Source of the DNA: an uncultured Microbulbifer sp.
GTDB lineage: Bacteria; Pseudomonadota; Gammaproteobacteria; Pseudomonadales; Cellvibrionaceae
Assembly (NCBI RefSeq): GCF_947498635.1
Contig: NZ_CANMKV010000014.1
Span: forward strand, 1 to 64,000
Direction of reading: 5' to 3'
DNA: 64,000 bases
Shown: one piece after another, positions 1-64,000 of the stretch
How positions within the stretch are numbered: position 1 is the stretch's first letter
Layout: every line of letters begins with the position of its first letter
The notes under the pieces: model-generated
Databases searched by the model: none
Told to the model about the DNA's origin: nothing
What the model saw: the letters and a program-made list of their open reading frames with translations, nothing else
Made by a program: the position numbers and the translations under genes

Positions 1-311
1 TGTGGAAGCTTACTAGCCTACAGCCAGCTGACCTCTCTCGCTATTGCCAAGTGTGTCGGTTGTTATGGGAATCTAGGATGAAACACAACCTTAGAACCAA
101 ATAGAACAATACTGATCACTAAAACCATCACGCACTCTCGTCAAATTACTAACTTATTGATTTTTTAATATCTTTATCCCGTTACTCTCGCCTCTTTCAT
201 AAATATTGGCCACCATGATCGAAACCTCCAGTGGGCATTAGTCACCAATAAGGAGCATCTATAAAGGAAAGCCCAAACCAAGAACTGCTCAGAAACGAAA
301 AAAATATTTTT
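1..311. other. AT-rich non-coding stretch at window start
   Basis: No reading frame with a recognisable product covers these bases on either strand, and I see no tRNA-like or strong hairpin structure. The stretch is clearly AT-richer than the genes to its right. It ends in a run of A, TA and T just past the stop codon of the outer-membrane protein gene, which has no GC stem and so does not make a convincing terminator. The upstream neighbour is outside the window. Confidence 0.5.
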
Positions 312-1202
312 TTACCAGCGCCAAGTCACTGCTAAATAGGGCCCATGCTCAGTAATATCATAAGCAAAGCGCCCATCAGAGAGACGGCCGGAATAATCGA
401 TGCTGTAATACTGGTAGCCCAAGCGCAGTGAGGTGGTTTTCCAGGCGCGCCAGTCTAACCCTGCTAATACATTCCACTGCAAATCATCACCACCAGCTCC
501 GAAACCGCCGATTTCGGTACGCGCTCCCAGTGTCAGGCAGTCATTCAAGGCAAAACCCACACGGGTGCCAATAGTGGGTTCCCACCAGCTTTTGCGGCCG
601 CCCAGGCGATTTTGTACTTCCGGCATTCTGCCAATATCAATACCCACGCGGGCTTTCACTTCCTGCCTGAGGCGATTCCAGCGTACTCCCGCACCTATAT
701 CCCAAAAATAGCGACGGTCGCTTTCATTAAAATGCCCTTGCAGTACTCGGTAAACACCAAAGGCAGCAATCCACCCCTGGTGAACATCCACATTAACATC
801 GATATCAATATTTATATCCAACTGGGGATTTCTGGGGGGGGCAACAGTCGTCCCCTCATTTAAATTCAAGTGTACATAGTAGAGGTCGGAAACCAAGCCA
901 AAACGCCCTTTCCAGGCCTCCAGGCGAACAGAAAAAGCCGTATTAAGAAGCTCCAAGGTTTTCTTTAAATTCAGATCCACATCCACAGTGGTATCCGCCA
1001 CTGTGGCCTGCCCTTCGGTACGCAAGGGCAGGAAAATATAGGGGGTGGCCACAAAGCGCCAAACATCTGGCTGTGAAACAACCGCTGTATTTGCGAAGTT
1101 GTGTTCCGGTGTCGTTTGAGCCTCGGCCACACAGCCAATTAGTAGCGCTGCGAGTCCATTAAAGATTACTGCCGCTTTATTTGCCGCCAAGACCATCTCC
1201 AT
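312..1202 (-). CDS. putative outer-membrane beta-barrel protein
   Basis: 296 residues with an N-terminal hydrophobic segment that looks like a Sec signal peptide (about residues 8-28, ending ..VAEAQ). The mature part is rich in alternating polar and aromatic residues and ends in the aromatic strand VTWRW, as expected for an outer-membrane beta-barrel. A run of alternating D/N and V/I (DINIDIDVNVDV, about residues 128-139) marks a strand or loop. No specific family was recognised; it is probably a DUF-type OmpA/OmpW-like barrel of unknown cargo. It is a single gene, separated from lysS by a hairpin region. The start at 1202 has only a weak ribosome site; ATG at 1196 is an alternative. The barrel assignment is inference from composition. 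Confidence 0.6.
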   Translation of the reverse strand: MEMVLAANKAAVIFNGLAALLIGCVAEAQTTPEHNFANTAVVSQPDVWRFVATPYIFLPLRTEGQATVADTTVDVDLNLKKTLELLNTAFSVRLEAWKGRFGLVSDLYYVHLNLNEGTTVAPPRNPQLDINIDIDVNVDVHQGWIAAFGVYRVLQGHFNESDRRYFWDIGAGVRWNRLRQEVKARVGIDIGRMPEVQNRLGGRKSWWEPTIGTRVGFALNDCLTLGARTEIGGFGAGGDDLQWNVLAGLDWRAWKTTSLRLGYQYYSIDYSGRLSDGRFAYDITEHGPYLAVTWRW

Positions 1203-1289
1203 GTAATGGTTTTACCGAGGTTCAATCTCGATAAGCATCCATTAAGGATAGATAGCGCTCGCCTGAGGGAATTTACCGAAGGGAAACCG

Positions 1290-1337
1290 CCGCGCCGGAT
1301 GTGGCGCGGTGGCAGTGCGCACTGGGGACAGTGCGCA
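1290..1337 (-). terminator. tandem hairpins after lysS
   Basis: Two perfect stems lie within 80 bases downstream of lysS: TGCGCACTG with CAGTGCGCA (1316-1324 and 1329-1337, 4-base loop) and CCGCGCC with GGCGCGG (1290-1296 and 1303-1309). On the minus strand the second stem is followed by CGGTTTCCC, a poor U-tract, so termination may be weak or Rho-assisted. Confidence 0.55.
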
Positions 1338-1369
1338 GGGCTTACTTTGTCGCCCTATTTATCGTTCGC

Positions 1370-2854
1370 CTAGTCATTTGCTTCCGGGCGCATATGCGGG
1401 AACAGCAACACGTCGCGAATCGATGGGGAGTTGGTAAACAACATTACCAGACGGTCGATACCGATACCTTCACCGGCGGTGGGCGGTAGGCCGTACTCCA
1501 GCGCACGGATGTAGTCGGCATCAAAGTGCATGGCTTCATCATCACCCGCGTCTTTCTCGGCTACCTGAGCCTGGAAGCGCTCGGCCTGGTCTTCGGCGTC
1601 GTTCAGCTCGGAGAAGCCATTGGCAATCTCGCGGCCACCAACGAAGAACTCGAAGCGGTCGGTGACAAACGGATTGTTATCGTTGCGACGCGCCAGCGGA
1701 GACACCTCGGTGGGGTATTCCGTGATAAAGGTCGGCTGGTCGAGGCGGTGCTCTACGGTCTTCTCGAAAATCTCGATCTGAACCTTGCCCAGGCCCCAGC
1801 TTTCCTTCAGCGGGATATCCAGTTTTTCTGCCACGGCGCGAGCAGATTCGATCGTGTCAATATCGGCCGCAGTCAATTCCGGGTTGTAGTGCAGGATGGA
1901 GTCGAACACGGATAGGCGCGCGAACGGCTTGGAGAAGTCGTAACTGCTGTCCTGGTATTCCACAGTGGTGGAGCCTAGTACATCCTCACAGATACCGCGC
2001 AGCATCTTCTCGGTGAGATCCATCAGGTCGTTGTAGTCCGCGTACGCCTGGTAGAACTCGAGCATGGTGAACTCGGGGTTGTGGCGTGTGGACAAACCTT
2101 CGTTGCGGAAGTTGCGGTTGATCTCGTAAACCCGCTCAAAACCGCCGACCACCAGGCGCTTCAGGTACAGCTCGGGGGCGATGCGCAGATACATATCAAT
2201 ATCCAGCGCATTGTGGTGTGTCACAAAGGGACGTGCGCTGGCGCCGCCGGGAATCACCTGCAACATAGGCGTTTCCACTTCCATAAACTGCTGGCCATTC
2301 AGGAACTGACGGATGTACTCGACAATTTTGGAGCGCACGCGAAACACTTCACGCGCTTCCGGCGTTGCGATCAGATCTACGTAGCGTTGGCGGTAGCGCA
2401 GTTCCTGGTCGGCGATGCCATGGAATTTCTCTGGCAGCGGGCGCAGCGCTTTGGTCAGCAGGCTGTACTCTTCACAGTTGACGTAGAGATCACCCTTGCC
2501 AGACTTGTGCAGGGTGCCTTTTACGCCGACGATATCGCCAATATCCCAGGTGCCGAAGCGCTCTTTAATATCTTTTTGCGCAGCTTTGTCGGCGTAGAGC
2601 TGAATGCGATCCGAGACATCCTGAATCACCATGAAGGGGCCGCGTTTCGCCAGGATACGTCCCGCTACGCACGCCCGTTTACCCAGTTCTTCCAGCTCCT
2701 CTTTCTGTTTATCGCCGAACTCCGCTTGCAGGTCGGCAGCGAGGTTCTCGCGGCGAAAACTGTTGGGGAAAGCATTGCCCTTCTCGCGCAGAGCGGAAAG
2801 CTTGGTGCGGCGCTCGGCGATCAGTTTGTTTTCGTCTTGCTGGATATCAGTCAT
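1370..2854 (-). CDS. lysS: lysyl-tRNA synthetase, class II
   Basis: Charges tRNA-Lys with lysine using ATP in the cytoplasm. The 494-residue product has the class II layout: an N-terminal OB-fold anticodon-binding domain (about residues 60-145), then the catalytic domain with motif 1 around residues 185-203, motif 2 [15 protein letters not shown] at 249-266, and motif 3 GEGIGIDRL near the C-terminus. Length fits the family (about 500). It lies 83 bases downstream of prfB on the same strand, the usual prfB-lysS order, with a REP-like element in the gap. The region before the ATG at 2854 shows no strong Shine-Dalgarno sequence. Expression is presumably from the prfB transcript and ends at the hairpins at 1290-1337. 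Confidence 0.97.
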
Positions 2855-2883
2855 GGTGATCTATCAGTTTTGTGAGTGATATT

Positions 2884-2935
2884 GCCCCCCTCCCGTTGGT
2901 GAGAGGCGAGGGACGCGGTGAGGGTGGAGCCCCCG
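2884..2935. repeat. REP-like GC-rich intergenic element
   Basis: The gap between prfB and lysS holds a sequence of the type CCCTCCCG..GGTGAGAGGCGAGGG..GGTGAGGGT. If translated rightward it gives PLPLVRGEGRGEG, the peptide signature typical of short dispersed extragenic repeats misread as protein in many proteobacteria. Only one copy was noticed in this window, so the repeat status rests on resemblance, not on a local count. CCCTC/GAGGG complementarity could fold in the mRNA. Confidence 0.4.
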
Positions 2936-2937
2936 AA

Positions 2938-4033
2938 TCAGAGACCGGCTTTCAGGCTGGCTTCGATAAACTGGTCCAGGTCTCCATCCAGTACTGCCTG
3001 GCAGTTGCTGGTCTGGACATTGGTGCGCAGGTCCTTAATACGCTGGTCGTCCAACACGTAGGAGCGGATCTGGCTGCCCCAACCGATGTCAGCCTTGCTG
3101 TCTTCCATGGCCTGCTTTTCTGCATTGCGCTTGAGCATTTCCTGCTCGTACATTTTTGCACGCAGCATTTTCCAAGCTTTATCGCGGTTTTGGTGCTGGG
3201 AGCGCTCACTCTGGCACTGCACCACAATATTGGTTTCCAAGTGGGTCAAGCGCACCGCAGAGTCGGTTTTGTTTACGTGCTGACCACCGGCGCCAGAAGC
3301 GCGGTAGGTATCTTCACGCACCTGGGATTTGTCGATATCAATTTCAATATTGTCATCGATTTCCGGCGAAACAAATATCGAGCTGAAAGAGGTATGACGG
3401 CGGTTGCCGGAATCAAAGGGCGATTTGCGCACTAGGCGATGTACACCGGTCTCGGTGCGCAACCAGCCAAAAGCGTGGTCTCCAGCAAAATGTACGGTGG
3501 CACTCTTGATACCCGCGACTTCCCCGGCGGAAACCTCTTCCAGGGTTGTCTTAAAACCGTGGGCCTCACCCCAGCGCAGATACATGCGCAATATCATTTC
3601 CGCCCAGTCCTGAGCCTCGGTGCCACCAGAGCCCGCCTGGATATCCAGGTAGGCGTTATTCTCGTCATTTTCACCAGAGAACATACGACGGAATTCCAGC
3701 ACGCCCAGCTGCTGTTGCAGGTTTTCGATCTCGGCGGAAACCTCTTCCACAGAGTCCTCGTCGTTCTCCTCTACCGCCATCTCCAGCAGCTCGCGGCAAT
3801 CGGCAATACCCGAGTCGAGGTTTTCGATGGTGGTGACAACAGTTTCCAGGGAGGCGCGCTCGCGCCCTAATTCCTGCGCGCGATTGGGATCGTCCCAAAC
3901 GCTCGGCTCAGCCAGTTCCAGTTCGACCTCTGTTAGGCGTTCTTTCTTGTTGGCATAGTCAAAGATACCCCCTAAGAACGTCGGTGCGCTCTGCGAGGTC
4001 TTTTAATTGATTGAGGAGGGGATTGATTTCCAT
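2938..4033 (-). CDS. prfB: peptide chain release factor 2 (programmed +1 frameshift)
   Basis: RF2 reads UGA and UAA and triggers peptide release on the ribosome. The gene starts with ATG at 4033. The zero frame encodes 24 residues ([15 protein letters not shown]) and stops at an in-frame TGA at 3961-3959. After a +1 shift at CTT the frame continues DYANKKERL.. to the stop at 2938, giving 364 residues, the normal RF2 length. The shifted product has the RF2-specific anticodon-like tripeptide SPF (about residues 204-206) and the catalytic GGQ (about 249-251). Both parts are needed: the long downstream frame alone would lack the N-terminal 84 residues. It is followed by lysS. A -10-like TAGAAT with a GC-rich discriminator lies about 40 bases upstream of the start. 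Confidence 0.96.
3958..3973 (-). promoter_or_regulatory. prfB +1 frameshift signal
   Basis: On the minus strand the sequence reads AGGGGG TAT CTT TGA C. The internal Shine-Dalgarno-like AGGGGG (3973-3968), a 3-base spacer, the slippery CTT (3964-3962) and the weak stop TGA followed by C match the classic E. coli RF2 autoregulatory site exactly. Known logic: low RF2 leaves the ribosome pausing at UGA, favouring the shift that makes more RF2. Confidence 0.96.
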
Positions 4034-4070
4034 GAATTCTCAGTCTTCCGACAAAAATAAAGCGGCGCGT

Positions 4071-4076
4071 ATTCTA
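4071..4076 (-). promoter_or_regulatory. candidate prfB -10 box with GC-rich discriminator
   Basis: On the minus strand TAGAAT is followed directly by ACGCGCCGC, 38 bases before the prfB ATG. No good -35 was found at 17-18 bases spacing. The same -10 plus GC discriminator pattern recurs before rpsP, rpsB and the flavodoxin gene. Confidence 0.4.
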
Positions 4077-4131
4077 CCGCAGCGCGCAGGGGTACTGCCA
4101 GTCGGCCAACCAGCAGAAACCGGCGAAATTC

Positions 4132-4527
4132 TTATTCGCAAGGCTGGCCGGAAAGCTGCTCTAAAATCGCGCAGCGCGGGGAATCATCACCGGCACAGCT
4201 GTCTACAAAGGACGCCAGGGAAGCACGCATTTCCAGCATATCGCGCAACTGGGCTTCCAGCCTTGAGAGTTTTTCACGCACCAGCTGTTGGGTTACTCTA
4301 CTGCGCCGACCGGGGTTGTCGCGCAGCTCTAACAGGCTGCGCACCTCATCGACAGAGAAACCACTGGCACGGGCGCGCTGGATAAAGCGCAGAGCCTCTA
4401 GGTTCGCCTCGCTGTAATCGCGATAACCATTCGCCCGCCGCGCAGGAACCAGAAGCCCTGTCGATTCATAGTGGCGCAGCGCTTTGCTACTGAGGCCCGA
4501 CTGCTGCGCCGCCTGGGAAATATTCAT
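4132..4527 (-). CDS. cueR: MerR-family regulator, CueR-like
   Basis: 131 residues, beginning MNISQAAQQSGLSSKALRHYE, which is the MerR winged helix-turn-helix; a dimerisation helix covers about residues 75-108. The C-terminal loop has the sequence CAGDDSPRC, close to the Cys-x7-Cys loop of E. coli CueR (CPGDDSADC) that binds Cu(I). I therefore call it a copper/silver-sensing activator. The start at ATG 4527 is chosen over a TTG at 4533 because it matches the CueR N-terminus. It lies 48 bases downstream of a lipoprotein gene on the same strand. No copA-type ATPase or multicopper oxidase is near, so its targets must lie elsewhere or be the neighbouring genes. CadR-like or other metal specificity cannot be excluded. 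Confidence 0.8.
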   Translation of the reverse strand: MNISQAAQQSGLSSKALRHYESTGLLVPARRANGYRDYSEANLEALRFIQRARASGFSVDEVRSLLELRDNPGRRSRVTQQLVREKLSRLEAQLRDMLEMRASLASFVDSCAGDDSPRCAILEQLSGQPCE

Positions 4528-4575
4528 TGCCAATACTCACCCCATTTACTGCTTTTAGTGCCCGGCGGCCTCTCT

Positions 4576-5028
4576 TTAGGCGCTATTGTCCCGGCACTCG
4601 GAAAACTGATACTGCATCTGCTCCGCAGGGTCGTAACCCAGTTCCAATGCCGCATCCAGTGCATCCATGCTGACCAGGTGCAGCAGTATATCTCCAGTGG
4701 GAGCGCCGCATACCGCTGGATACATTCGGTCTGTGCGCACCCCGCAGCGAGATTCCTGCACCATTACGCCGTTCTCACGTAATTTAGCCAAGCTCTGTTG
4801 CAGGGTCACACCACCACCCTCGCACTGCTTGCGGCCGCTCTTGCGGTAAACCCAAACCAGCTCGCCCGGCCTGGGTGCTGGAGGACTCGATGCCACTTCA
4901 GGCTGGTTGGCACCCCGAGTATTTTCGGCCTGATTTTCCACTGCCTTTTCCTCCCTGGCTCCACCACAAGCCGCCATGGCCACTGCCAGAGTCAGCGTAA
5001 GCAGAGTGGACAACATCGTTTTCACCAT
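4576..5028 (-). CDS. putative lipoprotein of unknown function
   Basis: About 150 residues. The N-terminus MVKTMLSTLLTLTLAVAMAAC is a lipoprotein signal with lipobox AMAAC, so the protein is probably lipid-anchored in the envelope. A low-complexity linker (about residues 22-52) precedes a small domain with four further cysteines (KQC.., SRC.., AVC.., SEC..), suitable for two disulfides. The domain was not recognised. The ATG at 5028 is preceded at 6 bases by GGAGGA, deciding the start over an upstream TTG. It sits upstream of the cueR-like gene in the same direction, so the two may be co-transcribed; a link to metal stress is only conjecture. Confidence 0.65.
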   Translation of the reverse strand: MVKTMLSTLLTLTLAVAMAACGGAREEKAVENQAENTRGANQPEVASSPPAPRPGELVWVYRKSGRKQCEGGGVTLQQSLAKLRENGVMVQESRCGVRTDRMYPAVCGAPTGDILLHLVSMDALDAALELGYDPAEQMQYQFSECRDNSA

Positions 5029-5061
5029 CAAACGTCCTCCATAAAGCGATGGCCACCCAGC

Positions 5062-5682
5062 TCAGGACAAAGCCAACCAGGCTCCCACCAATAGCATCAA
5101 TGTACCGGAAATACGGTTTATCAGACGCACATTCTCCGCGCGCTCCAACAGGCGGCTGAGAGCCTGACCACCCCCAGCGTAAATCAGCAAACACAGGGTT
5201 TCCAGCAACAGTATGGTGACAATCAGCACCGAAAGTTGCGGTGCCAGTGGCTTGCCCTGGTTGATAAAGGGCGGTAATAGCGCAATGAAAAACGCCCACC
5301 CCTTGGGATTGGCCACAGCGGTAATAAATCCCTGCGCCACAAGCGCCTTTGCCGAGGGCCGGCCACGCCCTTTAGCCTCATCGAGTACTGCCAACTGACC
5401 CTGCGCGCGCCACATCTGTAAGCCAATCCAGATAAGGTAGGCCCCGCCGCAGTATTTGAACACCTGAAACACAGAGGGGTACTGCGACATCAGTACGGCG
5501 GCTCCAAGCACTGAAGCCAGTGCCACCAGGGCAACACCAGCCAGCTCACCGATCATCATCCACAATGTGTGGCGCACCCCCACAGTGATCCCCAAGCTAA
5601 GTGCCAACATCATGCACAGCCCCGGCGTGACCGAGGCAAAGAAACTGGCCGGGACAAAAAGCGCGAGTACCGATAAATCCAT
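5062..5682 (-). CDS. LysE/RhtB-family amino-acid exporter
   Basis: 206 residues with the six-helix pattern of the LysE/RhtB superfamily. The N-terminal helix LFVPASFFASVTPGLCMMLAL contains the family-typical TPG motif, followed by GITVGVRHTL and a central ..FKYCGGAYLIWIGLQMW segment that is characteristic of RhtB/ArgO-like proteins. These inner-membrane proteins export amino acids (homoserine, threonine, arginine or lysine) using the proton gradient. The substrate cannot be read from the sequence; a location near hom and thrC is suggestive but weak evidence. Eight bases separate it from the EamA transporter gene upstream on the same strand, so the two probably form one transcript. Confidence 0.85.
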   Translation of the reverse strand: MDLSVLALFVPASFFASVTPGLCMMLALSLGITVGVRHTLWMMIGELAGVALVALASVLGAAVLMSQYPSVFQVFKYCGGAYLIWIGLQMWRAQGQLAVLDEAKGRGRPSAKALVAQGFITAVANPKGWAFFIALLPPFINQGKPLAPQLSVLIVTILLLETLCLLIYAGGGQALSRLLERAENVRLINRISGTLMLLVGAWLALS

Positions 5683-5690
5683 AAGCTTTC

Positions 5691-6602
5691 CTAGTGGTGT
5701 GTACCGCTGTGATTTCCAAAGTGGCTGACCAGCATTCCAGCCAGCATCAGCCCACAGCCGACCAACTCGCGGGTATTCAATATTTCATTGAGAAACAACC
5801 AGCCCGCCGCCAGCGCAAACACCGCCTCCAGGCTCATAATTACAGTGGCATGGGAGGGTGCCGCATAGCGCTGAGCCAGTAACTGGAACGTAAACGCCAG
5901 CGCCGTAGAAAAAATCATCATGTAGGCAATGGGCCAAGCCGCATCTACAGCCGACTGAATTGTGGCCTGCTCAGTAAAGAGTGAGGCGAGGGCCGATAGC
6001 AGGCCGCACATCAGAAACTGTATACAGGCGAGGCGCAGCGCATCGTAACGCTTGACTAGGCGATCGGCGGAGAGCACCTGAATGGCGAACACAAAGGCAC
6101 TGGCAAACACCATCAGATCGCCTATTAGCTGTGACTCCTCACTAAAATCTGCGAGCGAATAGAGGCCAAATAAAGCCAGGCCAATACCCGCCCATGTCCA
6201 GCGGTTGGTTTTATGACCGAGGGACAACCCGATGACCGGTACCAATAACAGGTAAAAACCGGTAATAAATCCGGCGCGACCGGCAGTGGTATAAAGCAGA
6301 CTCACCTGCTGCAGTGCCGCGCCGAGAAACAACCAAAAACCGAGCAGGGCTCCGCCAGGCAAACAGGCTTTCCAACGGTGATTGACGTGCCCGCCATCCA
6401 CCTCAACGGGCTGAGCATCCCGCCGCGATGAGAGCCAGTAAACAATCGGCACCAAAATCAGACCACCGAGAATAAAGCGCCAGGCATTGAACGCCAGCGG
6501 CTCTATATCCGCCATGGCAATCTTTTGCGGTACGAAGGCGACACCCCAAAACAGCGCCGCCAATAACAGTAGGGTTTCCGCCTGTACTTGTTTGCGTTTC
6601 AC
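5691..6602 (-). CDS. EamA/DMT-family transporter
   Basis: 303 residues with ten predicted membrane helices arranged as two EamA repeats (about residues 10-145 and 155-295). It contains AALFWGVAFVPQKIA near the N-terminus and ..SLEAVFALAAGWLFLNE in the second repeat, both typical of drug/metabolite transporters of the RhaT/YdcZ-related superfamily. Members export amino acids or other metabolites across the inner membrane; substrate unknown. The start GTG 6602 is preferred over a TTG at 6617 because GGAAG lies at suitable distance and the extra residues are polar and unlike the family. It forms a likely two-gene transcript with the LysE-type exporter. Confidence 0.85.
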   Translation of the reverse strand: MKRKQVQAETLLLLAALFWGVAFVPQKIAMADIEPLAFNAWRFILGGLILVPIVYWLSSRRDAQPVEVDGGHVNHRWKACLPGGALLGFWLFLGAALQQVSLLYTTAGRAGFITGFYLLLVPVIGLSLGHKTNRWTWAGIGLALFGLYSLADFSEESQLIGDLMVFASAFVFAIQVLSADRLVKRYDALRLACIQFLMCGLLSALASLFTEQATIQSAVDAAWPIAYMMIFSTALAFTFQLLAQRYAAPSHATVIMSLEAVFALAAGWLFLNEILNTRELVGCGLMLAGMLVSHFGNHSGTHH

Positions 6603-6680
6603 GTCTTCAACTTCCAACCACTTTTTAAAAACCGGTGTACACAGGCTCCATGCGCTGCACAGCGGCCAACAAAGGTGTCC

Positions 6681-8408
6681 TTATACGGCTTCCAACAGGC
6701 TCACCATTAACTGCAGGGACTCGCGCCCACGAAACTCATTCACGTCCAGTTTAAAAGCCAGCCGCACTTTCTCGGCGGCCTGCGGCCACTGATCGGTGTC
6801 CACATTAAAGGCGATGGCATCGAGTGCCAGCTGGGGCGCCTGTGGTGGGGCCACTACCATTTTCAAATGGCGCTCGCCGACAATGCGCTGCTGCAGTAGC
6901 AGGAACTCCCCGTCGAAAATAGGCTCAGGAAACGCCTGCCCCCAGGGGGCGCAGGTGCGCAGCAGGGTAGCGGTGTGCAGGGTGTAATCCTGTACCTCCA
7001 GCTCGCCATCGGAATCGATCACCGCCTGCAGCTGGTTTTCATCGAGACGGCTGCGCACTACCCGCTCAAACTCGGCGCGGAAGGCATCGAGGTGTTGTGC
7101 GGGCAGGCTCAAGCCCGCCGCCATGGCGTGACCACCATACTTACTGATCAATTCGGGATTGGCCGCGGCCACATCGCTCAGTGCGTCGCGGATATGCAGG
7201 CCGGGTATGGAACGCGCGGAACCCTTTACCAGCCCGTTATCTCCCTCGGCAAAAGCAATCACCGGGCGGTGGAATTTTTCCTTGATGCGGCTGGCCAAGA
7301 TACCCACCACGCCCTGGTGCCAATTGGCATCGTAGAGACACAGGCCCCAGGGAATCTCCCCTTCGAGACTCAGGGTTTCCAGCGCCGCCAGTGCCTCCCG
7401 CTGCATGCCCTGCTCAATCGCCTTGCGATCCCGGTTGAGCATATCCAGCTCCCCCGCCAGTTCGCGAGCCTCGCCCGGGTCACGTGTCAGAAGGCAGCGA
7501 ATACCGGTGCCAATATCGTCCAGGCGCCCGGCCGCATTGATACGCGGTCCCAGGATAAAGCCGATGTCGGTGGTGGACAGTCGGCGCTGGTCGCGCCCGG
7601 CCACTTCAAGCAGCGCGGAGATGCCGGGGCGGCAGCGGCCGGAGCGAATGCGGGCGATCCCCTGATGCACCAGAATACGATTGTTGTGATCCAGGGGAAC
7701 CAGGTCCGCCACAGTGCCGAGGGCGACCAAATCGAGGTACTCGGCCATATTCGGTGGGGATATCCCACTTTGCTCAAACCAGCCACACTCCAGCAAGGCG
7801 CTGCGCAAGCGGCTGAGCAGATAGAAGATCACCCCGACACCGGCGAGATTCTTACTGGGAAAATCGCAGTTCGGCTGATTCGGATTGACGATCGCATCGG
7901 CATCCGGCAGCTCACTACCCGGTAGGTGGTGATCCGTCACTACCACGGTCATACCCGCCGTCTTGGCCGCGGTCACCCCGTCGATACTACTGATGCCGTT
8001 ATCCACGGTGATCAGCACATCCGGGCCACAGCCTTTGGCTACCTCGACAATTTCCGGTGTCAGGCCGTAGCCAAAATCAAAGCGATTGGGCACCAGGAAA
8101 TCCACTCCCGGCGCCCCCATGGCCCCCAGCGCCAGCACGGCGAGGGTGCTGCTGGTGGCGCCGTCGGCATCGAAGTCGCCGACAATCAAAATTTTCTGCT
8201 GCGCCCGGATGGCCTCCACCAGCAGAGCCACGGCCGTTTCCAAACCGCGCATAAGCTGGGGTTTCTGCAACTTGACGAGGCTGTGGTCCAGGGCCTCCTC
8301 GCTGACGATGCCACGCCCGAGTAACACTCTCTGCAAAATCTGTGGGGTTTCAGAAGTAAAACGGCCAGTGGAAAAATCCACTGGCCGTCGCTGAATTCTT
8401 GTAGTCAT
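6681..8408 (-). CDS. recJ: single-stranded-DNA-specific exonuclease RecJ
   Basis: 5'-3' exonuclease on single-stranded DNA, acting in RecF-pathway recombination, mismatch repair and base excision repair. The 575-residue protein matches E. coli RecJ length (577). The DHH phosphoesterase motifs are present: VGDFDADG (about 76-83), the signature TDHH (158-161) and downstream NPNQPNCDFPSKNLAGVG (about 175-192). The DHHA1 domain contains GLVKGSARSIPG, and a C-terminal OB-like domain follows. In relatives recJ lies close to prfB-lysS and downstream of dsbC; here exporters and the cueR region separate recJ from prfB. thrC lies 46 bases upstream on the same strand, so co-transcription with thrC is likely. 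Confidence 0.97.
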   Translation of the reverse strand: MTTRIQRRPVDFSTGRFTSETPQILQRVLLGRGIVSEEALDHSLVKLQKPQLMRGLETAVALLVEAIRAQQKILIVGDFDADGATSSTLAVLALGAMGAPGVDFLVPNRFDFGYGLTPEIVEVAKGCGPDVLITVDNGISSIDGVTAAKTAGMTVVVTDHHLPGSELPDADAIVNPNQPNCDFPSKNLAGVGVIFYLLSRLRSALLECGWFEQSGISPPNMAEYLDLVALGTVADLVPLDHNNRILVHQGIARIRSGRCRPGISALLEVAGRDQRRLSTTDIGFILGPRINAAGRLDDIGTGIRCLLTRDPGEARELAGELDMLNRDRKAIEQGMQREALAALETLSLEGEIPWGLCLYDANWHQGVVGILASRIKEKFHRPVIAFAEGDNGLVKGSARSIPGLHIRDALSDVAAANPELISKYGGHAMAAGLSLPAQHLDAFRAEFERVVRSRLDENQLQAVIDSDGELEVQDYTLHTATLLRTCAPWGQAFPEPIFDGEFLLLQQRIVGERHLKMVVAPPQAPQLALDAIAFNVDTDQWPQAAEKVRLAFKLDVNEFRGRESLQLMVSLLEAV

Positions 8409-8454
8409 GCTCTCTCAGCTATTTTTTATCCGGTGATCCAAGCCCCATCGGCGA

Positions 8455-9867
8455 CTAGCAGCCACCGGACAACATGGTCACCATATAGTCATGCACCTGG
8501 GACAGGTCGTTGGGCAGCACCTTGAGCCGCTCTTCGCGCTCCCAGAGGTTCTGCATATGGGCCGGCAGGGGAATTTTAGTTTGTGGCAGCGCCCGCGCCA
8601 CAGCGTCGGGGAATTTTGCCGGGTGCGCGGTAGATAAGCAAACCATGGGCTGCTCGGCGGAGCGGCGCACTCGTCGCGCGGCCTCGACGCCGATGGCGGT
8701 GTGAGGGTCGAGCAGATAGCCAGTTGCCGCAAACTGCTCGCGAACCACCTCCACAGTGCGCGCATCATCGACCCGATAACTGGAAAACACGTCCTGCGCA
8801 CGCTCCAGGGCCCGCTCGCTCAGATGCATAGGCGCACCCCGGTCCGCCAGTAACTCCGCCACTGCAGCACCGTCGCGCCCGTACAAATCGAACAGCAGGC
8901 GCTCGAAATTACTCGACACCATAATGTCCATGCTCGGCGAAAGGCTGTGAACTAACGGTTGGGGCCTATGGTCGTTGGCGCTGATACAGCGGTGCAAAAT
9001 ATCGTTGGCGTTGGTGGCGATCACCAACTGGTCAATCGGCAGACCCATTTGCCGCGCCAGGTAGCCGGCAAAAATATCACCAAAATTGCCGGTAGGTACC
9101 GAGAAATTTACCGTTTTGTCGGGCGCACCCAAGCGCACTGCGGCGTAGAAGTAGTAAACAATCTGCGCCATGATACGCGCCCAGTTGATGGAGTTGACCG
9201 CAACCAGGCGGCGCCCATCGGGCAGAAAGGATTGGTTGGCGAAACTGGCCTTCACCATATTCTGGCAATCATCGAAATTGCCATCCATAGCGATATTAAA
9301 CACATTGTCCGATAGCACCGTGGTCATCTGCCGGCGCTGCACCTCTGAGACTCGGTTGTGGGGGTGCAGGATAAAAATATCGATATTGTCACAGTGGCGG
9401 CAGCCTTCAATCGCCGCCGAGCCGGTATCCCCGGAAGTAGCCCCCATCACCACTACGCGTTCCCCGCGCTTTTTTAGCAGATGATCGAACAGCTGACCGA
9501 GGAACTGCAGGGCAAAGTCCTTAAAAGCCAAGGTTGGGCCATGAAATAGCTCCAGTATCCACTCGTTGGTATCCGTCTGCACCAGTGGTGCCACCGCTCT
9601 GTGACGAAATTGGCTCTGATTCCGGTTATAGGCGCGCCCAATAATATCCCGCAGCTCACGCTCACTGAGGTCCTCACCTACAAAAGGCTGGATAATCGTG
9701 AAAGCCAGTTGTTCGTAATCCATGCCCGCCATCGCGGCGATATCGCCGCGGGAAAACTGCGGTAGTGATTCGGGTACATAGAGGCCGCCATCGTTGGCGA
9801 GGCCGGTGAGTACGGTATCGGCAAAAGAGAGTGACGGCGCGCGGCCGCGAGTGCTGATAAATTTCAC
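8455..9867 (-). CDS. thrC: threonine synthase
   Basis: Converts O-phosphohomoserine to threonine with pyridoxal phosphate, the last step of threonine synthesis. At 470 residues it belongs to the longer class 2 threonine synthases of gammaproteobacteria and fungi. The PLP lysine lies in PTLAFKDFALQ (Lys116); the phosphate-binding region GATSGDTGSAA follows at about residues 143-153. The start is GTG at 9867 with residues MKFISTRG, the standard N-terminus of this family. hom lies 86 bases upstream on the same strand, so hom-thrC form the homoserine to threonine operon seen in Pseudomonas. Confidence 0.97.
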   Translation of the reverse strand: MKFISTRGRAPSLSFADTVLTGLANDGGLYVPESLPQFSRGDIAAMAGMDYEQLAFTIIQPFVGEDLSERELRDIIGRAYNRNQSQFRHRAVAPLVQTDTNEWILELFHGPTLAFKDFALQFLGQLFDHLLKKRGERVVVMGATSGDTGSAAIEGCRHCDNIDIFILHPHNRVSEVQRRQMTTVLSDNVFNIAMDGNFDDCQNMVKASFANQSFLPDGRRLVAVNSINWARIMAQIVYYFYAAVRLGAPDKTVNFSVPTGNFGDIFAGYLARQMGLPIDQLVIATNANDILHRCISANDHRPQPLVHSLSPSMDIMVSSNFERLLFDLYGRDGAAVAELLADRGAPMHLSERALERAQDVFSSYRVDDARTVEVVREQFAATGYLLDPHTAIGVEAARRVRRSAEQPMVCLSTAHPAKFPDAVARALPQTKIPLPAHMQNLWEREERLKVLPNDLSQVHDYMVTMLSGGC

Positions 9868-9953
9868 GGTATTATTTCGCTCTTGAATCTAGCGGGGCTT
9901 AAAGAATATTGGCGCCCCAACATGAGAGCGCCATACAGCAATAGCGGCGGTGA

Positions 9954-11318
9954 TTAGCCGAGGCTTTCCACACGGATTCGCACCACATTCCCCTCGACAG
10001 TATCCAGGGCTTCAATCTGGGCAACCGCCTCGCGCAAGCATGCTTCCCTGGCACGGCTGGTAAGAATGACTACTGGCACCAGCTCCTCACCTTCCATCGG
10101 CTCGTGCTGAATCAGGGCCTCAATACTAATACCCCGATCGCTGCAAATGGTGGCCACCCTGGACATAACACCGGGCTTGTCGTGAGCAGAGATTCGCAGG
10201 TAGTAGCTGGTGACCACGTCTTCTTCAGGCAGAACCTGTGTATCACCCTGCTCCGCCAGCGCCACGCCTGCGGCGGGCACGCGCTGGTCCGGTTTGGCAT
10301 TGAGGGTGCGCGCCACATCCACAATATCGGCAATCACTGCGGAAGCGGTGGCCTCGGCACCGGCACCGGCACCGTAGTAAAGCGTCGGCCCCACCGCATC
10401 GCCATTCACCAATACCGCATTCATTACGCCATTCACATTGGCAATTAAGCGGCGCTGTGGAATCAGGGTTGGGTGTACACGCAGTTCCACCCCCTGATCC
10501 GTGCGGCGGGCGATGCCCAGGTGCTTGATGCGGTAACCGAGTTCATCTGCATAGCGAATATCCTCCGGGCAAACCCGGCTGATACCCTCGGTATACACCT
10601 TGTCAAAGGCGAGCGGTATAGTGAACGCTAGCGAGGCCATAATGACCAATTTATGGGCGGCATCGATCCCCTCTACATCGAAAGTGGGGTCTGCCTCGGC
10701 ATACCCCAGGGCCTGGGCCTGGGACAGGGCGTCATCAAAGCTCCGGCCCTTCTCTCGCATTTGTGTGAGGATATAGTTGCCAGTGCCGTTGATAATACCG
10801 GCGAGCCACTCGATGCGGTTGCCCACCAACCCCTCTCGCAGGGATTTGATGATAGGAATTCCTCCAGCGACAGCGGCCTCATAGGCAATACTCACTCCCT
10901 TATTCGCTGCCTGCTCAAACAGCTCATTGCCGTGCTCGGCGATCAGCGCTTTGTTGGCAGTGACCACGTGTTTGCCATTTTCAATCGCCGCCAATACCAG
11001 CTCGCGAGCCACGGTGGTTCCGCCGATCAGCTCAACCAAGATATCGACATTGGGATTATTAGCGACTTCAAAAATGTCGCGGGTCACACTCAATGCACTG
11101 GTATCGCAATCGGGATTGTCACGGCGGGCTCCAACCTGTTCTATCACCACCGCTCGACCACAGCGCGCAGCCACCTCTTCCCCATTGCGCGCCAGGACAT
11201 TGATCGTACCGCTGCCCACAGTCCCCAAACCGCAAACGCCGATACGCACGGCGCGCTGCGACTTTTCGGCAACCGTTTGGTCCGCCGCCTCTGCAACTTC
11301 ATCAATTGTTGCGCTCAC
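9954..11318 (-). CDS. hom: homoserine dehydrogenase
   Basis: Reduces aspartate semialdehyde to homoserine with NAD(P)H, the branch point to threonine and methionine. The 454-residue product has an N-terminal Rossmann fold (GVCGLGTVGSG, about residues 27-37), a catalytic domain with GTGNYILTQM and YAEADPTFDVEG.DAAHK, and a C-terminal ACT domain (about 365-445, ..AHDKPGVMS..) expected to mediate allosteric control. I choose GTG at 11318 because GGAGGG lies 6 bases before it; the longer frame from TTG at 11366 has no such site. About 25 residues before the Rossmann fold remain as a short extension. It heads hom-thrC. In related genomes dsbC lies just upstream; here the ansA-aspA cassette intervenes. 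Confidence 0.97.
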   Translation of the reverse strand: MSATIDEVAEAADQTVAEKSQRAVRIGVCGLGTVGSGTINVLARNGEEVAARCGRAVVIEQVGARRDNPDCDTSALSVTRDIFEVANNPNVDILVELIGGTTVARELVLAAIENGKHVVTANKALIAEHGNELFEQAANKGVSIAYEAAVAGGIPIIKSLREGLVGNRIEWLAGIINGTGNYILTQMREKGRSFDDALSQAQALGYAEADPTFDVEGIDAAHKLVIMASLAFTIPLAFDKVYTEGISRVCPEDIRYADELGYRIKHLGIARRTDQGVELRVHPTLIPQRRLIANVNGVMNAVLVNGDAVGPTLYYGAGAGAEATASAVIADIVDVARTLNAKPDQRVPAAGVALAEQGDTQVLPEEDVVTSYYLRISAHDKPGVMSRVATICSDRGISIEALIQHEPMEGEELVPVVILTSRAREACLREAVAQIEALDTVEGNVVRIRVESLG

Positions 11319-11663
11319 AAATTCCCTCCGCGCGCTGGCTCCCGGCAATGCACCGCCAATTTTCAAGGTGCCGCGCCAGAAGAAGGCGCAATAAAAGCAA
11401 ACAAAAACTATAAAAGATCGACAACCTTACCGAGCAGAAAGTAAAAAAGTCAATAAAATTGCGCAACCCCGCCATACCCCTCGACACAAGCGCAGCTGAA
11501 ACTTCTGTCACCAAAAAGCACCCTTGGAAATAGGATCCATCCTCAGTAGATGCTATAAAAGCATCTACTAGCATCAGGTACCGACAACCTGCGAAATTGC
11601 ATCCACCGCGCCTTTTCCAAAAAATGGGCGCACTGAAAAACGAACTCAGATAGCGGTCGAGTG
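11319..11663. other. divergent hom / ansA intergenic region
   Basis: About 345 bases between the divergent starts of hom and ansA. It carries the promoter signals for both and the perfect inverted repeat at 11545-11569. An open frame crossing it leftward (to about 11823) has no recognisable product and overlaps ansA, so I leave it out. The part next to hom (11390-11450) is A/T-rich. Confidence 0.6.
11545..11569. promoter_or_regulatory. perfect 10-bp inverted repeat, candidate operator
   Basis: AGTAGATGCT, 5-base spacer ATAAA, AGCATCTACT: a perfect dyad 95 bases upstream of the ansA start. Its size and symmetry suit a dimeric helix-turn-helix repressor such as the XRE-type protein encoded next to ansA. 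The spacer with its flanks reads TATAAA, so a bound protein would cover a possible -10 element. There is no U-tract, so a terminator is unlikely. No second copy was seen before the XRE gene or aspA. Confidence 0.5.
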
Positions 11664-12674
11664 ATGAAAAAAACCCTAATCCTTTATACCGGCGGAACCT
11701 TGGGAATGCGCCGCAGCGAATCCGGCTATGTGCCGGATGCCGATCTCGAAGGTGCACTAGGGCGCCTCCTACAAGATGTGATTGGCCAGCTGCCGAGCTA
11801 TGACTTCCAGGCCCTCGACCCACTTCTCGACAGTGCCAACATGCAACCGCAGGACTGGTACCGCATCGCTTCCCTGATACGCGACAACTATAGCCACTAC
11901 TCGGGCTTTGTTGTGCTGCACGGCACCGATACCATGGCCTATACGGCCTCCGCCCTGTCTTTTGCCCTGCAGGGGTTGGCCAAACCGATAGTAGTCACTG
12001 GCTCACAAATCCCACTGCGGGAAATGCGTAGCGATGCCTACAATAATCTGATTGCCGCCTTACTGCTCAGTGGTTCCGACAGTATTGGCGAGGTCTGCCT
12101 CTACTTTAACGGCAAACTGCTGCGCGGCAACCGAGCCGTAAAAGTCAGCTCCGGCTCTCTGAATGCCTTTACCAGCCCCAACTATCCAAGCCTCGGCGAG
12201 GTGGGTATCCAGGTCAACATCGATTCCAACGCCTTATTAATGCACGGCGACACCCCGCAGTTCGAGATTCCCGAGCGCGCCGATGGCAATGTTGTACTGG
12301 TAAAATTATTCCCCGGAATCACCTCGCTATTTCTCAGTAAAATTATCGAATCCCGCCCGCGCGGCATAGTGATTGAAACCTACGGTACCGGCAACGCGCC
12401 GACCGACAATGCAGCATTTACCGCCCAACTGAAAAGGGCTGCGGAACTGGAGATCATTTGTGTGGCGGTTTCCCAGTGCCTGGAAAACCATGTGGATCTC
12501 GGAAAATATGCTGCGGGCTCAGCGCTATTGCACGCCGGTGTAATTGGTGGTTTGGATATGACCAGCGAAGCGTGCTATGCGAAATTAAATCATTTACTGG
12601 CCATGAATTATTCAACCAGTAAAGTTAAAACGCTGATGGAAATCCCCCTTTGTGGAGAGTGTACGCCCTCATAG
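11664..12674 (+). CDS. ansA: L-asparaginase, type I (cytoplasmic)
   Basis: Hydrolyses L-asparagine to aspartate and ammonia. The 336-residue product carries both asparaginase signatures: YTGGTLGM near residues 8-15 with the nucleophilic Thr, and HGTDTMAYTAS around residue 90 with the second catalytic Thr-Asp. There is no signal peptide and the length equals E. coli AnsA (338), pointing to the low-affinity cytoplasmic enzyme. I take ATG 11664 rather than the GTG at 11661; the ribosome site is weak in both cases. It starts a rightward cassette with an XRE regulator and aspA, which would carry asparagine on to fumarate. The cassette interrupts the dsbC-hom neighbourhood usual in relatives. Confidence 0.94.
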   Translation: MKKTLILYTGGTLGMRRSESGYVPDADLEGALGRLLQDVIGQLPSYDFQALDPLLDSANMQPQDWYRIASLIRDNYSHYSGFVVLHGTDTMAYTASALSFALQGLAKPIVVTGSQIPLREMRSDAYNNLIAALLLSGSDSIGEVCLYFNGKLLRGNRAVKVSSGSLNAFTSPNYPSLGEVGIQVNIDSNALLMHGDTPQFEIPERADGNVVLVKLFPGITSLFLSKIIESRPRGIVIETYGTGNAPTDNAAFTAQLKRAAELEIICVAVSQCLENHVDLGKYAAGSALLHAGVIGGLDMTSEACYAKLNHLLAMNYSTSKVKTLMEIPLCGECTPS

Positions 12675-12738
12675 CACCAGCCGGAATGGATTGAGAAACG
12701 CAGAGGGAACCTGCTCGAAAATTCCGCTGTAAATATTC

Positions 12739-12766
12739 ATTTCGCCCGCTCCATATGGGGTGAAAT
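12739..12766. promoter_or_regulatory. imperfect inverted repeat before the XRE gene
   Basis: ATTTCGCCC (12739-12747) and GGGTGAAAT (12758-12766) are complementary with one mismatch around a 10-base spacer. It lies 62 bases upstream of the XRE gene and could be an autoregulatory operator or an mRNA hairpin. Its sequence differs from the repeat before ansA. Confidence 0.3.
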
Positions 12767-12827
12767 AAACCGGGTCCACGACTAGTTTCAAGGGGACTCT
12801 CAGGGCACTGGTAACAGACATTCCTCA

Positions 12828-13640
12828 ATGAGCAATAATTTTTCGCAAAACTTGCGCCTACTGTGCAGCTTTTATCGCTCGATCGCTGAGGTGTGCCGGC
12901 GCATGGGTGTCAACCGGGCACAATTTAATAAATACCTGAACGGCAACACCCAACCTTCACAATATACACTCAATAAGATCTGCCACTTCTTCGGTGTCGA
13001 ACCCCATGAAATCCTGATGCCACAGGAACGCTTCGAACAGATTATTCGTGTTCGCAGCGCCTCTAGCACAATAGAGCCCGCACGCCCCTACACTCCAGGT
13101 ATCGATCTGCTGATCCGGGAGTCTCAGGGGCGCGCGGACAAGTACTTGGGTTTTTACTTCGAGTATCACTATTCAATGACATTTCCAGACCACATTATTC
13201 GCAGTTTGCTGCATATCGAGTCAGATGGTGAAGGGTATTATTTTCAGCGTTTTGAGCGAATGCGTTATCCAGACCGTGAGGAATGGTATAAGTCCCGCTA
13301 CAAGGGCATGCTGCTCTTTCTCTCCGAGCGAATTTTTCTAATTGGCTACGAGGCTCTGACACACAACGAAATCGCCCAGACGATTCTCTACCCTACCTAC
13401 AAAAGCCGGGTAAGTTATTTATCTGGGCTCAAGCTGGGCGCCTCCGCCAGTGACCGGCGCGAGCCCGTGTGCACAAAAGTGTTATTGGAATCCCTCGGGC
13501 GAAAAATCAGCATTAAAAATGCGTTAAAACTATGCGGGGTCTTCGGCCCAGATTCCGATGAAATTAACCGCAGTATCCGCGAAAACATCCGGGCTACAAA
13601 TACCGAAGGTCCCCAGAGTTTTTTTGCCACGCCACTTTAA
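12828..13640 (+). CDS. XRE-family helix-turn-helix regulator with unknown C-terminal domain
   Basis: 270 residues. The N-terminal 65 residues form a Cro/CI-type helix-turn-helix (SIAEVCRRMGVNRAQFNKYL..LNKICHFFGVEPHEI). The remaining 200 residues are rich in aromatic and basic residues and match no domain I recognise; they may sense an effector. It lies between ansA and aspA on the same strand, so I infer a regulator of asparagine/aspartate catabolism, by analogy with Bacillus AnsR, an XRE repressor of ansAB. Homology to AnsR beyond the DNA-binding domain is not visible. The ribosome site before ATG 12828 is weak. Candidate operators are at 11545-11569 and 12739-12766. Confidence 0.75.
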   Translation: MSNNFSQNLRLLCSFYRSIAEVCRRMGVNRAQFNKYLNGNTQPSQYTLNKICHFFGVEPHEILMPQERFEQIIRVRSASSTIEPARPYTPGIDLLIRESQGRADKYLGFYFEYHYSMTFPDHIIRSLLHIESDGEGYYFQRFERMRYPDREEWYKSRYKGMLLFLSERIFLIGYEALTHNEIAQTILYPTYKSRVSYLSGLKLGASASDRREPVCTKVLLESLGRKISIKNALKLCGVFGPDSDEINRSIRENIRATNTEGPQSFFATPL

Positions 13641-13656
13641 CAATTAATTCCTATAA

Positions 13657-13677
13657 CGGGCCCAAATAATGGGCCCG
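13657..13677. other. hairpin between XRE gene and aspA
   Basis: CGGGCCC and GGGCCCG flank a 7-base loop AAATAAT just after the XRE stop codon. There is no following T-run, so it is more likely an mRNA-stabilising or partial attenuating structure than a full terminator; transcription may continue into aspA. Confidence 0.4.
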
Positions 13678-13768
13678 AGCAATAACAACAATGGGCAACC
13701 CCGAACCCAGGCTAATCTCTGTTCCCGGTGTATTTGCCCCGCAAAGATGAAGAGAAAACAAAAACATT

Positions 13769-15235
13769 ATGACGAACGATTTCCACACCCTAAAACCCAT
13801 GCCCGTATTCAGCGCCGGCGGTATATCTCGCACAGAGAAAGACCTACTTGGAGAGCGGGAGGTGCCGGCAGATGTTTATTTTGGTATCCAGACATTGCGC
13901 GCCCTGGAAAACTTCCAGATTACCGGCATCACCCTCAACCACTTCCCCAACCTGGTCAAAGCCCTGGCTATGGTCAAGAAGGCGGCAGCACGCGCTAACC
14001 GCGAACTCGGCTACCTGGAGGAGGATTTGGAGACGGCCATTGCCGATGCCTGTAGTGAGATTATCGATGGCAAATTACACGATCAATTTCTGGTGGATAT
14101 GATTCAGGGCGGTGCTGGCACCTCGACCAATATGAATGCCAACGAGGTAATCGCCAACCGCGCTTTGGAGTTATTGGGACACAACAAGGGCGAATACAAA
14201 AAGGTTCACCCTAACAACCATGTCAATCTGTCGCAGTCCACCAACGATGTGTACCCCTCCTCTATCAATCTGGCGGTACTACTCAGTTACAACGATCTTG
14301 TGCAATCCATGGAGGCGCTTTGTATTGAGTTTGACAGCAAAGCAAAAGAGTTTGCCCACGTAATTAAAATGGGGCGCACTCAGTTACAGGATGCGGTGCC
14401 CATGACCCTGGGCCAGGAATTTGCCGCTTTTGCCGCAACTATTCGCGAGGATGTGGCCCGGGTTAAAGAACTGGTTGCTTTATTTAATGAAATCAATATG
14501 GGCGGCACCGCAATTGGCACCGGCATTAACACCGACCCGCAATATCGCCAGCTGGTTGTTTCGGCCCTCTCAGAAATTTCTGGAATCGATTTTGTCTGCG
14601 CGGAAAACCTGGTTGAGGCCACCTCGGATATGGGCGCCTTCGTGATGTTTTCCGGTGTAATGAAACGCATCGCCGTAAAAATTTCAAAGATTTGTAGCGA
14701 CCTACGCCTACTCTCCAGCGGCCCGCGAGCAGGGCTCAACGAAATCAACCTACCGCCGATGCAACCGGGTTCTTCGATTATGCCCGGCAAGGTGAATCCG
14801 GTGATCCCCGAGGTGGTCAATCAGGTGGCCTATCAGGTCATCGGCAACGACCTGACGATTACCCTGGCGGCCGAGTCTGGTCAGCTGCAGCTGAATGTTA
14901 TGGAGCCAGTCATCGCCTTTAACCTGCTGCAATCCATGCGCCTAATGACCCAGGCTATGAATACGCTCGCCCAGCGCTGCGTCAATGGCATCAGTGCGAA
15001 CGAAGAGCATTGTCGACAAATGGTGGAGAACAGCATTGGCCTGATTACCGCAGTTAACCCGTTTATCGGCTATGAAAATGCGACTCGTATCGCCCAGCAG
15101 GCACTGCTGACTGGTGCCAGCGTCAAGCAATTGATTCTCGAGGAGGGATTGCTGAGTGAGGAAGAGTTGAATGACATTCTCGCACCGGAGAATATGACGC
15201 AGCCACGCAAGGTGGCCCTTAAGAGCCCGGCCTGA
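13769..15235 (+). CDS. aspA: aspartate ammonia-lyase
   Basis: Removes ammonia from L-aspartate to give fumarate. The 488-residue protein aligns along its length with E. coli AspA (478), with about 10 additional N-terminal residues before EKDLLGEREVPADVYFGIQT. Conserved blocks include QGGAGTSTNMNANEV, KMGRTQLQDAVPMTLGQEF and the fumarase/aspartase signature GSSIMPGKVNP, whose serine is the catalytic base on a mobile loop. It is a homotetrameric cytoplasmic enzyme. With ansA it completes asparagine to fumarate plus two ammonia, feeding the citric-acid cycle. A-rich bases and AAGAGA lie about 15 bases before ATG 13769, a somewhat long spacing. Confidence 0.96.
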   Translation: MTNDFHTLKPMPVFSAGGISRTEKDLLGEREVPADVYFGIQTLRALENFQITGITLNHFPNLVKALAMVKKAAARANRELGYLEEDLETAIADACSEIIDGKLHDQFLVDMIQGGAGTSTNMNANEVIANRALELLGHNKGEYKKVHPNNHVNLSQSTNDVYPSSINLAVLLSYNDLVQSMEALCIEFDSKAKEFAHVIKMGRTQLQDAVPMTLGQEFAAFAATIREDVARVKELVALFNEINMGGTAIGTGINTDPQYRQLVVSALSEISGIDFVCAENLVEATSDMGAFVMFSGVMKRIAVKISKICSDLRLLSSGPRAGLNEINLPPMQPGSSIMPGKVNPVIPEVVNQVAYQVIGNDLTITLAAESGQLQLNVMEPVIAFNLLQSMRLMTQAMNTLAQRCVNGISANEEHCRQMVENSIGLITAVNPFIGYENATRIAQQALLTGASVKQLILEEGLLSEEELNDILAPENMTQPRKVALKSPA

Positions 15236-15240
15236 GTATC

Positions 15241-15271
15241 AATAGCGGCCCGCCAAAGTGGGGCCGCTATT
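15241..15271. terminator. bidirectional hairpin between aspA and dsbC
   Basis: AATAGCGGCCC and GGGCCGCTATT form an 11-bp perfect stem with a 9-base loop between the convergent ends of aspA and dsbC. Flanking T-runs are short on both strands, so efficiency is uncertain, but the position suits a shared terminator. Confidence 0.65.
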
Positions 15272-15283
15272 TCCACGAAACGA

Positions 15284-16036
15284 TTAGATACCCAGTTCTT
15301 TAACCAGGGAAGCTGGCGGCAGATAGCCGGGCACGACCCTGCCATCCTCCATAACAATGGTGGGAGTACCGCGCACATCAATCTCCTCGTTGCCCAACTT
15401 ATATTGCGCGGCAACCGGATTGCTGTCACAGACCTTCAAGGGCACATTTTCACGGTTTTTCAGCGCCGTCAGGGTTTTGTTACTGTCATCGGCACACCAG
15501 GCTGTTGCGAGCTTGCGGTAACCCAGAGATTGCAGGCCGCCGCGCGGGAAAGCCAGATATCTGACTTCGATTCCGCGTTTATTTAACTCGGGAACATCCT
15601 GGTGCAGTTTGCGGCAGTAGCCACAGTCCACATCGGTAAAGACATAAATACGCGCCTTGGTTTCCCCTTTTGGTGAGAAGACGATCATATCGTCGACACT
15701 CTGGGTCCCCATCACTTGGGCGCGACGGCCAGCCCTGCGCCCTTCCGAGAGATTGGCAAAGCCACCACCACTCTTCACCTGAAATAGGTCTCCAAGGATA
15801 AAGTGGTTGCCGTCGCCAGAGACAAACAGGGTACTGCTGCCTCCATCAAGCTCCACTTCGTAGAGCCCTGCAATGGGGGTTTCGCGCACTTCACCATACT
15901 CTGGCTTGGGATTACTAGCCTCAAGACGGGCCTTGATTGTCTTCGCAATGTTCGCGTCGACCTCCGCAAGGGCCGCTGGCCCAAACAAACCGAGCAGCAC
16001 TCCAGCGAGTGCCAGCGGCTTCTTGAAAAGCATCAT
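15284..16036 (-). CDS. dsbC: periplasmic disulfide isomerase DsbC
   Basis: Isomerises wrong disulfides in periplasmic proteins and is kept reduced by DsbD. The 250-residue precursor has a signal peptide ending ..GPAALA (about residue 24), an N-terminal dimerisation domain (about 25-90), and a thioredoxin-like domain with active site CGYC (Cys138, Cys141). The second structural cysteine pair (..TAWC.. and ..KVCD..) and the cis-Pro region RGTPTIV are present. Length agrees with E. coli DsbC after the signal. AAGGAG precedes the start. xerD, usually upstream, and hom, usually downstream, are not adjacent here. Confidence 0.95.
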   Translation of the reverse strand: MMLFKKPLALAGVLLGLFGPAALAEVDANIAKTIKARLEASNPKPEYGEVRETPIAGLYEVELDGGSSTLFVSGDGNHFILGDLFQVKSGGGFANLSEGRRAGRRAQVMGTQSVDDMIVFSPKGETKARIYVFTDVDCGYCRKLHQDVPELNKRGIEVRYLAFPRGGLQSLGYRKLATAWCADDSNKTLTALKNRENVPLKVCDSNPVAAQYKLGNEEIDVRGTPTIVMEDGRVVPGYLPPASLVKELGI

Positions 16037-16368
16037 TAGCGATTGCTCCTTAAATTCTCAATGAGATTCGACTCGAACGTCGCCCTTCAGTTCCAGCCAG
16101 TATGGCAGCTGCTCACCATATCAGGCTTATATGGCGCGTTTTAACATATTTGGGCACCCGGAACTACGAACAAATAGCCAAGTTGTGCGCTGATAAACCA
16201 ATACCGAGAAATGATGTTCCCGGGGAGTACATACGGGAGGGTTTTGTGACCCAAAATTCAGAAAAAGGGGAAATACGATAAGGTAACAACGGCAGGCGTA
16301 GTTTTGAGCCGCTAGCTGACAATTTGAACTGAAAGGTAAATTTAGCGCAAAGGGCAGATTTTTGGCAT
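16037..16368. other. dsbC / rplS intergenic stretch without a recognised gene
   Basis: The 330 bases before the rplS terminator hold the dsbC upstream region. A short leftward frame (16127-16396) overlaps the terminator, has no ribosome site or recognisable product and is not called. In Pseudomonas xerD sits in this neighbourhood; no remnant of it was seen. Confidence 0.5.
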
Positions 16369-16400
16369 AAAAAAGCCGGGGCTGTAACCCCGGCATTTTT
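16369..16400 (-). terminator. Rho-independent terminator after rplS
   Basis: GCCGGGG and CCCCGGC form a 7-bp stem with loop of 6 bases (16375-16394). On the minus strand it is followed by TTTTTT, a standard intrinsic terminator 20 bases past the rplS stop. The other strand also has a T-run, so it may act in both directions. Confidence 0.9.
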
Positions 16401-16420
16401 GTGAGCTGTAAGAGAGGTGC

Positions 16421-16771
16421 CTAGTTAAGCTTCTCTTTAATACGTGCGGCTTTACCAGTTAGGCTGCGCAAGTAGTACAGCTTGGCCTGGCGCACGTCAC
16501 CGCGACGCTTAACCTTGATGCTGTCAACCATGGGGCTGTGGGTCTGAAAAGTACGCTCTACACCAACACCGTGGGAAATCTTGCGCACAGTGAAGGAGGA
16601 ATTCAGGCCGCGGTTACGCTTGCCGATCACCACACCTTCGAACGCCTGCAGACGCTCGCGGTTACCTTCTTTTACTTTTACTTGAACGATGACAGTGTCG
16701 CCCGGCGCGAAGGGAGGTACTTCGCTCTTCAGCTGTTCCTGCTCCAGCTGCTGGATAATCTTATTAGTCAT
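16421..16771 (-). CDS. rplS: 50S ribosomal protein L19
   Basis: Structural protein of the large subunit at the 30S-50S interface. 116 residues (E. coli 115), starting [15 protein letters not shown] and including the L19 signature region [18 protein letters not shown] and [14 protein letters not shown]. It is the last gene of the rpsP-rimM-trmD-rplS operon and is followed by an intrinsic terminator. A gap of 80 bases separates it from trmD; in E. coli this gap holds elements that set the higher expression of the ribosomal proteins, but I see no clear element here. Confidence 0.97.
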
Positions 16772-16851
16772 TTGGATTTGCTCCCAAATAGAGTTTATGT
16801 AGCTTCTCAGCTAGTTCACCGAACTACTCTCGCCTCCCGGCGAATCCGGCA

Positions 16852-17616
16852 TCAAGTTTTGTCGGGCTTCCGCTCCTGCTGGATTTCCTCCAACAGCTGC
16901 TTCTGCTCCTTATTCAGCTCCAGCCCCTCCAGAAGATCGGGCCGACGCTGCTGTGTGCGCGCCAGTGCCTGCTTCAGGCGCCAGCGGCGTATTCTTTCGT
17001 GATTGCCCGAGAGCAACACTTCCGGTACCGCTACTCCCCGGTACTGTTCGGGCCGGGTGTAGTGGGGACAGTCGAGCAGACCAGAGGAAAAAGAGTCCTC
17101 AACCGCCGACTGATCGTGTCCGAGAGCACCGGGAATCAGGCGGGTAATCGCATCCACCATTACCATAGCAGCCAACTCACCACCACTTAGGACATAGTCA
17201 CCAATAGACCACTCTTCATCGATCATAGATTCGACGATACGCTCATCTACGCCTTCATAGCGCCCGGCCAACAAAACTAGGTTGCCAGCATTAGAGAGGT
17301 CTTCGACCCCGCGCTGATCCAGCTGCTGTCCTTGCGGTGACAGGTAGATACTGCGTACAGCCTCGCCCTCTTCCCCAGCCCAGGCGCGTGCCGCCTCCAG
17401 GGACTGATAAAGGGGTTCAGCCATCATCACCATTCCAGGGCCACCGCCATACGGGCGGTCATCCACTGTGCGGTGTTTGTCACTGGTGAACTCCCGAGGG
17501 TTCCAGCAGCGTACTTCCAGCAGACCATCTTTGACGGCCCGCCCGCTGACACCATACTCGGTCAGTGCGGCAAACATCTCCGGAAAAATGCTTACCAGAG
17601 CGATTCTTTTTACCAT
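16852..17616 (-). CDS. trmD: tRNA (guanine-N1)-methyltransferase
   Basis: Methylates G37 of tRNAs reading CNN and some other codons, preventing +1 frameshifts; uses S-adenosylmethionine. 254 residues (E. coli 255), with the deep trefoil-knot SPOUT fold. The cofactor-binding knot includes [13 protein letters not shown] and [12 protein letters not shown]; the substrate region [12 protein letters not shown] is also present. It is 80 bases from rplS downstream and 11 from rimM upstream, within the conserved rpsP operon. The C-terminal extension is charged (..[14 protein letters not shown]), as in relatives. Confidence 0.97.
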
Positions 17617-17627
17617 CGCTCAGCGCC

Positions 17628-18188
17628 TTAAAAAGCCGGGTCCCAGTCGACGGTAATTATACCGGCTTCCAGGTCTATATCTGCAATAAACTGGCCCGGC
17701 AGATAGGGAATCAAGCGCTCGCGCTTGTCCACTCCTCCACGCACCACCAATACATCGTTGGCGCCAGTTTCCATCATGCGAGCGACATTGCCAAAATCGT
17801 GCTCCTCGCCGCCAAAACGGCTGATAACCCGCAAACCCACTAGCTGGTGCCAGTAATACTCACCCTGCTCGAGTTCAGGCATCAGGTCACGTGCTATAGC
17901 AATATCACGCTGGCAAAGTTGAGCCGCCAGATCGCGGTCATCCATGCCTTTCACATGTATGATCAACCCTTTGCCATGACGCTTGCCAGCGTCAATATCC
18001 AAGGGCTCCCAGCCTTTCGGCCCCCGCAACCACCACTTGGGGAATTGCAGGATGTTGTCCATCGGCTCGGTATAGGAGTGAACCTTAACCCAGCCGCGCA
18101 CACCATAAACGGTCGTTACGCGCCCAACTGTGACCAGCTGCTCGGAAGGTTTTCCGTTATCTGTCACAGACGCACCACTTACACGCAA
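17628..18188 (-). CDS. rimM: 16S rRNA processing / 30S maturation factor RimM
   Basis: Assists late assembly of the 30S head and binds S19. Up to 186 residues (E. coli 182). The N-terminal RimM beta-barrel carries TVGRVTTVYGVRGWVKV, and the C-terminal PRC-barrel includes EQGEYYWHQLVGL, MMETGANDVLVV and the terminal VDWDPAF. The frame opens with TTG at 18188, two bases from the rpsP stop; GTG at 18167 would give 179 residues and is also possible. Translation is probably coupled to rpsP. Confidence 0.95.
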   Translation of the reverse strand: MRVSGASVTDNGKPSEQLVTVGRVTTVYGVRGWVKVHSYTEPMDNILQFPKWWLRGPKGWEPLDIDAGKRHGKGLIIHVKGMDDRDLAAQLCQRDIAIARDLMPELEQGEYYWHQLVGLRVISRFGGEEHDFGNVARMMETGANDVLVVRGGVDKRERLIPYLPGQFIADIDLEAGIITVDWDPAF

Positions 18189-18189
18189 A

Positions 18190-18429
18190 TTAAGCGGTTT
18201 CTTTCAGAAGCTTGCTGACGCGGTCAGAAACCTGTGCGCCGTGACCCAGCCAGTAGTCAACGCGCTCACGATCAACGCGCAGACGCTCTTCCTGACCACG
18301 GGCAACCGGGTTGAAGAAGCCAACACGCTCAATGAAACGACCGTCGCGAGATTTGCGGCTATCGGTCACGGTCAGGTGATAAAACGGGCGTTTCTTAGCA
18401 CCGCCACGAGCCAAACGAATGGTTACCAT
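18190..18429 (-). CDS. rpsP: 30S ribosomal protein S16
   Basis: Small-subunit protein needed for 30S assembly. 79 residues (E. coli 82), starting [30 protein letters not shown], which holds the S16 signature. It is the first gene of the rpsP-rimM-trmD-rplS operon. A promoter-like TATACA, 17 bases, TAGAAT with a GC discriminator lies about 95 bases upstream, between ffh and rpsP, so the operon probably has its own promoter in addition to any readthrough from ffh. Confidence 0.97.
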
Positions 18430-18523
18430 GTAACTTTCCTGTAATTTTAAACACTTGGCGACAGCATTAAGCCATCACCCAAACAACTTTGCCGGCAGCT
18501 CACCCCCGGCTGAAAGGCGGCGT

Positions 18524-18552
18524 ATTCTAATGTACCGCCAGAGATTTGTATA
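18524..18552 (-). promoter_or_regulatory. candidate rpsP operon promoter
   Basis: On the minus strand TATACA (18552-18547) and TAGAAT (18529-18524) are 17 bases apart, and the -10 is followed by ACGCCGCC. Four of six bases match consensus at -35. The GC-only discriminator is the type known from growth-rate and ppGpp-controlled promoters. Confidence 0.5.
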
Positions 18553-18576
18553 GCGCCTCATTGGGCGCCAAAGGGC

Positions 18577-19998
18577 CTACTTTTTCTTGAGTCCAGGCGG
18601 GAGCCCGCCGGGCATACCACCCATTCCACCGAGCCCTCCGGGCATGCCCCCACCGGCCCCTGACATCCCGCCAAGGCCGCGCATCATCTTGCTCATCCCC
18701 CCGCCTTTGAGTTTTTTCATCATCTTGCCCATCTGCTTATGCTGCTTGAGCAGGCGGTTGAGATCCTGCAGCTGGGTACCGGAACCGGCGACGATACGGC
18801 GCTTGCGAGAGCCGTTCAGCAGGTCCGGATTGCGCCGTTCTGCAGGGGTCATAGAGGAGATAATCGCATCCATACGCTTGAATTCTTTGCCCATATCCGC
18901 CTGCTGGGCAGCTTGCGCAACACCGCCCATACCGGGCATTTTTTCCAGCAAAGAGCCGAAGCCGCCCATATTTTGCATCTGTTGCAGCTGGTCGCGCAGA
19001 TCTTCCAGATCGAAGCCTTTCCCCTTTTGTACCTTTTTGACCAGCTTCTCGGCCTTCTCCCGATCGATCTTCTGCTCTGCCTCTTCGATCAGAGACAGGA
19101 TGTCGCCCATGCCCAGGATACGAGAGGCAATACGGTCCGGGTGGAAAGTCTCCAGGGCATCGGTCTTCTCACCAACACCGATAAACTTAATTGGCTTGCC
19201 AGTCACATGCCGCACTGAAAGCGCCGCACCGCCGCGGGCATCGCCGTCCGCCTTGGTGAGAATAACGCCAGTGAGTGGCAGGGCCGCATTAAAGGCACTG
19301 GCGGTATTTACCGCATCCTGGCCGATCATGGCATCGATAACGAACAGAGTCTCCGCCGGGTCCAGTTCGCTGTGCAGGTCCCGAATCTCATCCATCAGCT
19401 GGCCGTCAATATGCAGGCGACCCGCGGTATCCACGATCAATACATCGGCAAACTGTCTGCGCGCGGCGTCCACAGCACCCCTGGCGATATCCAGAGGTTT
19501 TTGATCTGAAGTAGAGCCGTGGAACAGGGCGCCCACTTCTCCAGCCAGAGTTTCCAGCTGCTTGATGGCCGCGGGGCGATATACGTCCGCACTCACCACC
19601 ATGACCTTTTTCTTTTCCCGTTCCTGCAGGTATTTGGCCAGTTTGGCAACACTGGTGGTTTTACCAGCGCCCTGCAGACCCGCCATCAAAATAACTGCCG
19701 GGGGCTGAACCGCAAGATTGAGAGGCTCTGCCGCCGCACCCATGACCTTGACCAGCTCATCCTGAACAATCTTGACGAACTGCTGGCCCGGATTCAGGGC
19801 CTTGCTAACCTTCTGCCCCACAGCAGCTGCGCGCACTTGCTGTACAAAGGCCTTCACCACAGGTAGGGCGACATCCGCCTCAAGCAGGGCTTTGCGCACT
19901 TCGCGCAGGGTATCGCGGATATTGTCATCGGTCAGGCGCGCCTTGCCGGTGACTTTTTTTAGGGCCGCCGATAAGCGGTCACTCAGGTTATCGAACAT
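18577..19998 (-). CDS. ffh: signal recognition particle protein Ffh
   Basis: GTPase that with 4.5S RNA targets nascent membrane proteins to FtsY and SecYEG. 473 residues, with an N domain (1-90), a G domain with P-loop GLQGAGKTT (107-115), DVYRPAAI, DTAGRL and TKADGDARGGAAL, and a methionine- and glycine-rich M domain that binds signal peptides and RNA. The tail (..GGMPGGLGGMGGMPGGLPPG..) is a Gly-Met-Pro low-complexity run longer than in E. coli (453 residues in total). It is divergent from ypjD, as in E. coli and Pseudomonas. Confidence 0.98.
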   Translation of the reverse strand: MFDNLSDRLSAALKKVTGKARLTDDNIRDTLREVRKALLEADVALPVVKAFVQQVRAAAVGQKVSKALNPGQQFVKIVQDELVKVMGAAAEPLNLAVQPPAVILMAGLQGAGKTTSVAKLAKYLQEREKKKVMVVSADVYRPAAIKQLETLAGEVGALFHGSTSDQKPLDIARGAVDAARRQFADVLIVDTAGRLHIDGQLMDEIRDLHSELDPAETLFVIDAMIGQDAVNTASAFNAALPLTGVILTKADGDARGGAALSVRHVTGKPIKFIGVGEKTDALETFHPDRIASRILGMGDILSLIEEAEQKIDREKAEKLVKKVQKGKGFDLEDLRDQLQQMQNMGGFGSLLEKMPGMGGVAQAAQQADMGKEFKRMDAIISSMTPAERRNPDLLNGSRKRRIVAGSGTQLQDLNRLLKQHKQMGKMMKKLKGGGMSKMMRGLGGMSGAGGGMPGGLGGMGGMPGGLPPGLKKK

Positions 19999-20203
19999 AA
20001 ATTCGTCTCGATTTCTCCGATTGCGGACAGGACCCCGGTGCGGAGGGCCGCGAAATTTTGGGGGGAGCTATCTCCAACTCCCACTCTGAGGCGCGGCAGT
20101 ATAGCCCAGGTCCTGTCACAGCCGAAATATCACCAGATCTTCCCTGTTAAACCGGGCTGTGACACACTCATCCTCCTCTGCTTAGAAGATACGGATCTAA
20201 TCA

Positions 20204-21004
20204 ATGGCGGCATTCGCCCACTGGACGGCCATCGCGCTATATATAGCCACTACTATTGTCGCAGCCAGAGCACTCGCCCGGGAAGAACAGCCTAATCGAA
20301 AACTACTATTGGGACTGCTCGCCGCCGCTCTGGCTACCCATGGAGCCTCCCTGGTATATACACTGTACTCCCCCGATGGCTATCGCTTTGACCTGCTGGC
20401 AATGCTGTCGCTCATCGCCTGGGTAGTAAACCTGTTACTGCTAATCTTGGCCGCTGGCCGCCCGCTTACTCTGCTGATACTCATTTTTGCCCCGGTTGGA
20501 GCGCTGACTGAGTTTGCAGCTTCGCATACCTGGGGGCCCGTAGCACCGCACCAGCAGCTATCCTCGGGTATCGCCGTGCACGCCCTATTATCAATCTCTG
20601 CTTACTCCCTACTGACCCTGGCCACCCTGCAAGCCATTTACCTCTATTACCTGAACCAGCAGCTGCACAATCACAGGCCCGTGGGGGCAATGCGCCTGCT
20701 CCCCCCCCTGCAGAGCATGGAGTCATTACTGTTTGGCCTAATCACTTTCGGTCAACTGCTGCTAACCGCCTCTCTGATTACCGGCTTTGTGTTTGTCGGC
20801 AACCTGTTTGAACAGGGCCCTCTCCACAAAACAGCACTCTCTCTCATCGCCTGGGTGCTTTACAGCATTCTTCTCTGGGGACACTGGCAATGGGGCTGGC
20901 GCGGCAACACCGCGGTTCGCTGGACCCTGTGCGCTTTCATCGCTTTGATGCTGGCATACTTTGGCAGCAAGCTGGTTATTGAAGTGATTCTCCAGCGCGG
21001 CTAA
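20204..21004 (+). CDS. ypjD: cytochrome c assembly (CcsA/HemX-like) inner-membrane protein YpjD
   Basis: 266 residues with about eight hydrophobic segments, fitting the CcsA/CcmC superfamily of haem-handling membrane proteins. E. coli YpjD has 263 residues and lies at the same place, divergent from ffh and next to a CorB-type gene. Likely haem-ligand positions are histidines such as in ATHG (about residue 46) and the conserved HALLSISAYSLLTLA region (about 125-140). The exact role of the family is not established. It precedes the CorB-type gene by 91 bases on the same strand. Confidence 0.85.
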   Translation: MAAFAHWTAIALYIATTIVAARALAREEQPNRKLLLGLLAAALATHGASLVYTLYSPDGYRFDLLAMLSLIAWVVNLLLLILAAGRPLTLLILIFAPVGALTEFAASHTWGPVAPHQQLSSGIAVHALLSISAYSLLTLATLQAIYLYYLNQQLHNHRPVGAMRLLPPLQSMESLLFGLITFGQLLLTASLITGFVFVGNLFEQGPLHKTALSLIAWVLYSILLWGHWQWGWRGNTAVRWTLCAFIALMLAYFGSKLVIEVILQRG

Positions 21005-21095
21005 AACGAGGCAAAAAGTAGATAACGACCGGAAAACTTGCGGAGGTTGCCGTTCTGTTCCAATATCTCCGCTTAGAAATAAAAAGAGTTCTCCC

Positions 21096-22367
21096 TTGAA
21101 CGAGATGCCCCCGGGCCTGCTGTTTAGCCTGCTGGCCCTGCTGATTGTAATATCGGCTTTTTTTTCCAGCTCCGAAACCAGCATGATGGCGCTGAACCGC
21201 TATCGCCTGCGCCACCAAGCCAAAAATGGCCATCGCGGAGCGAAACGGGCAATGGAGCTGCTCGCCCGCCCGGACAAGCTGATCGGCGTTATCCTGATCG
21301 GCAATAACCTGGTCAACATTCTCGCATCGGTTATTGCCGGTGCTGTTTTCACTCAGCTTTATGGTGATGCCGGTCTTCTTTATGCTACCGGTGCACTTAC
21401 CATCGTCATTCTCATTTTTGCCGAAGTTACCCCCAAAACAATCGCCGCACTGCACCCGGAGCGCATCGCATTCCCTGCATCCTTGGTTTTGCGCCCACTG
21501 CAATGGCTTCTGACCCCTTTTGTACTGCTAGTGGGCAGCATCTCAAATGGCCTTGCGCGGCTAGTCGGCGTGGAAACAACCTCAGGCGGCGAAGCGGAAC
21601 ACCTGGCCCCAGAAGAGCTCAGAAGCGTTGTATTTGAGTCGGGCGCGCTGATACCCAGCAAGCACAAAGGCATGCTTCTAAATGTCCTTGACCTGGACCA
21701 GGCCACCGTTGAGGACATTATGATTCCGCGCAACGAGGTGATGGGCTTAGACCTGGAAAACAGCGCCGATCAAATTCTCCAGCAGCTGGCCGAGAGCACC
21801 TATACCCGCTTGCCAGTTTATCGAAGCGACATCAATCAGGTCGTGGGTATACTACATTTGCGCCGCGCCGCACAGATTTTGCGCGATGGCCCAGACAAAC
21901 TCACCGCCGAGCGCCTCAAGTCCTTTACCGATGAACCCTATTTTGTACCAGAGGCCACTCCACTCCCCACTCTGCTAATGAACTTCCAAAAAACCAAGCG
22001 CCGCATGGGGTTGGTGGTGGATGAATACGGCGAAGTCATGGGGATCGTAACCCTAGAGGATCTACTGGAGGAAATCGTCGGAGACTTTACCGCGAGCCCA
22101 GTGCCGAGTGACGATGAAGAAATTGTCGCTGTTGATGGGGGCTGGTATATGATTGAGGGCGGCACCTCCATCCGCGATATCAACCGCACCTTAGGTTGGG
22201 ACCTCCCCACCGACGGCCCCAAGACCTTTAACGGTCTCGCCATGGAACACCTGGAAAGCATCCCGGATGGCAATATTAGCTTGTATATCTTCAATTACCT
22301 GGTAGAAATTGAAGCAGTATCGGACAAGATGATCACCAAGGCCCGAATTAAAAAAATTGACCGCTAA
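21096..22367 (+). CDS. CNNM/CorB-type protein (DUF21-CBS-CorC domains)
   Basis: 423 residues. An N-terminal DUF21 transmembrane domain (about 1-185, with SSSETSMMALNRYRLRH and LIGNNLVNILAS) is followed by a CBS pair (about 205-325, with MIPRNEVMG and GLVVDEYGEVMGIVTLEDLLEEIVGD) and a C-terminal CorC/HlyC domain. It is collinear with E. coli YfjD, recently renamed CorB, linked to magnesium/cobalt transport. The TTG at 21096 has AAGAG at suitable distance; ATG at 21105 is the alternative. It is convergent with rnhB, with only 12 bases between stops. Confidence 0.9.
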   Translation: MNEMPPGLLFSLLALLIVISAFFSSSETSMMALNRYRLRHQAKNGHRGAKRAMELLARPDKLIGVILIGNNLVNILASVIAGAVFTQLYGDAGLLYATGALTIVILIFAEVTPKTIAALHPERIAFPASLVLRPLQWLLTPFVLLVGSISNGLARLVGVETTSGGEAEHLAPEELRSVVFESGALIPSKHKGMLLNVLDLDQATVEDIMIPRNEVMGLDLENSADQILQQLAESTYTRLPVYRSDINQVVGILHLRRAAQILRDGPDKLTAERLKSFTDEPYFVPEATPLPTLLMNFQKTKRRMGLVVDEYGEVMGIVTLEDLLEEIVGDFTASPVPSDDEEIVAVDGGWYMIEGGTSIRDINRTLGWDLPTDGPKTFNGLAMEHLESIPDGNISLYIFNYLVEIEAVSDKMITKARIKKIDR

Positions 22368-22379
22368 CTGAAAGGTCTG

Positions 22380-23000
22380 CTATTCGGCAAAGTCTGCCAG
22401 TAACTTTCTTACCGGAGCGAAACTTACCCTATGCAGAGGGCTCGGCCCTAACTGCTGCAGAGCTTGGATATGCGCCTTGGTCGGATAACCTTTATGGCCG
22501 GCCAGCCCATAACCCGGAAACTTTGTATCCATCGCCACCATCTCCCGATCCCGGGTAACTTTTGCCAAAATCGAGGCGGCAGCGATCGCGGCAACACGTC
22601 CATCCCCCTTAATAACGGTATCGCAGGGGTATGACCAGTCTGGCTTTTTATTGCCGTCCACCAAAACAAATTCCGGCTGAACTGGCAACTGCCCAACCGC
22701 ACGGTGCATAGCCAACAAACTCGCCTGCAAAATATTCATCTGGTCGATTTCCGCCACTGTCGCACGAGCAACAGCAAAGCTCAGTGCTCGCGCACAGATT
22801 TCATCAAAAAGTAATTCGCGCTTTTTTTCACTGAGTTTTTTGGAGTCAGCCAGGCCTGTAATTGGCTTGGCAGGATCGAGAATAACCGCTGCTGCCACTA
22901 CATCACCCGCCAGCGGACCGCGGCCAACCTCATCAACCCCAGCGAGCAATTCACCTTTGTACGAACAAATATACGGGGGCAATTCTTTTTTAACGCTCAT
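22380..23000 (-). CDS. rnhB: ribonuclease HII
   Basis: Cleaves RNA in RNA-DNA hybrids and at single ribonucleotides embedded in DNA, using Mg2+ or Mn2+. 206 residues (E. coli 198). The metal-binding acidic residues appear in [12 protein letters not shown] (about residues 20-31), [10 protein letters not shown] (about 117-126) and the [13 protein letters not shown] segment. It ends the rpsB-to-rnhB series, 16 bases downstream of lpxB. In E. coli dnaE and accA follow; here the next gene is convergent. Confidence 0.96.
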
Positions 23001-23016
23001 AAATCCAACAACCCCA

Positions 23017-24165
23017 TCACTTTAAAAGGGAACAGACAGCATCCGCCGCCCGCTCAGACGCATTGCGGCGCAGTTGCTGATGAAGATCATCAAACTCCCG
23101 CTGTAGCTGATCGCTGAGCAACGGGTCCTCAAAATAACGCATCAGGGCAGCGCCGAGGTTTTCAGGGGTAGCATCGCTTTGCAAAATTTCTGGCACTAGC
23201 TCTCTTTGTGCCAATAAATTCGGCAGTGAGACCCAGGGCGTATGCAACATGCGCGAGACAATGGCATAGGTAATTCTACCCAGCTTGTAGGCAACCACCA
23301 TGGGCTTCTTCAGCAGCATTGTTTCCAGGGTCGCTGTTCCCGAGGCGATCAGCACACAATCTGACACACCAAGCGCCTTTTGTGAATCTCCCAGAAGTAG
23401 TGTTACTGGAAGCCCGGGGTACCCCTCTAACTGCTCCTGCAGTTCGGCGAGGCGCTGCTCATTGGCCGCAGGCAAAACAAATTTGAGGTCGGGGTTGCGC
23501 TGGTGGCACCAGCGGGCCGTTTGCAAAAATAGCGGGCCAAGTAAGCGCACCTCTCCTCCCCGACTCCCCGGCAACAGAGCGATCACCCTGTCATCAACCT
23601 TAAATCCCAGCTCTGTGCGCGCTGCAGAATTATTGACCTGTAAGGGAATATCATCGGCAAGGGGATGCCCAACAAAAGTGACGGGCACCTGATTTTCCCG
23701 GTAAAAAGCCGCCTCAAAGGGCAGCAACGTGAGCATATGGTTAATCGCACGCGCAATCTTCTTGATGCGTCCTCGCCGCCATGCCCATACTGAAGGGCTG
23801 ACATAATGCACCGTACAAATACCCTCAGCCTTTAGGGACTCCTCCAGGGATAAATTAAAGTCCGGAGCATCGATTCCGATAAACAGGTCTGGAGGGTTTT
23901 CTAAGAAATGCTCCCGCAGGGTGCGGCGAATTTTTAATAATTCCGGCAACCGCTTTAAAGGCTCGACCAGCCCCATAACTGAGAGGCGCTCCATGGGAAA
24001 TAGAGACTCGGCTCCCAAGGCTTGCATACGCGGACCGGCAATTCCCTCAAACCGGACTTCAGGCAAACGCTTTTGCAGAGCCTGAATCAGTCCCGCACCC
24101 AGAATATCTCCAGAGGCCTCGCCAACAACAACCCCTATACGAACCGGCCTATTATTTTCTGACAC
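23017..24165 (-). CDS. lpxB: lipid-A-disaccharide synthase
   Basis: Joins UDP-diacylglucosamine and lipid X to form the lipid A disaccharide on the cytoplasmic face of the inner membrane. 382 residues (E. coli 382), a GT-B glycosyltransferase of family GT19. Typical segments are [15 protein letters not shown] at the N-terminus, [23 protein letters not shown] and [12 protein letters not shown] start. It follows lpxA after a 114-base gap that contains a hairpin, and precedes rnhB. Confidence 0.97.
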
Positions 24166-24236
24166 GCCTAAAAACCCCTCCAGAGCGGAAGCGACTCTGC
24201 TCTCGTATACACCGAGTAAAATGCGAAAAGGCTATT

Positions 24237-24267
24237 CCGGGAAGCGCTAAACACTCGCACTTCCCGG
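24237..24267. other. intercistronic hairpin between lpxA and lpxB
   Basis: CCGGGAAG and CTTCCCGG make an 8-bp perfect stem (24237-24244, 24260-24267) with a 15-base loop. There is no U-run after it on the minus strand, so it more likely affects mRNA stability than termination. Confidence 0.4.
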
Positions 24268-24279
24268 CAGCCGCTGTGA

Positions 24280-25059
24280 CTAGCGGATAATGCCGCGAGA
24301 AGAGGACTGCAAAGAGTCGATCCAAGGCTGGATTACAGGAGACTGCTCACGCAGCTCCGTTAGGGCCTGTAAGGCCTCCTGTAAGGTGAGCCCACGGCGA
24401 TAGACCGTTTTGTAAGCCTTGTTAATCAGAGAGACATCCTCGCGGGAAAAACCACGGCGACGCAATCCCTCAGCGTTGATGGTTTTGGCTTCCGCAGGAT
24501 TCCCTGCAACCATTACATAAGCGGGAACATCTTTGCCAATTGCCGCCCCCATTCCCAAAAAGGCATGTTCACCAATAGTGCAATGCTGATGCACAAGGCT
24601 ATAGCCGCTGAGAATGGCCCAATCCTTAACAATCACATGACCGGCAAGGCCCACATTATTGACCAATATGGTGTGGTCACCGACCACACAATCGTGGCCG
24701 ATATGCGCATAGGCCATAATCAGATTGTCACATCCTATAGTGGTTTCGCCGCGGTCCTGCACAGTGCCACGGTGAATGGTGACCCCCTCGCGAATCACAT
24801 TATTGTCGCCAATAACGAGAGTGGTCTCCTCCCCTTGATACTTTTTATCTGGCGTATCCTGGCCCACCGAGGCAAATTGGTAAATCCGGTTATTCTTTCC
24901 AAGCTTGGTCGGCCCACTCAACACGACATGTGATGCAATATCACACCCATCGCCAAGTTCCACGCCGGCACCAATAATGGAATAGGCCCCGATACTCACC
25001 CCGGAACCGATAACCGCTGTCGGATCGACAATAGCGGTGGGGTGGATATTTGTCTGCAT
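24280..25059 (-). CDS. lpxA: UDP-N-acetylglucosamine O-acyltransferase
   Basis: First lipid A step: transfers an R-3-hydroxyacyl chain from acyl carrier protein to UDP-GlcNAc. 259 residues (E. coli 262). The N-terminal two thirds are hexapeptide repeats forming a left-handed beta-helix; the catalytic histidine region MAYAHIGHDCVVGDHT and HRGTVQDRGETTIG are present; a helical C-terminal domain follows. It lies between fabZ and lpxB in the standard order, but with 111- and 114-base gaps instead of the tight packing of E. coli. Confidence 0.97.
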   Translation of the reverse strand: MQTNIHPTAIVDPTAVIGSGVSIGAYSIIGAGVELGDGCDIASHVVLSGPTKLGKNNRIYQFASVGQDTPDKKYQGEETTLVIGDNNVIREGVTIHRGTVQDRGETTIGCDNLIMAYAHIGHDCVVGDHTILVNNVGLAGHVIVKDWAILSGYSLVHQHCTIGEHAFLGMGAAIGKDVPAYVMVAGNPAEAKTINAEGLRRRGFSREDVSLINKAYKTVYRRGLTLQEALQALTELREQSPVIQPWIDSLQSSSRGIIR

Positions 25060-25170
25060 TCTGGAATCTACTCCTCAGGTAGTGACATATCGGGCACTAC
25101 AACATCAAATAAATAACAACGATGAAAGTTATTAACAGCGCAGATACTCAGGCCAATGACCAACAGAGGC

Positions 25171-25617
25171 CTACAGCTTCTCAACCTGCTTCACAGCGCA
25201 CAAAAGATCTGCGGACGCTGCCAGCTCACCATCGACACTGGCTTTGGTGGAAAACTTCCAGATATTCCGACGCACCAGCACGGCCTCGGACTCCAAATCC
25301 AACCGATCACCCGGAACCACCTGCCGCTTAAAACGGGCCTTATCGACACCGCCGAATAAGTAGAGATAGCCGTCCTCAGGCTTTTTGCCAAATGTTTTAA
25401 AGCCCAGAATCCCAGAAACCTGGGCTAGAGCTTCAACGATCATGACACCGGGAAAAATCGGCATTTGCGGAAAGTGACCGTTAAACAACTCTTCATTGAC
25501 AGAGATATTTTTATACCCCTTAATAAATTTTCCTTCCTCAAGCTCCACAACACGATCCACCAATAAAAATGGATAGCGATGTGGCAGGTACTCACGAATC
25601 TCAGTTACATCCATCAT
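25171..25617 (-). CDS. fabZ: 3-hydroxyacyl-ACP dehydratase FabZ
   Basis: Dehydrates 3-hydroxyacyl-ACP in fatty-acid elongation and competes with LpxA for the hydroxyacyl-ACP pool. 148 residues (E. coli 151), hot-dog fold. The catalytic His and the Glu of the helix lie in [22 protein letters not shown] (about residues 46-66, split here: NGHFPQMP and [10 protein letters not shown]). [21 protein letters not shown] is the usual N-terminus. It lies between lpxD and lpxA. Confidence 0.97.
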
Positions 25618-25639
25618 TCCAAATGCCCCCAGAAACCAC

Positions 25640-25662
25640 TTCGGGGCGTTAAACGCCCCGAA
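25640..25662. other. intercistronic hairpin between lpxD and fabZ
   Basis: TTCGGGGCG and CGCCCCGAA form a perfect 9-bp stem around TTAAA. It looks terminator-like, but the T-run is short on the minus strand (GAAGTGG follows), so it may be an attenuator or an mRNA-stabilising element that sets the level of fabZ against lpxD. Confidence 0.5.
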
Positions 25663-25701
25663 AACAGCAACACAAAATTGTTTCTCGTAATAACAGCCGA
25701 G

Positions 25702-26757
25702 TTATTCGTCCTTAGTGCAGGACAACATCGCCAGCTGCTTCTCTAAATCTTTCAGCCTTCGCGCCATCTTATCCAGCTGGCCAAAGCGCACTGCGTTTCG
25801 ACGCCAAGACTGGCTGTCGGCAAAAGGCAAGCCACCGGAGTAAACCCCCGGACTATCGATGGATTTGGTCACAAAAGTATTGGCGGTAACCTGACAGCCA
25901 TCGGCAATTGTCACATGCCCGGCTATACGGGAGCTTCCGCCCAGAGCGCAGTGCTTTCCTACGATTGCGCTGCCGGCAATTCCAGTACATGCGGCAATGG
26001 CTGAGTAGTCACCAATCTGCACATTGTGCGCGATTTGGACCAGATTGTCGATCTTGACTCCACGCCCAATCACGGTATCGCCAAGCGCTCCACGATCCAC
26101 GCAAGTATTGGCACCTACCTCAACTTCATCGCCGACCTGAACACCACCGAGCTGATAAATTTTGATCCACTCCCGCTGATGAAGCGCAAAGCCAAAACCA
26201 TCGGCGCCAATAACGGCATGGCTATGAATAATGGCATCCCGTCCGACCTGGCAACCGTGATGCAGAATTGCACCGGCATAGAGGCAGCTCCCCTCACCGA
26301 GAGTACTACCCTCTCCAACAAAGCAGTTAGCACCAACCGATGCTCTGGGACCAATTTTTGCAAAGGCCTCCACCACCGCACCGGCGGCAATACTCGCACT
26401 GGGGTCCACTTCAGCATCCGGATGGATTACGGCACTCGGATGAACACCCACCTCGACTAGCGGAGCCGTGTTAAACAGAGCGCTAGCCTTAGCAAAAGCC
26501 AAATAGGGGTTGTCTACACACAGAGCGCTGACAGGACACCCATCCGCAAACTCAGCTGTCACCAATACCGCACCAGCGGAGGTGGTCTTAAGAAAGCGAC
26601 GATAATTAGGGTTTGCCAGGAAGGTTAGCTGGTCCGGTTTACCATCTTGCAGAGTGCAAAGACCTGAAATCTCGTGAGCCGCGTCGACCCCAGGAGCCAG
26701 ACGCAACTCGGCGCCCAGCTCTAGTGCAAGCTGGGCCAACGACAAATTGTCTCTCAT
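25702..26757 (-). CDS. lpxD: UDP-3-O-(3-hydroxyacyl)glucosamine N-acyltransferase
   Basis: Third lipid A step: adds the second hydroxyacyl chain to the amino group. 351 residues (E. coli 341). An N-terminal uridine-binding domain (about 1-100) is followed by hexapeptide repeats of the left-handed beta-helix, with the catalytic histidine region HSHAVIGADGFGF (about 190-202). The C-terminal helix (..ARRLKDLEKQLAML) forms the trimer helices. It lies 13 bases downstream of skp. Confidence 0.97.
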   Translation of the reverse strand: MRDNLSLAQLALELGAELRLAPGVDAAHEISGLCTLQDGKPDQLTFLANPNYRRFLKTTSAGAVLVTAEFADGCPVSALCVDNPYLAFAKASALFNTAPLVEVGVHPSAVIHPDAEVDPSASIAAGAVVEAFAKIGPRASVGANCFVGEGSTLGEGSCLYAGAILHHGCQVGRDAIIHSHAVIGADGFGFALHQREWIKIYQLGGVQVGDEVEVGANTCVDRGALGDTVIGRGVKIDNLVQIAHNVQIGDYSAIAACTGIAGSAIVGKHCALGGSSRIAGHVTIADGCQVTANTFVTKSIDSPGVYSGGLPFADSQSWRRNAVRFGQLDKMARRLKDLEKQLAMLSCTKDE

Positions 26758-26770
26758 AAAAAGCTATCGA

Positions 26771-27286
26771 TTACTTATCAGCGTTCATACGCTTTACAAC
26801 AGCCTCGGTCAGGTTGACCGAAGGATTGGCAAAGTAAGCAGAGGAGGCATCCAATACCAAGTCCAGATTCTGCTCCTTAATAATAGCTTCCAACGCCGTT
26901 TTGGCCTTAGGTCCCAAAGAACCCTGAATTTCCTGACCCACTTGCGCTTCCATCGCGCGCAGTTTCTTGACTGTGGTTTCGAAATCGGAACGCTTGAAGT
27001 TCATCTTGCGCTGATATTCAGTCTTTTGTTCATCGGACCAGGTTACGCTATTTTTCTGCGCGTCTTCGGCCATTTTTTGTAACTCGGAGCGAATAGATTC
27101 GGCACTGCTTTGCAACTTGGAATATTCGGAACTGGTCTTCAATGAATTGACCTTGGTTTTGGCCACATCGGTGCTCATAATCGCGGCCTGCAGGTTAAAT
27201 ACTGCAACCTTGGTCTGCGCCAGAGTGGCGCCAGATAGAGTTATGCCAGCCAGCAGAACGGCGATAATTTTTACATTCTTAAGCAC
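26771..27286 (-). CDS. skp: periplasmic chaperone Skp (OmpH family)
   Basis: Trimeric periplasmic chaperone that holds unfolded outer-membrane proteins before delivery to the Bam complex. 171 residues with a signal peptide ending ..LSGATLAQ (about residue 24). The mature protein starts TKVAVFNLQAAIMS, typical of the OmpH family, and contains a long helical, basic region with coiled-coil character (about 50-120) that forms the tentacles. GTG start with GGAGAG upstream. It lies 70 bases downstream of bamA and 13 upstream of lpxD. Confidence 0.94.
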   Translation of the reverse strand: MLKNVKIIAVLLAGITLSGATLAQTKVAVFNLQAAIMSTDVAKTKVNSLKTSSEYSKLQSSAESIRSELQKMAEDAQKNSVTWSDEQKTEYQRKMNFKRSDFETTVKKLRAMEAQVGQEIQGSLGPKAKTALEAIIKEQNLDLVLDASSAYFANPSVNLTEAVVKRMNADK

Positions 27287-27356
27287 TTTGGTCTCTCCAA
27301 TTGATTTTATTTTTTATGCGCAGCAGATGCGCTCAATCTATTTACGTCCGATCAAC

Positions 27357-29939
27357 TTAGAAGCTATTGCCCAAAGTAAACTGGAACACTTCGGTTTCAT
27401 CGTCATCGTTCTTTTTTAAGGCCTTAGCCAGGCTGAAGGTCAGTGGGCCAAAACCGGTAACCCAAGTCAAGCCAATACCCGCGGAAACATTCATATTACC
27501 GAAATCCACGTTGTAACAATTGATCTGGGTTTCATCACAACTGGTATCGAAAACATTACCCGCATCGATAAAAAAGGCCGACTGCAGGGAGCGCTGATCC
27601 TTAATAAAAGGCAGCGGGAAGATAACTTCCGCGCTACCTTCAACTAGGATATTGCCACCGAAGGGGTCGGGAGAACTACTGGGATCTGTCGTTACTAAAT
27701 TACCATTATCATCCACTAGATAACACGCTTCAGTAACACTGCCATTTGCAGTTGCACATGGAGGGAACCCAGAGACTATGACATCATCAACTTCATATCC
27801 ATAGGTCTGATAAGACGCAGCTGGAGTAGAACGTGGCCCTAAGGTATTTCGCTTGAAGCCGCGTACAGAACCAAAACCACCCGCATAAAAATTCTCAAAG
27901 AATGGCAGCTGATTGAGATCACCATAGCCGTCACCGTATCCCAATCTTGTCCGCAGGCGCAGGGTCAAACTTTTAGTCAACGGACGGAAGTACTGGCCAG
28001 TGTAAATAAACTTGTAGTACTCAAGGTCACTACCCGGTACGGTAAATTCCGCAGAGAAATTCTGGGATGCCCCTCGGGTTGCCAATATGCCTCGATTCAA
28101 CGTTGAACGTGCATAAGACGCAGTCAGGCTTAAGTTGTTGAAGGCGTCTCCATATTGATCAATAAAGCCATCCGCACTAAACAAACCATCAGTTAACGGC
28201 ATAGCGAGGCTTAAAGTTTGATCGTCCTTCAACGCTGCAACAATTTCATCAGCTTGAGCCTCAGTAATAGTGCCCGTTAAGCCCACTGGCTCAGGGGTAG
28301 ATTTGATTTCCTGCACAGAACCACTCGAAGCCGAAAGCTCCAAATGACTAAAATTAATATTCAAACCAACACGGGAGATTTCTGACATCGGATAGCCGAA
28401 GCTGACACCACCGCCATAGCTTGTAGTGTTGTAATCCGACAGGTTGACTTCAGAGTAATCGTTTTCCCTGTAGAAAACGTTGAAACCGCGGCTCACGCCA
28501 TCCGGAGTGAAGTAAGGATCGAGATAAGAGAAATTCAAAGCTGTCTGGTAAGTAGAAACATTAACGCCAATACCTACCGACTTGCCGGTGCCGAGCCAGT
28601 TGTTCTCCTGGATATTACCACCTAGCACTAGGCCGCTGCTCTGGGCCCAACCGATGGTTCCGCCGATAGAACCCGAGGGCTGCTCTTCAACATTGTACTC
28701 CACATCGATCTGGTCCGAAGTACCCGGCACCTCGGAGGTTTCAACTTCGACGCCTTTAAAGTAGCCAAGGCGCTCCAGGCGCACCTTGGATTGCTCGATA
28801 CGCGCGGAGGAAGCGGAGGCCGATTCCATTTGACGCATCTCGCGGCGCAGGACCTCATCGGAGGTACGAGTGTTTCCGCGGAAATTGATTCGGCGCACAT
28901 AGGCGCGCTTACCCGGATTGATAAAGAAGGTAATTTTTACCGTTTTCTCTTCTTTATTAGCCTCTGGGATACCGTTCACCTCGGCAAAGGTATAACCCTC
29001 GTTACCCAGGCGTTTGGTAATATAATCGGAAGTTGTGGTCATTCGGATTTGGGAGAAGGTCTGCCCTTCGCGCACCAGTAATAACCGTTTAATTTCCTCT
29101 TCCGATACGACGGGGTCACCGGCGAGATCTACCTCGTTAACGGTGTAAACATCCCCCTCCCTAACATTGACAGTGATAAAAACACTCTGTTTATCGGGGC
29201 TTAGGGAAACCTGGGTGGACTCGATCTGGAAATCCAGGTAACCGCGGTCGAGATAGTAGGACTCCAAACGCTCCAGATCGCCGGTGAGCTTTTCACGGGA
29301 ATACTTGTCGTCGCTGCGCAGCCAGGACAACCAGCCAGTCGTCTGCAATTCGAAGATTTCCGCCAGTTCCTCATCGGAAAATGCCCGGTTACCAACAACA
29401 TTGATGTGCTTAATAGCGGCGACTGAGCCCTCATCCACGATAACCCGCAGCTCGACCTGGTTGCGCGGCAGCTCTTTCACTTCCGTCTTAACGCTGGCGC
29501 CATATCGCCCCTGGGCCACATACTGGCGCTCAAGCTCCTGGGCCAGACCTTCGAGGGTCGCACGCTTGAAAATCTGCCCCTCAGACAGACCGTTATCCTG
29601 CATACCCTTCATCAGGTCTTCAGTGGCAATGGCTTTGTTGCCAGTAATTTCGATCTTGGAAATGGCGGGACGCTCTCGCACCGTGACCACTAGCACGCCA
29701 TTTTCGCGACCAATCTGAATATCCTCAAAATATCCAGTTCGGAACAGGGCCCGGGTGGCACTCTGAATTTCCACAGATTCAATTTCATCGCCTACGCGCA
29801 CGGGAAGCGCAGAGAAAACTGTGCCGGCAGAGACGCGTTGCAATCCTTCCACGCGAATATCATTGACCACGAACGACTGGGCTATTGCACTTAAAGGCAG
29901 CATCAGGCCGAGGGAGGCCGCTTTTAGGAAATCTTTCAT
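27357..29939 (-). CDS. bamA: outer-membrane protein assembly factor BamA
   Basis: Central pore of the Bam complex, which inserts beta-barrel proteins into the outer membrane. 860 residues, about 50 longer than E. coli (810). A signal peptide (1-20) precedes five POTRA domains (about 22-425) and a 16-strand Omp85 barrel. The conserved loop-6 motif VRGF is present in FGSVRGFKRNTLG, and the protein ends with the aromatic FTLGNSF. The additional length lies in surface loops: one with TITEAQADEIVAALKDD and one after VRGF with a cysteine pair. A third loop has another pair (DTSCDETQINCYN). Confidence 0.97.
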   Translation of the reverse strand: MKDFLKAASLGLMLPLSAIAQSFVVNDIRVEGLQRVSAGTVFSALPVRVGDEIESVEIQSATRALFRTGYFEDIQIGRENGVLVVTVRERPAISKIEITGNKAIATEDLMKGMQDNGLSEGQIFKRATLEGLAQELERQYVAQGRYGASVKTEVKELPRNQVELRVIVDEGSVAAIKHINVVGNRAFSDEELAEIFELQTTGWLSWLRSDDKYSREKLTGDLERLESYYLDRGYLDFQIESTQVSLSPDKQSVFITVNVREGDVYTVNEVDLAGDPVVSEEEIKRLLLVREGQTFSQIRMTTTSDYITKRLGNEGYTFAEVNGIPEANKEEKTVKITFFINPGKRAYVRRINFRGNTRTSDEVLRREMRQMESASASSARIEQSKVRLERLGYFKGVEVETSEVPGTSDQIDVEYNVEEQPSGSIGGTIGWAQSSGLVLGGNIQENNWLGTGKSVGIGVNVSTYQTALNFSYLDPYFTPDGVSRGFNVFYRENDYSEVNLSDYNTTSYGGGVSFGYPMSEISRVGLNINFSHLELSASSGSVQEIKSTPEPVGLTGTITEAQADEIVAALKDDQTLSLAMPLTDGLFSADGFIDQYGDAFNNLSLTASYARSTLNRGILATRGASQNFSAEFTVPGSDLEYYKFIYTGQYFRPLTKSLTLRLRTRLGYGDGYGDLNQLPFFENFYAGGFGSVRGFKRNTLGPRSTPAASYQTYGYEVDDVIVSGFPPCATANGSVTEACYLVDDNGNLVTTDPSSSPDPFGGNILVEGSAEVIFPLPFIKDQRSLQSAFFIDAGNVFDTSCDETQINCYNVDFGNMNVSAGIGLTWVTGFGPLTFSLAKALKKNDDDETEVFQFTLGNSF

Positions 29940-30054
29940 CTACTAATTCCGAGTCTTTTTATTCGCAACCCGGGATTCCAAGCACCCTGTGAGCGCCCAG
30001 ATCCCCAGCACAATTTTCCGTTCACATTCCATGGAACAGGAGCATTTCATCAAA

Positions 30055-31410
30055 TTACAAACGCAAAATATCGTTATACAGGGCCAGCCCCATAATGCAG
30101 AGCACCAGGGCCATCCCCACCTGCAGACCAATCACCTGCACCCGCTCCGACACAGGGGATCCCTTGATCGCCTCAATACCGTAGTAGAGAAGGTGACCAC
30201 CATCGAGTACCGGAATGGGCAACAGGTTGAGTACACCGAGACTGATACTGAGCAGCGCCAATAGCGAAAGAAAGGACTGCCATCCCCTCTCTGCAGAAGT
30301 ACCCGCCACTTTAGCAATGGTGATTGGGCCACTCAAGTTTTTGGTTGAAAGTTGACCAAATATCAACTTTTTTAAGCTATTTAGTGTAAACAGCGTCTTA
30401 TCCCAGGTTTCCTGCACCCCCTGTGAAAAGGCACCCGCCACTCCGTAGTGAAAAACTCTTACACGCTCTTCAGGCCAGGACTCAGTCACTGGCTGTACTC
30501 CAATCCGGCCGACACGCTCACCGCTATCGAGCGTCACTTCCGCCGGGGTCACCGGCAGAGCCAAACGCTGCCCCTCTCGCTCAATAGCCACCCGCAGGGG
30601 CTCTCCTGCGCGCGCGCGTACATACCTGCTCCACTCTTCCCAACCGGAGAAGCTGCGACCATCAGTCCCCACAATCTTATCGCCCGCTCGCAGCCCTGCG
30701 GCGCTGGCAGCACTGCCCTCCTGAACATGGTGTAGCGTCATACTGATCGGCGGGGTCCAGAGACCAAGGCCCACTTCACCGAGGGGGTCAGGCACTTCGC
30801 GCCCGGAGAGCCAGCGATTGATATCCGCGACCATATGATATTCGAGATTCGAGTCCGGGTAGCGCACGGAGAACTCTATCGCTCCACTCTCCCCCAAACG
30901 ATTGGCCAGGCGCCAATTGAGCGCCTGCCAGGTTGGCGTGGGCTCTCCATCCACCGCGATAATTTCCTGCCCGCTCTCCAGCCCCGCCGCTTCGGCGATA
31001 CTATCCGGCTTGACGCTATCCACTATGGGTACGGGCCCCGCCGTACCGCCCATGAAAACCACCCAAAACAGAACAATTGCCAGGAGAAAGTTGGCCGCAG
31101 GCCCCGCTGCAGCAATCGCCATGCGCGCCCACACGCTCTTGCGATTAAAGGCCTGATCCAGCTCATGAGCGGCGACAGGACCCTCCCGCTCATCCAACAT
31201 TTTTACGTAGCCGCCGAGGGGGATTGCGGAGATCGCAAATTCGGTACCGTGGCGGTCATAGCGGGAAAATAGGCGGCGGCCAAAGCCCACAGAAAAGCGC
31301 AGCACCCTGACTCCACAGAGCCGCGCTACGAGGAAGTGTCCAAACTCGTGGAAGGATACCAGTATGCCGAGAGCCACCAGGGCCCAGATTACCGTCTGAA
31401 TCAGATCCAT
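30055..31410 (-). CDS. rseP: site-2 intramembrane protease RseP
   Basis: Zinc metalloprotease in the inner membrane that cuts RseA after DegS and so releases sigma-E; it also clears signal peptides. 451 residues (E. coli 450). The zinc motif HEFGH is at residues 21-25 in the first helix; two tandem periplasmic PDZ domains cover about 115-300; the third zinc ligand is in PVLDGGHLLYYG (about 395). It lies between dxr and bamA, the conserved order, and links the stress response to the Bam machinery encoded next to it. Confidence 0.97.
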   Translation of the reverse strand: MDLIQTVIWALVALGILVSFHEFGHFLVARLCGVRVLRFSVGFGRRLFSRYDRHGTEFAISAIPLGGYVKMLDEREGPVAAHELDQAFNRKSVWARMAIAAAGPAANFLLAIVLFWVVFMGGTAGPVPIVDSVKPDSIAEAAGLESGQEIIAVDGEPTPTWQALNWRLANRLGESGAIEFSVRYPDSNLEYHMVADINRWLSGREVPDPLGEVGLGLWTPPISMTLHHVQEGSAASAAGLRAGDKIVGTDGRSFSGWEEWSRYVRARAGEPLRVAIEREGQRLALPVTPAEVTLDSGERVGRIGVQPVTESWPEERVRVFHYGVAGAFSQGVQETWDKTLFTLNSLKKLIFGQLSTKNLSGPITIAKVAGTSAERGWQSFLSLLALLSISLGVLNLLPIPVLDGGHLLYYGIEAIKGSPVSERVQVIGLQVGMALVLCIMGLALYNDILRL

Positions 31411-31468
31411 ACTCAGTTACAGTCTCTTTTCATGCGCAAACCCCGGCATTATATGCCCAGCAGCGTGA

Positions 31469-32653
31469 TTAAAGGGCTCCAACAACCTGCTGGGCCAACT
31501 CCCGCGCATTGAGATCAATGGCTTCGACTACATCCAGCCCTGTCAGTTCAACAGGGGGTGCGCTATTCATTACTTTTTCTATAGCCGCTGCAATACTAGT
31601 AAATGCCAGCCGGCCCTGTAAAAACGCCTCGACGGCCACTTCATTGGCCGCATTCAGCACCGTCGGCGCCCCGCCTCCCGCATCCATAGCCTCACGTGCC
31701 AAACGCAGGCAGGGAAAGCGCCGATAATTCGGCGCCTCAAAGTCTAAGCGACCCTGACCTATCAGGTCGAGAGCGGAAACCCCTGCGTCAATCCGCGCTG
31801 GAAACGCCAGTGCATGGGCGATAGGTGTGCGCATATCGGGATTGCCCATTTGCGCCAGTAGTGAGCCATCCCGATACTGCACCATCGAATGCACGATACT
31901 CTGAGGGTGAACGACCACCTCTATTTGCTCGGGGTGCGCATTGAACAGGTAACAGGCCTCAATAAACTCCAGCCCTTTGTTCATCATGGTGGCAGAGTCG
32001 ACGGAAATCTTCCGTCCCATCGACCAGTTCGGATGTGCACAGGCCTCCTCCGGTGTTACTCGGTGCAGATCTTTCGCCTCGCGTGTGCGAAATGGCCCTC
32101 CGGAACCGGTCAGCAATATCTTATCGACGCCCGCCTCTTCCAGGCTCTCGCACGGGTATGGCAGGCACTGGAAAATTGCATTGTGCTCACTGTCGACCGG
32201 CAGCAACTGGGATCCGCCAGCCCGCAGCGCTCGTAGAAACACCGGGCCAGCCATCACCAGCGCCTCTTTGTTGGCGAGTAACACCTTTTTGCCTGCCTCG
32301 ACTGCCGCGAGGGTTGGCCGCAAACCCGCAGCGCCGACAATCGCCGCCATCACGGTATCCACCTCATCGGCAGAGGCCACATGCGAAAGCCCATCCGCTC
32401 CCCACAATACTTCCGTAGAGACCTCTCCGCCCAGCAGGCTACGCAACTCCTCCGCACGATCCTCTCTGGTCACCACCGCATAGCGCGGATTCAATTTCCT
32501 GCACTGCTGGGCCAGTTCAGCCACTCGATCGCGAGCAGTAAGGGCGTAAATGGAGTAGCGCAGAGGGTGGCGCGCGAGTACATCCAGAGTACTCACACCA
32601 ATAGAACCTGTGGAGCCAAGAACAGTGACAACTTGTGGAGATTGGCTTTGCAT
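31469..32653 (-). CDS. dxr: 1-deoxy-D-xylulose 5-phosphate reductoisomerase
   Basis: Second step of the methylerythritol-phosphate isoprenoid pathway: rearranges and reduces DXP to MEP with NADPH. 394 residues (E. coli 398). The NADPH-binding motif [13 protein letters not shown] is at about residues 13-25, [11 protein letters not shown] follows at about 126, and metal and substrate ligands occur in [15 protein letters not shown]. It lies between cdsA and rseP. Confidence 0.97.
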
Positions 32654-32761
32654 AAGCGTTCGAAATACCTACGAAACCTCTTGCACCCCAGACCGGAGTA
32701 CCGACAGAAAGCGCCGATACCCCTCGGGGTACTAGATACAATATATAGGGCGGCCTAGCCG

Positions 32762-33607
32762 TTAAAGATACTTGGGCAGCTCGCTAGCCAGTGCTGCCAT
32801 AGTGAAAACGGGCAGTGCCGCAGTCAGGCTATCCAGGCGATCCATGACGCCGCCGTGCCCCGGCAGTATATGGCTACTGTCCTTAATGCCCCGGTGCCGC
32901 TTGAACATACTTTCCAGCAGATCCCCAATCACTGAAGCGAGCGCAGTCACCAGAACACCAAACGAAAACAGCAGGGTGTTTTTGAGCGGGAGTTCAAACA
33001 GATAAGAGGTGATAAGGGCGAGAATCAGGCAGGCGCCGAGACCGCCAAAAAAGCCCTCCCAGGATTTTCCCGGGCTCACTTCGCGAGCCAACTTTCGCTT
33101 TCCAAACTTACGCCCAACGAAGTAAGCGCCCACATCTGCTGCGACAACAATAGCAACGACATAGAGTACCAGCCAAGCCCCGTGATCGAGCCCCCTCAAA
33201 ATAACCAGCGACAGCCAGCTAGGTACCAACACCACCAACCCAACCAGGCCGCGCACCCAGCGATTCCCCCAGAGCACGGCACTCGCGGGGTAGCTCTGCA
33301 CCCAAAGGAAAGCGAGCGCCCACCAACCACAGGCTATCGCCAATATCTGGCGTGCCCGGTCGATATCCGGCGAACTAAAGTCCATCGCAAACACGTATTC
33401 AGCAGTGGCTACTAACGTCGTACCCAACGCCGCGAGAAACACAAAGCGCAGTGCGCGATTGAGATTGGAGAGATTGGCCCACTCCCAACCGCCGAGCAGT
33501 ATCACCGCGACAAAAACCAGCGTGTACCATTGCATTGGCAGCAGGAACAAAACTCCAGCGAAAAGTACCAGCAATACCAGCGCAGTAATTATTCTTTGTT
33601 TCAGCAC
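32762..33607 (-). CDS. cdsA: phosphatidate cytidylyltransferase
   Basis: Makes CDP-diacylglycerol from phosphatidate and CTP, the precursor of all major phospholipids. 281 residues with eight or nine hydrophobic helices in the inner membrane. The family signature is in the C-terminal part: FKRHRGIKDSSHILPGHGG (about 236-254), followed by MDRLDSL. GTG start. It lies between uppS and dxr, 126 bases downstream of uppS. Confidence 0.96.
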   Translation of the reverse strand: MLKQRIITALVLLVLFAGVLFLLPMQWYTLVFVAVILLGGWEWANLSNLNRALRFVFLAALGTTLVATAEYVFAMDFSSPDIDRARQILAIACGWWALAFLWVQSYPASAVLWGNRWVRGLVGLVVLVPSWLSLVILRGLDHGAWLVLYVVAIVVAADVGAYFVGRKFGKRKLAREVSPGKSWEGFFGGLGACLILALITSYLFELPLKNTLLFSFGVLVTALASVIGDLLESMFKRHRGIKDSSHILPGHGGVMDRLDSLTAALPVFTMAALASELPKYL

Positions 33608-33733
33608 CGAAAACCCCTTTCATCTGGACCCGTACTCCGCCTGCTTTTACTTAGCGGCCTCGAGTACCCCGGTGTAATATTCCTAAAATTATTCGCGGAC
33701 AAAAAAATAGCCGCGCATCTGGCCCGATTTCAA

Positions 33734-34489
33734 TCAAGCCTGCACAGCCGTGCCGTCATCCTCAGCCCGCCCGCCAAAACGCCGGTCGCGCTGCTGAAAT
33801 ACTTCTATCGCCTCATCAAGGGCGGCCTCATCAAAGTCTGGCCATAGCGTATCGGTAAAAAACAACTCGCTATAAGCCACCTGCCAGAGGATAAAGTTAC
33901 TGATACGCTGCTCGCCGCTGGATCTTATCAGTAGATCCACTGGTGGCAAATCGGCGAGCTGAATATGGCTGTCGACTGCGTCTTCATCGATAGCGTCGAG
34001 GGAGCGCTCACCGCGGGTCACTTCCTCAGCAAGCCGCCTCGCGGCCTGAGTGATATCCCAGCGGCCACCATAGTCGGCTGCAATGACCAGATCACCCTGA
34101 TCACAATCGTGGGTAATCTCTTCCGCTTCCTCGATAGCGCGCTGCAGACGCGACGAAAAACGGTCTCTGCGGCCAATTACCCGCAATCGCACACCCTCAT
34201 CGCGCATACGTCGGGCTTCCTTACGCAGATAGGAGTGGAACAAACTCATCAAGAGTTCCACCTCCTTGGGAGGCCGCTGCCAGTTTTCACTGGAAAAAGC
34301 GAACAATGTTAGCGCCTCAACACCTCGGCTCCTGCACGCAGTCAAGAGATCCCGTATACGTTCAACCCCAGCCTTATGCCCCGCCGAGGGGGAAAGCCCA
34401 CGGCGGGCGGCCCAGCGCCCGTTGCCATCCATAATAATGGCAATATGCCGGGGGCCGGGACAATTCAGCTCGGTACCTCTGCTACCCAT
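33734..34489 (-). CDS. uppS: undecaprenyl diphosphate synthase
   Basis: Cis-prenyltransferase that makes the C55 lipid carrier for peptidoglycan and surface polysaccharides. 251 residues (E. coli 253). The catalytic aspartate and P-loop are in IIMDGNGRWAARRG (about residues 18-31); DLLIRSSGEQRISNFILWQ and ELFFTDTLWPDF are conserved substrate and dimer regions. Its ATG shares one base with the frr stop (TAATG), so translation is coupled to frr. Confidence 0.97.
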   Translation of the reverse strand: MGSRGTELNCPGPRHIAIIMDGNGRWAARRGLSPSAGHKAGVERIRDLLTACRSRGVEALTLFAFSSENWQRPPKEVELLMSLFHSYLRKEARRMRDEGVRLRVIGRRDRFSSRLQRAIEEAEEITHDCDQGDLVIAADYGGRWDITQAARRLAEEVTRGERSLDAIDEDAVDSHIQLADLPPVDLLIRSSGEQRISNFILWQVAYSELFFTDTLWPDFDEAALDEAIEVFQQRDRRFGGRAEDDGTAVQA

Positions 34490-35046
34490 TAAATTTCCAT
34501 CAGATCTTTTTCTTTGGCTGCGAGTGCTTTATCTACATCCGCAACGAACTGATCGGTGATTTTCTGGATATCGTCACCTGCGCGGCGCTCGTCGTCCTCG
34601 GAAATTTCCTTATCCTTGAGCAGAGATTTCACCTCGGCCAGTGCATCGCGGCGGATATTGCGAATGGAAACACGCGCAGTTTCCGCTTCCCCTCGAGCCT
34701 GGCGAATAAAATTCTTGCGGGTTTCCTCCGTCAGAGCCGGCATCGGAATACGGATAACCGCGCCCGCAGTACTGGGATTCAGGCCCAGATCAGATTTCAT
34801 GATTGCCTTTTCGATATCCGGAACCAGGTTTTTTTCCCAGGGGGTTACCGATAGTGTTCGCGCATCCTCAACATTGACATTGGCCACCTGCGATAAAGGA
34901 GCATCGGAGCCGTAATAGGAAACCTGGATACCGTCGAGAATACTCGGGTGCGCACGGCCGGTACGGATTTTATTGAAATTTCCTGCCAGTGCGTCGAGCG
35001 CTTTACTCATACGAGTCTTAGCGTCTTTTTTGATACCTTCAATCAC
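34489..35046 (-). CDS. frr: ribosome recycling factor
   Basis: Splits the post-termination ribosome with EF-G. 185 residues (E. coli 185), a tRNA-shaped two-domain protein. Recognisable segments are [15 protein letters not shown] (about 32-46) and [26 protein letters not shown] near the C-terminus. It starts with GTG at 35046, overlapping the pyrH stop by 4 bases (GTGA), and its own stop overlaps the uppS start by 1 base. Confidence 0.97.
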
Positions 35047-35780
35047 GATTTCACTTCCTCTTCGATTAGCGTGCCTTCCTCGCCGCCCACGACAATATTG
35101 AGCAGCGCACCGGCTTTATCCATACGGAACACCCGCACGGGCATATTGTGCTCACGGCAGAGACAGATGGCGGTCAGGTCCATCACCCCGAGCTTTTTAT
35201 CGAGCACTTCATCATAAGTCAGCTGGTCATAGCGGGTGGCGGTGGGATCCAGCACCGGATCTGCCGAGTAAACACCATCCACTTTGGTGGCTTTTAGCAC
35301 CAACTCCGCCTCGATTTCAATCCCGCGCAAACAGGCCGCCGAGTCGGTAGTAAAAAACGGGTTGCCGGTACCCGCGGCAAAAATCAACACTTCGCCGCGT
35401 TCCAGGTAGCGGATCGCCGCGCGCCGATCATAGTGATCCACGATTCCACTCATCTGGATAGAGGACATTACCCTCGATGAAATATTGGACCTTTCCAGCG
35501 CATCGCGCATGGCCAGGGCATTCATTACGGTGGCCAGCATCCCCATGTGATCGCCGGTAACACGATCGAGTCCAGCCGCACTCAGAGCCGCGCCGCGGAA
35601 CAGATTACCACCACCCACAACCAGACCAACCTGAACACCAATGCCCACCAACTGGCCAATTTCCAAGGCCATTTTATCCAGCACTTTTGGGCTGATACCA
35701 AAACCCTGGTCACCCATCAGCTCTTCGCCGCTGAGCTTTAACAGAATTCTTTTATATTTGCGGTCTTTAATACCGGGCAT
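35043..35780 (-). CDS. pyrH: UMP kinase
   Basis: Phosphorylates UMP to UDP in pyrimidine nucleotide synthesis; hexameric, activated by GTP and inhibited by UTP in gammaproteobacteria. 245 residues (E. coli 241). The amino-acid-kinase fold shows [12 protein letters not shown] near residue 13, VGGGNLFRG (about 55-63) and [15 protein letters not shown] (about 134-148). It overlaps frr by 4 bases. A 160-base gap with a long hairpin separates it from tsf, so it may have its own promoter or be separated by processing. Confidence 0.97.
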
Positions 35781-35860
35781 TCGCTGGTCCTCTCAAATGT
35801 ACCTGTTTAGTGGCCAAGTATTGCCGCCGAACATTACAACACTTTCACTCATTTACACAG

Positions 35861-35906
35861 AGGGGTGCCCCGCTGCAACCAAAAAGGTCACAGCGGAAGC
35901 ACCCCT
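35861..35906. other. long hairpin between tsf and pyrH
   Basis: AGGGGTGC (35861-35868) pairs with GCACCCCT (35899-35906), CCGCTG (35870-35875) with CAGCGG (35891-35896), and ACC with GGT around an AAAAA loop. On the minus strand no U-run follows the stem, so a standard terminator is unlikely. It may be an RNase processing site or stabiliser between the rpsB-tsf and pyrH-frr segments. Confidence 0.5.
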
Positions 35907-35942
35907 CGGCGAGTGAGTGCGCTGGGCACCCACTAATACCAA

Positions 35943-36806
35943 TTAAGAAGAGGACTTAACCTGTGCAGCTACTTCTGCAGCGAAGTCCACCTCTTCTTTC
36001 TCGATACCTTCGCCCACTTCATAGCGCACGAAAGAAACCACATCGGCACCGGCGTCTTTAACCAGTTTACCAATGCTCACATCCGGATTCTTAACGAAAG
36101 GCTGCTCTACCAAGCTGTTCTCTTTCAGGAACTTCTTGATTCGGCCGCCCATCATTTTTTCAACGATTTCCGCTGGCTTGCCTTCCATATCCGGCTGCGC
36201 CTTGATGATCTCTTTCTCTTTCTCCAGGACCTCAGCAGGCATATCTTCCGGTTTGTTCACCTGAGGATTCACCGCGGTTACGTGCATAGCAACGTCTTTC
36301 GCCAGCTCCACCTCGCCACCGCTCAGGGCTACCAGAGCAGCAATGCGGTTGTTGGAGTGTACGTAAGCACCGACGACTGGGGCTTCAACCAGTTCAACAC
36401 GGCGCACACCGATGTTCTCACCGATTTTCTGTACCAGCGCTTCGCGGGCAGTCTCCAGCTCACCTTCCATCAGGGCGGCAATATCCTGCTGACGATCAGC
36501 AAAGGCTTTTTCCACTACCTTGGCAACAAAAGCTTGGAAGTTTTCATCGCGAGCAACAAAGTCGGTCTCAGAATTCACTTCAACCAATACACCGAAGCTA
36601 CCGTCTTCAGCGACTTTTGCAGCGACAACGCCGTCTGCCGCGGTGCGGCCAGCTTTCTTGGCAGCCTTGAGGCCAGAGGCCTTACGCAGGTCTTCGATCG
36701 CCTTTTCGATATCGCCATCTGCTGCTGAAAGTGCTTTCTTACACTCCATCATCGGCAGGCCGGTACGCTCGCGCAATTCTTTTACCATAGACGCGGTAAT
36801 CGCCAT
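35943..36806 (-). CDS. tsf: elongation factor Ts
   Basis: Nucleotide exchange factor for EF-Tu. 287 residues (E. coli 283). The N-terminal UBA-like domain ([26 protein letters not shown]) and the TDF segment [15 protein letters not shown] (about 79-93), which contacts the EF-Tu nucleotide site, are present. It lies 114 bases downstream of rpsB with an intrinsic terminator-like hairpin in between that probably lets part of the transcripts through. Confidence 0.98.
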
Positions 36807-36842
36807 GATTCTTTCCTCGGGGTTCTGTCACTTAAAAGTTAG

Positions 36843-36874
36843 AAAAAAGGGGCCGAATCTCGGGCCCCTTTTTA
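36843..36874 (-). terminator. terminator/attenuator between rpsB and tsf
   Basis: GGGGCC and GGCCCC form a GC stem (36849-36854, 36863-36868), extended by A-runs and T-runs; on the minus strand a TTTTTT run follows. This is a standard intrinsic terminator inside the rpsB-tsf operon, a placement known from E. coli, where it reduces tsf relative to rpsB. Confidence 0.8.
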
Positions 36875-36920
36875 AGTTCGCAGCGCAACGCTTAAGTGTT
36901 ACACCACTACGCCCTGCAAA

Positions 36921-37667
36921 TTACTCTGCAGCAGCTTCGTCATCGCTAGCTTCAACGTACTCGTCTTTAGCCACCGCATTGCCAGCCTCAGCTGCACCGG
37001 CGAGCACTGCATCAGCCACAACAGTGGTATACAGCTTGATTGCGCGAATAGCGTCGTCGTTACCGGGAATTACGTAGTCAACGCCAGCGGGATCGCTGTT
37101 GGTGTCGACAACACCGATTACTGGGATGCCCAGTTTGTTAGCTTCCTGAATGGCGATGCGCTCGTGCTCAACGTCGATTACGAAGATCGCGTCAGGCAGG
37201 CCGCCCATGTCTTTAATACCACCGATGGAGCGGTCGAGTTTTTCCATCGTGCGGGTGCGCATCAGGGCTTCTTTCTTGGTCAGCTTCTCGAAAGTACCGT
37301 CCTGAGACTGAACCTGCAGCTCACGGAAACGCTTGATGGATGCGCGAATGGTTTTGTAGTTGGTGAGCATACCACCCAGCCAGCGGTTGCTGACGAAAGG
37401 CTGGCCACAGCGCTCAGCCTGCTCTTTGATGGACTTCTGTGCGGCGCGCTTGGTGCCAACAAACAGAATCTTTTTCTTCTGAGCAGCCATCCCCTTGACC
37501 ACCTGCAGGGCTTCATTGAAAGCCGGTACAGTGTGCTCCAGGTTGATGATGTGAATCTTGTTGCGAGCGCCAAAGATGAATTGACCCATCTTCGGATTCC
37601 AGTAGCGAGTCTGGTGACCAAAGTGAACACCAGCCTGCAGCATATCGCGCATACTTACTTGCGGCAT
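36921..37667 (-). CDS. rpsB: 30S ribosomal protein S2
   Basis: Small-subunit protein near the 30S neck. 248 residues (E. coli 241). Typical segments are [21 protein letters not shown] at the N-terminus, [13 protein letters not shown] (about 93-105) and the C-terminal half ending in an acidic tail (..[13 protein letters not shown]). It leads the rpsB-tsf operon. The leader is long, about 120 bases from the predicted promoter, leaving room for autogenous control by S2 as known in gammaproteobacteria. Confidence 0.98.
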
Positions 37668-37795
37668 AATAAACCTCTAAATGTACGGGTTAGTCCTCCA
37701 CCCATCCCATGCGTCAACCCTGCGAGGGGCACCCAGACACATGTGTCGATGCGTGTGCGGCATTTTCACCCCGGAAGCATTCCGGAGCGGCGCGC

Positions 37796-37824
37796 TTTAT
37801 ACCACAATCCCCGAGCCGAGTGAA
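37796..37824 (-). promoter_or_regulatory. candidate rpsB promoter
   Basis: On the minus strand TTCACT (37824-37819), 17 bases, TATAAA (37801-37796), then GCGCGCCGC. Good spacing and a GC-only discriminator. It would start a leader of about 120 bases that includes the stem CCGGAA/TTCCGG. Confidence 0.55.
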
Positions 37825-37854
37825 GGACGGGGACCGATATCGAGCAGATGGCGA

Positions 37855-37890
37855 CGCCTAACGCCCGCCCGACTGCGCGGGCGTTAGGCG
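37855..37890. other. perfect 14-bp inverted repeat between rpsB and map
   Basis: CGCCTAACGCCCGC and GCGGGCGTTAGGCG flank an 8-base loop, a perfect 14-bp dyad in the region between divergent rpsB and map. It lies upstream of both the rpsB promoter and a TACAAT -10-like box for map (37915-37920). No T-run follows, so it may be a protein-binding site or an insulator-type terminator. Confidence 0.6.
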
Positions 37891-37971
37891 CTATGCCCCG
37901 CCACCGGCAATCCGCTACAATGGCCCGCCTTCACAGACAGATCTCCATCACAGAAAGACTTAAGGACACGC

Positions 37972-38742
37972 ATGACCTCAGCCATTAAGACGCCAGAACA
38001 AATTGCCAAAATGCGTATCGCGGGCCGCCTCGCCGCAGAGGTCCTGGAAATGATTGGCGAGTATGTAGTTCCCAGTGTCACTACGGAAGAACTGGATCGC
38101 CGCTGCCACGATCATATCGTTAACGTGCAGAAGGCCATTCCCGCCTGCCTCGGCTATCGGGGCTTCCCAAAGTCCATTTGCACCTCGGTCAATGAAGTCG
38201 TCTGCCACGGTATACCGTCCGAGAGCAAAGTGCTGAAAAAGGGCGACATCATCAATATTGATGTCACCGTGATCAAAGATGGCTGGTTCGGGGATACCAG
38301 CAAGATGTTCTTCGTCGGCAAGCCCGCCGCCCACGCCGAGCGCCTGGTGAGCATCACTCAGGAGTGCTTGTACAAAGCCATTGAAATTGTGCGGCCCGGC
38401 ACCAGCCTTGGCGATATTGGTCACGTAATCCAGCAGCACGCCGAGAAAAACTACTACACCGTGGTACGCGACTTTTGTGGCCACGGTATTGGCGATGTAT
38501 TCCACGAAGAACCCCAGGTACTGCATTACGGCCAGCCTGGAACCGGCGAAATCCTGCAAGAGGGCATGACCTTCACGATTGAGCCGATGATCAATGCCGG
38601 CAAGGCCGCCACCCGCGTTCTTGGCGATGGCTGGACAGCCATTACCAAGGACCGCCGCCTGTCGGCGCAGTGGGAACACACCATGGTTGTCACCAGCAGC
38701 GGGGTCGAAGTGCTGACCGCGCGCGGCGAGGAGAAGTTTTAG
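37972..38742 (+). CDS. map: methionine aminopeptidase, type I
   Basis: Removes the N-terminal methionine from nascent proteins. 256 residues (E. coli 264). The five metal ligands are visible: Asp97 and Asp108 (INIDVTVIKDGWFGDTS), the His of GHGIGDVFHEEP, and the glutamates of FTIEPMINAG and QWEHTMVV. It is divergent from rpsB, as in E. coli and Pseudomonas, and is followed at 24 bases by glnD. GGACACGC precedes the ATG with a weak ribosome site (AAGGA at 10 bases). Confidence 0.98.
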   Translation: MTSAIKTPEQIAKMRIAGRLAAEVLEMIGEYVVPSVTTEELDRRCHDHIVNVQKAIPACLGYRGFPKSICTSVNEVVCHGIPSESKVLKKGDIINIDVTVIKDGWFGDTSKMFFVGKPAAHAERLVSITQECLYKAIEIVRPGTSLGDIGHVIQQHAEKNYYTVVRDFCGHGIGDVFHEEPQVLHYGQPGTGEILQEGMTFTIEPMINAGKAATRVLGDGWTAITKDRRLSAQWEHTMVVTSSGVEVLTARGEEKF

Positions 38743-38766
38743 CACCCTCCGCGCAAACCAGGAAAG

Positions 38767-41523
38767 ATGCAAAGACCCGCCATCGCGCGGGTCACAGTCA
38801 AACGGACCCCACCCATGCAGCCGGCCAATACACCCTATTTTGAGCACCCTCCGTTCTTCTTCGATCAAACCCGTTTTCGCCGGGACCTCGCTGCCAACGA
38901 AAAGCTTCCCTTACAGATTTTTAAGGACGCAGTGGGCGCGGCAGAACACCAGATGGCCGAACGCTTTCGCGAGGGAGAGGATGTCGCCACCCTGGTGCGG
39001 GAGCGCGCACTCTTTATAGACTGCCTGCTGCATTACGCCTGGCACCAGTACCACTGGAAGCCCGGCGCCAGCCTCCTCGCCGTGGGCGGCTATGGCCGCG
39101 GAGAACTGCACCCGCACTCGGACATCGACCTGCTGATCCTCACCGAGGATCGCGCCGATAGCGACACGGTCGACAGCATCGAGCGCTTTGTCACTTTTCT
39201 CTGGGATTTGGGCCTGGATATTGGCCACTCGGTGCGCACCGTGGAAGAGTGTCTGGCACTTGCCGCAGAGGACATCACTGTAATTACCAACCTGACCGAA
39301 TCTCGCACAGTGGTGGGTGACAGCCAACCCGGGGAGCAATTGGCCGCGCGGATGGAGGCGGGTAAACTCTGGTCCACCGGGGCCTTTTACGACGCCAAAC
39401 TCGCCGAGCAGGATGAGCGTCACAATCGCCAGCAGGCTGCGGAATATATCCTCGAACCCAATATCAAGAACTCTCCCGGCGGATTGCGCGATATTCAAAC
39501 CATCGCCTGGGTCGCCAAATATTATTTCCGCGTACGCACCCTCAGGCAGTTACAAGGCAAGGCCTTTTTCACCGAGGAGGAGTTCGCCATACTCCAATCC
39601 GGCGAGAGTTTCCTGTGGCGCGTGCGCTACGGCCTGCACCTGCTCGCCGGGCGCGCCGAAGAGCGACTGCTATTCGACTACCAGAGAGAGCTAGCCAAAC
39701 AGTTTGGCTATGAGGACAGCGACACCCAGCTGGCTGTTGAACAGTTTATGCACAACTATTACCGCATCGTGATGGCCCTGCGCGAACTCAACGATGTGTT
39801 GCTGCAATTTTTAGGGGAAGCGATCCGGCAGGGCAGCGAGCAAACGGTAGCCCCTATCAACGAGCGTTTTCAGCTGCGTGGCGGCGCCATCGAAGCCGCT
39901 TACCCACAGGTGTTCAACCAGCACCCCTCAGCGCTGCTGGAGATTTTTGTACTGATGGCCAGACACCCGCAGATTACCCGGGTGCGCGCCTCCACTATTC
40001 GCCTGATTCGCGAACACCGACTTCTCATCAATGAACAATTTCGCGAAGACCCAGCCAACAGCGAATTGTTTATGGAATTGCTGCGCTCCGCGCGCGGGCT
40101 CTCCACACAGCTGTCGCGCATGACCCGCTACGGCATCCTCGGGCGCTATTTACCGGAGTTTGGCCGGGTCACAGGGCAGATGCAGCACGACCTCTTTCAC
40201 ATATATACCGTGGATGCTCACACACTGCAGGTGGTGCGTAACATGCGCAGTTTTCGCAGCCCCGAGGCGCGAGAAAAATTCCCTATCGCTGCAGAGATCC
40301 TTGAGCGACTGCGCCAGCCGGAACTGCTGTATATCGCCGGCCTCTACCACGATATCGCCAAGGGGCGCGGCGGCGATCACTCGAAGCTTGGCGTGGTAGA
40401 TGCCGGTGAATTCTGCCTGCGCCACCAATTACCGGCGCGGGACCGCCGCCTGGTGTGCTGGCTGGTGGAGAAACACCTGTTGATGAGTCAAGTCTCGCAG
40501 AAACAGGACATCAGCGACCCGGAAGTGGTGCACGCCTTCGCCCGCGAGGTGGGGGATCGCGAACACCTGGATTACCTCTACGCTCTGACCGTGGCGGACA
40601 TCAACGCCACCAATCCGGAGCTCTGGAATAGCTGGCGCGCCAGCCTAATGCGCCAACTTTATCAGGCCACCCAACACGCCCTGCGCCGCGGTCTGGAGAA
40701 CCCCATCGACCGCGAGGAAATTATCGTGGAAACCCGCAGCCTAGCACTGGAAAAACTGTGCGCCCTCGGGCTGCCGGAAGCTTCGATGGAGAATATCTGG
40801 GCTCAGATGGGCGACGATTACTTCGTGCGCGAGAGCGCCGATAACATCGTCTGGCACACCGCAGCCATTCACGAGCTGCACAGCAACAGCCCCCTGATGC
40901 CCAGCGACACTCTGGTACTGACACGCAACTCAGGCCCCGGTGAGCACGACGGCGCCACCCAGGTTTTCGTCTACACCCCCGACCGCGCCAATGTATTCGC
41001 CGCCGTAGTTACCGGGCTCGATATGCTCAACCTGAGCGTGCACGATGCGCGCCTGTACAACTCGGCCTCGGGCTACACCCTGGATACTTTTTATGTGCTC
41101 GACGAGTCCGGCCAACCCCTGCTCGACGAACCTCAGCGCCTACAGCAAATTCGCGATACGCTGCAGCAGGAGTTGGCGCTGGTCGAGGACTACTCCAAAA
41201 TTATTCAGCGGCGCACACCGCGGCGCCTGAAGATGTTTGAACTGGAGAGCCGTGCGCACCTGTCTACGGAACCCGGCGATCACTACAGCACGCTGGAAAT
41301 TACCAGCGCCGACAGGCCCGGTCTGCTCGCGCTGATTGCGCGCACCTTTGTCACTCACGACCTGCGCCTGCACAACGCCAAGATCTCCACTCTCGGAGAG
41401 CGGGTTGAAGATATTTTCCATATCACCGATGCCGGGGGGCACGCCCTCTGTGACGCCGACACCAACCGCGAACTGGAAGAGGCCATTTGTCGGGAGCTGG
41501 ACGATCACACGGCACCGCAATAG
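38767..41523 (+). CDS. glnD: bifunctional uridylyltransferase / uridylyl-removing enzyme GlnD
   Basis: Nitrogen sensor: uridylylates PII proteins when glutamine is low and removes UMP when it is high. 918 residues (E. coli 890). Domains in order: nucleotidyltransferase with GGYGRGELHPHSDIDL (107-122), a GlnD-type linker domain, an HD domain with HDIAKGRGGDHS (about 527-538), and two C-terminal ACT domains (about 735-810 and 840-910, ..SADRPGLLALIA..). AGGAAAG lies just before ATG 38767; ATG 38815 would be nearer the family N-terminus but lacks a ribosome site. It lies between map and dapC, as in Pseudomonas. Confidence 0.97.
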   Translation: MQRPAIARVTVKRTPPMQPANTPYFEHPPFFFDQTRFRRDLAANEKLPLQIFKDAVGAAEHQMAERFREGEDVATLVRERALFIDCLLHYAWHQYHWKPGASLLAVGGYGRGELHPHSDIDLLILTEDRADSDTVDSIERFVTFLWDLGLDIGHSVRTVEECLALAAEDITVITNLTESRTVVGDSQPGEQLAARMEAGKLWSTGAFYDAKLAEQDERHNRQQAAEYILEPNIKNSPGGLRDIQTIAWVAKYYFRVRTLRQLQGKAFFTEEEFAILQSGESFLWRVRYGLHLLAGRAEERLLFDYQRELAKQFGYEDSDTQLAVEQFMHNYYRIVMALRELNDVLLQFLGEAIRQGSEQTVAPINERFQLRGGAIEAAYPQVFNQHPSALLEIFVLMARHPQITRVRASTIRLIREHRLLINEQFREDPANSELFMELLRSARGLSTQLSRMTRYGILGRYLPEFGRVTGQMQHDLFHIYTVDAHTLQVVRNMRSFRSPEAREKFPIAAEILERLRQPELLYIAGLYHDIAKGRGGDHSKLGVVDAGEFCLRHQLPARDRRLVCWLVEKHLLMSQVSQKQDISDPEVVHAFAREVGDREHLDYLYALTVADINATNPELWNSWRASLMRQLYQATQHALRRGLENPIDREEIIVETRSLALEKLCALGLPEASMENIWAQMGDDYFVRESADNIVWHTAAIHELHSNSPLMPSDTLVLTRNSGPGEHDGATQVFVYTPDRANVFAAVVTGLDMLNLSVHDARLYNSASGYTLDTFYVLDESGQPLLDEPQRLQQIRDTLQQELALVEDYSKIIQRRTPRRLKMFELESRAHLSTEPGDHYSTLEITSADRPGLLALIARTFVTHDLRLHNAKISTLGERVEDIFHITDAGGHALCDADTNRELEEAICRELDDHTAPQ

Positions 41524-41550
41524 CACCATTGACGAGCAGATCAAACCGCC

Positions 41551-42729
41551 ATGAATCCAAACCTGGACAAGTTGCAGCCCTACCCCTTTACCAAGCTGCA
41601 GGCCTTGAAAGCGGGTCTACAGCCCGCGCGCAACCCCCATATCGCCCTCTCTATCGGCGAACCAAAACACGCACCACCGCAATTTGTGCACAGCGAGCTG
41701 CTCGCACACCTCGACAAAATCGCCGCCTACCCGCTCACCAAAGGCCTGGAACTGCTGCGCCAGACCATCGCCGACTGGCTGAGTGTGCGCTTTCAGCTCA
41801 CGGGGGTATGTGCCGACACCCAGGTATTGCCCGTGAACGGCACCCGCGAAGCGTTGTTTGCCTTCGCCCAGGCCACCGTATCGCCGCGCAGCAAGGTCCT
41901 GATACCCAACCCGTTCTACCAAATTTACGAAGGCGCGGCCTTGCTCGCCGGCGCCGAGCCACACTTTATCAACTGCCTCGCCAGTGCAAACTTCAAACCG
42001 GATTTCAACGCCATTCCCGAGTCGGCCTGGCAACAGTGTGAACTGCTGTATCTCTGCTCACCGGGCAACCCCACCGGCGCGCTGTTAGAACTCGATGATT
42101 TCCAACAACTGATCGAACTGGCGGATCGCTACGATTTCACCATTGCCTCGGACGAGTGTTACTCAGAGCTCTACTTCGACGAAAACACGCCCCCTGCGGG
42201 GCTATTGCAAGCCTGCGAACAGATGGGTCGTGGGGACTACCGCCGCTGCGTGGTGTTTCACAGTTTGTCGAAGCGCTCCAACCTGCCGGGGCTACGCTCC
42301 GGATTTGTCGCCGGTGACGCGCAGCTACTGGAAAAATTTCTGCTCTACCGCACTTATCATGGCTGCGCTATGCCGCTGCCAAACCAATACGCCTCCATCG
42401 CCGCCTGGCGCGATGAGGAGCATGTGCGGGAAAACCGCGCACTCTACCGGCAGAAGTTTGCCGCGGTACTCGACGTTCTCGATGGCTGCCTCGAAGTGCA
42501 GAAGCCACAGGCCAGTTTTTATCTGTGGCCGCGCGTCGGCGACGGCGAACAGTTCGCCCGCGAGCTGTACCGCCAGCAAAATATCTCCGTACTGCCGGGG
42601 GCCTTTCTCGCCCGGGAAAGCGACGGAGTGAACCCCGGGCAGGAGTATGTACGCATAGCCCTGGTGGCAACGCTAGAGGAGTGCGTAGATGCTGCCCAGC
42701 GCATCGGGGAATTTTGCCGGCAAAACTAA
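41551..42729 (+). CDS. dapC: succinyldiaminopimelate transaminase
   Basis: PLP-dependent aminotransferase making N-succinyl-LL-diaminopimelate from the keto precursor and glutamate. 392 residues, fold type I. The PLP lysine is Lys241 in HSLSKRSNLPG; the asparagine and aspartate of the cofactor pocket are in SPGNPTGALL and ASDECYSELYF. Its place after glnD and before dapD equals the Pseudomonas arrangement, which supports DapC over other class I aminotransferases. The gene is very GC-rich. It is followed by nth. Confidence 0.93.
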   Translation: MNPNLDKLQPYPFTKLQALKAGLQPARNPHIALSIGEPKHAPPQFVHSELLAHLDKIAAYPLTKGLELLRQTIADWLSVRFQLTGVCADTQVLPVNGTREALFAFAQATVSPRSKVLIPNPFYQIYEGAALLAGAEPHFINCLASANFKPDFNAIPESAWQQCELLYLCSPGNPTGALLELDDFQQLIELADRYDFTIASDECYSELYFDENTPPAGLLQACEQMGRGDYRRCVVFHSLSKRSNLPGLRSGFVAGDAQLLEKFLLYRTYHGCAMPLPNQYASIAAWRDEEHVRENRALYRQKFAAVLDVLDGCLEVQKPQASFYLWPRVGDGEQFARELYRQQNISVLPGAFLARESDGVNPGQEYVRIALVATLEECVDAAQRIGEFCRQN

Positions 42730-42793
42730 AGCCCCAAAACTACAACCAACGACTTCGACACCGCAACCCAGGAGCCCCCAGGCACAAATAAGA

Positions 42794-43462
42794 ATGGCAG
42801 TAAAAAATTTACTCAAACAAGAGCGCGTGGACTTTATCTTGCAGCGCCTGGAAGAACTCTACCCGCAAACCCCGGTTCCTCTCGATCACAAAGATCCCTA
42901 CACACTGCTGGTGGCCGTGCTGCTGTCAGCGCAGTGTACCGATGAGCGCGTCAACCAGGTTACCCCCGCCCTCTGGCAGCTGGCCGACAACCCGGAGGCT
43001 ATGGCCCAGGTACCCGTGGAGGACATCCAGGCGGCCATCCGCCCCTGCGGCCTATCTCCGCAGAAATCCAAAGCCATCAGCAAGCTGTCACAAATTCTGA
43101 TCAATGAATACCACAGCAAGGTTCCAGAAAATATGGCCGCCCTGGAAACCCTGCCCGGTGTGGGCCACAAGACCGCCAGTGTGGTGATGTCCCAGGCTTT
43201 TGGTCACCCCGCGTTTCCCGTAGACACCCACATTCACCGCCTGGCCCAACGCTGGGGGCTCACCAGCGGCAAGAATGTCACCCAGACCGAGAAAGATTTA
43301 AAGCGGCTATTTCCCAGAGAAAAGTGGAATAAATTGCACTTGCAGATTATTTTCTACGGCCGCGAGTTCTGCTCCGCGCGCGGTTGTGACGGCACCGTTT
43401 GTGAAATCTGCACCACCTGCTATCCCAACCGCAAAAACCCCAAGAAAACCAAGAAGGCGTAA
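42794..43462 (+). CDS. nth: endonuclease III-type DNA glycosylase with atypical cysteine cluster
   Basis: Removes oxidised pyrimidines from DNA and cuts at the abasic site. 222 residues (E. coli 211). The helix-hairpin-helix LPGVGHKTASVV carries catalytic Lys126, and VDTH carries Asp144. The C-terminal iron-sulfur loop is unusual: cysteines at 193, 198, 203, 206 and 209 (C-x4-C-x4-C-x2-C-x2-C) instead of the E. coli C-x6-C-x2-C-x5-C. The start at 42794 is supported by alignment to the family; the frame is open further upstream into dapC. It lies inside the dap cluster, not next to rsx/rnf genes where nth lies in many relatives. Confidence 0.88.
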   Translation: MAVKNLLKQERVDFILQRLEELYPQTPVPLDHKDPYTLLVAVLLSAQCTDERVNQVTPALWQLADNPEAMAQVPVEDIQAAIRPCGLSPQKSKAISKLSQILINEYHSKVPENMAALETLPGVGHKTASVVMSQAFGHPAFPVDTHIHRLAQRWGLTSGKNVTQTEKDLKRLFPREKWNKLHLQIIFYGREFCSARGCDGTVCEICTTCYPNRKNPKKTKKA

Positions 43463-43464
43463 CT

Positions 43465-43818
43465 GTGATTACTCTGTACGGCATTAAAAATTGCGACACC
43501 GTAAAAAAGGCCCGCAAATGGCTGGAAAACAATGGGGTCGATTACCAGTTTCACGATTTCCGTGAAGATGGCATGGGCGATGTCCCCCTTAAAGTTTGGC
43601 TGGACGCATTCGGATGGCAGGAGGTGCTGAACCGCCGCTCCACCAGTTGGCGGGCACTGAGCGACAAACAAAAAGACGCTATGGATAACAATAGCGCTCT
43701 GACACTTGCCCTCGAGACGCCCACCCTGATCAAACGACCAGTAACCACCGCAGGCGATACCACCCGTTTCGGATTTAAAGAAAAAGAATTTGCCGAACTC
43801 ACCGGCCAGCCCAACTAG
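43465..43818 (+). CDS. ArsC/Spx-family protein, YffB-like
   Basis: 117 residues with a thioredoxin-like fold of the arsenate-reductase family. YGIKNCDTVKKARKWL carries the single active-site-position cysteine (Cys10), and RRSTSWRAL and PTLIKRPV are family landmarks. In E. coli yffB lies next to dapE and in Pseudomonas a similar gene lies before dapD, so the linkage to lysine synthesis is conserved though its function is unproven; it is probably a glutathione-dependent thiol reductase, not an arsenate reductase. GTG start two bases after the nth stop, suggesting coupling. Confidence 0.88.
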   Translation: MITLYGIKNCDTVKKARKWLENNGVDYQFHDFREDGMGDVPLKVWLDAFGWQEVLNRRSTSWRALSDKQKDAMDNNSALTLALETPTLIKRPVTTAGDTTRFGFKEKEFAELTGQPN

Positions 43819-43828
43819 GAGAGAAAGA

Positions 43829-44860
43829 ATGCGCGATATCTACGGCATTGGATTTGGTGTTGGCACCTGTAATAGCAAGGGCGACTGGCTGGAAGTTTTC
43901 TACCCAAAGCCACTGTTTAAACCCAGTGCGGAAATAGCTAAAGCAGTCACTGAAACCCTACATATTAACGGCGGCAATCACAGCCTGCCCCTGGATGCGA
44001 CTCAGCTGCACGGCCTCGCGGAAAAGCTGCACAGCGCCGGAGCCACGGAACAGGCAGAAATCCTGCGGCAATTTGCCAACTCCCAGCGACCACTGGTGGT
44101 GGTCGTACTGTCCAGCGATGAAGCCCCGCAGTCGGTGCCAGAGGCCTACCTGAAACTGCACTTGCTCTCCCATCGCCTGGTGAAACCTCACGAAACCAAG
44201 CTCGACGGCATTTTCGGCAAACTGATCAATGTGGCCTGGACTAATCAGGGCGCGATCGACCTGGAAGAACTGCCACAGCGCCAACTGGAAGCGCGCCTGA
44301 ACGGGGAGCACCTGGAAGTTGCCTGCGTCGACAAATTTCCCAAGATGACCAACTATGTGGTGCCCACGGGCGTGCGCATCGCCCACACCGCACGCGTGCG
44401 TCTCGGCGCCTATCTTGGCGAGGGCACCACCATCATGCACGAGGGTTTCGTCAACTTTAATGCTGGCACCAAGGGCCCCGGCATGATCGAGGGGCGTATT
44501 TCTGCTGGTGTGTTTGTCGGCGCGGGCTCCGACTTGGGCGGCAGCAGTTCCACCATGGGCACGCTCTCCGGCGGCGGTAACATCGTCATCTCCGTGGGCG
44601 ACAACTGCCTGCTCGGCGCCAACGCCGGCATCGGTATTCCCCTCGGCGACCGCTGCACTGTAGAGGCCGGCCTCTATATCACCGCCGGCACCAAGGTAGC
44701 CTTACTCGATGATAGCGGCCGACTCGTCGAACATATCAAGGCGCGCGACCTGGCCGGTAAATCCGACCTGCTGTTCCGCAGGAACTCTACCAATGGCGCG
44801 GTAGAATGCCTGACTAACAAGAGTGCAATCGAACTGAACGAAGCGCTGCACAGCAATTAA
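43829..44860 (+). CDS. dapD: 2,3,4,5-tetrahydropyridine-2,6-dicarboxylate N-succinyltransferase
   Basis: Commits tetrahydrodipicolinate to the succinylase branch of lysine and meso-diaminopimelate synthesis. 343 residues, equal to the long Pseudomonas-type DapD (344) and clearly longer than E. coli DapD (274). A distinct N-terminal half (about 1-180) precedes the left-handed beta-helix of hexapeptide repeats with GTTIMHEGFVNFNAG and GRISAGVFVGAGSDLGGS. ATG 43829 is preceded by GGAGAG; the frame is open upstream but overlaps the ArsC-like gene. It makes substrate for dapC and dapE on either side. Confidence 0.96.
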   Translation: MRDIYGIGFGVGTCNSKGDWLEVFYPKPLFKPSAEIAKAVTETLHINGGNHSLPLDATQLHGLAEKLHSAGATEQAEILRQFANSQRPLVVVVLSSDEAPQSVPEAYLKLHLLSHRLVKPHETKLDGIFGKLINVAWTNQGAIDLEELPQRQLEARLNGEHLEVACVDKFPKMTNYVVPTGVRIAHTARVRLGAYLGEGTTIMHEGFVNFNAGTKGPGMIEGRISAGVFVGAGSDLGGSSSTMGTLSGGGNIVISVGDNCLLGANAGIGIPLGDRCTVEAGLYITAGTKVALLDDSGRLVEHIKARDLAGKSDLLFRRNSTNGAVECLTNKSAIELNEALHSN

Positions 44861-44870
44861 AGTTGAGCGC

Positions 44871-44890
44871 GGCGGGGCTATGGCCCCGCC
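44871..44890. other. hairpin between dapD and dapE
   Basis: GGCGGGGC and GCCCCGCC form a perfect 8-bp stem around TATG, 10 bases after dapD. No T-run follows (AACTTCC), so readthrough to dapE is likely; it may stabilise the upstream message. Confidence 0.5.
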
Positions 44891-44944
44891 AACTTCCCCG
44901 CGAACCGCCCATGCACCTACTCGACCAAACACAAGGAACACTCC

Positions 44945-46078
44945 GTGACCCCCACTCTGCAACTGGCTTTCGACCTGATCCGCCGCCGCTCCATAACACC
45001 TGAAGATGCAGGCTGCATGGACCTGATGATCCAGCGTCTGGAAAAAATCGGTTTTCAGGCAACCAGGCTGCGCCGCGGAGACACCGACAATTTTTGGGCA
45101 GTGCGCAATGGGCAAGGTAAAGGGCCGCTACTCGCCTTTGCCGGCCACACCGATGTAGTGCCCACCGGACCAGAGGACAACTGGAGCAGCCCCCCCTTCG
45201 ACCCCAAAATTCACGATGGTTTTCTCTATGGTCGTGGCGCCGCGGATATGAAGGGCTCCCTCGCCGCCATGGTCGTAGCCTGTGAAGAGTTTATCGCCGC
45301 ACATCCGGGTCACTGCGGGCGCATCGCTTTCCTGATCACCAGTGATGAAGAGGGACCGGCAACCAACGGCACTGTCAAAGTGGTTGAATGGCTCGAGGCG
45401 CGGGGAGAAAAAATAGACGGCTGCATTGTGGGTGAGCCCTCCAGCAGCGAACGCGTCGGCGACGTGATCAAAAACGGACGGCGCGGCTCACTGGGCCTGG
45501 AATTAAAAGTATTTGGTACACAGGGGCACGTCGCCTACCCTCACCTGGCCGAAAACCCGATTCACAGCCTGGCCCCTGCACTCACCGAACTAACCAACGA
45601 GGAGTGGGATCAAGGCAACCAATTTTTCCCCGCCACCAGCTTCCAGGTTTCCAATATCAATGGGGGTACCGGCGCAACCAATGTGATTCCCGGTGAAGTG
45701 GATTTACTCTGCAATTGGCGCTTCTCTACGGAGTCTACCGCCGAAGGACTGGAGGCCCGTGCCAGGGCAATCCTGGATAAGCACTACCTAAAATATGAAG
45801 CGAACTTTAATGTATCTGGGCATCCCTTCCTCACGGCCGAGGGGCCACTGGTACATGCGGTGGAACAGGCTATCCAGAAAACCACCGGAAAGGAAACGGA
45901 ATTATCGACTGCCGGGGGCACTTCCGACGGCCGTTTTATCGCCCCAACAGGCACGCAAGTGGTGGAACTGGGACCAGTTAATGCCACTATCCACAAGGTG
46001 GATGAGAGGGTTGAAGCCGAACATTTGGACATACTTAAGGAAATCTATCGGGAAGTACTTAGGGAGCTGCTAATCTGA
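44945..46078 (+). CDS. dapE: succinyl-diaminopimelate desuccinylase
   Basis: Di-zinc hydrolase that releases LL-diaminopimelate from its N-succinyl form. 377 residues (E. coli 375), M20 peptidase family. Zinc ligands and catalytic residues are in [11 protein letters not shown] (about 66-76), GRGAADMKG (about 98-106), SDEEGPA (about 134-140) and [12 protein letters not shown] (about 319-330). GTG start at 44945. It ends the glnD-dapC-nth-arsC-dapD-dapE run. Confidence 0.97.
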
Positions 46079-46216
46079 ATTTACTGCCCCGGACGATAAT
46101 TATTTATTAATTGCACGGACTGTCCCACTAAATACACCGACCGGCTTATTCGCCTCCTGCCCAACTGTCTCTGCGGTATGCTCTTCCCGAAAACAAAATG
46201 GAGGAGCCCTCAGATA

Positions 46217-48271
46217 ATGAACAGACTATTGAAAATAGCCGCGGCGATATTTATCGCCAGTCCTGCCCTCGCTGAAGAGCAACCCACTAACTTCAGCTAT
46301 GAGGATGTATTTAATCTCGAGTATGTCAGCGACCCTCAGTTCAGTAATGACGGGAAAAATATTTACTACGTTCGCAACTCCATGAATAAGATGGCGGACA
46401 ACAAACGGGCAAACCTGTGGCGTATCAGTGCCGACGGCAAGGACCACCGCCCACTGACCTCGGGGGACTACTCTGATTATTCGCCGCGCCTATCCCCGGA
46501 CGGTAAGACAATTGCCTTTATCAGTTCCCGCAGTGGCAGCCCCCAGATCCACCTATTGTGGCTCGACAACGGCCAAAATCTGCAGATCTCCCACCTGCCA
46601 AAATCCCCTTCCAATATTCAGTGGTCACGAGACGGCAAACAAATTGCCTTCACCATGTTTGTGCCCGAGAGCAAACCTCTGCCTGTTGAACTACCCGGTG
46701 CCCCCGAGGGCGCCAAGTGGGCAAAACCACCCCAGTTTATCGACCGCAGTATTTATCGTGCGGACGGCATGGGTTATCTCAAGCAGGGGTACACCCAGGT
46801 ATTTGTCATCCCCCGTGAGGGCGGTACACCGCGTCAGCTCACTAGTGGTCCATTCGATCACAACAGCAGTCTCGCCTGGAGTAAAAATAACGAGGCGATT
46901 TATTTCTCCGCAAACCGCCACCCCGATCACGAGATCGAGTTGATGAACTCTGAAATCTATAGAGTGGATCTCAAGGATGGCGGCATTGAGCAGATCACCG
47001 AAAGGTTTGGACCCGATCATCACCCGCAGATTTCTCCCGATGGTAAAAAACTTGCCTACCTGGGATTCGAGGATCAACGGCTCGGATACCAGCAACACAG
47101 CCTGCGTATCATCAACCTCGACAGTGGCGAGTCCCGCAAAGTACAAACCGCTAAAGACCGCAGTATCTCCAGCTACCACTGGCTTGGCGATAGTAAGCGC
47201 ATCGCTTACAGCTATGACGATCAGGGCTCCACAAAAATTGCCATTAAAAAAATGGGTGGCAGTGACACTGTAGTCGCCAGTGATGCCGGCGGTCTATCGC
47301 TAGGGCGGCCCTACTCCGGCACGCACTTTGCCACATCCAAACGCGGGGATATTGCCTACACACAAACCAATCCACAACACCCCGCAGAATTGGCTCTGGC
47401 CCGAGGCGGTAAAGTAAAAACACTAACCAGTCTCAACCATGACTTGATACCACTGCGCAACATGGCCCAAGTGGAAGAGATCAATTACAAGTCCACTTTT
47501 GATGGCCGCAATATACAGGGCTGGGTCGCTTACCCACCCAACTTCGACCCGAAGAAAAAGTATCCCCTGCTGTTGGAAATTCACGGCGGCCCCTTCTCCA
47601 ATTATGGCCCGCGATTTGCTACTGAAGTACAGTTATTCGCCGCTGCCGGCTATGTGGTCCTCTATACCAATCCAAGAGGTTCCACCAGCTACGGACATGA
47701 ATTTGCCAACCTGATTCACCACAATTACCCGAGCCAGGATTACGATGACTTGATGGCTGGTGTTGATACAGTAATTGATCAGGGGTTTATCAATGAAGAA
47801 CAACTATTTGTGACCGGCGGTAGCGGAGGCGGCACCCTCACAGCCTGGATCATTGGCAAGACTGATCGATTCCGGGCAGCGGTGGTCGCCAAACCTGTAA
47901 TTAATTGGGAGAGCTTTGTGCTTACCGCAGATTACTCCAGATTCTTTACGAAATACTGGTTCTCAGGTATGCCCTGGGAAAAACCGGAGGAATATCGCCG
48001 CCGCTCACCCCTCACTTATGTGGGCAATGTCACTACACCAACCATGCTGCTTACCGGAGAGGAGGATTACCGCACACCCATGTCTGAAACAGAGCAGTTT
48101 TACCAGGCACTGAAGTTGAACGATGTGGAAGCCGCGATGGTGCGTATCCCTGGCGCCTCTCATAGTATTGCCGCGAGGCCCAGCCAGATGATTGCGAAAG
48201 TGGCTTCTATTTTGTACTGGTTTGATCAGTATAAGCCGGATAGAGAGACTGAAGACTTAGTAAGCAAATAA
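46217..48271 (+). CDS. secreted S9 family peptidase (prolyl oligopeptidase type)
   Basis: 684 residues with a signal peptide (MNRLLKIAAAIFIASPALA), so it acts in the periplasm or outside. The N-terminal part (about 25-400) is a beta-propeller made of WD40-like repeats with LSPDGKTIAF, SRDGKQIAF and SPDGKKLAYL. The alpha/beta-hydrolase domain (about 420-684) has the catalytic triad Ser536 (GGSGGG), Asp617 (GEEDYRTP) and His649 (GASHSIA). Similar enzymes are dipeptidyl- or acylaminoacyl-peptidases; exact specificity is unknown. GGAG precedes ATG 46217, which is chosen over an upstream start at 46178. It is followed by a second S9 gene. Confidence 0.92.
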   Translation: MNRLLKIAAAIFIASPALAEEQPTNFSYEDVFNLEYVSDPQFSNDGKNIYYVRNSMNKMADNKRANLWRISADGKDHRPLTSGDYSDYSPRLSPDGKTIAFISSRSGSPQIHLLWLDNGQNLQISHLPKSPSNIQWSRDGKQIAFTMFVPESKPLPVELPGAPEGAKWAKPPQFIDRSIYRADGMGYLKQGYTQVFVIPREGGTPRQLTSGPFDHNSSLAWSKNNEAIYFSANRHPDHEIELMNSEIYRVDLKDGGIEQITERFGPDHHPQISPDGKKLAYLGFEDQRLGYQQHSLRIINLDSGESRKVQTAKDRSISSYHWLGDSKRIAYSYDDQGSTKIAIKKMGGSDTVVASDAGGLSLGRPYSGTHFATSKRGDIAYTQTNPQHPAELALARGGKVKTLTSLNHDLIPLRNMAQVEEINYKSTFDGRNIQGWVAYPPNFDPKKKYPLLLEIHGGPFSNYGPRFATEVQLFAAAGYVVLYTNPRGSTSYGHEFANLIHHNYPSQDYDDLMAGVDTVIDQGFINEEQLFVTGGSGGGTLTAWIIGKTDRFRAAVVAKPVINWESFVLTADYSRFFTKYWFSGMPWEKPEEYRRRSPLTYVGNVTTPTMLLTGEEDYRTPMSETEQFYQALKLNDVEAAMVRIPGASHSIAARPSQMIAKVASILYWFDQYKPDRETEDLVSK

Positions 48272-48382
48272 TTTATCTTTACTGACCTTTTAATTGATGG
48301 GCGCCCCCACTAGGCGTCCACACTATTTTATTCATTTCCATTGTCATTCATAATAGAAAAATCAATGACAAGGATTCTAGTG

Positions 48383-50338
48383 ATGCGCAAGCTGTTATTT
48401 CTTTTTTTCCTGTGGCCCTCTCTCGCACTTTCTGGGCAAGTTAGCTTGTCCGACTTAGTACGGCATACAGATATACAAGAAGTAAAAATTTCTCCAACTG
48501 GTACCCATTTAGCCATTAAAAAATTATACGAGGGAGAGAAAATACTGGTTTTTATGTCGATCACCCCTCTGAAGATCACTGGCCTTCTGCGCTTTAGAGG
48601 CAAAGAGGAAGTCGGCGATTTCTACTGGGCTAACAATGAAAGGATTGTTACTGAAGTCGTATCAAGGAAAGCGGCTTTAGAGACACCAATATTTTATGGC
48701 TCACTATTTGCCATCAACTATGATGGCACTAAAGGCAAGAATATATTCGGGCACTTAGCGGGAGAGCGCCAAGTCGGATCTCGCTTAAAAAGGGCTGAGT
48801 CCACATATGCCCACCCAACAATCATTGACACCCTCCCTAAAGAAAAAAATAAAATTTTGATCTCCACCTCTCCCTGGGCTAGGGACTGGGAAACAAGAGG
48901 AGAAATCCTCGAAGTAAACATTTATAATGGCGTACAAAAAAGAATAACAGGACTTCCGCAGGTAGGACGCGCCCACACTGACAGAAATGGAAATTTAATC
49001 TTCGCCACCGGTAGCAACAAAAATGGTGAACGCGAGCTTTACAAGAAATCTAAAATGGGATGGGAAAAACTTGAGAACTCCATTTTAAATCGTAGCTGGC
49101 CAAGGGGAGGCAATCTAGAAACAGGAGATTTCTATTTTGAAATAGACCGCACTAACGATACGGAGCAACTAGTTAAATTTAACACCAAAACAAACGAATT
49201 AACTCAAATATTTTCCCACGACATTTCCGACATTACCGCGGTGATTTACCACCCCAAAAGTGATAAACCCATCGGAGTTTACCTGCACCCCGACTACCCT
49301 GAGGAGTACTTTTTTGATGAGGGCGATGGGTTTGCAGCTTATTTCCGTGGTTTAAAAAAGGCTTTTGAGGGCTACAGAATCAACTTTACCAGCTTCACCA
49401 ATGATGGCTCTTTAGGAATATTAAAAGTTTATGGAGACCGACTCCCAGGGGATTATTTCTTAGCAAATTTGAAGACTAAGAAAGTAGACTTTCTATTATC
49501 ATCATCAGAATGGCTTGCCCCTGAAACTCTAAACTCAATGCGAGCTGAGTCATTCGTCACCACGGGCAACATGAGAATAGGCACCTATCTGACTTTCCCG
49601 AAAGAACAAACTAAAAATCTGCCTATGGTAGTAGTACCACATGGAGGCCCCCATGCCCGTGACTACTGGGGATATGACCAAGAAGCACAAATACTTTCCC
49701 AAAATGGCTACTTGGTTCTCCAGGTAAACTTTCGTGGCTCAACAGGATACGGCGACCACTTTTACACTGCCGGAGAGCAAGAGTGGGGAGGAAAAATTCA
49801 AAAGGATATAGCCGACGCCGTTCATTGGGCAGTAGAAAAAGGCTATGCAGATCCAAGAAAAGTTTGTATTTACGGTGCCAGCTTTGGGGGCTACTCTGCC
49901 CTAATGAACCCGATCAGATATCCAGACCTGTATAAATGTGCGGCTGGCTATGTGGGTGTTTATGACTTGGAGATGATGTACAAGAAAGGGGATATCAAGC
50001 GTCGTGATAGAGGGTTAGCCTACCTTAATAGGGAACTGAGTAAAGATAAGAACTTCTTAAAGGAAAACTCTCCAATCCACAACACCGATAAACTCAACAT
50101 TCCCTTGTTTATTATTCACGGTGAGAAAGATGAGCGTGTACCTGTTGAACATGCTGAGGAGCTACTGAAAAAACTTGAAAAAGAAGGGAAGCCTGCAAAA
50201 AGCCTTATTGTTGCCAACGAAGGGCACGGATTTTATAGCGAGGAGAACAAGATGAAGCTTTATACCGAACTGCTAGCTTTTCTTGATAAGCACATCGGTA
50301 TTGGGTCAGTAGAAAAACAGCCAGCTGTGAACGAGTAA
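48383..50338 (+). CDS. secreted S9 family peptidase, second copy, AT-rich
   Basis: 651 residues from ATG 48383, which has AAGGA at 9 bases; the frame is also open from 48341. A signal peptide (MRKLLFLFFLWPSLALSG) is followed by a divergent propeller region (about 25-390) and a hydrolase domain with triad Ser500 (GASFGGYS), Asp583 (GEKDERVP) and His615 (NEGHGFYS). It is only distantly similar to the S9 gene upstream, so this is not a recent tandem duplication. Codon use is much AT-richer than in every neighbour (many AAA, AAT, TTA codons), which suggests acquisition by transfer. Its substrate is unknown. Confidence 0.9.
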   Translation: MRKLLFLFFLWPSLALSGQVSLSDLVRHTDIQEVKISPTGTHLAIKKLYEGEKILVFMSITPLKITGLLRFRGKEEVGDFYWANNERIVTEVVSRKAALETPIFYGSLFAINYDGTKGKNIFGHLAGERQVGSRLKRAESTYAHPTIIDTLPKEKNKILISTSPWARDWETRGEILEVNIYNGVQKRITGLPQVGRAHTDRNGNLIFATGSNKNGERELYKKSKMGWEKLENSILNRSWPRGGNLETGDFYFEIDRTNDTEQLVKFNTKTNELTQIFSHDISDITAVIYHPKSDKPIGVYLHPDYPEEYFFDEGDGFAAYFRGLKKAFEGYRINFTSFTNDGSLGILKVYGDRLPGDYFLANLKTKKVDFLLSSSEWLAPETLNSMRAESFVTTGNMRIGTYLTFPKEQTKNLPMVVVPHGGPHARDYWGYDQEAQILSQNGYLVLQVNFRGSTGYGDHFYTAGEQEWGGKIQKDIADAVHWAVEKGYADPRKVCIYGASFGGYSALMNPIRYPDLYKCAAGYVGVYDLEMMYKKGDIKRRDRGLAYLNRELSKDKNFLKENSPIHNTDKLNIPLFIIHGEKDERVPVEHAEELLKKLEKEGKPAKSLIVANEGHGFYSEENKMKLYTELLAFLDKHIGIGSVEKQPAVNE

Positions 50339-50411
50339 TAAGCTAATACCACCCCGGACTTTCCAGCACCAGTTGAGCTACCAACTGGTGCTTTCACAAA
50401 GAAACGACCTT

Positions 50412-50789
50412 TTAGTGGAGCTGTCCTGAAGCCTGGGAGGGCTCCTCAACTGAACTCACTGGCTCATCTAAGCCATGTGACAGTACAAAATAATAAATCA
50501 CCTGCAGCTGCCCGTGGATTTCTGTCATCAGATCGAAGTTATACTCCCCCCTTTCCCCTGGGCCCACTTGTACAGACACAATATGTGAGGGTTCAATAAA
50601 GAACTCCGCTACCGGGCGTTTGCCGCGCATCACCTGTACTAGCAATGTACGGGTATCCTCCTCTGCAAAGCGCCAATAATAGTCATCATCATCATAAACG
50701 ACGCTCTCCGGGGTGCCGGCCCGGAGTATGCAATTGGGATGTTCAGTCAGCCAGGGCCAAAATTCTTTGAAAGGAATAGTCTGCTGCAT
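50412..50789 (-). CDS. conserved-type hypothetical acidic protein next to flavodoxin
   Basis: 125 residues, acidic, soluble, without signal peptide or membrane helix. It has a tetra-aspartate stretch (VVYDDDDYYWRF, about residues 30-41) and a C-terminal polar tail. I do not recognise the family. It lies 6 bases downstream of the flavodoxin gene on the same strand, so the two are almost certainly co-transcribed and possibly functionally linked, but no reaction can be assigned. It ends 73 bases from the convergent S9 peptidase gene. Confidence 0.65.
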   Translation of the reverse strand: MQQTIPFKEFWPWLTEHPNCILRAGTPESVVYDDDDYYWRFAEEDTRTLLVQVMRGKRPVAEFFIEPSHIVSVQVGPGERGEYNFDLMTEIHGQLQVIYYFVLSHGLDEPVSSVEEPSQASGQLH

Positions 50790-50795
50790 GAAGCG

Positions 50796-51347
50796 TTAGT
50801 CATCCAGCTCGGTTACACTGCCGGCACCACCATCGATGGCAAACTCCTCGGCTATCTGTTGACACCAGCGATTGAGGCGTTCAGCCGTCAACTCTTCCTG
50901 CTGGTCTTCATCGATTGCGAGGCCCATAAATTTGCCCTCCCCCGCAATCTCCGCTTTGGAGGCCTCAAATTCATAGCCTTCCGTGGACCACAAGCCGACA
51001 ATGGTCGCCCCTTGCTCGACAATCACATCGTGCAACATACCCATGGCGTCGAGGAAATAATCGCCGTAGCCGAACTGGTCGCCCAGACCAAACAGAGCCA
51101 CAGTCTTACCGCTGAAGTCGATTTCCCGCACATCCTCCCAGAACTCTTCCCAGTCGGATTGAATCTGGCCAAAGTCCCAAGTCGGGATACCAAAAATCAA
51201 ATTTTGATAGTTGGCGATCTCCAATTGGGTCACATCGGCTACATCAAACAGATCTACCCGATCTTCCCCCAGGCGGGTGCGGATGCGCAGGGCTACAGAT
51301 TCGGTGTTGCCTTCGTCGCTGCCATAAAACAAGCCGATTTTGCTCAC
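50796..51347 (-). CDS. flavodoxin, long-chain
   Basis: FMN-dependent single-electron carrier that can replace ferredoxin under iron limitation or oxidative stress. 183 residues. The phosphate-binding loop is GSDEGNTESVA (about residues 9-19); the isoalloxazine loops are in IPTWDFGQIQSDW (about 56-68) and GLGDQFGYGDYF (about 90-101), with the long-chain insertion afterwards. GTG at 51347 has AGAGGA at 6 bases; upstream in-frame residues are unlike the family. The -10-like box GAGAAT with GC discriminator lies about 60 bases upstream. Similar to E. coli FldA/FldB; I do not decide between these. Confidence 0.92.
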   Translation of the reverse strand: MSKIGLFYGSDEGNTESVALRIRTRLGEDRVDLFDVADVTQLEIANYQNLIFGIPTWDFGQIQSDWEEFWEDVREIDFSGKTVALFGLGDQFGYGDYFLDAMGMLHDVIVEQGATIVGLWSTEGYEFEASKAEIAGEGKFMGLAIDEDQQEELTAERLNRWCQQIAEEFAIDGGAGSVTELDD

Positions 51348-51404
51348 AGTTATTCCTCTTCGCCCAAATCGGGCCACACTAGATACCTATTGGCGGGGCG
51401 GCGT

Positions 51405-51433
51405 ATTCTCCCAGCAAAGGCGGGGCGCGGCAA
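51405..51433 (-). promoter_or_regulatory. candidate flavodoxin promoter
   Basis: On the minus strand TTGCCG (51433-51428), 17 bases, GAGAAT (51410-51405), then ACGCCGCCCC. The -35 matches consensus at 4 of 6 positions. The discriminator is GC-only apart from the first base. Confidence 0.45.
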
Positions 51434-51458
51434 GCTGGCTCGGGTGGACTGGGAACAT

Positions 51459-51483
51459 AAAAAAGCCCCCGACTAGCGGGGGC
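51459..51483 (-). terminator. intrinsic terminator after the Spy/CpxP-like gene
   Basis: GCCCCCG and CGGGGGC form a 7-bp stem around ACTAG (51465-51483). On the minus strand it is followed by CTTTTTTATG, a standard Rho-independent terminator about 80 bases after the stop. Confidence 0.85.
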
Positions 51484-51560
51484 AAAGGGTTATGAGCCGA
51501 GCGGACCTCTGGGGAAGGGTACGCCCGACAGATCGCACAAGGAGTCTGCGATAGTGGGGA

Positions 51561-52028
51561 TCAGGAATCGGATGTGCGTCGCTCAAGACGCTCCTCACGC
51601 CATTTCATGTGGCGCTCTTTGCGCTTCTCTTTCAACGTTTCAAATTTGGCTTTCTGTTCATCGGTAAGAATCGCCTCGAACTGCTGGCGTATCTGGAAGT
51701 GGTTTTGCATTTTCTGTACTTCCAGCTTGCCCAACTCAGTACCAAGCTGGTCTAGTGTGGCCTGGTCGGCGCCACTCTCCATCGCGGCGCGGATTTGCTT
51801 ACGCAACGCACGTAACTGCTCGCGCTGGGCAATTTTGCTGTCGCTGTTACTCTCCCGGTTGGCTTTCAACTGCGCCTTTTGCCCCTCGGTCAAGCCCAGT
51901 TCACGCGCCATATGCTCAAAACCGCGCTTGTGGTGCCCTTCGCCCCCCCCAAATGCCATGGATGCTGCAGGGACCGCCATCACCCCGGCCAAAGCCAAGC
52001 TACCTAGTACTACTTTCCAGTTCTTCAT
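51561..52028 (-). CDS. Spy/CpxP-family periplasmic protein
   Basis: 155 residues with signal peptide (MKNWKVVLGSLALAGVMAVPAASMA). The mature part is helical and very rich in Glu, Lys, Gln and Arg, with the family LTxxQ-type motif LGLTEGQKAQLK and a second copy degenerated to ILTDEQKAKFE. Spy and CpxP bind misfolded periplasmic proteins; CpxP also inhibits the CpxA sensor. It lies divergent from a CpxR/CpxA-type pair, the E. coli cpxP arrangement, which supports a CpxP-like role, and shares with them the GTAAA array at 52080-52124. ATG 52028 is chosen over GTG 52031 because it has AGAGGA upstream. Confidence 0.85.
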   Translation of the reverse strand: MKNWKVVLGSLALAGVMAVPAASMAFGGGEGHHKRGFEHMARELGLTEGQKAQLKANRESNSDSKIAQREQLRALRKQIRAAMESGADQATLDQLGTELGKLEVQKMQNHFQIRQQFEAILTDEQKAKFETLKEKRKERHMKWREERLERRTSDS

Positions 52029-52079
52029 CACTCCATCCTCTCGTTTGCATTCAGTGAATTCATAGTAAGTCTGGCCAGT

Positions 52080-52124
52080 GTAAACAGGGGCAAACCCCGG
52101 TAAACATTTGTTAAGAACAGTAAA
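52080..52124. promoter_or_regulatory. phased array of five CpxR-type half-sites
   Basis: GTAAA (52080), GCAAA (52090), GTAAA (52100), GTTAA (52110) and GTAAA (52120) stand at exactly 10-base steps, one helical turn. The CpxR consensus is two GTAAA separated by about 5 bases, which also has a 10-base period. The array lies between the divergent cpxP-like gene and cpxR-like gene, just upstream of a TATAAT for the latter and of a TACTAT (52067-52062) for the former. I infer a regulator-binding array controlling both. Confidence 0.75.
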
Positions 52125-52164
52125 AAGCCCAAGAGGCTGCGATAACTAGCGCCAATGCTTTGCA

Positions 52165-52170
52165 TATAAT
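52165..52170 (+). promoter_or_regulatory. -10 box of the cpxRA-like operon
   Basis: A consensus TATAAT lies 27 bases before the regulator ATG. No convincing -35 was found at 16-18 bases, as expected for an activator-dependent promoter with the GTAAA array ending about 40 bases upstream. Confidence 0.5.
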
Positions 52171-52196
52171 GGCCTCACAGCAACTGAGAGAACGCC

Positions 52197-52901
52197 ATGA
52201 GCCGCATCCTCCTGATCGACGACGACACAGAATTGACCGACCTATTGAAAGAGTATCTAACCGGGGAAGGTTTTGATGTGACCGCGGCCAACGATGGTGG
52301 GCGCGGATTGGCACTGGCGCAGAGCCAGAATTTTGACGCCCTGGTACTGGATGTCATGCTGCCGGTGCACAACGGTTTTGACGTGCTGCGAAAACTGCGC
52401 GAGGAGGCCTCACCCACTGGCCGCTCCCTGCCCGTGATCATGCTCACTGCTAAGGGCGATACCGTAGACCGTATCGTAGGTCTGGAAATGGGTGCCGACG
52501 ACTATCTCCCCAAGCCCTGTAACCCACGTGAACTGGCCGCGCGACTGCGCGCGATATTGCGCCGCGGTCGGGTCGAAGTGGAGGACAGCGACGACAGCCT
52601 CACCAGTGGCCAGCTGCGCCTGCTGCCGGCCGAATATCAGGCCTATTGGGCCGACCAGGCCCTATCCCTCACTGGCGCCGAATTTTCAGTTCTCAAAGTG
52701 CTGATTCAAAACGCCGGCGATGTGGTCGGTAAAGAGGTACTAACCGAGAGCGCACTGGGACGCAAGTTGATGCCCTACGACCGCTCCATCGATGTTCACG
52801 TCAGCAATATTCGCAAAAAGCTCGCGGATAAAGGCGCCAGCCGCGACTTGATTATCAATATTCGCGGCGCCGGCTATATGCTCACCCAGGCCAAGCAGTA
52901 G
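52197..52901 (+). CDS. cpxR: CpxR-like response regulator (OmpR/PhoB family)
   Basis: 234 residues. The receiver domain (1-120) has the acidic pocket IDDD, phospho-acceptor Asp52 (LVLDVMLP), the switch Thr in MLTAKGD and Lys in YLPKPCNPREL. The winged-helix domain (about 135-232, ..LIQNAGDVVGKEVLTESALG.., VHVSNIRKKL..) binds DNA. It is followed by the sensor gene at 11 bases. CpxR identity is inferred from the adjacent CpxP-like gene, the GTAAA array and the sensor layout; RstA-type regulators would be an alternative. Presumably autoregulated through the array. Confidence 0.85.
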   Translation: MSRILLIDDDTELTDLLKEYLTGEGFDVTAANDGGRGLALAQSQNFDALVLDVMLPVHNGFDVLRKLREEASPTGRSLPVIMLTAKGDTVDRIVGLEMGADDYLPKPCNPRELAARLRAILRRGRVEVEDSDDSLTSGQLRLLPAEYQAYWADQALSLTGAEFSVLKVLIQNAGDVVGKEVLTESALGRKLMPYDRSIDVHVSNIRKKLADKGASRDLIINIRGAGYMLTQAKQ

Positions 52902-52912
52902 GTAGTTTCAAA

Positions 52913-54289
52913 ATGCGCAGCCTCTTCTGGAAGATGTTTTTTGGCGCGTGGATTACCGCCATGGTGATGGTGGTCGCCGCCATTTACATTACCCACTTTG
53001 GCGAATTCGGCGATCCCCGCCAGGAGGAGCGCTGGGAGGGACCCGCATTATTTCGTGAAGTGATGCGCAATATGCGCATCGCCCGCCGCCACGGGCCCGA
53101 GCAGTTTCAGCACTGGCTAGAACGCGCGCCAAAGAAAGTCAAACGAAGGGTCTACGCCGTGGACAGTGAAGGCAATGACCTGCTCAGGCGGTCACTGCCA
53201 GAAAATATGATGCCGCTGATCAACAGCCTCGACTACCGAAACCGTGAGGCTCACATGCTGGTAGACAACAAGCCCACGGTAGGTTTCTTCCTCCCAATGC
53301 GCACCGGGGATCCCCTGCGTATCACCCTGGTTGCCGGGGATAGTAAGGAGGGCCTGTTACTGCGATTTTTATGGCGCAACTTCTGGCCCATGCTATTGCT
53401 CTCCATGATTACCTCCGGGATCGCCTGCTACTGGCTCGCCAGCTATTTGAGCCGCCCCCTTGAGCAGCTCCGCGCCGCCACAAAACGGGTCGCAGCCGGC
53501 GAGCTGGACTATCGAGTTGCCCCCAGCCTGCACACCCGCAACGATGAGCTCACTGATCTGGCCCTGGATTTCGACTCCATGACTGCTCAACTACAGGAAT
53601 CGATGTCCGAACAGCGCCGTCTGATCAAGGATGTCTCTCACGAGCTTCGCTCACCCCTGGCGCGACTGCAGGTAGCGCTCGCCATCGCTCGTCAGAAACA
53701 AGTCATGGGACTGGACAAGGAGCTGGATAAAATCGGTAAAGCGGCGGACTACCTGGAAGACATTATCGCCGATGTGCTGTCCTTGCCGGTTAGCAGCCAG
53801 GAGCAGCGCCCACTGGACGATGTAGTAGAGCTGAACAGTCTGCTTAACGCACTGCTCGACGATCTCCACATCGAAGCTGCGGAAAAACATTTGGGGTTCG
53901 ATATGAGTGGCAGCGCCCAGGAACTGCTGATCGCCACCCGCGGCAGCTCCCTCACCGCAGCACTGGAGAACATCCTGCGCAACGCTATCAAGTACAGCCC
54001 GGCCAATGGATTGGTGCGACTACTGGTGCAGGAATTCACCGACACCTGCACCATCTCTGTCATCGACTCGGGTTCCGGTGTAGATGAGTCCGATCTCGAA
54101 GCCATTTTCCGCCCCTTCTACCGCACCGATAACGCCCGCACCCGCGAAAGCGGTGGCTTTGGCCTGGGACTGGCCATCGCTCAGCGGACCATACTGCACC
54201 ACGGCGGCAGTATTACAGCACGTAATAGCGTCGGCGCCGGCCTTTGTGTCGAGATCAAGTTGCCGCTGATCCACCTCAGCGACGATTGA
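52913..54289 (+). CDS. cpxA: CpxA-like sensor histidine kinase
   Basis: 458 residues (E. coli CpxA 457). Two membrane helices (about 8-28 and 158-178) flank a periplasmic sensor region of about 130 residues. A HAMP domain follows (about 180-232), then the HisKA domain with His243 in DVSHELRSPLARLQ, and HATPase motifs with ENILRNAIKYSP (N box), SVIDSGSGVDE (G1) and GGFGLGLAIAQR (G2). It phosphorylates the adjacent regulator in response to envelope stress. The periplasmic region starts with many Arg and Glu residues (..DPRQEERWEG..). Confidence 0.88.
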   Translation: MRSLFWKMFFGAWITAMVMVVAAIYITHFGEFGDPRQEERWEGPALFREVMRNMRIARRHGPEQFQHWLERAPKKVKRRVYAVDSEGNDLLRRSLPENMMPLINSLDYRNREAHMLVDNKPTVGFFLPMRTGDPLRITLVAGDSKEGLLLRFLWRNFWPMLLLSMITSGIACYWLASYLSRPLEQLRAATKRVAAGELDYRVAPSLHTRNDELTDLALDFDSMTAQLQESMSEQRRLIKDVSHELRSPLARLQVALAIARQKQVMGLDKELDKIGKAADYLEDIIADVLSLPVSSQEQRPLDDVVELNSLLNALLDDLHIEAAEKHLGFDMSGSAQELLIATRGSSLTAALENILRNAIKYSPANGLVRLLVQEFTDTCTISVIDSGSGVDESDLEAIFRPFYRTDNARTRESGGFGLGLAIAQRTILHHGGSITARNSVGAGLCVEIKLPLIHLSDD

Positions 54290-54379
54290 ACCGCAGAGGA
54301 GCTGCTATAACCTTGACTAAAGCCAGCAATTCGCTGGCCATCGAGGTTTATGACCCCAAATTTAACAAAGGGCATGGCT

Positions 54380-55096
54380 ATGCGCTGGATACTCTACATC
54401 CTGATTTTCCTGGTCCTATTACTCATGGCCGGGTATTTATTCCCCAGGGAGGTTTCTCTGGAGCGCAGTATTTATATCGACAGACCTCCCCAGACGGTAT
54501 TTCCCTACGTTAACAACTTTCGCAAGTTTAATAGTTGGTCCCCCTGGCGGAATATCGACCCAGCCATGGAATACAAATACAGTGGCCCGGAAGCGGGCGT
54601 CGGCGCCTCCATGAGCTGGCACGGGGAAAATTCTAAAGAGGGCGGCGGGACCCAAACCATAACCGCCAGTACACCGAACTCGCTGGTGCAAACCGATTTG
54701 GATTTTGGCGACGGCAGTGAGGCCACCGCAGAATTTAAACTGCAAGAGCAAAATGGCGGCACCCAGGTAAGTTGGAGCTTCAATACCGATACCGGGGGTG
54801 GCCCGAGGGAGCGCTGGATGGGCTTGGCGATAAAAAAAATGGTGGGTGAGTCCTACGAGCAAGGACTCACAAAACTCAAGCAGCTGATGGAATCCAGTGC
54901 CAAAACCAACGAGATAAACGAGCGAAAAAATAGCGACACTACGGACTCCGTCTCCGATATTCCCTCCGATGTCGACGATGCCATGGGAGGTGGCCCCCAG
55001 GGAGTACAGTCTGAAATGCGCAACCAACAGCAGGAGGAGGCTGGAGAAACCGAGGAGAACGAAACAGGGGATCAGAAGGAAAACGAGCAGCCCTAG
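54380..55096 (+). CDS. SRPBCC-family protein with membrane anchor and acidic tail
   Basis: About 238 residues from ATG 54380, which has AAAGGG at 7 bases; ATG at 54374 and 54350 are alternatives. One N-terminal hydrophobic helix (RWILYILIFLVLLLMAGYL) anchors the protein, then a polyketide-cyclase/SRPBCC domain (about 30-175) with YIDRPPQTVFPYV and FNSWSPW.NIDPAMEY typical of the family. The last 60 residues are Glu/Gln/Asn-rich low complexity. The ligand is unknown. It lies 90 bases after cpxA on the same strand and may belong to the same stress operon. A bidirectional hairpin follows. Confidence 0.8.
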   Translation: MRWILYILIFLVLLLMAGYLFPREVSLERSIYIDRPPQTVFPYVNNFRKFNSWSPWRNIDPAMEYKYSGPEAGVGASMSWHGENSKEGGGTQTITASTPNSLVQTDLDFGDGSEATAEFKLQEQNGGTQVSWSFNTDTGGGPRERWMGLAIKKMVGESYEQGLTKLKQLMESSAKTNEINERKNSDTTDSVSDIPSDVDDAMGGGPQGVQSEMRNQQQEEAGETEENETGDQKENEQP

Positions 55097-55126
55097 CGCC
55101 AAAAAAACGAGCCCTGATAAATAAAG

Positions 55127-55147
55127 AGGCCCGCATTACGCGGGCCT
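55127..55147. terminator. bidirectional terminator between SRPBCC gene and rluB
   Basis: AGGCCCGC and GCGGGCCT form an 8-bp stem around ATTAC between two convergent genes. On the plus strand AATTT follows, on the minus strand CTTTATTT, so it probably serves both genes. Confidence 0.75.
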
Positions 55148-55179
55148 AATTTAAGACACAATGCCGTGTGGTTCACACC

Positions 55180-56037
55180 TCAGGATTTATTGCGTCGCTG
55201 CGCCGGTACCGGCGACTTACGCAGCTTGCGCCGCTGGCGCTCCAGGATCTGTTTTTCCCCCTGCGTCAGTGGACGCTGCCCCAGCTTGGGCAGACCGGCG
55301 GTGATGCACAGGTCATCAATCTCCCTAGGTTCCATCTCGATCCACTGGCCCACGCGTACGTGGGAGGGAATAAACACGCTGCCATAGCGCACACGCTTGA
55401 GGCGGCTCACCCGAACCCCCTGGGACTCCCACAGTCGGCGAACCTCACGGTTGCGCCCCTCCATCACCACACAGTAGAACCAGCGGTTTCTGCCCTCTCC
55501 CCCACTCTCGACAATATCGGTAAAGCGCGCGGAGCCGTCATCTAAAAGCACACCCTTAACGAGGCGCCTCTTCATCTCGTCGTCCACATCCCCCTGGATG
55601 CGCACCAAATATTCACGATCAATCACCGATGAAGGGTGCATCAGCTTGTTGGCCAGCTCGCCACTATTGGTAAATAGCAGCAGGCCGCTGGTATTGAAGT
55701 CCAGCCGGCCTACGGAAATCCAGCGGCCAGTTTTCAGCCTCGGCAGACGGTCGTAAACGGTGGGGCGCCCTTCAGGGTCGTGGCGGGAACAAATCTCCCC
55801 GACCGGCTTGTTGTAGAGAATGACCCGACAGCGATTTTCCCCTGTAGAGGGCAGGCTCTGACCGTCAAATTCAATTTGGTCCGCATCGGTAACCCGCTCG
55901 CCGAGTTCCGCTACTTTACCGTTAATCGTCACGCGGCCCGCATCGATTGCGCGCTCCATTTCACGCCGTGACCCGAGGCCGCTGCGCGCTAGTACTTTTT
56001 GCAATTTTTCGCCTGCTGGCGAGGTGCCATCACTCAT
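55180..56037 (-). CDS. rluB: 23S rRNA pseudouridine(2605) synthase
   Basis: Converts U2605 of 23S rRNA to pseudouridine. 285 residues (E. coli 291). An N-terminal S4 RNA-binding domain (about 9-65, [21 protein letters not shown]) precedes the RsuA-type catalytic domain with the catalytic Asp in [15 protein letters not shown] (about 111-125). The C-terminus is basic (..[22 protein letters not shown]). RluF or RluE-type specificity cannot be excluded, but the scpB-rluB linkage is typical of RluB. Its start overlaps the scpB stop by 4 bases. Confidence 0.93.
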
Positions 56038-57173
56038 GGGGTGGTGTTTTCCGCTTGCACTACATCTTGGGAATCGTCATCGACACCACTGCTTTCCCGG
56101 TCCCGCTCCTCTCGGCCGGACGCAGTCTCCGTGTCGATATCACCAAACAGGCTGCTCTTGGGCAATGCTGCCGCAATAGGGGGCGCTGGCTCCCCATCTT
56201 CGGCTTCCTGTTCAATTTCGCTTTCATTTTCTGTTTCTAGAGCTGGTTCTTCCCCGGTGACAATGACCCGAGGCTCCGTGGCAGGCAAATTTTCACCCGC
56301 CACCTGTGCCAACTCCCACGTATCTTCCAAGGCCTCTGAAGGCGCTGCATCCAATACAACGTCATCGACAGCCTGTGCTTCCATCTCAGCTTGTACCGGC
56401 CCCGCCGCTTCGAGATTATCCGCGGTCTCTGCCGCGATATCCTCGAGGGCTGCTGCAACCAGAGCATCCTCGGCCGCATCGATACTCTCTTCAGAGGAAA
56501 CAACCTCTTCAGCTTCTGCTGTACTCTGATCTCCACCCGCTAGCCCGGTATCCCCCGGCGGATCTTCGCCCTCCTCGGTGAGTGCAGCGGGGACCTCCTC
56601 TGGAGAAAGGCCTTCGGCTTCGAGGATCTTATTCAGACTTTCAATATCGCGGACTTCGGCCAAAGTGGGCAGTTCATCCAGGGAAGCGAGATTAAAATAA
56701 TCGAGAAAGTCCCGGGTAGTTGCATAGAGCGATGGTTTGCCCGGCACATCGCGGTGACCCACCACCTTGATCCATCCTCTATCCAGCAAGGTTCTTACGA
56801 TCTGTGAGCTGACCGCTACTCCGCGAATTTCCTCGATATCACCGCGGGTCACCGGCTGGCGATAGGCGACAATCGCCAATGTTTCCAGGGTAGCGCGGGA
56901 ATACCTCTGCGCTTTTTCCTCCCAAAGGCGGTTCACCCAGGGGGCTAGGTCCTCAGGCACCTGAAAGCGCCAACCACTCGCCACTTTTTTGAGCTCAAAG
57001 CCGCGCCCGTCACAACTTTGAGCAATTTCTCCGAGCGTATCGCGAAGCGTTGAGATGGAAGGGCGGTCCTCCTCATCCAGCAAGGAGAGGAGTTTATCTT
57101 CACTGAGGGGTTGTGCGGAAGCCAGCAGAGCACCTTCGAGGAGCCTGCGCAGTAATTCCGGAGCGATTGTCAT
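56034..57173 (-). CDS. scpB: segregation and condensation protein ScpB with long acidic tail
   Basis: Subunit of the SMC-ScpA-ScpB condensin. 379 residues, against roughly 180-290 in most species. The two winged-helix domains occupy about residues 1-190 ([49 protein letters not shown]). The remaining 190 residues are low-complexity, rich in Glu, Ala and Asp, and probably disordered. It overlaps scpA upstream and rluB downstream by 4 bases each (ATGA), so the three are translated as a coupled unit. No smc gene is in the window. Confidence 0.92.
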
Positions 57174-58231
57174 CTTCTCGTTTCCAACTCTTCTTCTCTG
57201 GACGGCGCCTGCTCCACAGTGAGCGAGGCTTCATCAACCGAGGCGCTTTCAGCGACAGCGGCCCGGGCCAAATCATCCCCCTCTTCGCTACCGAAGTCAC
57301 TTTCGCTATCCTCAAATTCCTCATCAACAGAATCACTGCTGTGGCTGGCCGCACGCACGTGAATAGGCCCGAAGGACTCGTTCTGTACCAGCTCCACCAG
57401 AGATTCCTTGACCAGTTCCATCACCGCAAGGAATGTCACCACGACGCCGAGACGACCCTCCTCCGCACTAAACAGGCTCACAAATGGCACAAACTGCCCG
57501 TGGCGGATACGGTCGAGCACCTGGGTCATGCGCTCGCGGGTGGAGAGCCGTTCACGTTCTACCTGGTGACTCTCAAACATATCAGCACGGCGCAATACAT
57601 CCGCCAGCGCCACCAGAACCTCTTTTAGGTCCACCTCTGGGTCCGGTCGGGTGATATTGCGATCCGGCCCCTCTGCACGGGCCTGGTGGATATCGCGCCC
57701 CACTCGGGGGATCTCATCGAGATCCTCGGCAGCAGTCTTGAAGCGCTCATACTGCTGTAGGCGGCGAATCAACGCTGCGCGGGGGTCCTCGCCCTCCTCC
57801 TCTTCGGCAGCGGGGGGGCGTGGCAACAGCATGCGAGACTTGATCTCAGCCAGCATCGCCGCCATGACCAAATATTCCGCCGCCAGCTCGAAACGTATCG
57901 AGGTCATCATCTCCACATAGGTCATATACTGACGGGTGATGTCCGACACGTTAATTTCCAGGATATCCAGATTCTGACGGCGAATAAGATATAGAAGGAG
58001 ATCCAGAGGCCCCTCAAAGGCCTCCAAAATGACTTCCAATGCATCCGGCGGAATAAAAAGATCCGGCGGCAGGTCGGTAAAAGCCTCCCCCAATACGAGC
58101 GCGAGCGGCTCCTCGCCGCTCTGCAGGTCTTGGTTTTCCGGGGTGTCGTCGGCAGAGGACTCGGTTTCGGTAGCCGCGACATCGGCAAGTACCTGCTCCT
58201 CCACCTCGGCTAGTAATTCTTCACTGGACAC
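57170..58231 (-). CDS. scpA: segregation and condensation protein ScpA (kleisin)
   Basis: Kleisin that bridges the SMC heads and binds ScpB. 353 residues. The conserved core begins around residue 63 with LEVILEAFEGPLDLLLYLI and runs to about 295, with VEMMTSIRFELAAEYLVMAA and the C-terminal winged helix ..VVTFLAVMELVKESLVELVQ. Acidic, low-complexity extensions lie on both sides (about 1-60 and 300-353). It starts 54 bases before the yciO stop upstream region and overlaps scpB by 4 bases. Confidence 0.93.
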   Translation of the reverse strand: MSSEELLAEVEEQVLADVAATETESSADDTPENQDLQSGEEPLALVLGEAFTDLPPDLFIPPDALEVILEAFEGPLDLLLYLIRRQNLDILEINVSDITRQYMTYVEMMTSIRFELAAEYLVMAAMLAEIKSRMLLPRPPAAEEEEGEDPRAALIRRLQQYERFKTAAEDLDEIPRVGRDIHQARAEGPDRNITRPDPEVDLKEVLVALADVLRRADMFESHQVERERLSTRERMTQVLDRIRHGQFVPFVSLFSAEEGRLGVVVTFLAVMELVKESLVELVQNESFGPIHVRAASHSSDSVDEEFEDSESDFGSEEGDDLARAAVAESASVDEASLTVEQAPSREEELETRR

Positions 58232-58285
58232 CCTGCCCCACCCTCAAAACCGCAAACAGTCGATTATACACCAGCAAGGCGCCAA

Positions 58286-58909
58286 TCAACCCAGTATTTC
58301 ATCAGCGGCACCGCAGCCCTGGCGGATCAGCTCCGGCTCCTCACCAGTAAGGTCGATCACCGTGGTTGGCTCCAAGCCACAAAAACCACCATCAATAATC
58401 AGTTCCACCTGGTGCTCCAAGGTATCGCGAATATCGTAGGGGTCGGTCAACGGCTGCTCATCGCCCGGCATAATAAGACTGCAGCTCATCAGCGGTTCGC
58501 CCACCGCCTCAATCAGCGCGAGGGTAATTGCGTTGTCGGGCACCCGAATACCAATCGTCTTGCGCTTGGGGTGGATCAGGCGGCGCGGCACCTCAGCGGT
58601 GGCCGGCATGATGAAGGTATAGGAACCGGGCGTGTGATTCTTTAGCAGGCGGAACATCTGGTTGTCCACCTTCGCATAAGTTGCCAGCTCTGACAGGTCG
58701 CGACACATCAAAGTAAAGTTGTGGTGTTTATCCAGCTGGCGCAAGGCGCGTATCCGCTCTACGGCCAGCTTTTCCCCCAAGCGGCAGCCTATCGCGTAAG
58801 CGGAGTCGGTGGGATACACAATGACCCCTCCGCTGGTGACTATATCCGCAGCCTGACTGATCAAGCGCCCCTGAGGATTTTCCGGATGAATTTGAAAGAA
58901 CTGCGCCAC
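58286..58909 (-). CDS. yciO: YciO/TsaC/Sua5-family protein
   Basis: 207 residues, collinear with E. coli YciO over its full length (QFFQIHPENPQGRLI, GGVIVYPTDSAYAIG, HNFTLMCRDLSEL, GSYTFIMPATAEVPRR, KTIGIRVPDN). The family shares the fold of TsaC, which makes threonylcarbamoyl-AMP for t6A tRNA modification; YciO proteins have weak or different activity, so I do not claim t6A synthesis. GTG 58909 is preferred to TTG 58921 because of the GGGGGG before it and the YciO N-terminus. It lies between rnm and scpA, as in many gammaproteobacteria. Confidence 0.92.
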   Translation of the reverse strand: MAQFFQIHPENPQGRLISQAADIVTSGGVIVYPTDSAYAIGCRLGEKLAVERIRALRQLDKHHNFTLMCRDLSELATYAKVDNQMFRLLKNHTPGSYTFIMPATAEVPRRLIHPKRKTIGIRVPDNAITLALIEAVGEPLMSCSLIMPGDEQPLTDPYDIRDTLEHQVELIIDGGFCGLEPTTVIDLTGEEPELIRQGCGAADEILG

Positions 58910-59025
58910 AAAGCCCCCCAAGCTTTTATGAATTGAAACCTCTCACGGTGGGCACAGGTCGCCCACCAGGGATCCCGGGCCAGACAATATCCGCAACCTG
59001 CGCGCGCAGAGTGAACCCCACGCAA

Positions 59026-60018
59026 TCAGGCCGATACCGCTTCCCCGCGTCGATCCCGGTGCAGAGTGTGCCACAGATTCCACACAGGCTCGACGTCTTC
59101 GGGCAAGTGCACACAACCGAGCTCCCTCCAGGGCTGCTCCGTCTGGTGGAAGTCACTACCCAGCGAGCAGTACAGCGGAGCCTTGTCAGACTCGACCACC
59201 ACCGACTGCATCAGAGTCCGCAGCTCCCTGGTCTGTGTGGGGTTTTGCCGGCCGCAAAGCAGCTCTATCGCATCGCCTCCACACTGGTGGAACGCTTGCA
59301 GCAAACGCAGTAGCTGGGTCCGGGTAAGTCCATACTTGAGCGGGTGAGCCAGTACTGCGGAACCTCCGGCAGCATGGATGATCTCGACGGTTTCTTCTAA
59401 TTGCGGCCAGGCCACCGCCACATCGCCGATTTTGCCGGCCCCCAGGTAACGCTTAAATGCGCGGGCAGTATCTTCCACGTACCCCGCCTCTACCAGCCAG
59501 CGAGCAAAGTGCGGCCGCCCCAGGACAGCATCCCCAGCAAGGGTGCGCCCCCCCTGCAGAGCTCCGGGAAAACCCCGCTTGTGTAAGCGTTCCGCAATAC
59601 GCTCTGCCCGCTCCCGGCGCAGCTGTTCGCGCAGAATGATCGCTTCCCGCAGCCGATCCGATGCGGGATCAACATTCAACCCCACAATATGAACCGGGCG
59701 GCGCCCCCAGAGGCTTGAAAGTTCAATACCCGCCAATACAGTGATGCCCAAGCGGTCACCCTCCATCTGTGCCTCCACCACACCAGCCAAGGTATCATGG
59801 TCGGTGAGTGCCATCAGCGTCACACCCTGGGATTTCGCCCTCGACACCAGCTGCGTAGGACTTAAAATACCGTCGGATGCGGTGCTGTGGCAGTGCAGGT
59901 CGACTAGGTCTGTATTCAGATCTTCTGGCAAGGCTTTCAACAACAGGCTCTCACTCTCTTTGATGATGGTGGAAAAGTGTGGTGGTGAAAAAGTCGCAGT
60001 ATCTATTATTTGGAACAA
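59026..60018 (-). CDS. rnm: PHP-domain 5'-3' exoribonuclease / 3',5'-nucleotide phosphatase (RNase AM)
   Basis: Up to 330 residues. The PHP metal-binding motifs are DLHCHSTASDG (about 40-50), LTDHDTLAG (about 71-79), AGIELSS, HIVGLNV, VLAHPLKYG and GSDFHQTEQPW near the C-terminus. E. coli YciV (RNase AM) has the same domain and matures 5' ends of 5S and 16S/23S rRNA. No ATG is available before the domain: TTG at 60018 gives the full length, while TTG at 59943 or 59940 after AAAGAGAG would give about 305 residues, nearer the family. It lies upstream of yciO on the same strand. Confidence 0.88.
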   Translation of the reverse strand: MFQIIDTATFSPPHFSTIIKESESLLLKALPEDLNTDLVDLHCHSTASDGILSPTQLVSRAKSQGVTLMALTDHDTLAGVVEAQMEGDRLGITVLAGIELSSLWGRRPVHIVGLNVDPASDRLREAIILREQLRRERAERIAERLHKRGFPGALQGGRTLAGDAVLGRPHFARWLVEAGYVEDTARAFKRYLGAGKIGDVAVAWPQLEETVEIIHAAGGSAVLAHPLKYGLTRTQLLRLLQAFHQCGGDAIELLCGRQNPTQTRELRTLMQSVVVESDKAPLYCSLGSDFHQTEQPWRELGCVHLPEDVEPVWNLWHTLHRDRRGEAVSA

Positions 60019-60210
60019 TTATCCGGTGCAGCTGTCTTAGCCGCAGCCGGTATTTTCAGGGATAGGGCCCGGACCACAAGTCTGCCTTGGCGGCCACGAG
60101 GAACCGGAGTCTGACAGCAGTATTGTCAGCGGGGAAGTTTTTTCACCCGAAAGGCCATCACCTAATGACCTCTCAAAAGCTTCCCGCGGGCATTATCACC
60201 GGAATTGAGT

Positions 60211-60936
60211 ATGACCGAAACGAATTCAACCACCCCTTCACCCCAGCAAAAACCCAGGAAGAAAGAGGGCCTGCTTGGCAACCTACTTCTAAATATCGTG
60301 ATCCCCACACTGGTTCTGACCAAGTTGTCAGGGGATGACTGGCTGGGCACTAAATGGGCCCTGGTAGTAGCCCTGGCTTTCCCCCTCGGCTACGGTCTCC
60401 GCGATTTGATTCGCTCTGGCAAGGTCAATTTCTTCTCCGCCCTGGGCATTATCAGTATCCTCCTCACCGGGGGCATCAGTCTAATGGAGCTCGACCCGCA
60501 ATATATCGCCATCAAAGAAGCCGCCATTCCCGGCCTCCTCGGTATTGCCACCGTCGCCTCACTCTACACTCGCTGGCCACTGGTAAAGACCCTGTTATAC
60601 AACGACCAGATACTGGACACTGGCAAAATCGCCCAGAGCCTTGCCCATAAGGGCAATCAGGGCGCCTTCGAACGCACCCTGCAGCAAGCTTCCTGGATGA
60701 TTGCCGCATCCTTCTTCCTATCGTCGGTGCTCAACTACATACTGGCAAAAATCATTTTGCAAAGCCCTCCGGGCACAGCAGCCTTCAATGAGGAGCTGGG
60801 TAAAATGACCGCCCTCAGCTACCCGGTGATCGCCCTGCCGGCCACCATCATTTTGATGCTGGTGCTGTTTTTCCTGTTCTCCCGTATTGGCAAACTAACC
60901 GGGTTGAAACTGGAAGAAGTCATGGTCCCCCAATAA
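60211..60936 (+). CDS. VC0807-type multi-pass membrane protein
   Basis: 241 residues with six or so hydrophobic helices after a short polar, Lys/Pro-rich N-terminus. The sequence resembles the VC0807 family, loosely related to the septation protein A (YciB/IspZ) family, and its location just before yciI supports that. Function is unknown; an inner-membrane role is likely. ATG 60211 is chosen over TTG 60205 because of GGAA upstream and the absence of support for the extra residues. It begins a rightward run divergent from rnm. Confidence 0.8.
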
Positions 60937-60974
60937 CAAGATTTTCCAATCAACCAACAAGAGCAAGATTCACA

Positions 60975-61274
60975 ATGTGGTACGCAATCATCAGTGAAGA
61001 TGTTAGCGATAGTCTCCCTTTGCGCAAAAAAGCGCGCCCCGCCCATTTGGCCCGAGTCAGTCGTCTGAAGGATGAGGGCCGCCTGTTAGCTGCGGGGCCA
61101 CACCCGTCGATAGACAGCGAGGAACCCGGCGAGGCTGGCTTTAGTGGCAGCCTGATTATTGCGGAGTTCCCCTCCATCGAAGAGGCACAAGCCTGGGCTG
61201 ATAGCGACCCCTATGTCGATGCGGGCGTCTACGCCTCAGTCACCGTCAAACCGTTCAAGTTAGTACTGCCCTAA
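60975..61274 (+). CDS. yciI: YciI family protein
   Basis: 99 residues (E. coli 98), a small ferredoxin-like alpha-beta dimer. [26 protein letters not shown] at the N-terminus and [21 protein letters not shown] at the C-terminus (given here only in part: [22 protein letters not shown]) match the family, including the conserved His-Asp pair thought to be catalytic. The reaction is not established. It lies 38 bases downstream of the VC0807-type gene and 29 upstream of the SH3-domain gene, the septation-yciI order known from Pseudomonas and E. coli. Confidence 0.92.
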
Positions 61275-61303
61275 TAACAACGCTAAGCAGAAGCTGTATC
61301 ACA

Positions 61304-61984
61304 ATGAAGAAATTACTGTCAGGCCTGATCGCCGCCACACTGCTCAATGTGGTTCCGGCAACGGCGGCCGCCGAGACACGCTATATCACCGACCAACTGC
61401 ATGTGCCCATGCGATCCGGCAAAGGCACTGGATTTCGCATCCTGCACCGTGGTTTGCCCAGCGGCACCCAACTCAGTGTGCTTGAAGATGCTCCGCAAGA
61501 TGGCTGGACCCGTGTACGTACCACGAACGGCACTGAAGGATGGATAAGACGCCAATATCTGGTTTCCGAACCGGTGGCAAAGCTGAAACTGGAAGAGGCA
61601 ACAGCCAATCTAGCCCGCTTCGAAAAAATGGAGGGCAACCTCGGTGGTGAGGTGCGCCGACTGGAGGAAGAAAACGGGAAACTGAGCAGCTCCCTGGATT
61701 CTATCCAACAACAGAATCAGACTCTGGCTGCCGAGCTGAAAACTCTCAAAGCCCTGTCAGCCGACGCCCTGGCGCTGAACGAGCGCCACCAAAAGCTCCT
61801 GCACCAGCACGAACTGCTGAAGCAGGAAAAAACTATGGCGGAGGCCGAGATCCAACGCCTGTCCGGCAGTGAGTCGCATAAGTGGTACATGTACGGCGCC
61901 CTATCCGTCCTGCTGGGAGCCCTGCTCGCAATGATCGCCCCGCATTTACGCCCGCGTAAACGCCACTCGGAATGGGCCAACTAA
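61304..61984 (+). CDS. SH3-domain membrane protein (TIGR04211 type)
   Basis: 226 residues. A signal peptide (about 1-24) is followed by a bacterial SH3 domain (about 25-90, YITDQLHVPMRSGKG, GWTRVRTTNGTEGWI), a coiled coil (about 92-190) and one C-terminal transmembrane helix (about 195-217, YGALSVLLGALLAMIAP) with basic cytoplasmic residues. This layout matches the TIGR04211 family (E. coli YgiM). It probably sits in the inner membrane with the SH3 domain in the periplasm, perhaps contacting peptidoglycan. Function unknown. Confidence 0.85.
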   Translation: MKKLLSGLIAATLLNVVPATAAAETRYITDQLHVPMRSGKGTGFRILHRGLPSGTQLSVLEDAPQDGWTRVRTTNGTEGWIRRQYLVSEPVAKLKLEEATANLARFEKMEGNLGGEVRRLEEENGKLSSSLDSIQQQNQTLAAELKTLKALSADALALNERHQKLLHQHELLKQEKTMAEAEIQRLSGSESHKWYMYGALSVLLGALLAMIAPHLRPRKRHSEWAN

Positions 61985-62109
61985 TATCGCCTTAAATCCC
62001 TGATATCGCATACTATTGAGCCTGGGGAGGGGTACTACCCTCCCAGGACCCACATCCAACACATGGGCAGCAGCGCAGTGGCTCAGCCGTAAAACCTAAA
62101 GGACTAAGG

Positions 62110-62703
62110 ATGATGCGAAAATTTTTTGTTTTGCTACTTTGTGCGGCATTAACACTCCCCGCACTGGCCAAAAACCCACACGTGGAGCTGAAAACCGATT
62201 TGGGCATAATTCGTATTGAGCTCTTTGCCAAAGAGGCCCCCGTTACCGTAGAGAACTTCCTCGACTACACCGATAGCGGCTTCTATAACGGGATCATCTT
62301 CCACCGAATAGTCCCGGGCTTTGTTGTGCAGGGTGGCGGTTTTACCTTTGACTTTCAGAAAAAGGAGACCCGCGACGCCATCGCCAACGAATCCGCCAAT
62401 GGCCTGCAGAACCTGCGCGGCACACTCTCCATGGCCAGGACCAACGATCCCAACAGCGCCACCTCACAGTTTTTTATCAATCTGGTGGATAACACCCGCC
62501 TCGACGCCAAAGAAGACAAACCCGGCTATGCCGTTTTTGGCCGGGTGATCGATGGTATGGATGTGGTAGAAGAAATAGTGCAAAAGCCCCGCGGTCTCTA
62601 CCGTCAACATCCCAGCGCCCCCAATGTACCTATTCGCATCCTCGAGGCAAAACGTATTAACACCGGCGACGATGCCGTCGCCACCAATAGCAAGGGAGAA
62701 TAA
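62110..62703 (+). CDS. periplasmic peptidyl-prolyl cis-trans isomerase (cyclophilin)
   Basis: 197 residues with a signal peptide (MMRKFFVLLLCAALTLPALA). The cyclophilin domain (about 24-185) includes APVTVENFLDY, YNGIIFHRIVPGFVVQGG with the catalytic Arg, SMARTNDPNSATSQFFINL and VFGRVIDGMDVVE. It is PpiA-like and helps fold periplasmic proteins. AAGGACTAAGG precedes the ATG. It is followed by pdxJ 3 bases after its stop. Confidence 0.9.
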   Translation: MMRKFFVLLLCAALTLPALAKNPHVELKTDLGIIRIELFAKEAPVTVENFLDYTDSGFYNGIIFHRIVPGFVVQGGGFTFDFQKKETRDAIANESANGLQNLRGTLSMARTNDPNSATSQFFINLVDNTRLDAKEDKPGYAVFGRVIDGMDVVEEIVQKPRGLYRQHPSAPNVPIRILEAKRINTGDDAVATNSKGE

Positions 62704-62706
62704 GCT

Positions 62707-63465
62707 GTGATCGCTCTCAGCGTTAATCTCAATAAAATCGCCCTGATCCGCAATTCCCGTGAAGGTAACTTCCCCGATGTAGTCACCCACGCACGCACCT
62801 GCCTGGACGCTGGCGCCCAGGGTATCACCGTGCACCCGCGCCCGGATCAGCGCCACATTCGCCCAGGCGACGTGCGCGAGCTGGCCGCCCTATGCGGCAA
62901 CCGTCACGGCATCGAGTTCAACGTTGAGGGCAACCCCTTTGCCGCACACCAGGGCGACTACCCCGGACTGATGGAACTTGTCCTGGAAACCCAACCAGAC
63001 CAGTGCACCCTGGTACCCGACAACAATGACCAACTGACTTCCGATCACGGTTTCAACCTTAAACTGGACGGCCCACGCCTGGTCCCCGTGATTGCCAAAT
63101 TGAAGGATGCCGGTATCCGCGTCAGCCTGTTTATGGACCCTGACCAGGAACAAATCAGCCTGGCCAAAGATGTAGGCGCGGACCGTATCGAGCTGTACAC
63201 CGGTCCCTACGCGGAAGCAGTGGCCAAACAGAGTCCGGAAATGGAAGATATCTTCAATACCCACTGTGCCGCCGCCGAGCATGCACGCCACCTGGGCCTG
63301 GGAGTGAACGCCGGCCATGACCTAAACCTGGTCAACCTACCCCGCTACCGTGCACTGCCCGGATTGCAGGAAGTTTCTATCGGCCACGCCCTCACCGTAG
63401 ACGCCATCGCTATGGGCCTGGAGAATGCGGTCAAAGCCTATTTGGACTGCCTCGCTGGCAAATAA
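62707..63465 (+). CDS. pdxJ: pyridoxine 5'-phosphate synthase
   Basis: Condenses 1-deoxyxylulose 5-phosphate and 3-amino-2-oxopropyl phosphate to pyridoxine phosphate in vitamin B6 synthesis. 252 residues (E. coli 243). TIM barrel with LSVNLNKIALIRNSR at the N-terminus, HPRPDQRHI (about 43-51), PDQCTLVPDNN and the C-terminal ..EVSIGHAL. Catalytic histidines and Glu are in these segments. GTG start. It lies directly after the cyclophilin gene and its stop overlaps the following start by one base (TAATG), unlike E. coli, where pdxJ follows recO. Confidence 0.95.
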   Translation: MIALSVNLNKIALIRNSREGNFPDVVTHARTCLDAGAQGITVHPRPDQRHIRPGDVRELAALCGNRHGIEFNVEGNPFAAHQGDYPGLMELVLETQPDQCTLVPDNNDQLTSDHGFNLKLDGPRLVPVIAKLKDAGIRVSLFMDPDQEQISLAKDVGADRIELYTGPYAEAVAKQSPEMEDIFNTHCAAAEHARHLGLGVNAGHDLNLVNLPRYRALPGLQEVSIGHALTVDAIAMGLENAVKAYLDCLAGK

Positions 63466-64000
63466 TGAAAACACTCAATATTATTGGTGCCGGGCGCCTG
63501 GGGAAAACGCTCGGGCGCTTGTGGCAGCAGGCTGGCTTTTTTCAAATTCAATCCATCCACAATCGCACCATCGACAGCGCACATGCCGCGGTCGAATTTA
63601 TTGGTGCCGGGCAAGCCACCTCGTCAATCGAGTCCATGGCTGACGCGAATTGCTGGCTGATCTCCTGTAGCGATGGAGAAATCGAAACAGCAGCTGAGCA
63701 GCTGTCCTCGAACTTCCAGCAGCGTGAAGGGGCAATCGCTTTCCACTGCAGCGGCGCCCTCAGCTCTAAAGTACTCAAGGCCCTGCATCCAGCCTCTATC
63801 GCCAGCGCCCACCCAGTTCACAGCTTTGCCGACCCGCAACGCTCCCTGGATAGCCTCGGTGGCAGCAGCGTTGCCCTGGAGGGTGACAGCCTCGCCGTGC
63901 TGACGTTGACAGAGGCCTTCGCCTCTATAGGGTGTGGAACCCTGGCTATCAGTGCCGAGCACAAATCTCTCTACCACGCGGGCTCGGTGATCGCGTGCAA
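63465..64000 (+). CDS. DUF2520 / Rossmann-like oxidoreductase, partial
   Basis: The window ends within this gene; 178 residues are visible. The N-terminal Rossmann motif LNIIGAGRLGKTLGRLW (about residues 3-19) is followed by FHCSGALSSKVL, SAHPVHSFADPQ and LYHAGSVIACN at the cut end, the hallmarks of DUF2520-type proteins, which resemble ketopantoate reductase and pyrroline-5-carboxylate reductase. The substrate is unknown. Its ATG shares a base with the pdxJ stop, so it is translationally coupled to pdxJ. Confidence 0.85.
   Translation, partial: MKTLNIIGAGRLGKTLGRLWQQAGFFQIQSIHNRTIDSAHAAVEFIGAGQATSSIESMADANCWLISCSDGEIETAAEQLSSNFQQREGAIAFHCSGALSSKVLKALHPASIASAHPVHSFADPQRSLDSLGGSSVALEGDSLAVLTLTEAFASIGCGTLAISAEHKSLYHAGSVIAC

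Follow-up and report, generated by a model that had tools for sequence, protein, structure and literature searches.

In Escherichia coli, cpxP and cpxRA are divergent, and half-sites of the form GTAAA are arranged between them as direct repeats at 10 bp on the strand that reads towards cpxR. The earlier note on the DNA studied here took the E. coli CpxR site as one pair of GTAAA, which proved too narrow. If steps matching at 3 of 5 bases are allowed, the intergenic region reads GCAAA-N5-GTCAG-N5-GTAAA-N5-GTAAA, i.e. a weaker four-step ladder in which GCAAA and GTCAG stand in 10-bp register ahead of the pair. For this comparison, E. coli cpxR was taken from its annotated place; blastn of cpxR against E. 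coli returned partial matches only, and the first three listed lie in ompR. Promoters with tandem boxes for PhoB or OmpR regulators include pstS and ompF. Multiple PHO boxes are described at ugp in a passage of PMC4415409. At cpxR-cpxP of Y. pseudotuberculosis, a passage of PMC3158067 describes DNase I protection over gtcagggcatgtaaagctga, a stretch that holds GTCAG-N5-GTAAA. In P. aeruginosa, CpxR pairs at muxA, yceJ and PA3965 are listed 11 bp apart in Table 1 of PMC12802237, and by our reading of that table these pairs would be three half-sites in a row.

The locus compared here lies in a window of 64,000 nucleotides, the whole stretch of DNA that was analyzed, from an uncultured Microbulbifer sp. 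The features of the window are as follows.

52080..52124, plus strand: five-step ladder of CpxR-type half-sites, steps 1 to 5 starting at 52080, 52090, 52100, 52110 and 52120
52100..52124, plus strand: core triad of the ladder (steps 3-5), conserved in the genus
52165..52170, plus strand: TATAAT, putative -10 element of cpxR
52062..52067, minus strand: TACTAT, putative -10 element of the cpxP-like gene
52197..52901, plus strand: CpxR-like response regulator of 234 aa (best NCBIfam model CpxR)
52913..54289, plus strand: CpxA-like histidine kinase of 458 aa with an AbfS-type sensor domain (NCBIfam and Pfam)
51561..52028, minus strand: CpxP/Spy-like LTXXQ periplasmic protein, divergent from cpxR (start codon chosen by us; the list of open reading frames starts it at 52031)
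51460..51541, minus strand: candidate small RNA in the 3′UTR of the cpxP-like gene, with an intrinsic terminator at its end

Direct reading of positions 52080-52124 gives GTAAACAGGGGCAAACCCCGGTAAACATTTGTTAAGAACAGTAAA. The five half-sites with perfect 10-bp spacing that the earlier note had claimed are present, in the order GTAAA, GCAAA, GTAAA, GTTAA and GTAAA; since they stand on one strand at exact 10-bp steps, they would all face roughly the same side of the helix. Steps 2 and 4 are imperfect despite the perfect spacing, and no two adjacent steps are both GTAAA, though the spacing is that of GTAAA-N5-GTAAA. The ladder pattern is expected 0 times in 100 shuffles, a figure that is qualified by the pattern being drawn from the site itself. 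A consensus-free test of periodicity was also applied to the whole 64 kb, in which the agreement among five equally spaced 5-mers is scored for periods of 7-15. Position 52080 with a period of 10 (23 of 25) is the single best place of the window, and no other place reaches 22 at any of these periods. The maxima of simulated windows (first-order Markov, n = 40) are 20-22, and none of the 40 reaches 23. Two further readings of the region were discarded: a palindrome, GTTAAGAAC, is not retained outside the genus, and the columns of a terminator-like hairpin that abuts the ladder on the minus strand (52126-52138) are mostly poorly conserved, with 0.8 chance sites expected and 4 found in the region scan.

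The genes on both sides resemble the Cpx system with some departures. CpxR is the best of all NCBIfam models for the response regulator (228.7 bits against a cut-off of 341), which is 49% identical to E. coli CpxR. Its helix YDRSIDVHVSNIRKKL, which we take to be the recognition helix, is identical to that of E. coli CpxR at 10 of 16 positions. The best NCBIfam model for the kinase is CpxA (269.9 bits against a cut-off of 486), and CpxA is also its best sequence match among solved structures. However, its sensor domain matches Pfam AbfS_sensor and not CpxA_peri, which is the domain that E. coli CpxA yields. The CpxP-like protein scores above the LTXXQ gathering score, and its best NCBIfam model is 'CpxP family protein' (44 bits against 148). 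Thus, of the CpxRA pair beside a divergent spy/cpxP-like gene that the earlier note described, the arrangement and the preference for Cpx models are borne out, but no NCBIfam score reaches its curated cut-off and the sensor of the kinase is of the AbfS type. The sensor domain likens the pair to AbfS/AbfR of Cellvibrio japonicus. The Microbulbifer genes adjoin a CpxP-like gene, and AbfS is described as a sensor of complex carbohydrates in a passage of PMC11078701, which also names it as a candidate for a CpxA-like dimer.

The 3′UTR of the cpxP-like gene, which occupies the position of CpxQ in E. coli, may encode a small RNA. In 19 loci it contains GTGCGA, a hairpin in which 4 pairs show changes on both sides, and a terminator; these loci were chosen by the motif among 41 in which the stop codon was found, the others being without a motif match. 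At 51300-52300, no match to an Rfam family is as high as the gathering score; three weak ones fall in this 3′UTR.

To follow the ladder through the genus, we used 48 Microbulbifer genomes (that of the window and G001-G047), 47 of which carry the locus, with the regulator at least 78% identical. Only G007 is without it; this draft genome is 80% complete, and its best match to the regulator is 54% identical. A divergent LTXXQ gene, recognized by an LTxxQ frame or by HMM, is found in 47 of 47 loci; in seven of them the stop-to-stop frame of the cpxP-like gene overruns the cpxR start, and HMM matches confirm the gene in all seven.

The ladder region aligns without a gap in the 47 loci, and the alignment of the ladder with the flanking -10 elements has few exceptions. 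Step 1 is GTAAA in 42 loci, GTTAA in 1 and GTGAA in 1, and is lost in 3. Step 2 is GATAA in 24, GCAAA in 13, GCTAA in 7 and GAAAA in 3, so that 31 of 47 loci have two mismatches to GTAAA at this step. Step 3 is GTAAA in 43, GTTAA in 3 and GTAAG in 1, and step 5 is GTAAA in 39 and GTTAA in 8, whereas step 4 is GTTAA throughout. In 15 of 47 loci no step falls below 4 of 5 matches to GTAAA, and in 43 every step is GNWAA; steps 3-5 reach 4 of 5 in every locus. Loss of periodicity in close relatives, which had been named beforehand as a refutation of the ladder, is not seen: steps 3-5 are in register in 47/47 loci and step 2 is G-[AC]-[AT]-A-A in 47/47, while step 1 is in exact register with the core in 44/47, a slip being indistinguishable from a loss in the other three. 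The notion of a ladder of equivalent GTAAA-type sites survives in its 10-bp register but not in its equivalence, because the steps are unequal, with an invariant GTTAA at step 4 and a degenerate step 2.

Mean information across the 47 loci is 1.80 bits in the half-sites, 1.46 in the spacers and 0.42 at 52130-52154, between the ladder and the cpxR -10 element; 13 four-fold sites in cpxR codons 1-60 give 0.51 bits. These last two figures serve as the yardstick, since the 47 genomes are related and not independent observations. Among the ten possible phases, that of the earlier note is the most conserved (1.80 bits against 1.35 for the remaining columns). Spacers 1 and 4 are conserved too, with GGG before step 2 in at least 45 of 47 loci, and step 4 is followed by GAAC in all 47. 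This conservation, partly in G-runs and GAAC, is unexplained by a regulator that reads GTAAA alone.

The putative -10 elements keep their distance from the ladder. TATAAT starts 45 bases from the start of step 5 in 43 of 47 loci and 44 bases in 4, so that the final step ends 40 bases before TATAAT in the window, and this spacing is near-constant across the genus whereas the distance to the cpxR ATG varies. On the minus strand, the hexamer 12 bases beyond step 1 is TAnTAT in 44 of 47 loci and TACCAT in 3. A promoter scan detects no sigma-70-type -35/-10 pair at 51400-52250, as would be expected if both promoters are activator-dependent. The region shows what marks a tandem-box (PhoB-like) promoter, namely phased direct repeats at a near-constant distance to a -10 element without a consensus -35. 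The earlier note had proposed cooperative, multi-dimer binding and a switch-like, shared control of sensor, regulator and periplasmic inhibitor; that the ladder has a -10 element at a nearly fixed distance on either side supports the sharing, and leaves cooperative binding and switching as proposals. A peak of -10-like score at offset 44-45 in 15 non-genus loci was discarded as proof, being weak (means of 1.55 and 1.40 against 0.80-1.48 at other offsets).

Together, these features make it probable, with good confidence for a reading of sequence, that the ladder is one extended operator for the adjacent CpxR-like regulator, common to both divergent promoters. The DNase I protection at Y. pseudotuberculosis cpxR-cpxP and a three-step ladder elsewhere in the genus, described below, also speak for it; the conserved spacers, the variation at steps 1 and 2 and the lack of pair enrichment given below count against it. 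Phosphorylated CpxR would bind head-to-tail along the direct repeats, as do regulators of the OmpR/PhoB family. Steps 1-2 would overlap the missing cpxP -35 (about -25 to -39 of the presumed start), where the regulator may replace the -35 in a PhoB-like manner. Steps 4-5, at about -53 to -67 of the presumed cpxR start, would be placed as for an activator that works from upstream. Filling may begin at the invariant core (steps 3-5) and activate cpxRA, and the weaker step 2 would then let the array extend to step 1, at which point cpxP fires. Filling in this order would couple the activation of cpxRA to that of the likely inhibitor CpxP and place it slightly ahead. The order itself, from the core to the cpxP side, is a guess, which we regard as a fair prospect without quite expecting it to hold.

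The strongest competing explanation is that two operators lie side by side, steps 4-5 (or 3-5) serving cpxR and steps 1-2 serving cpxP, and that helical packing gives them a common register with no cooperative filling. The core is indeed more conserved than steps 1-2, 3 of the 47 genomes keep it without step 1, and loci outside the genus often retain the last pair, GTTAA-like N5 GTWAA. However, 44 of 47 loci have step 1 in exact register with the core, which speaks for a single array, and we consider two operators unlikely, if well worth keeping in mind. It is rather improbable that the ladder includes an autorepression element, such that the filled array limits cpxR at high regulator levels, as at the low-affinity phoB site of E. 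coli. A passage of PMC6194859 describes a weak PhoB tandem site that represses phoB, but that repressing site lies around the -10 element, whereas no ladder step covers the cpxR -10 and the last one stops 40 bases short of TATAAT. That a different member of the OmpR family is the main binder also appears improbable. PhoP boxes are a similar direct repeat, the half-sites of several OmpR-family members are alike, and the genome contains 25 matches to the regulator query. Against this, CpxR is the best model for the neighboring regulator, and the ladder adjoins cpxR in 47 of 47 loci, which is partly by construction as the loci were fetched by cpxR. Finally, AAA or TAA recurs every 10 bp, but phased A-tracts that bend the DNA, with half-sites unread by any protein, are hardly credible given runs of only three A, the flexible TAA at step 4 and most step 2 sequences, and the conservation of the G and of spacer bases.

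The proposed single operator for CpxR leads to the question of where else such arrays occur. In a genome search of the kind that the earlier note had suggested, GTWAA-N5-GTWAA-N5-GTWAA occurs at 2 places in the genome of the window against 0 for the reversed control; perfect GTAAA-N5-GTAAA pairs occur at 13 places against 14 in the control. As the pairs are unenriched, no large E. coli-type regulon is seen in this genome. GTTAAGAANNGTWAA was rejected as a regulon motif of the genome, its one further place having no fittingly placed gene among open reading frames of at least 90 aa. In a search of 47 genus genomes (G000-G046, G007 included), GTWAA triads occur at 74 places against 22 in the control. 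By our count, 45 of them are at cpxR, 23 stand before one gene and 6 are scattered, which is fewer than the control count. The triads at cpxR number 45 and not 47 because G011 has GTAAG at step 3 and G007 is without the locus. In two genus genomes (L177 and L178), a GTTAA triad adjoins a frame that by our reading resembles the anti-sigma factor RseA.

The gene that 23 of the triads precede encodes a lipoprotein and stands in differing neighborhoods; its three-step ladder, the second conserved one, is present in 23 of the 47 genomes.

L071 1501-1525 (G000:C1:209494-209518): triad of the lipoprotein gene, also present in L156-L175, L182 and L183

The lipoprotein frames are 138-178 aa in 22 loci and 30 aa in L165, and the one protein that was scanned has no Pfam or NCBIfam match. 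CpxR is the presumptive binder here on account of the common half-site. The downstream element of these promoters, GGTC(T)CATA, resembles what we take to be a sigma-E -10 element. Its GTC lies 21-22 bases past the triad in 14 promoters and 32-33 bases in 9, and a second GTC is present in some of the 60-base stretches; two spacing classes one helical turn apart would fit an activator bound to one face.

A more general model can tentatively be drawn, in which the functional CpxR operator of this lineage would be, in place of a pair, a ladder of at least three half-sites filled by an oligomer. The core (GTAAA-GTTAA-GTAAA or near) would nucleate filling, and the weak step 2 would raise the threshold of cpxP, such that the inhibitor comes on only after amplification by the kinase and regulator. 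The model is speculative, and we think it doubtful as it stands; with the same reserve, it appears compatible with the excess of triads in the genus (74 against 22), the lack of a pair excess in the genome of the window and the triads at cpxR in some other gammaproteobacteria. If it is true, the rungs encode a delayed negative feedback through their spacing and strength.

To place the ladder among other genera, we examined candidate CpxR orthologues in 38 of 80 retrieved loci (2 from Microbulbifer and 36 from elsewhere), in 22 loci from the same family or order but other genera, and in G007. Enterobacterial matches (L088-L094) are listed with these loci, though in our judgement they are not CpxR orthologues. 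A good half-site was defined as 4 of 5 bases with G as the first, chains were built with 10- or 11-bp steps, and 8 of the 36 loci that were without any chain were dropped before chain lengths were compared. A divergent CpxP-like frame is near the regulator in 13 non-genus loci (7/36 and 6/22) and in E. coli. The longest chain in these 14 loci is 2 in nine and 3 in five (L053, L080 of Porticoccus, L087 of Amphritea, L105 of Teredinibacter and L111 of Alteromonas), and never 4. Among 38 further loci without a CpxP-like frame, the chain reaches 4 once, in L070 of G007, and 3 in three loci, and never 5. The chain of L070 lies upstream of the 54%-identical regulator, and it reads GTCAA, GTAAA, GTAAA and GTTAA at 10, 11 and 10 bp; the 1000 upstream bases that were fetched show no CpxP-like frame. 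Arrays of more than two phased half-sites therefore occur elsewhere, and five good steps are found only in Microbulbifer among the loci examined. Five steps are likewise not required for the divergent cpxP-cpxR arrangement, as the 14 loci outside the genus have at most three good steps.

In the titles and abstract openings searched, we found no description of a five-step CpxR ladder, and none of the papers searched mentions both Microbulbifer and CpxR. The genus offers 47 natural promoters with unequal rungs in one register, of which 15 reach at least 4 of 5 bases at all five steps, 31 have a two-mismatch step 2 and 3 are without step 1. Such a series lends itself to asking how thresholds and timing, in a loop that couples positive with negative feedback, depend on the number and strength of rungs, and it suggests that CpxR sites might be scored as phased arrays and not as single pairs.

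Compared with E. coli, which has two perfect and two weak steps, Microbulbifer has five steps with a core of GTAAA-GTTAA-GTAAA, and the last step starts 77 bases before the cpxR ATG in the window as opposed to 60. The P. aeruginosa sites differ in their 11-bp period, three steps and other targets, and the entry for cpxP in PMC12802237 is listed with one pair. The tandem-box promoters of PhoB and OmpR have a different consensus and 11-base repeat units, and Microbulbifer is distinct from them in placing one array between two divergent promoters; what it would share with them by analogy is the head-to-tail binding of regulators to an array of phased direct repeats that precedes a -10 element. 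On this sequence comparison, the ladder can be grouped with Cpx-like loci and with OmpR/PhoB tandem-box promoters. It is a longer variant of these, which stands out by the number of its steps and by its upkeep across the genus, and not in kind.
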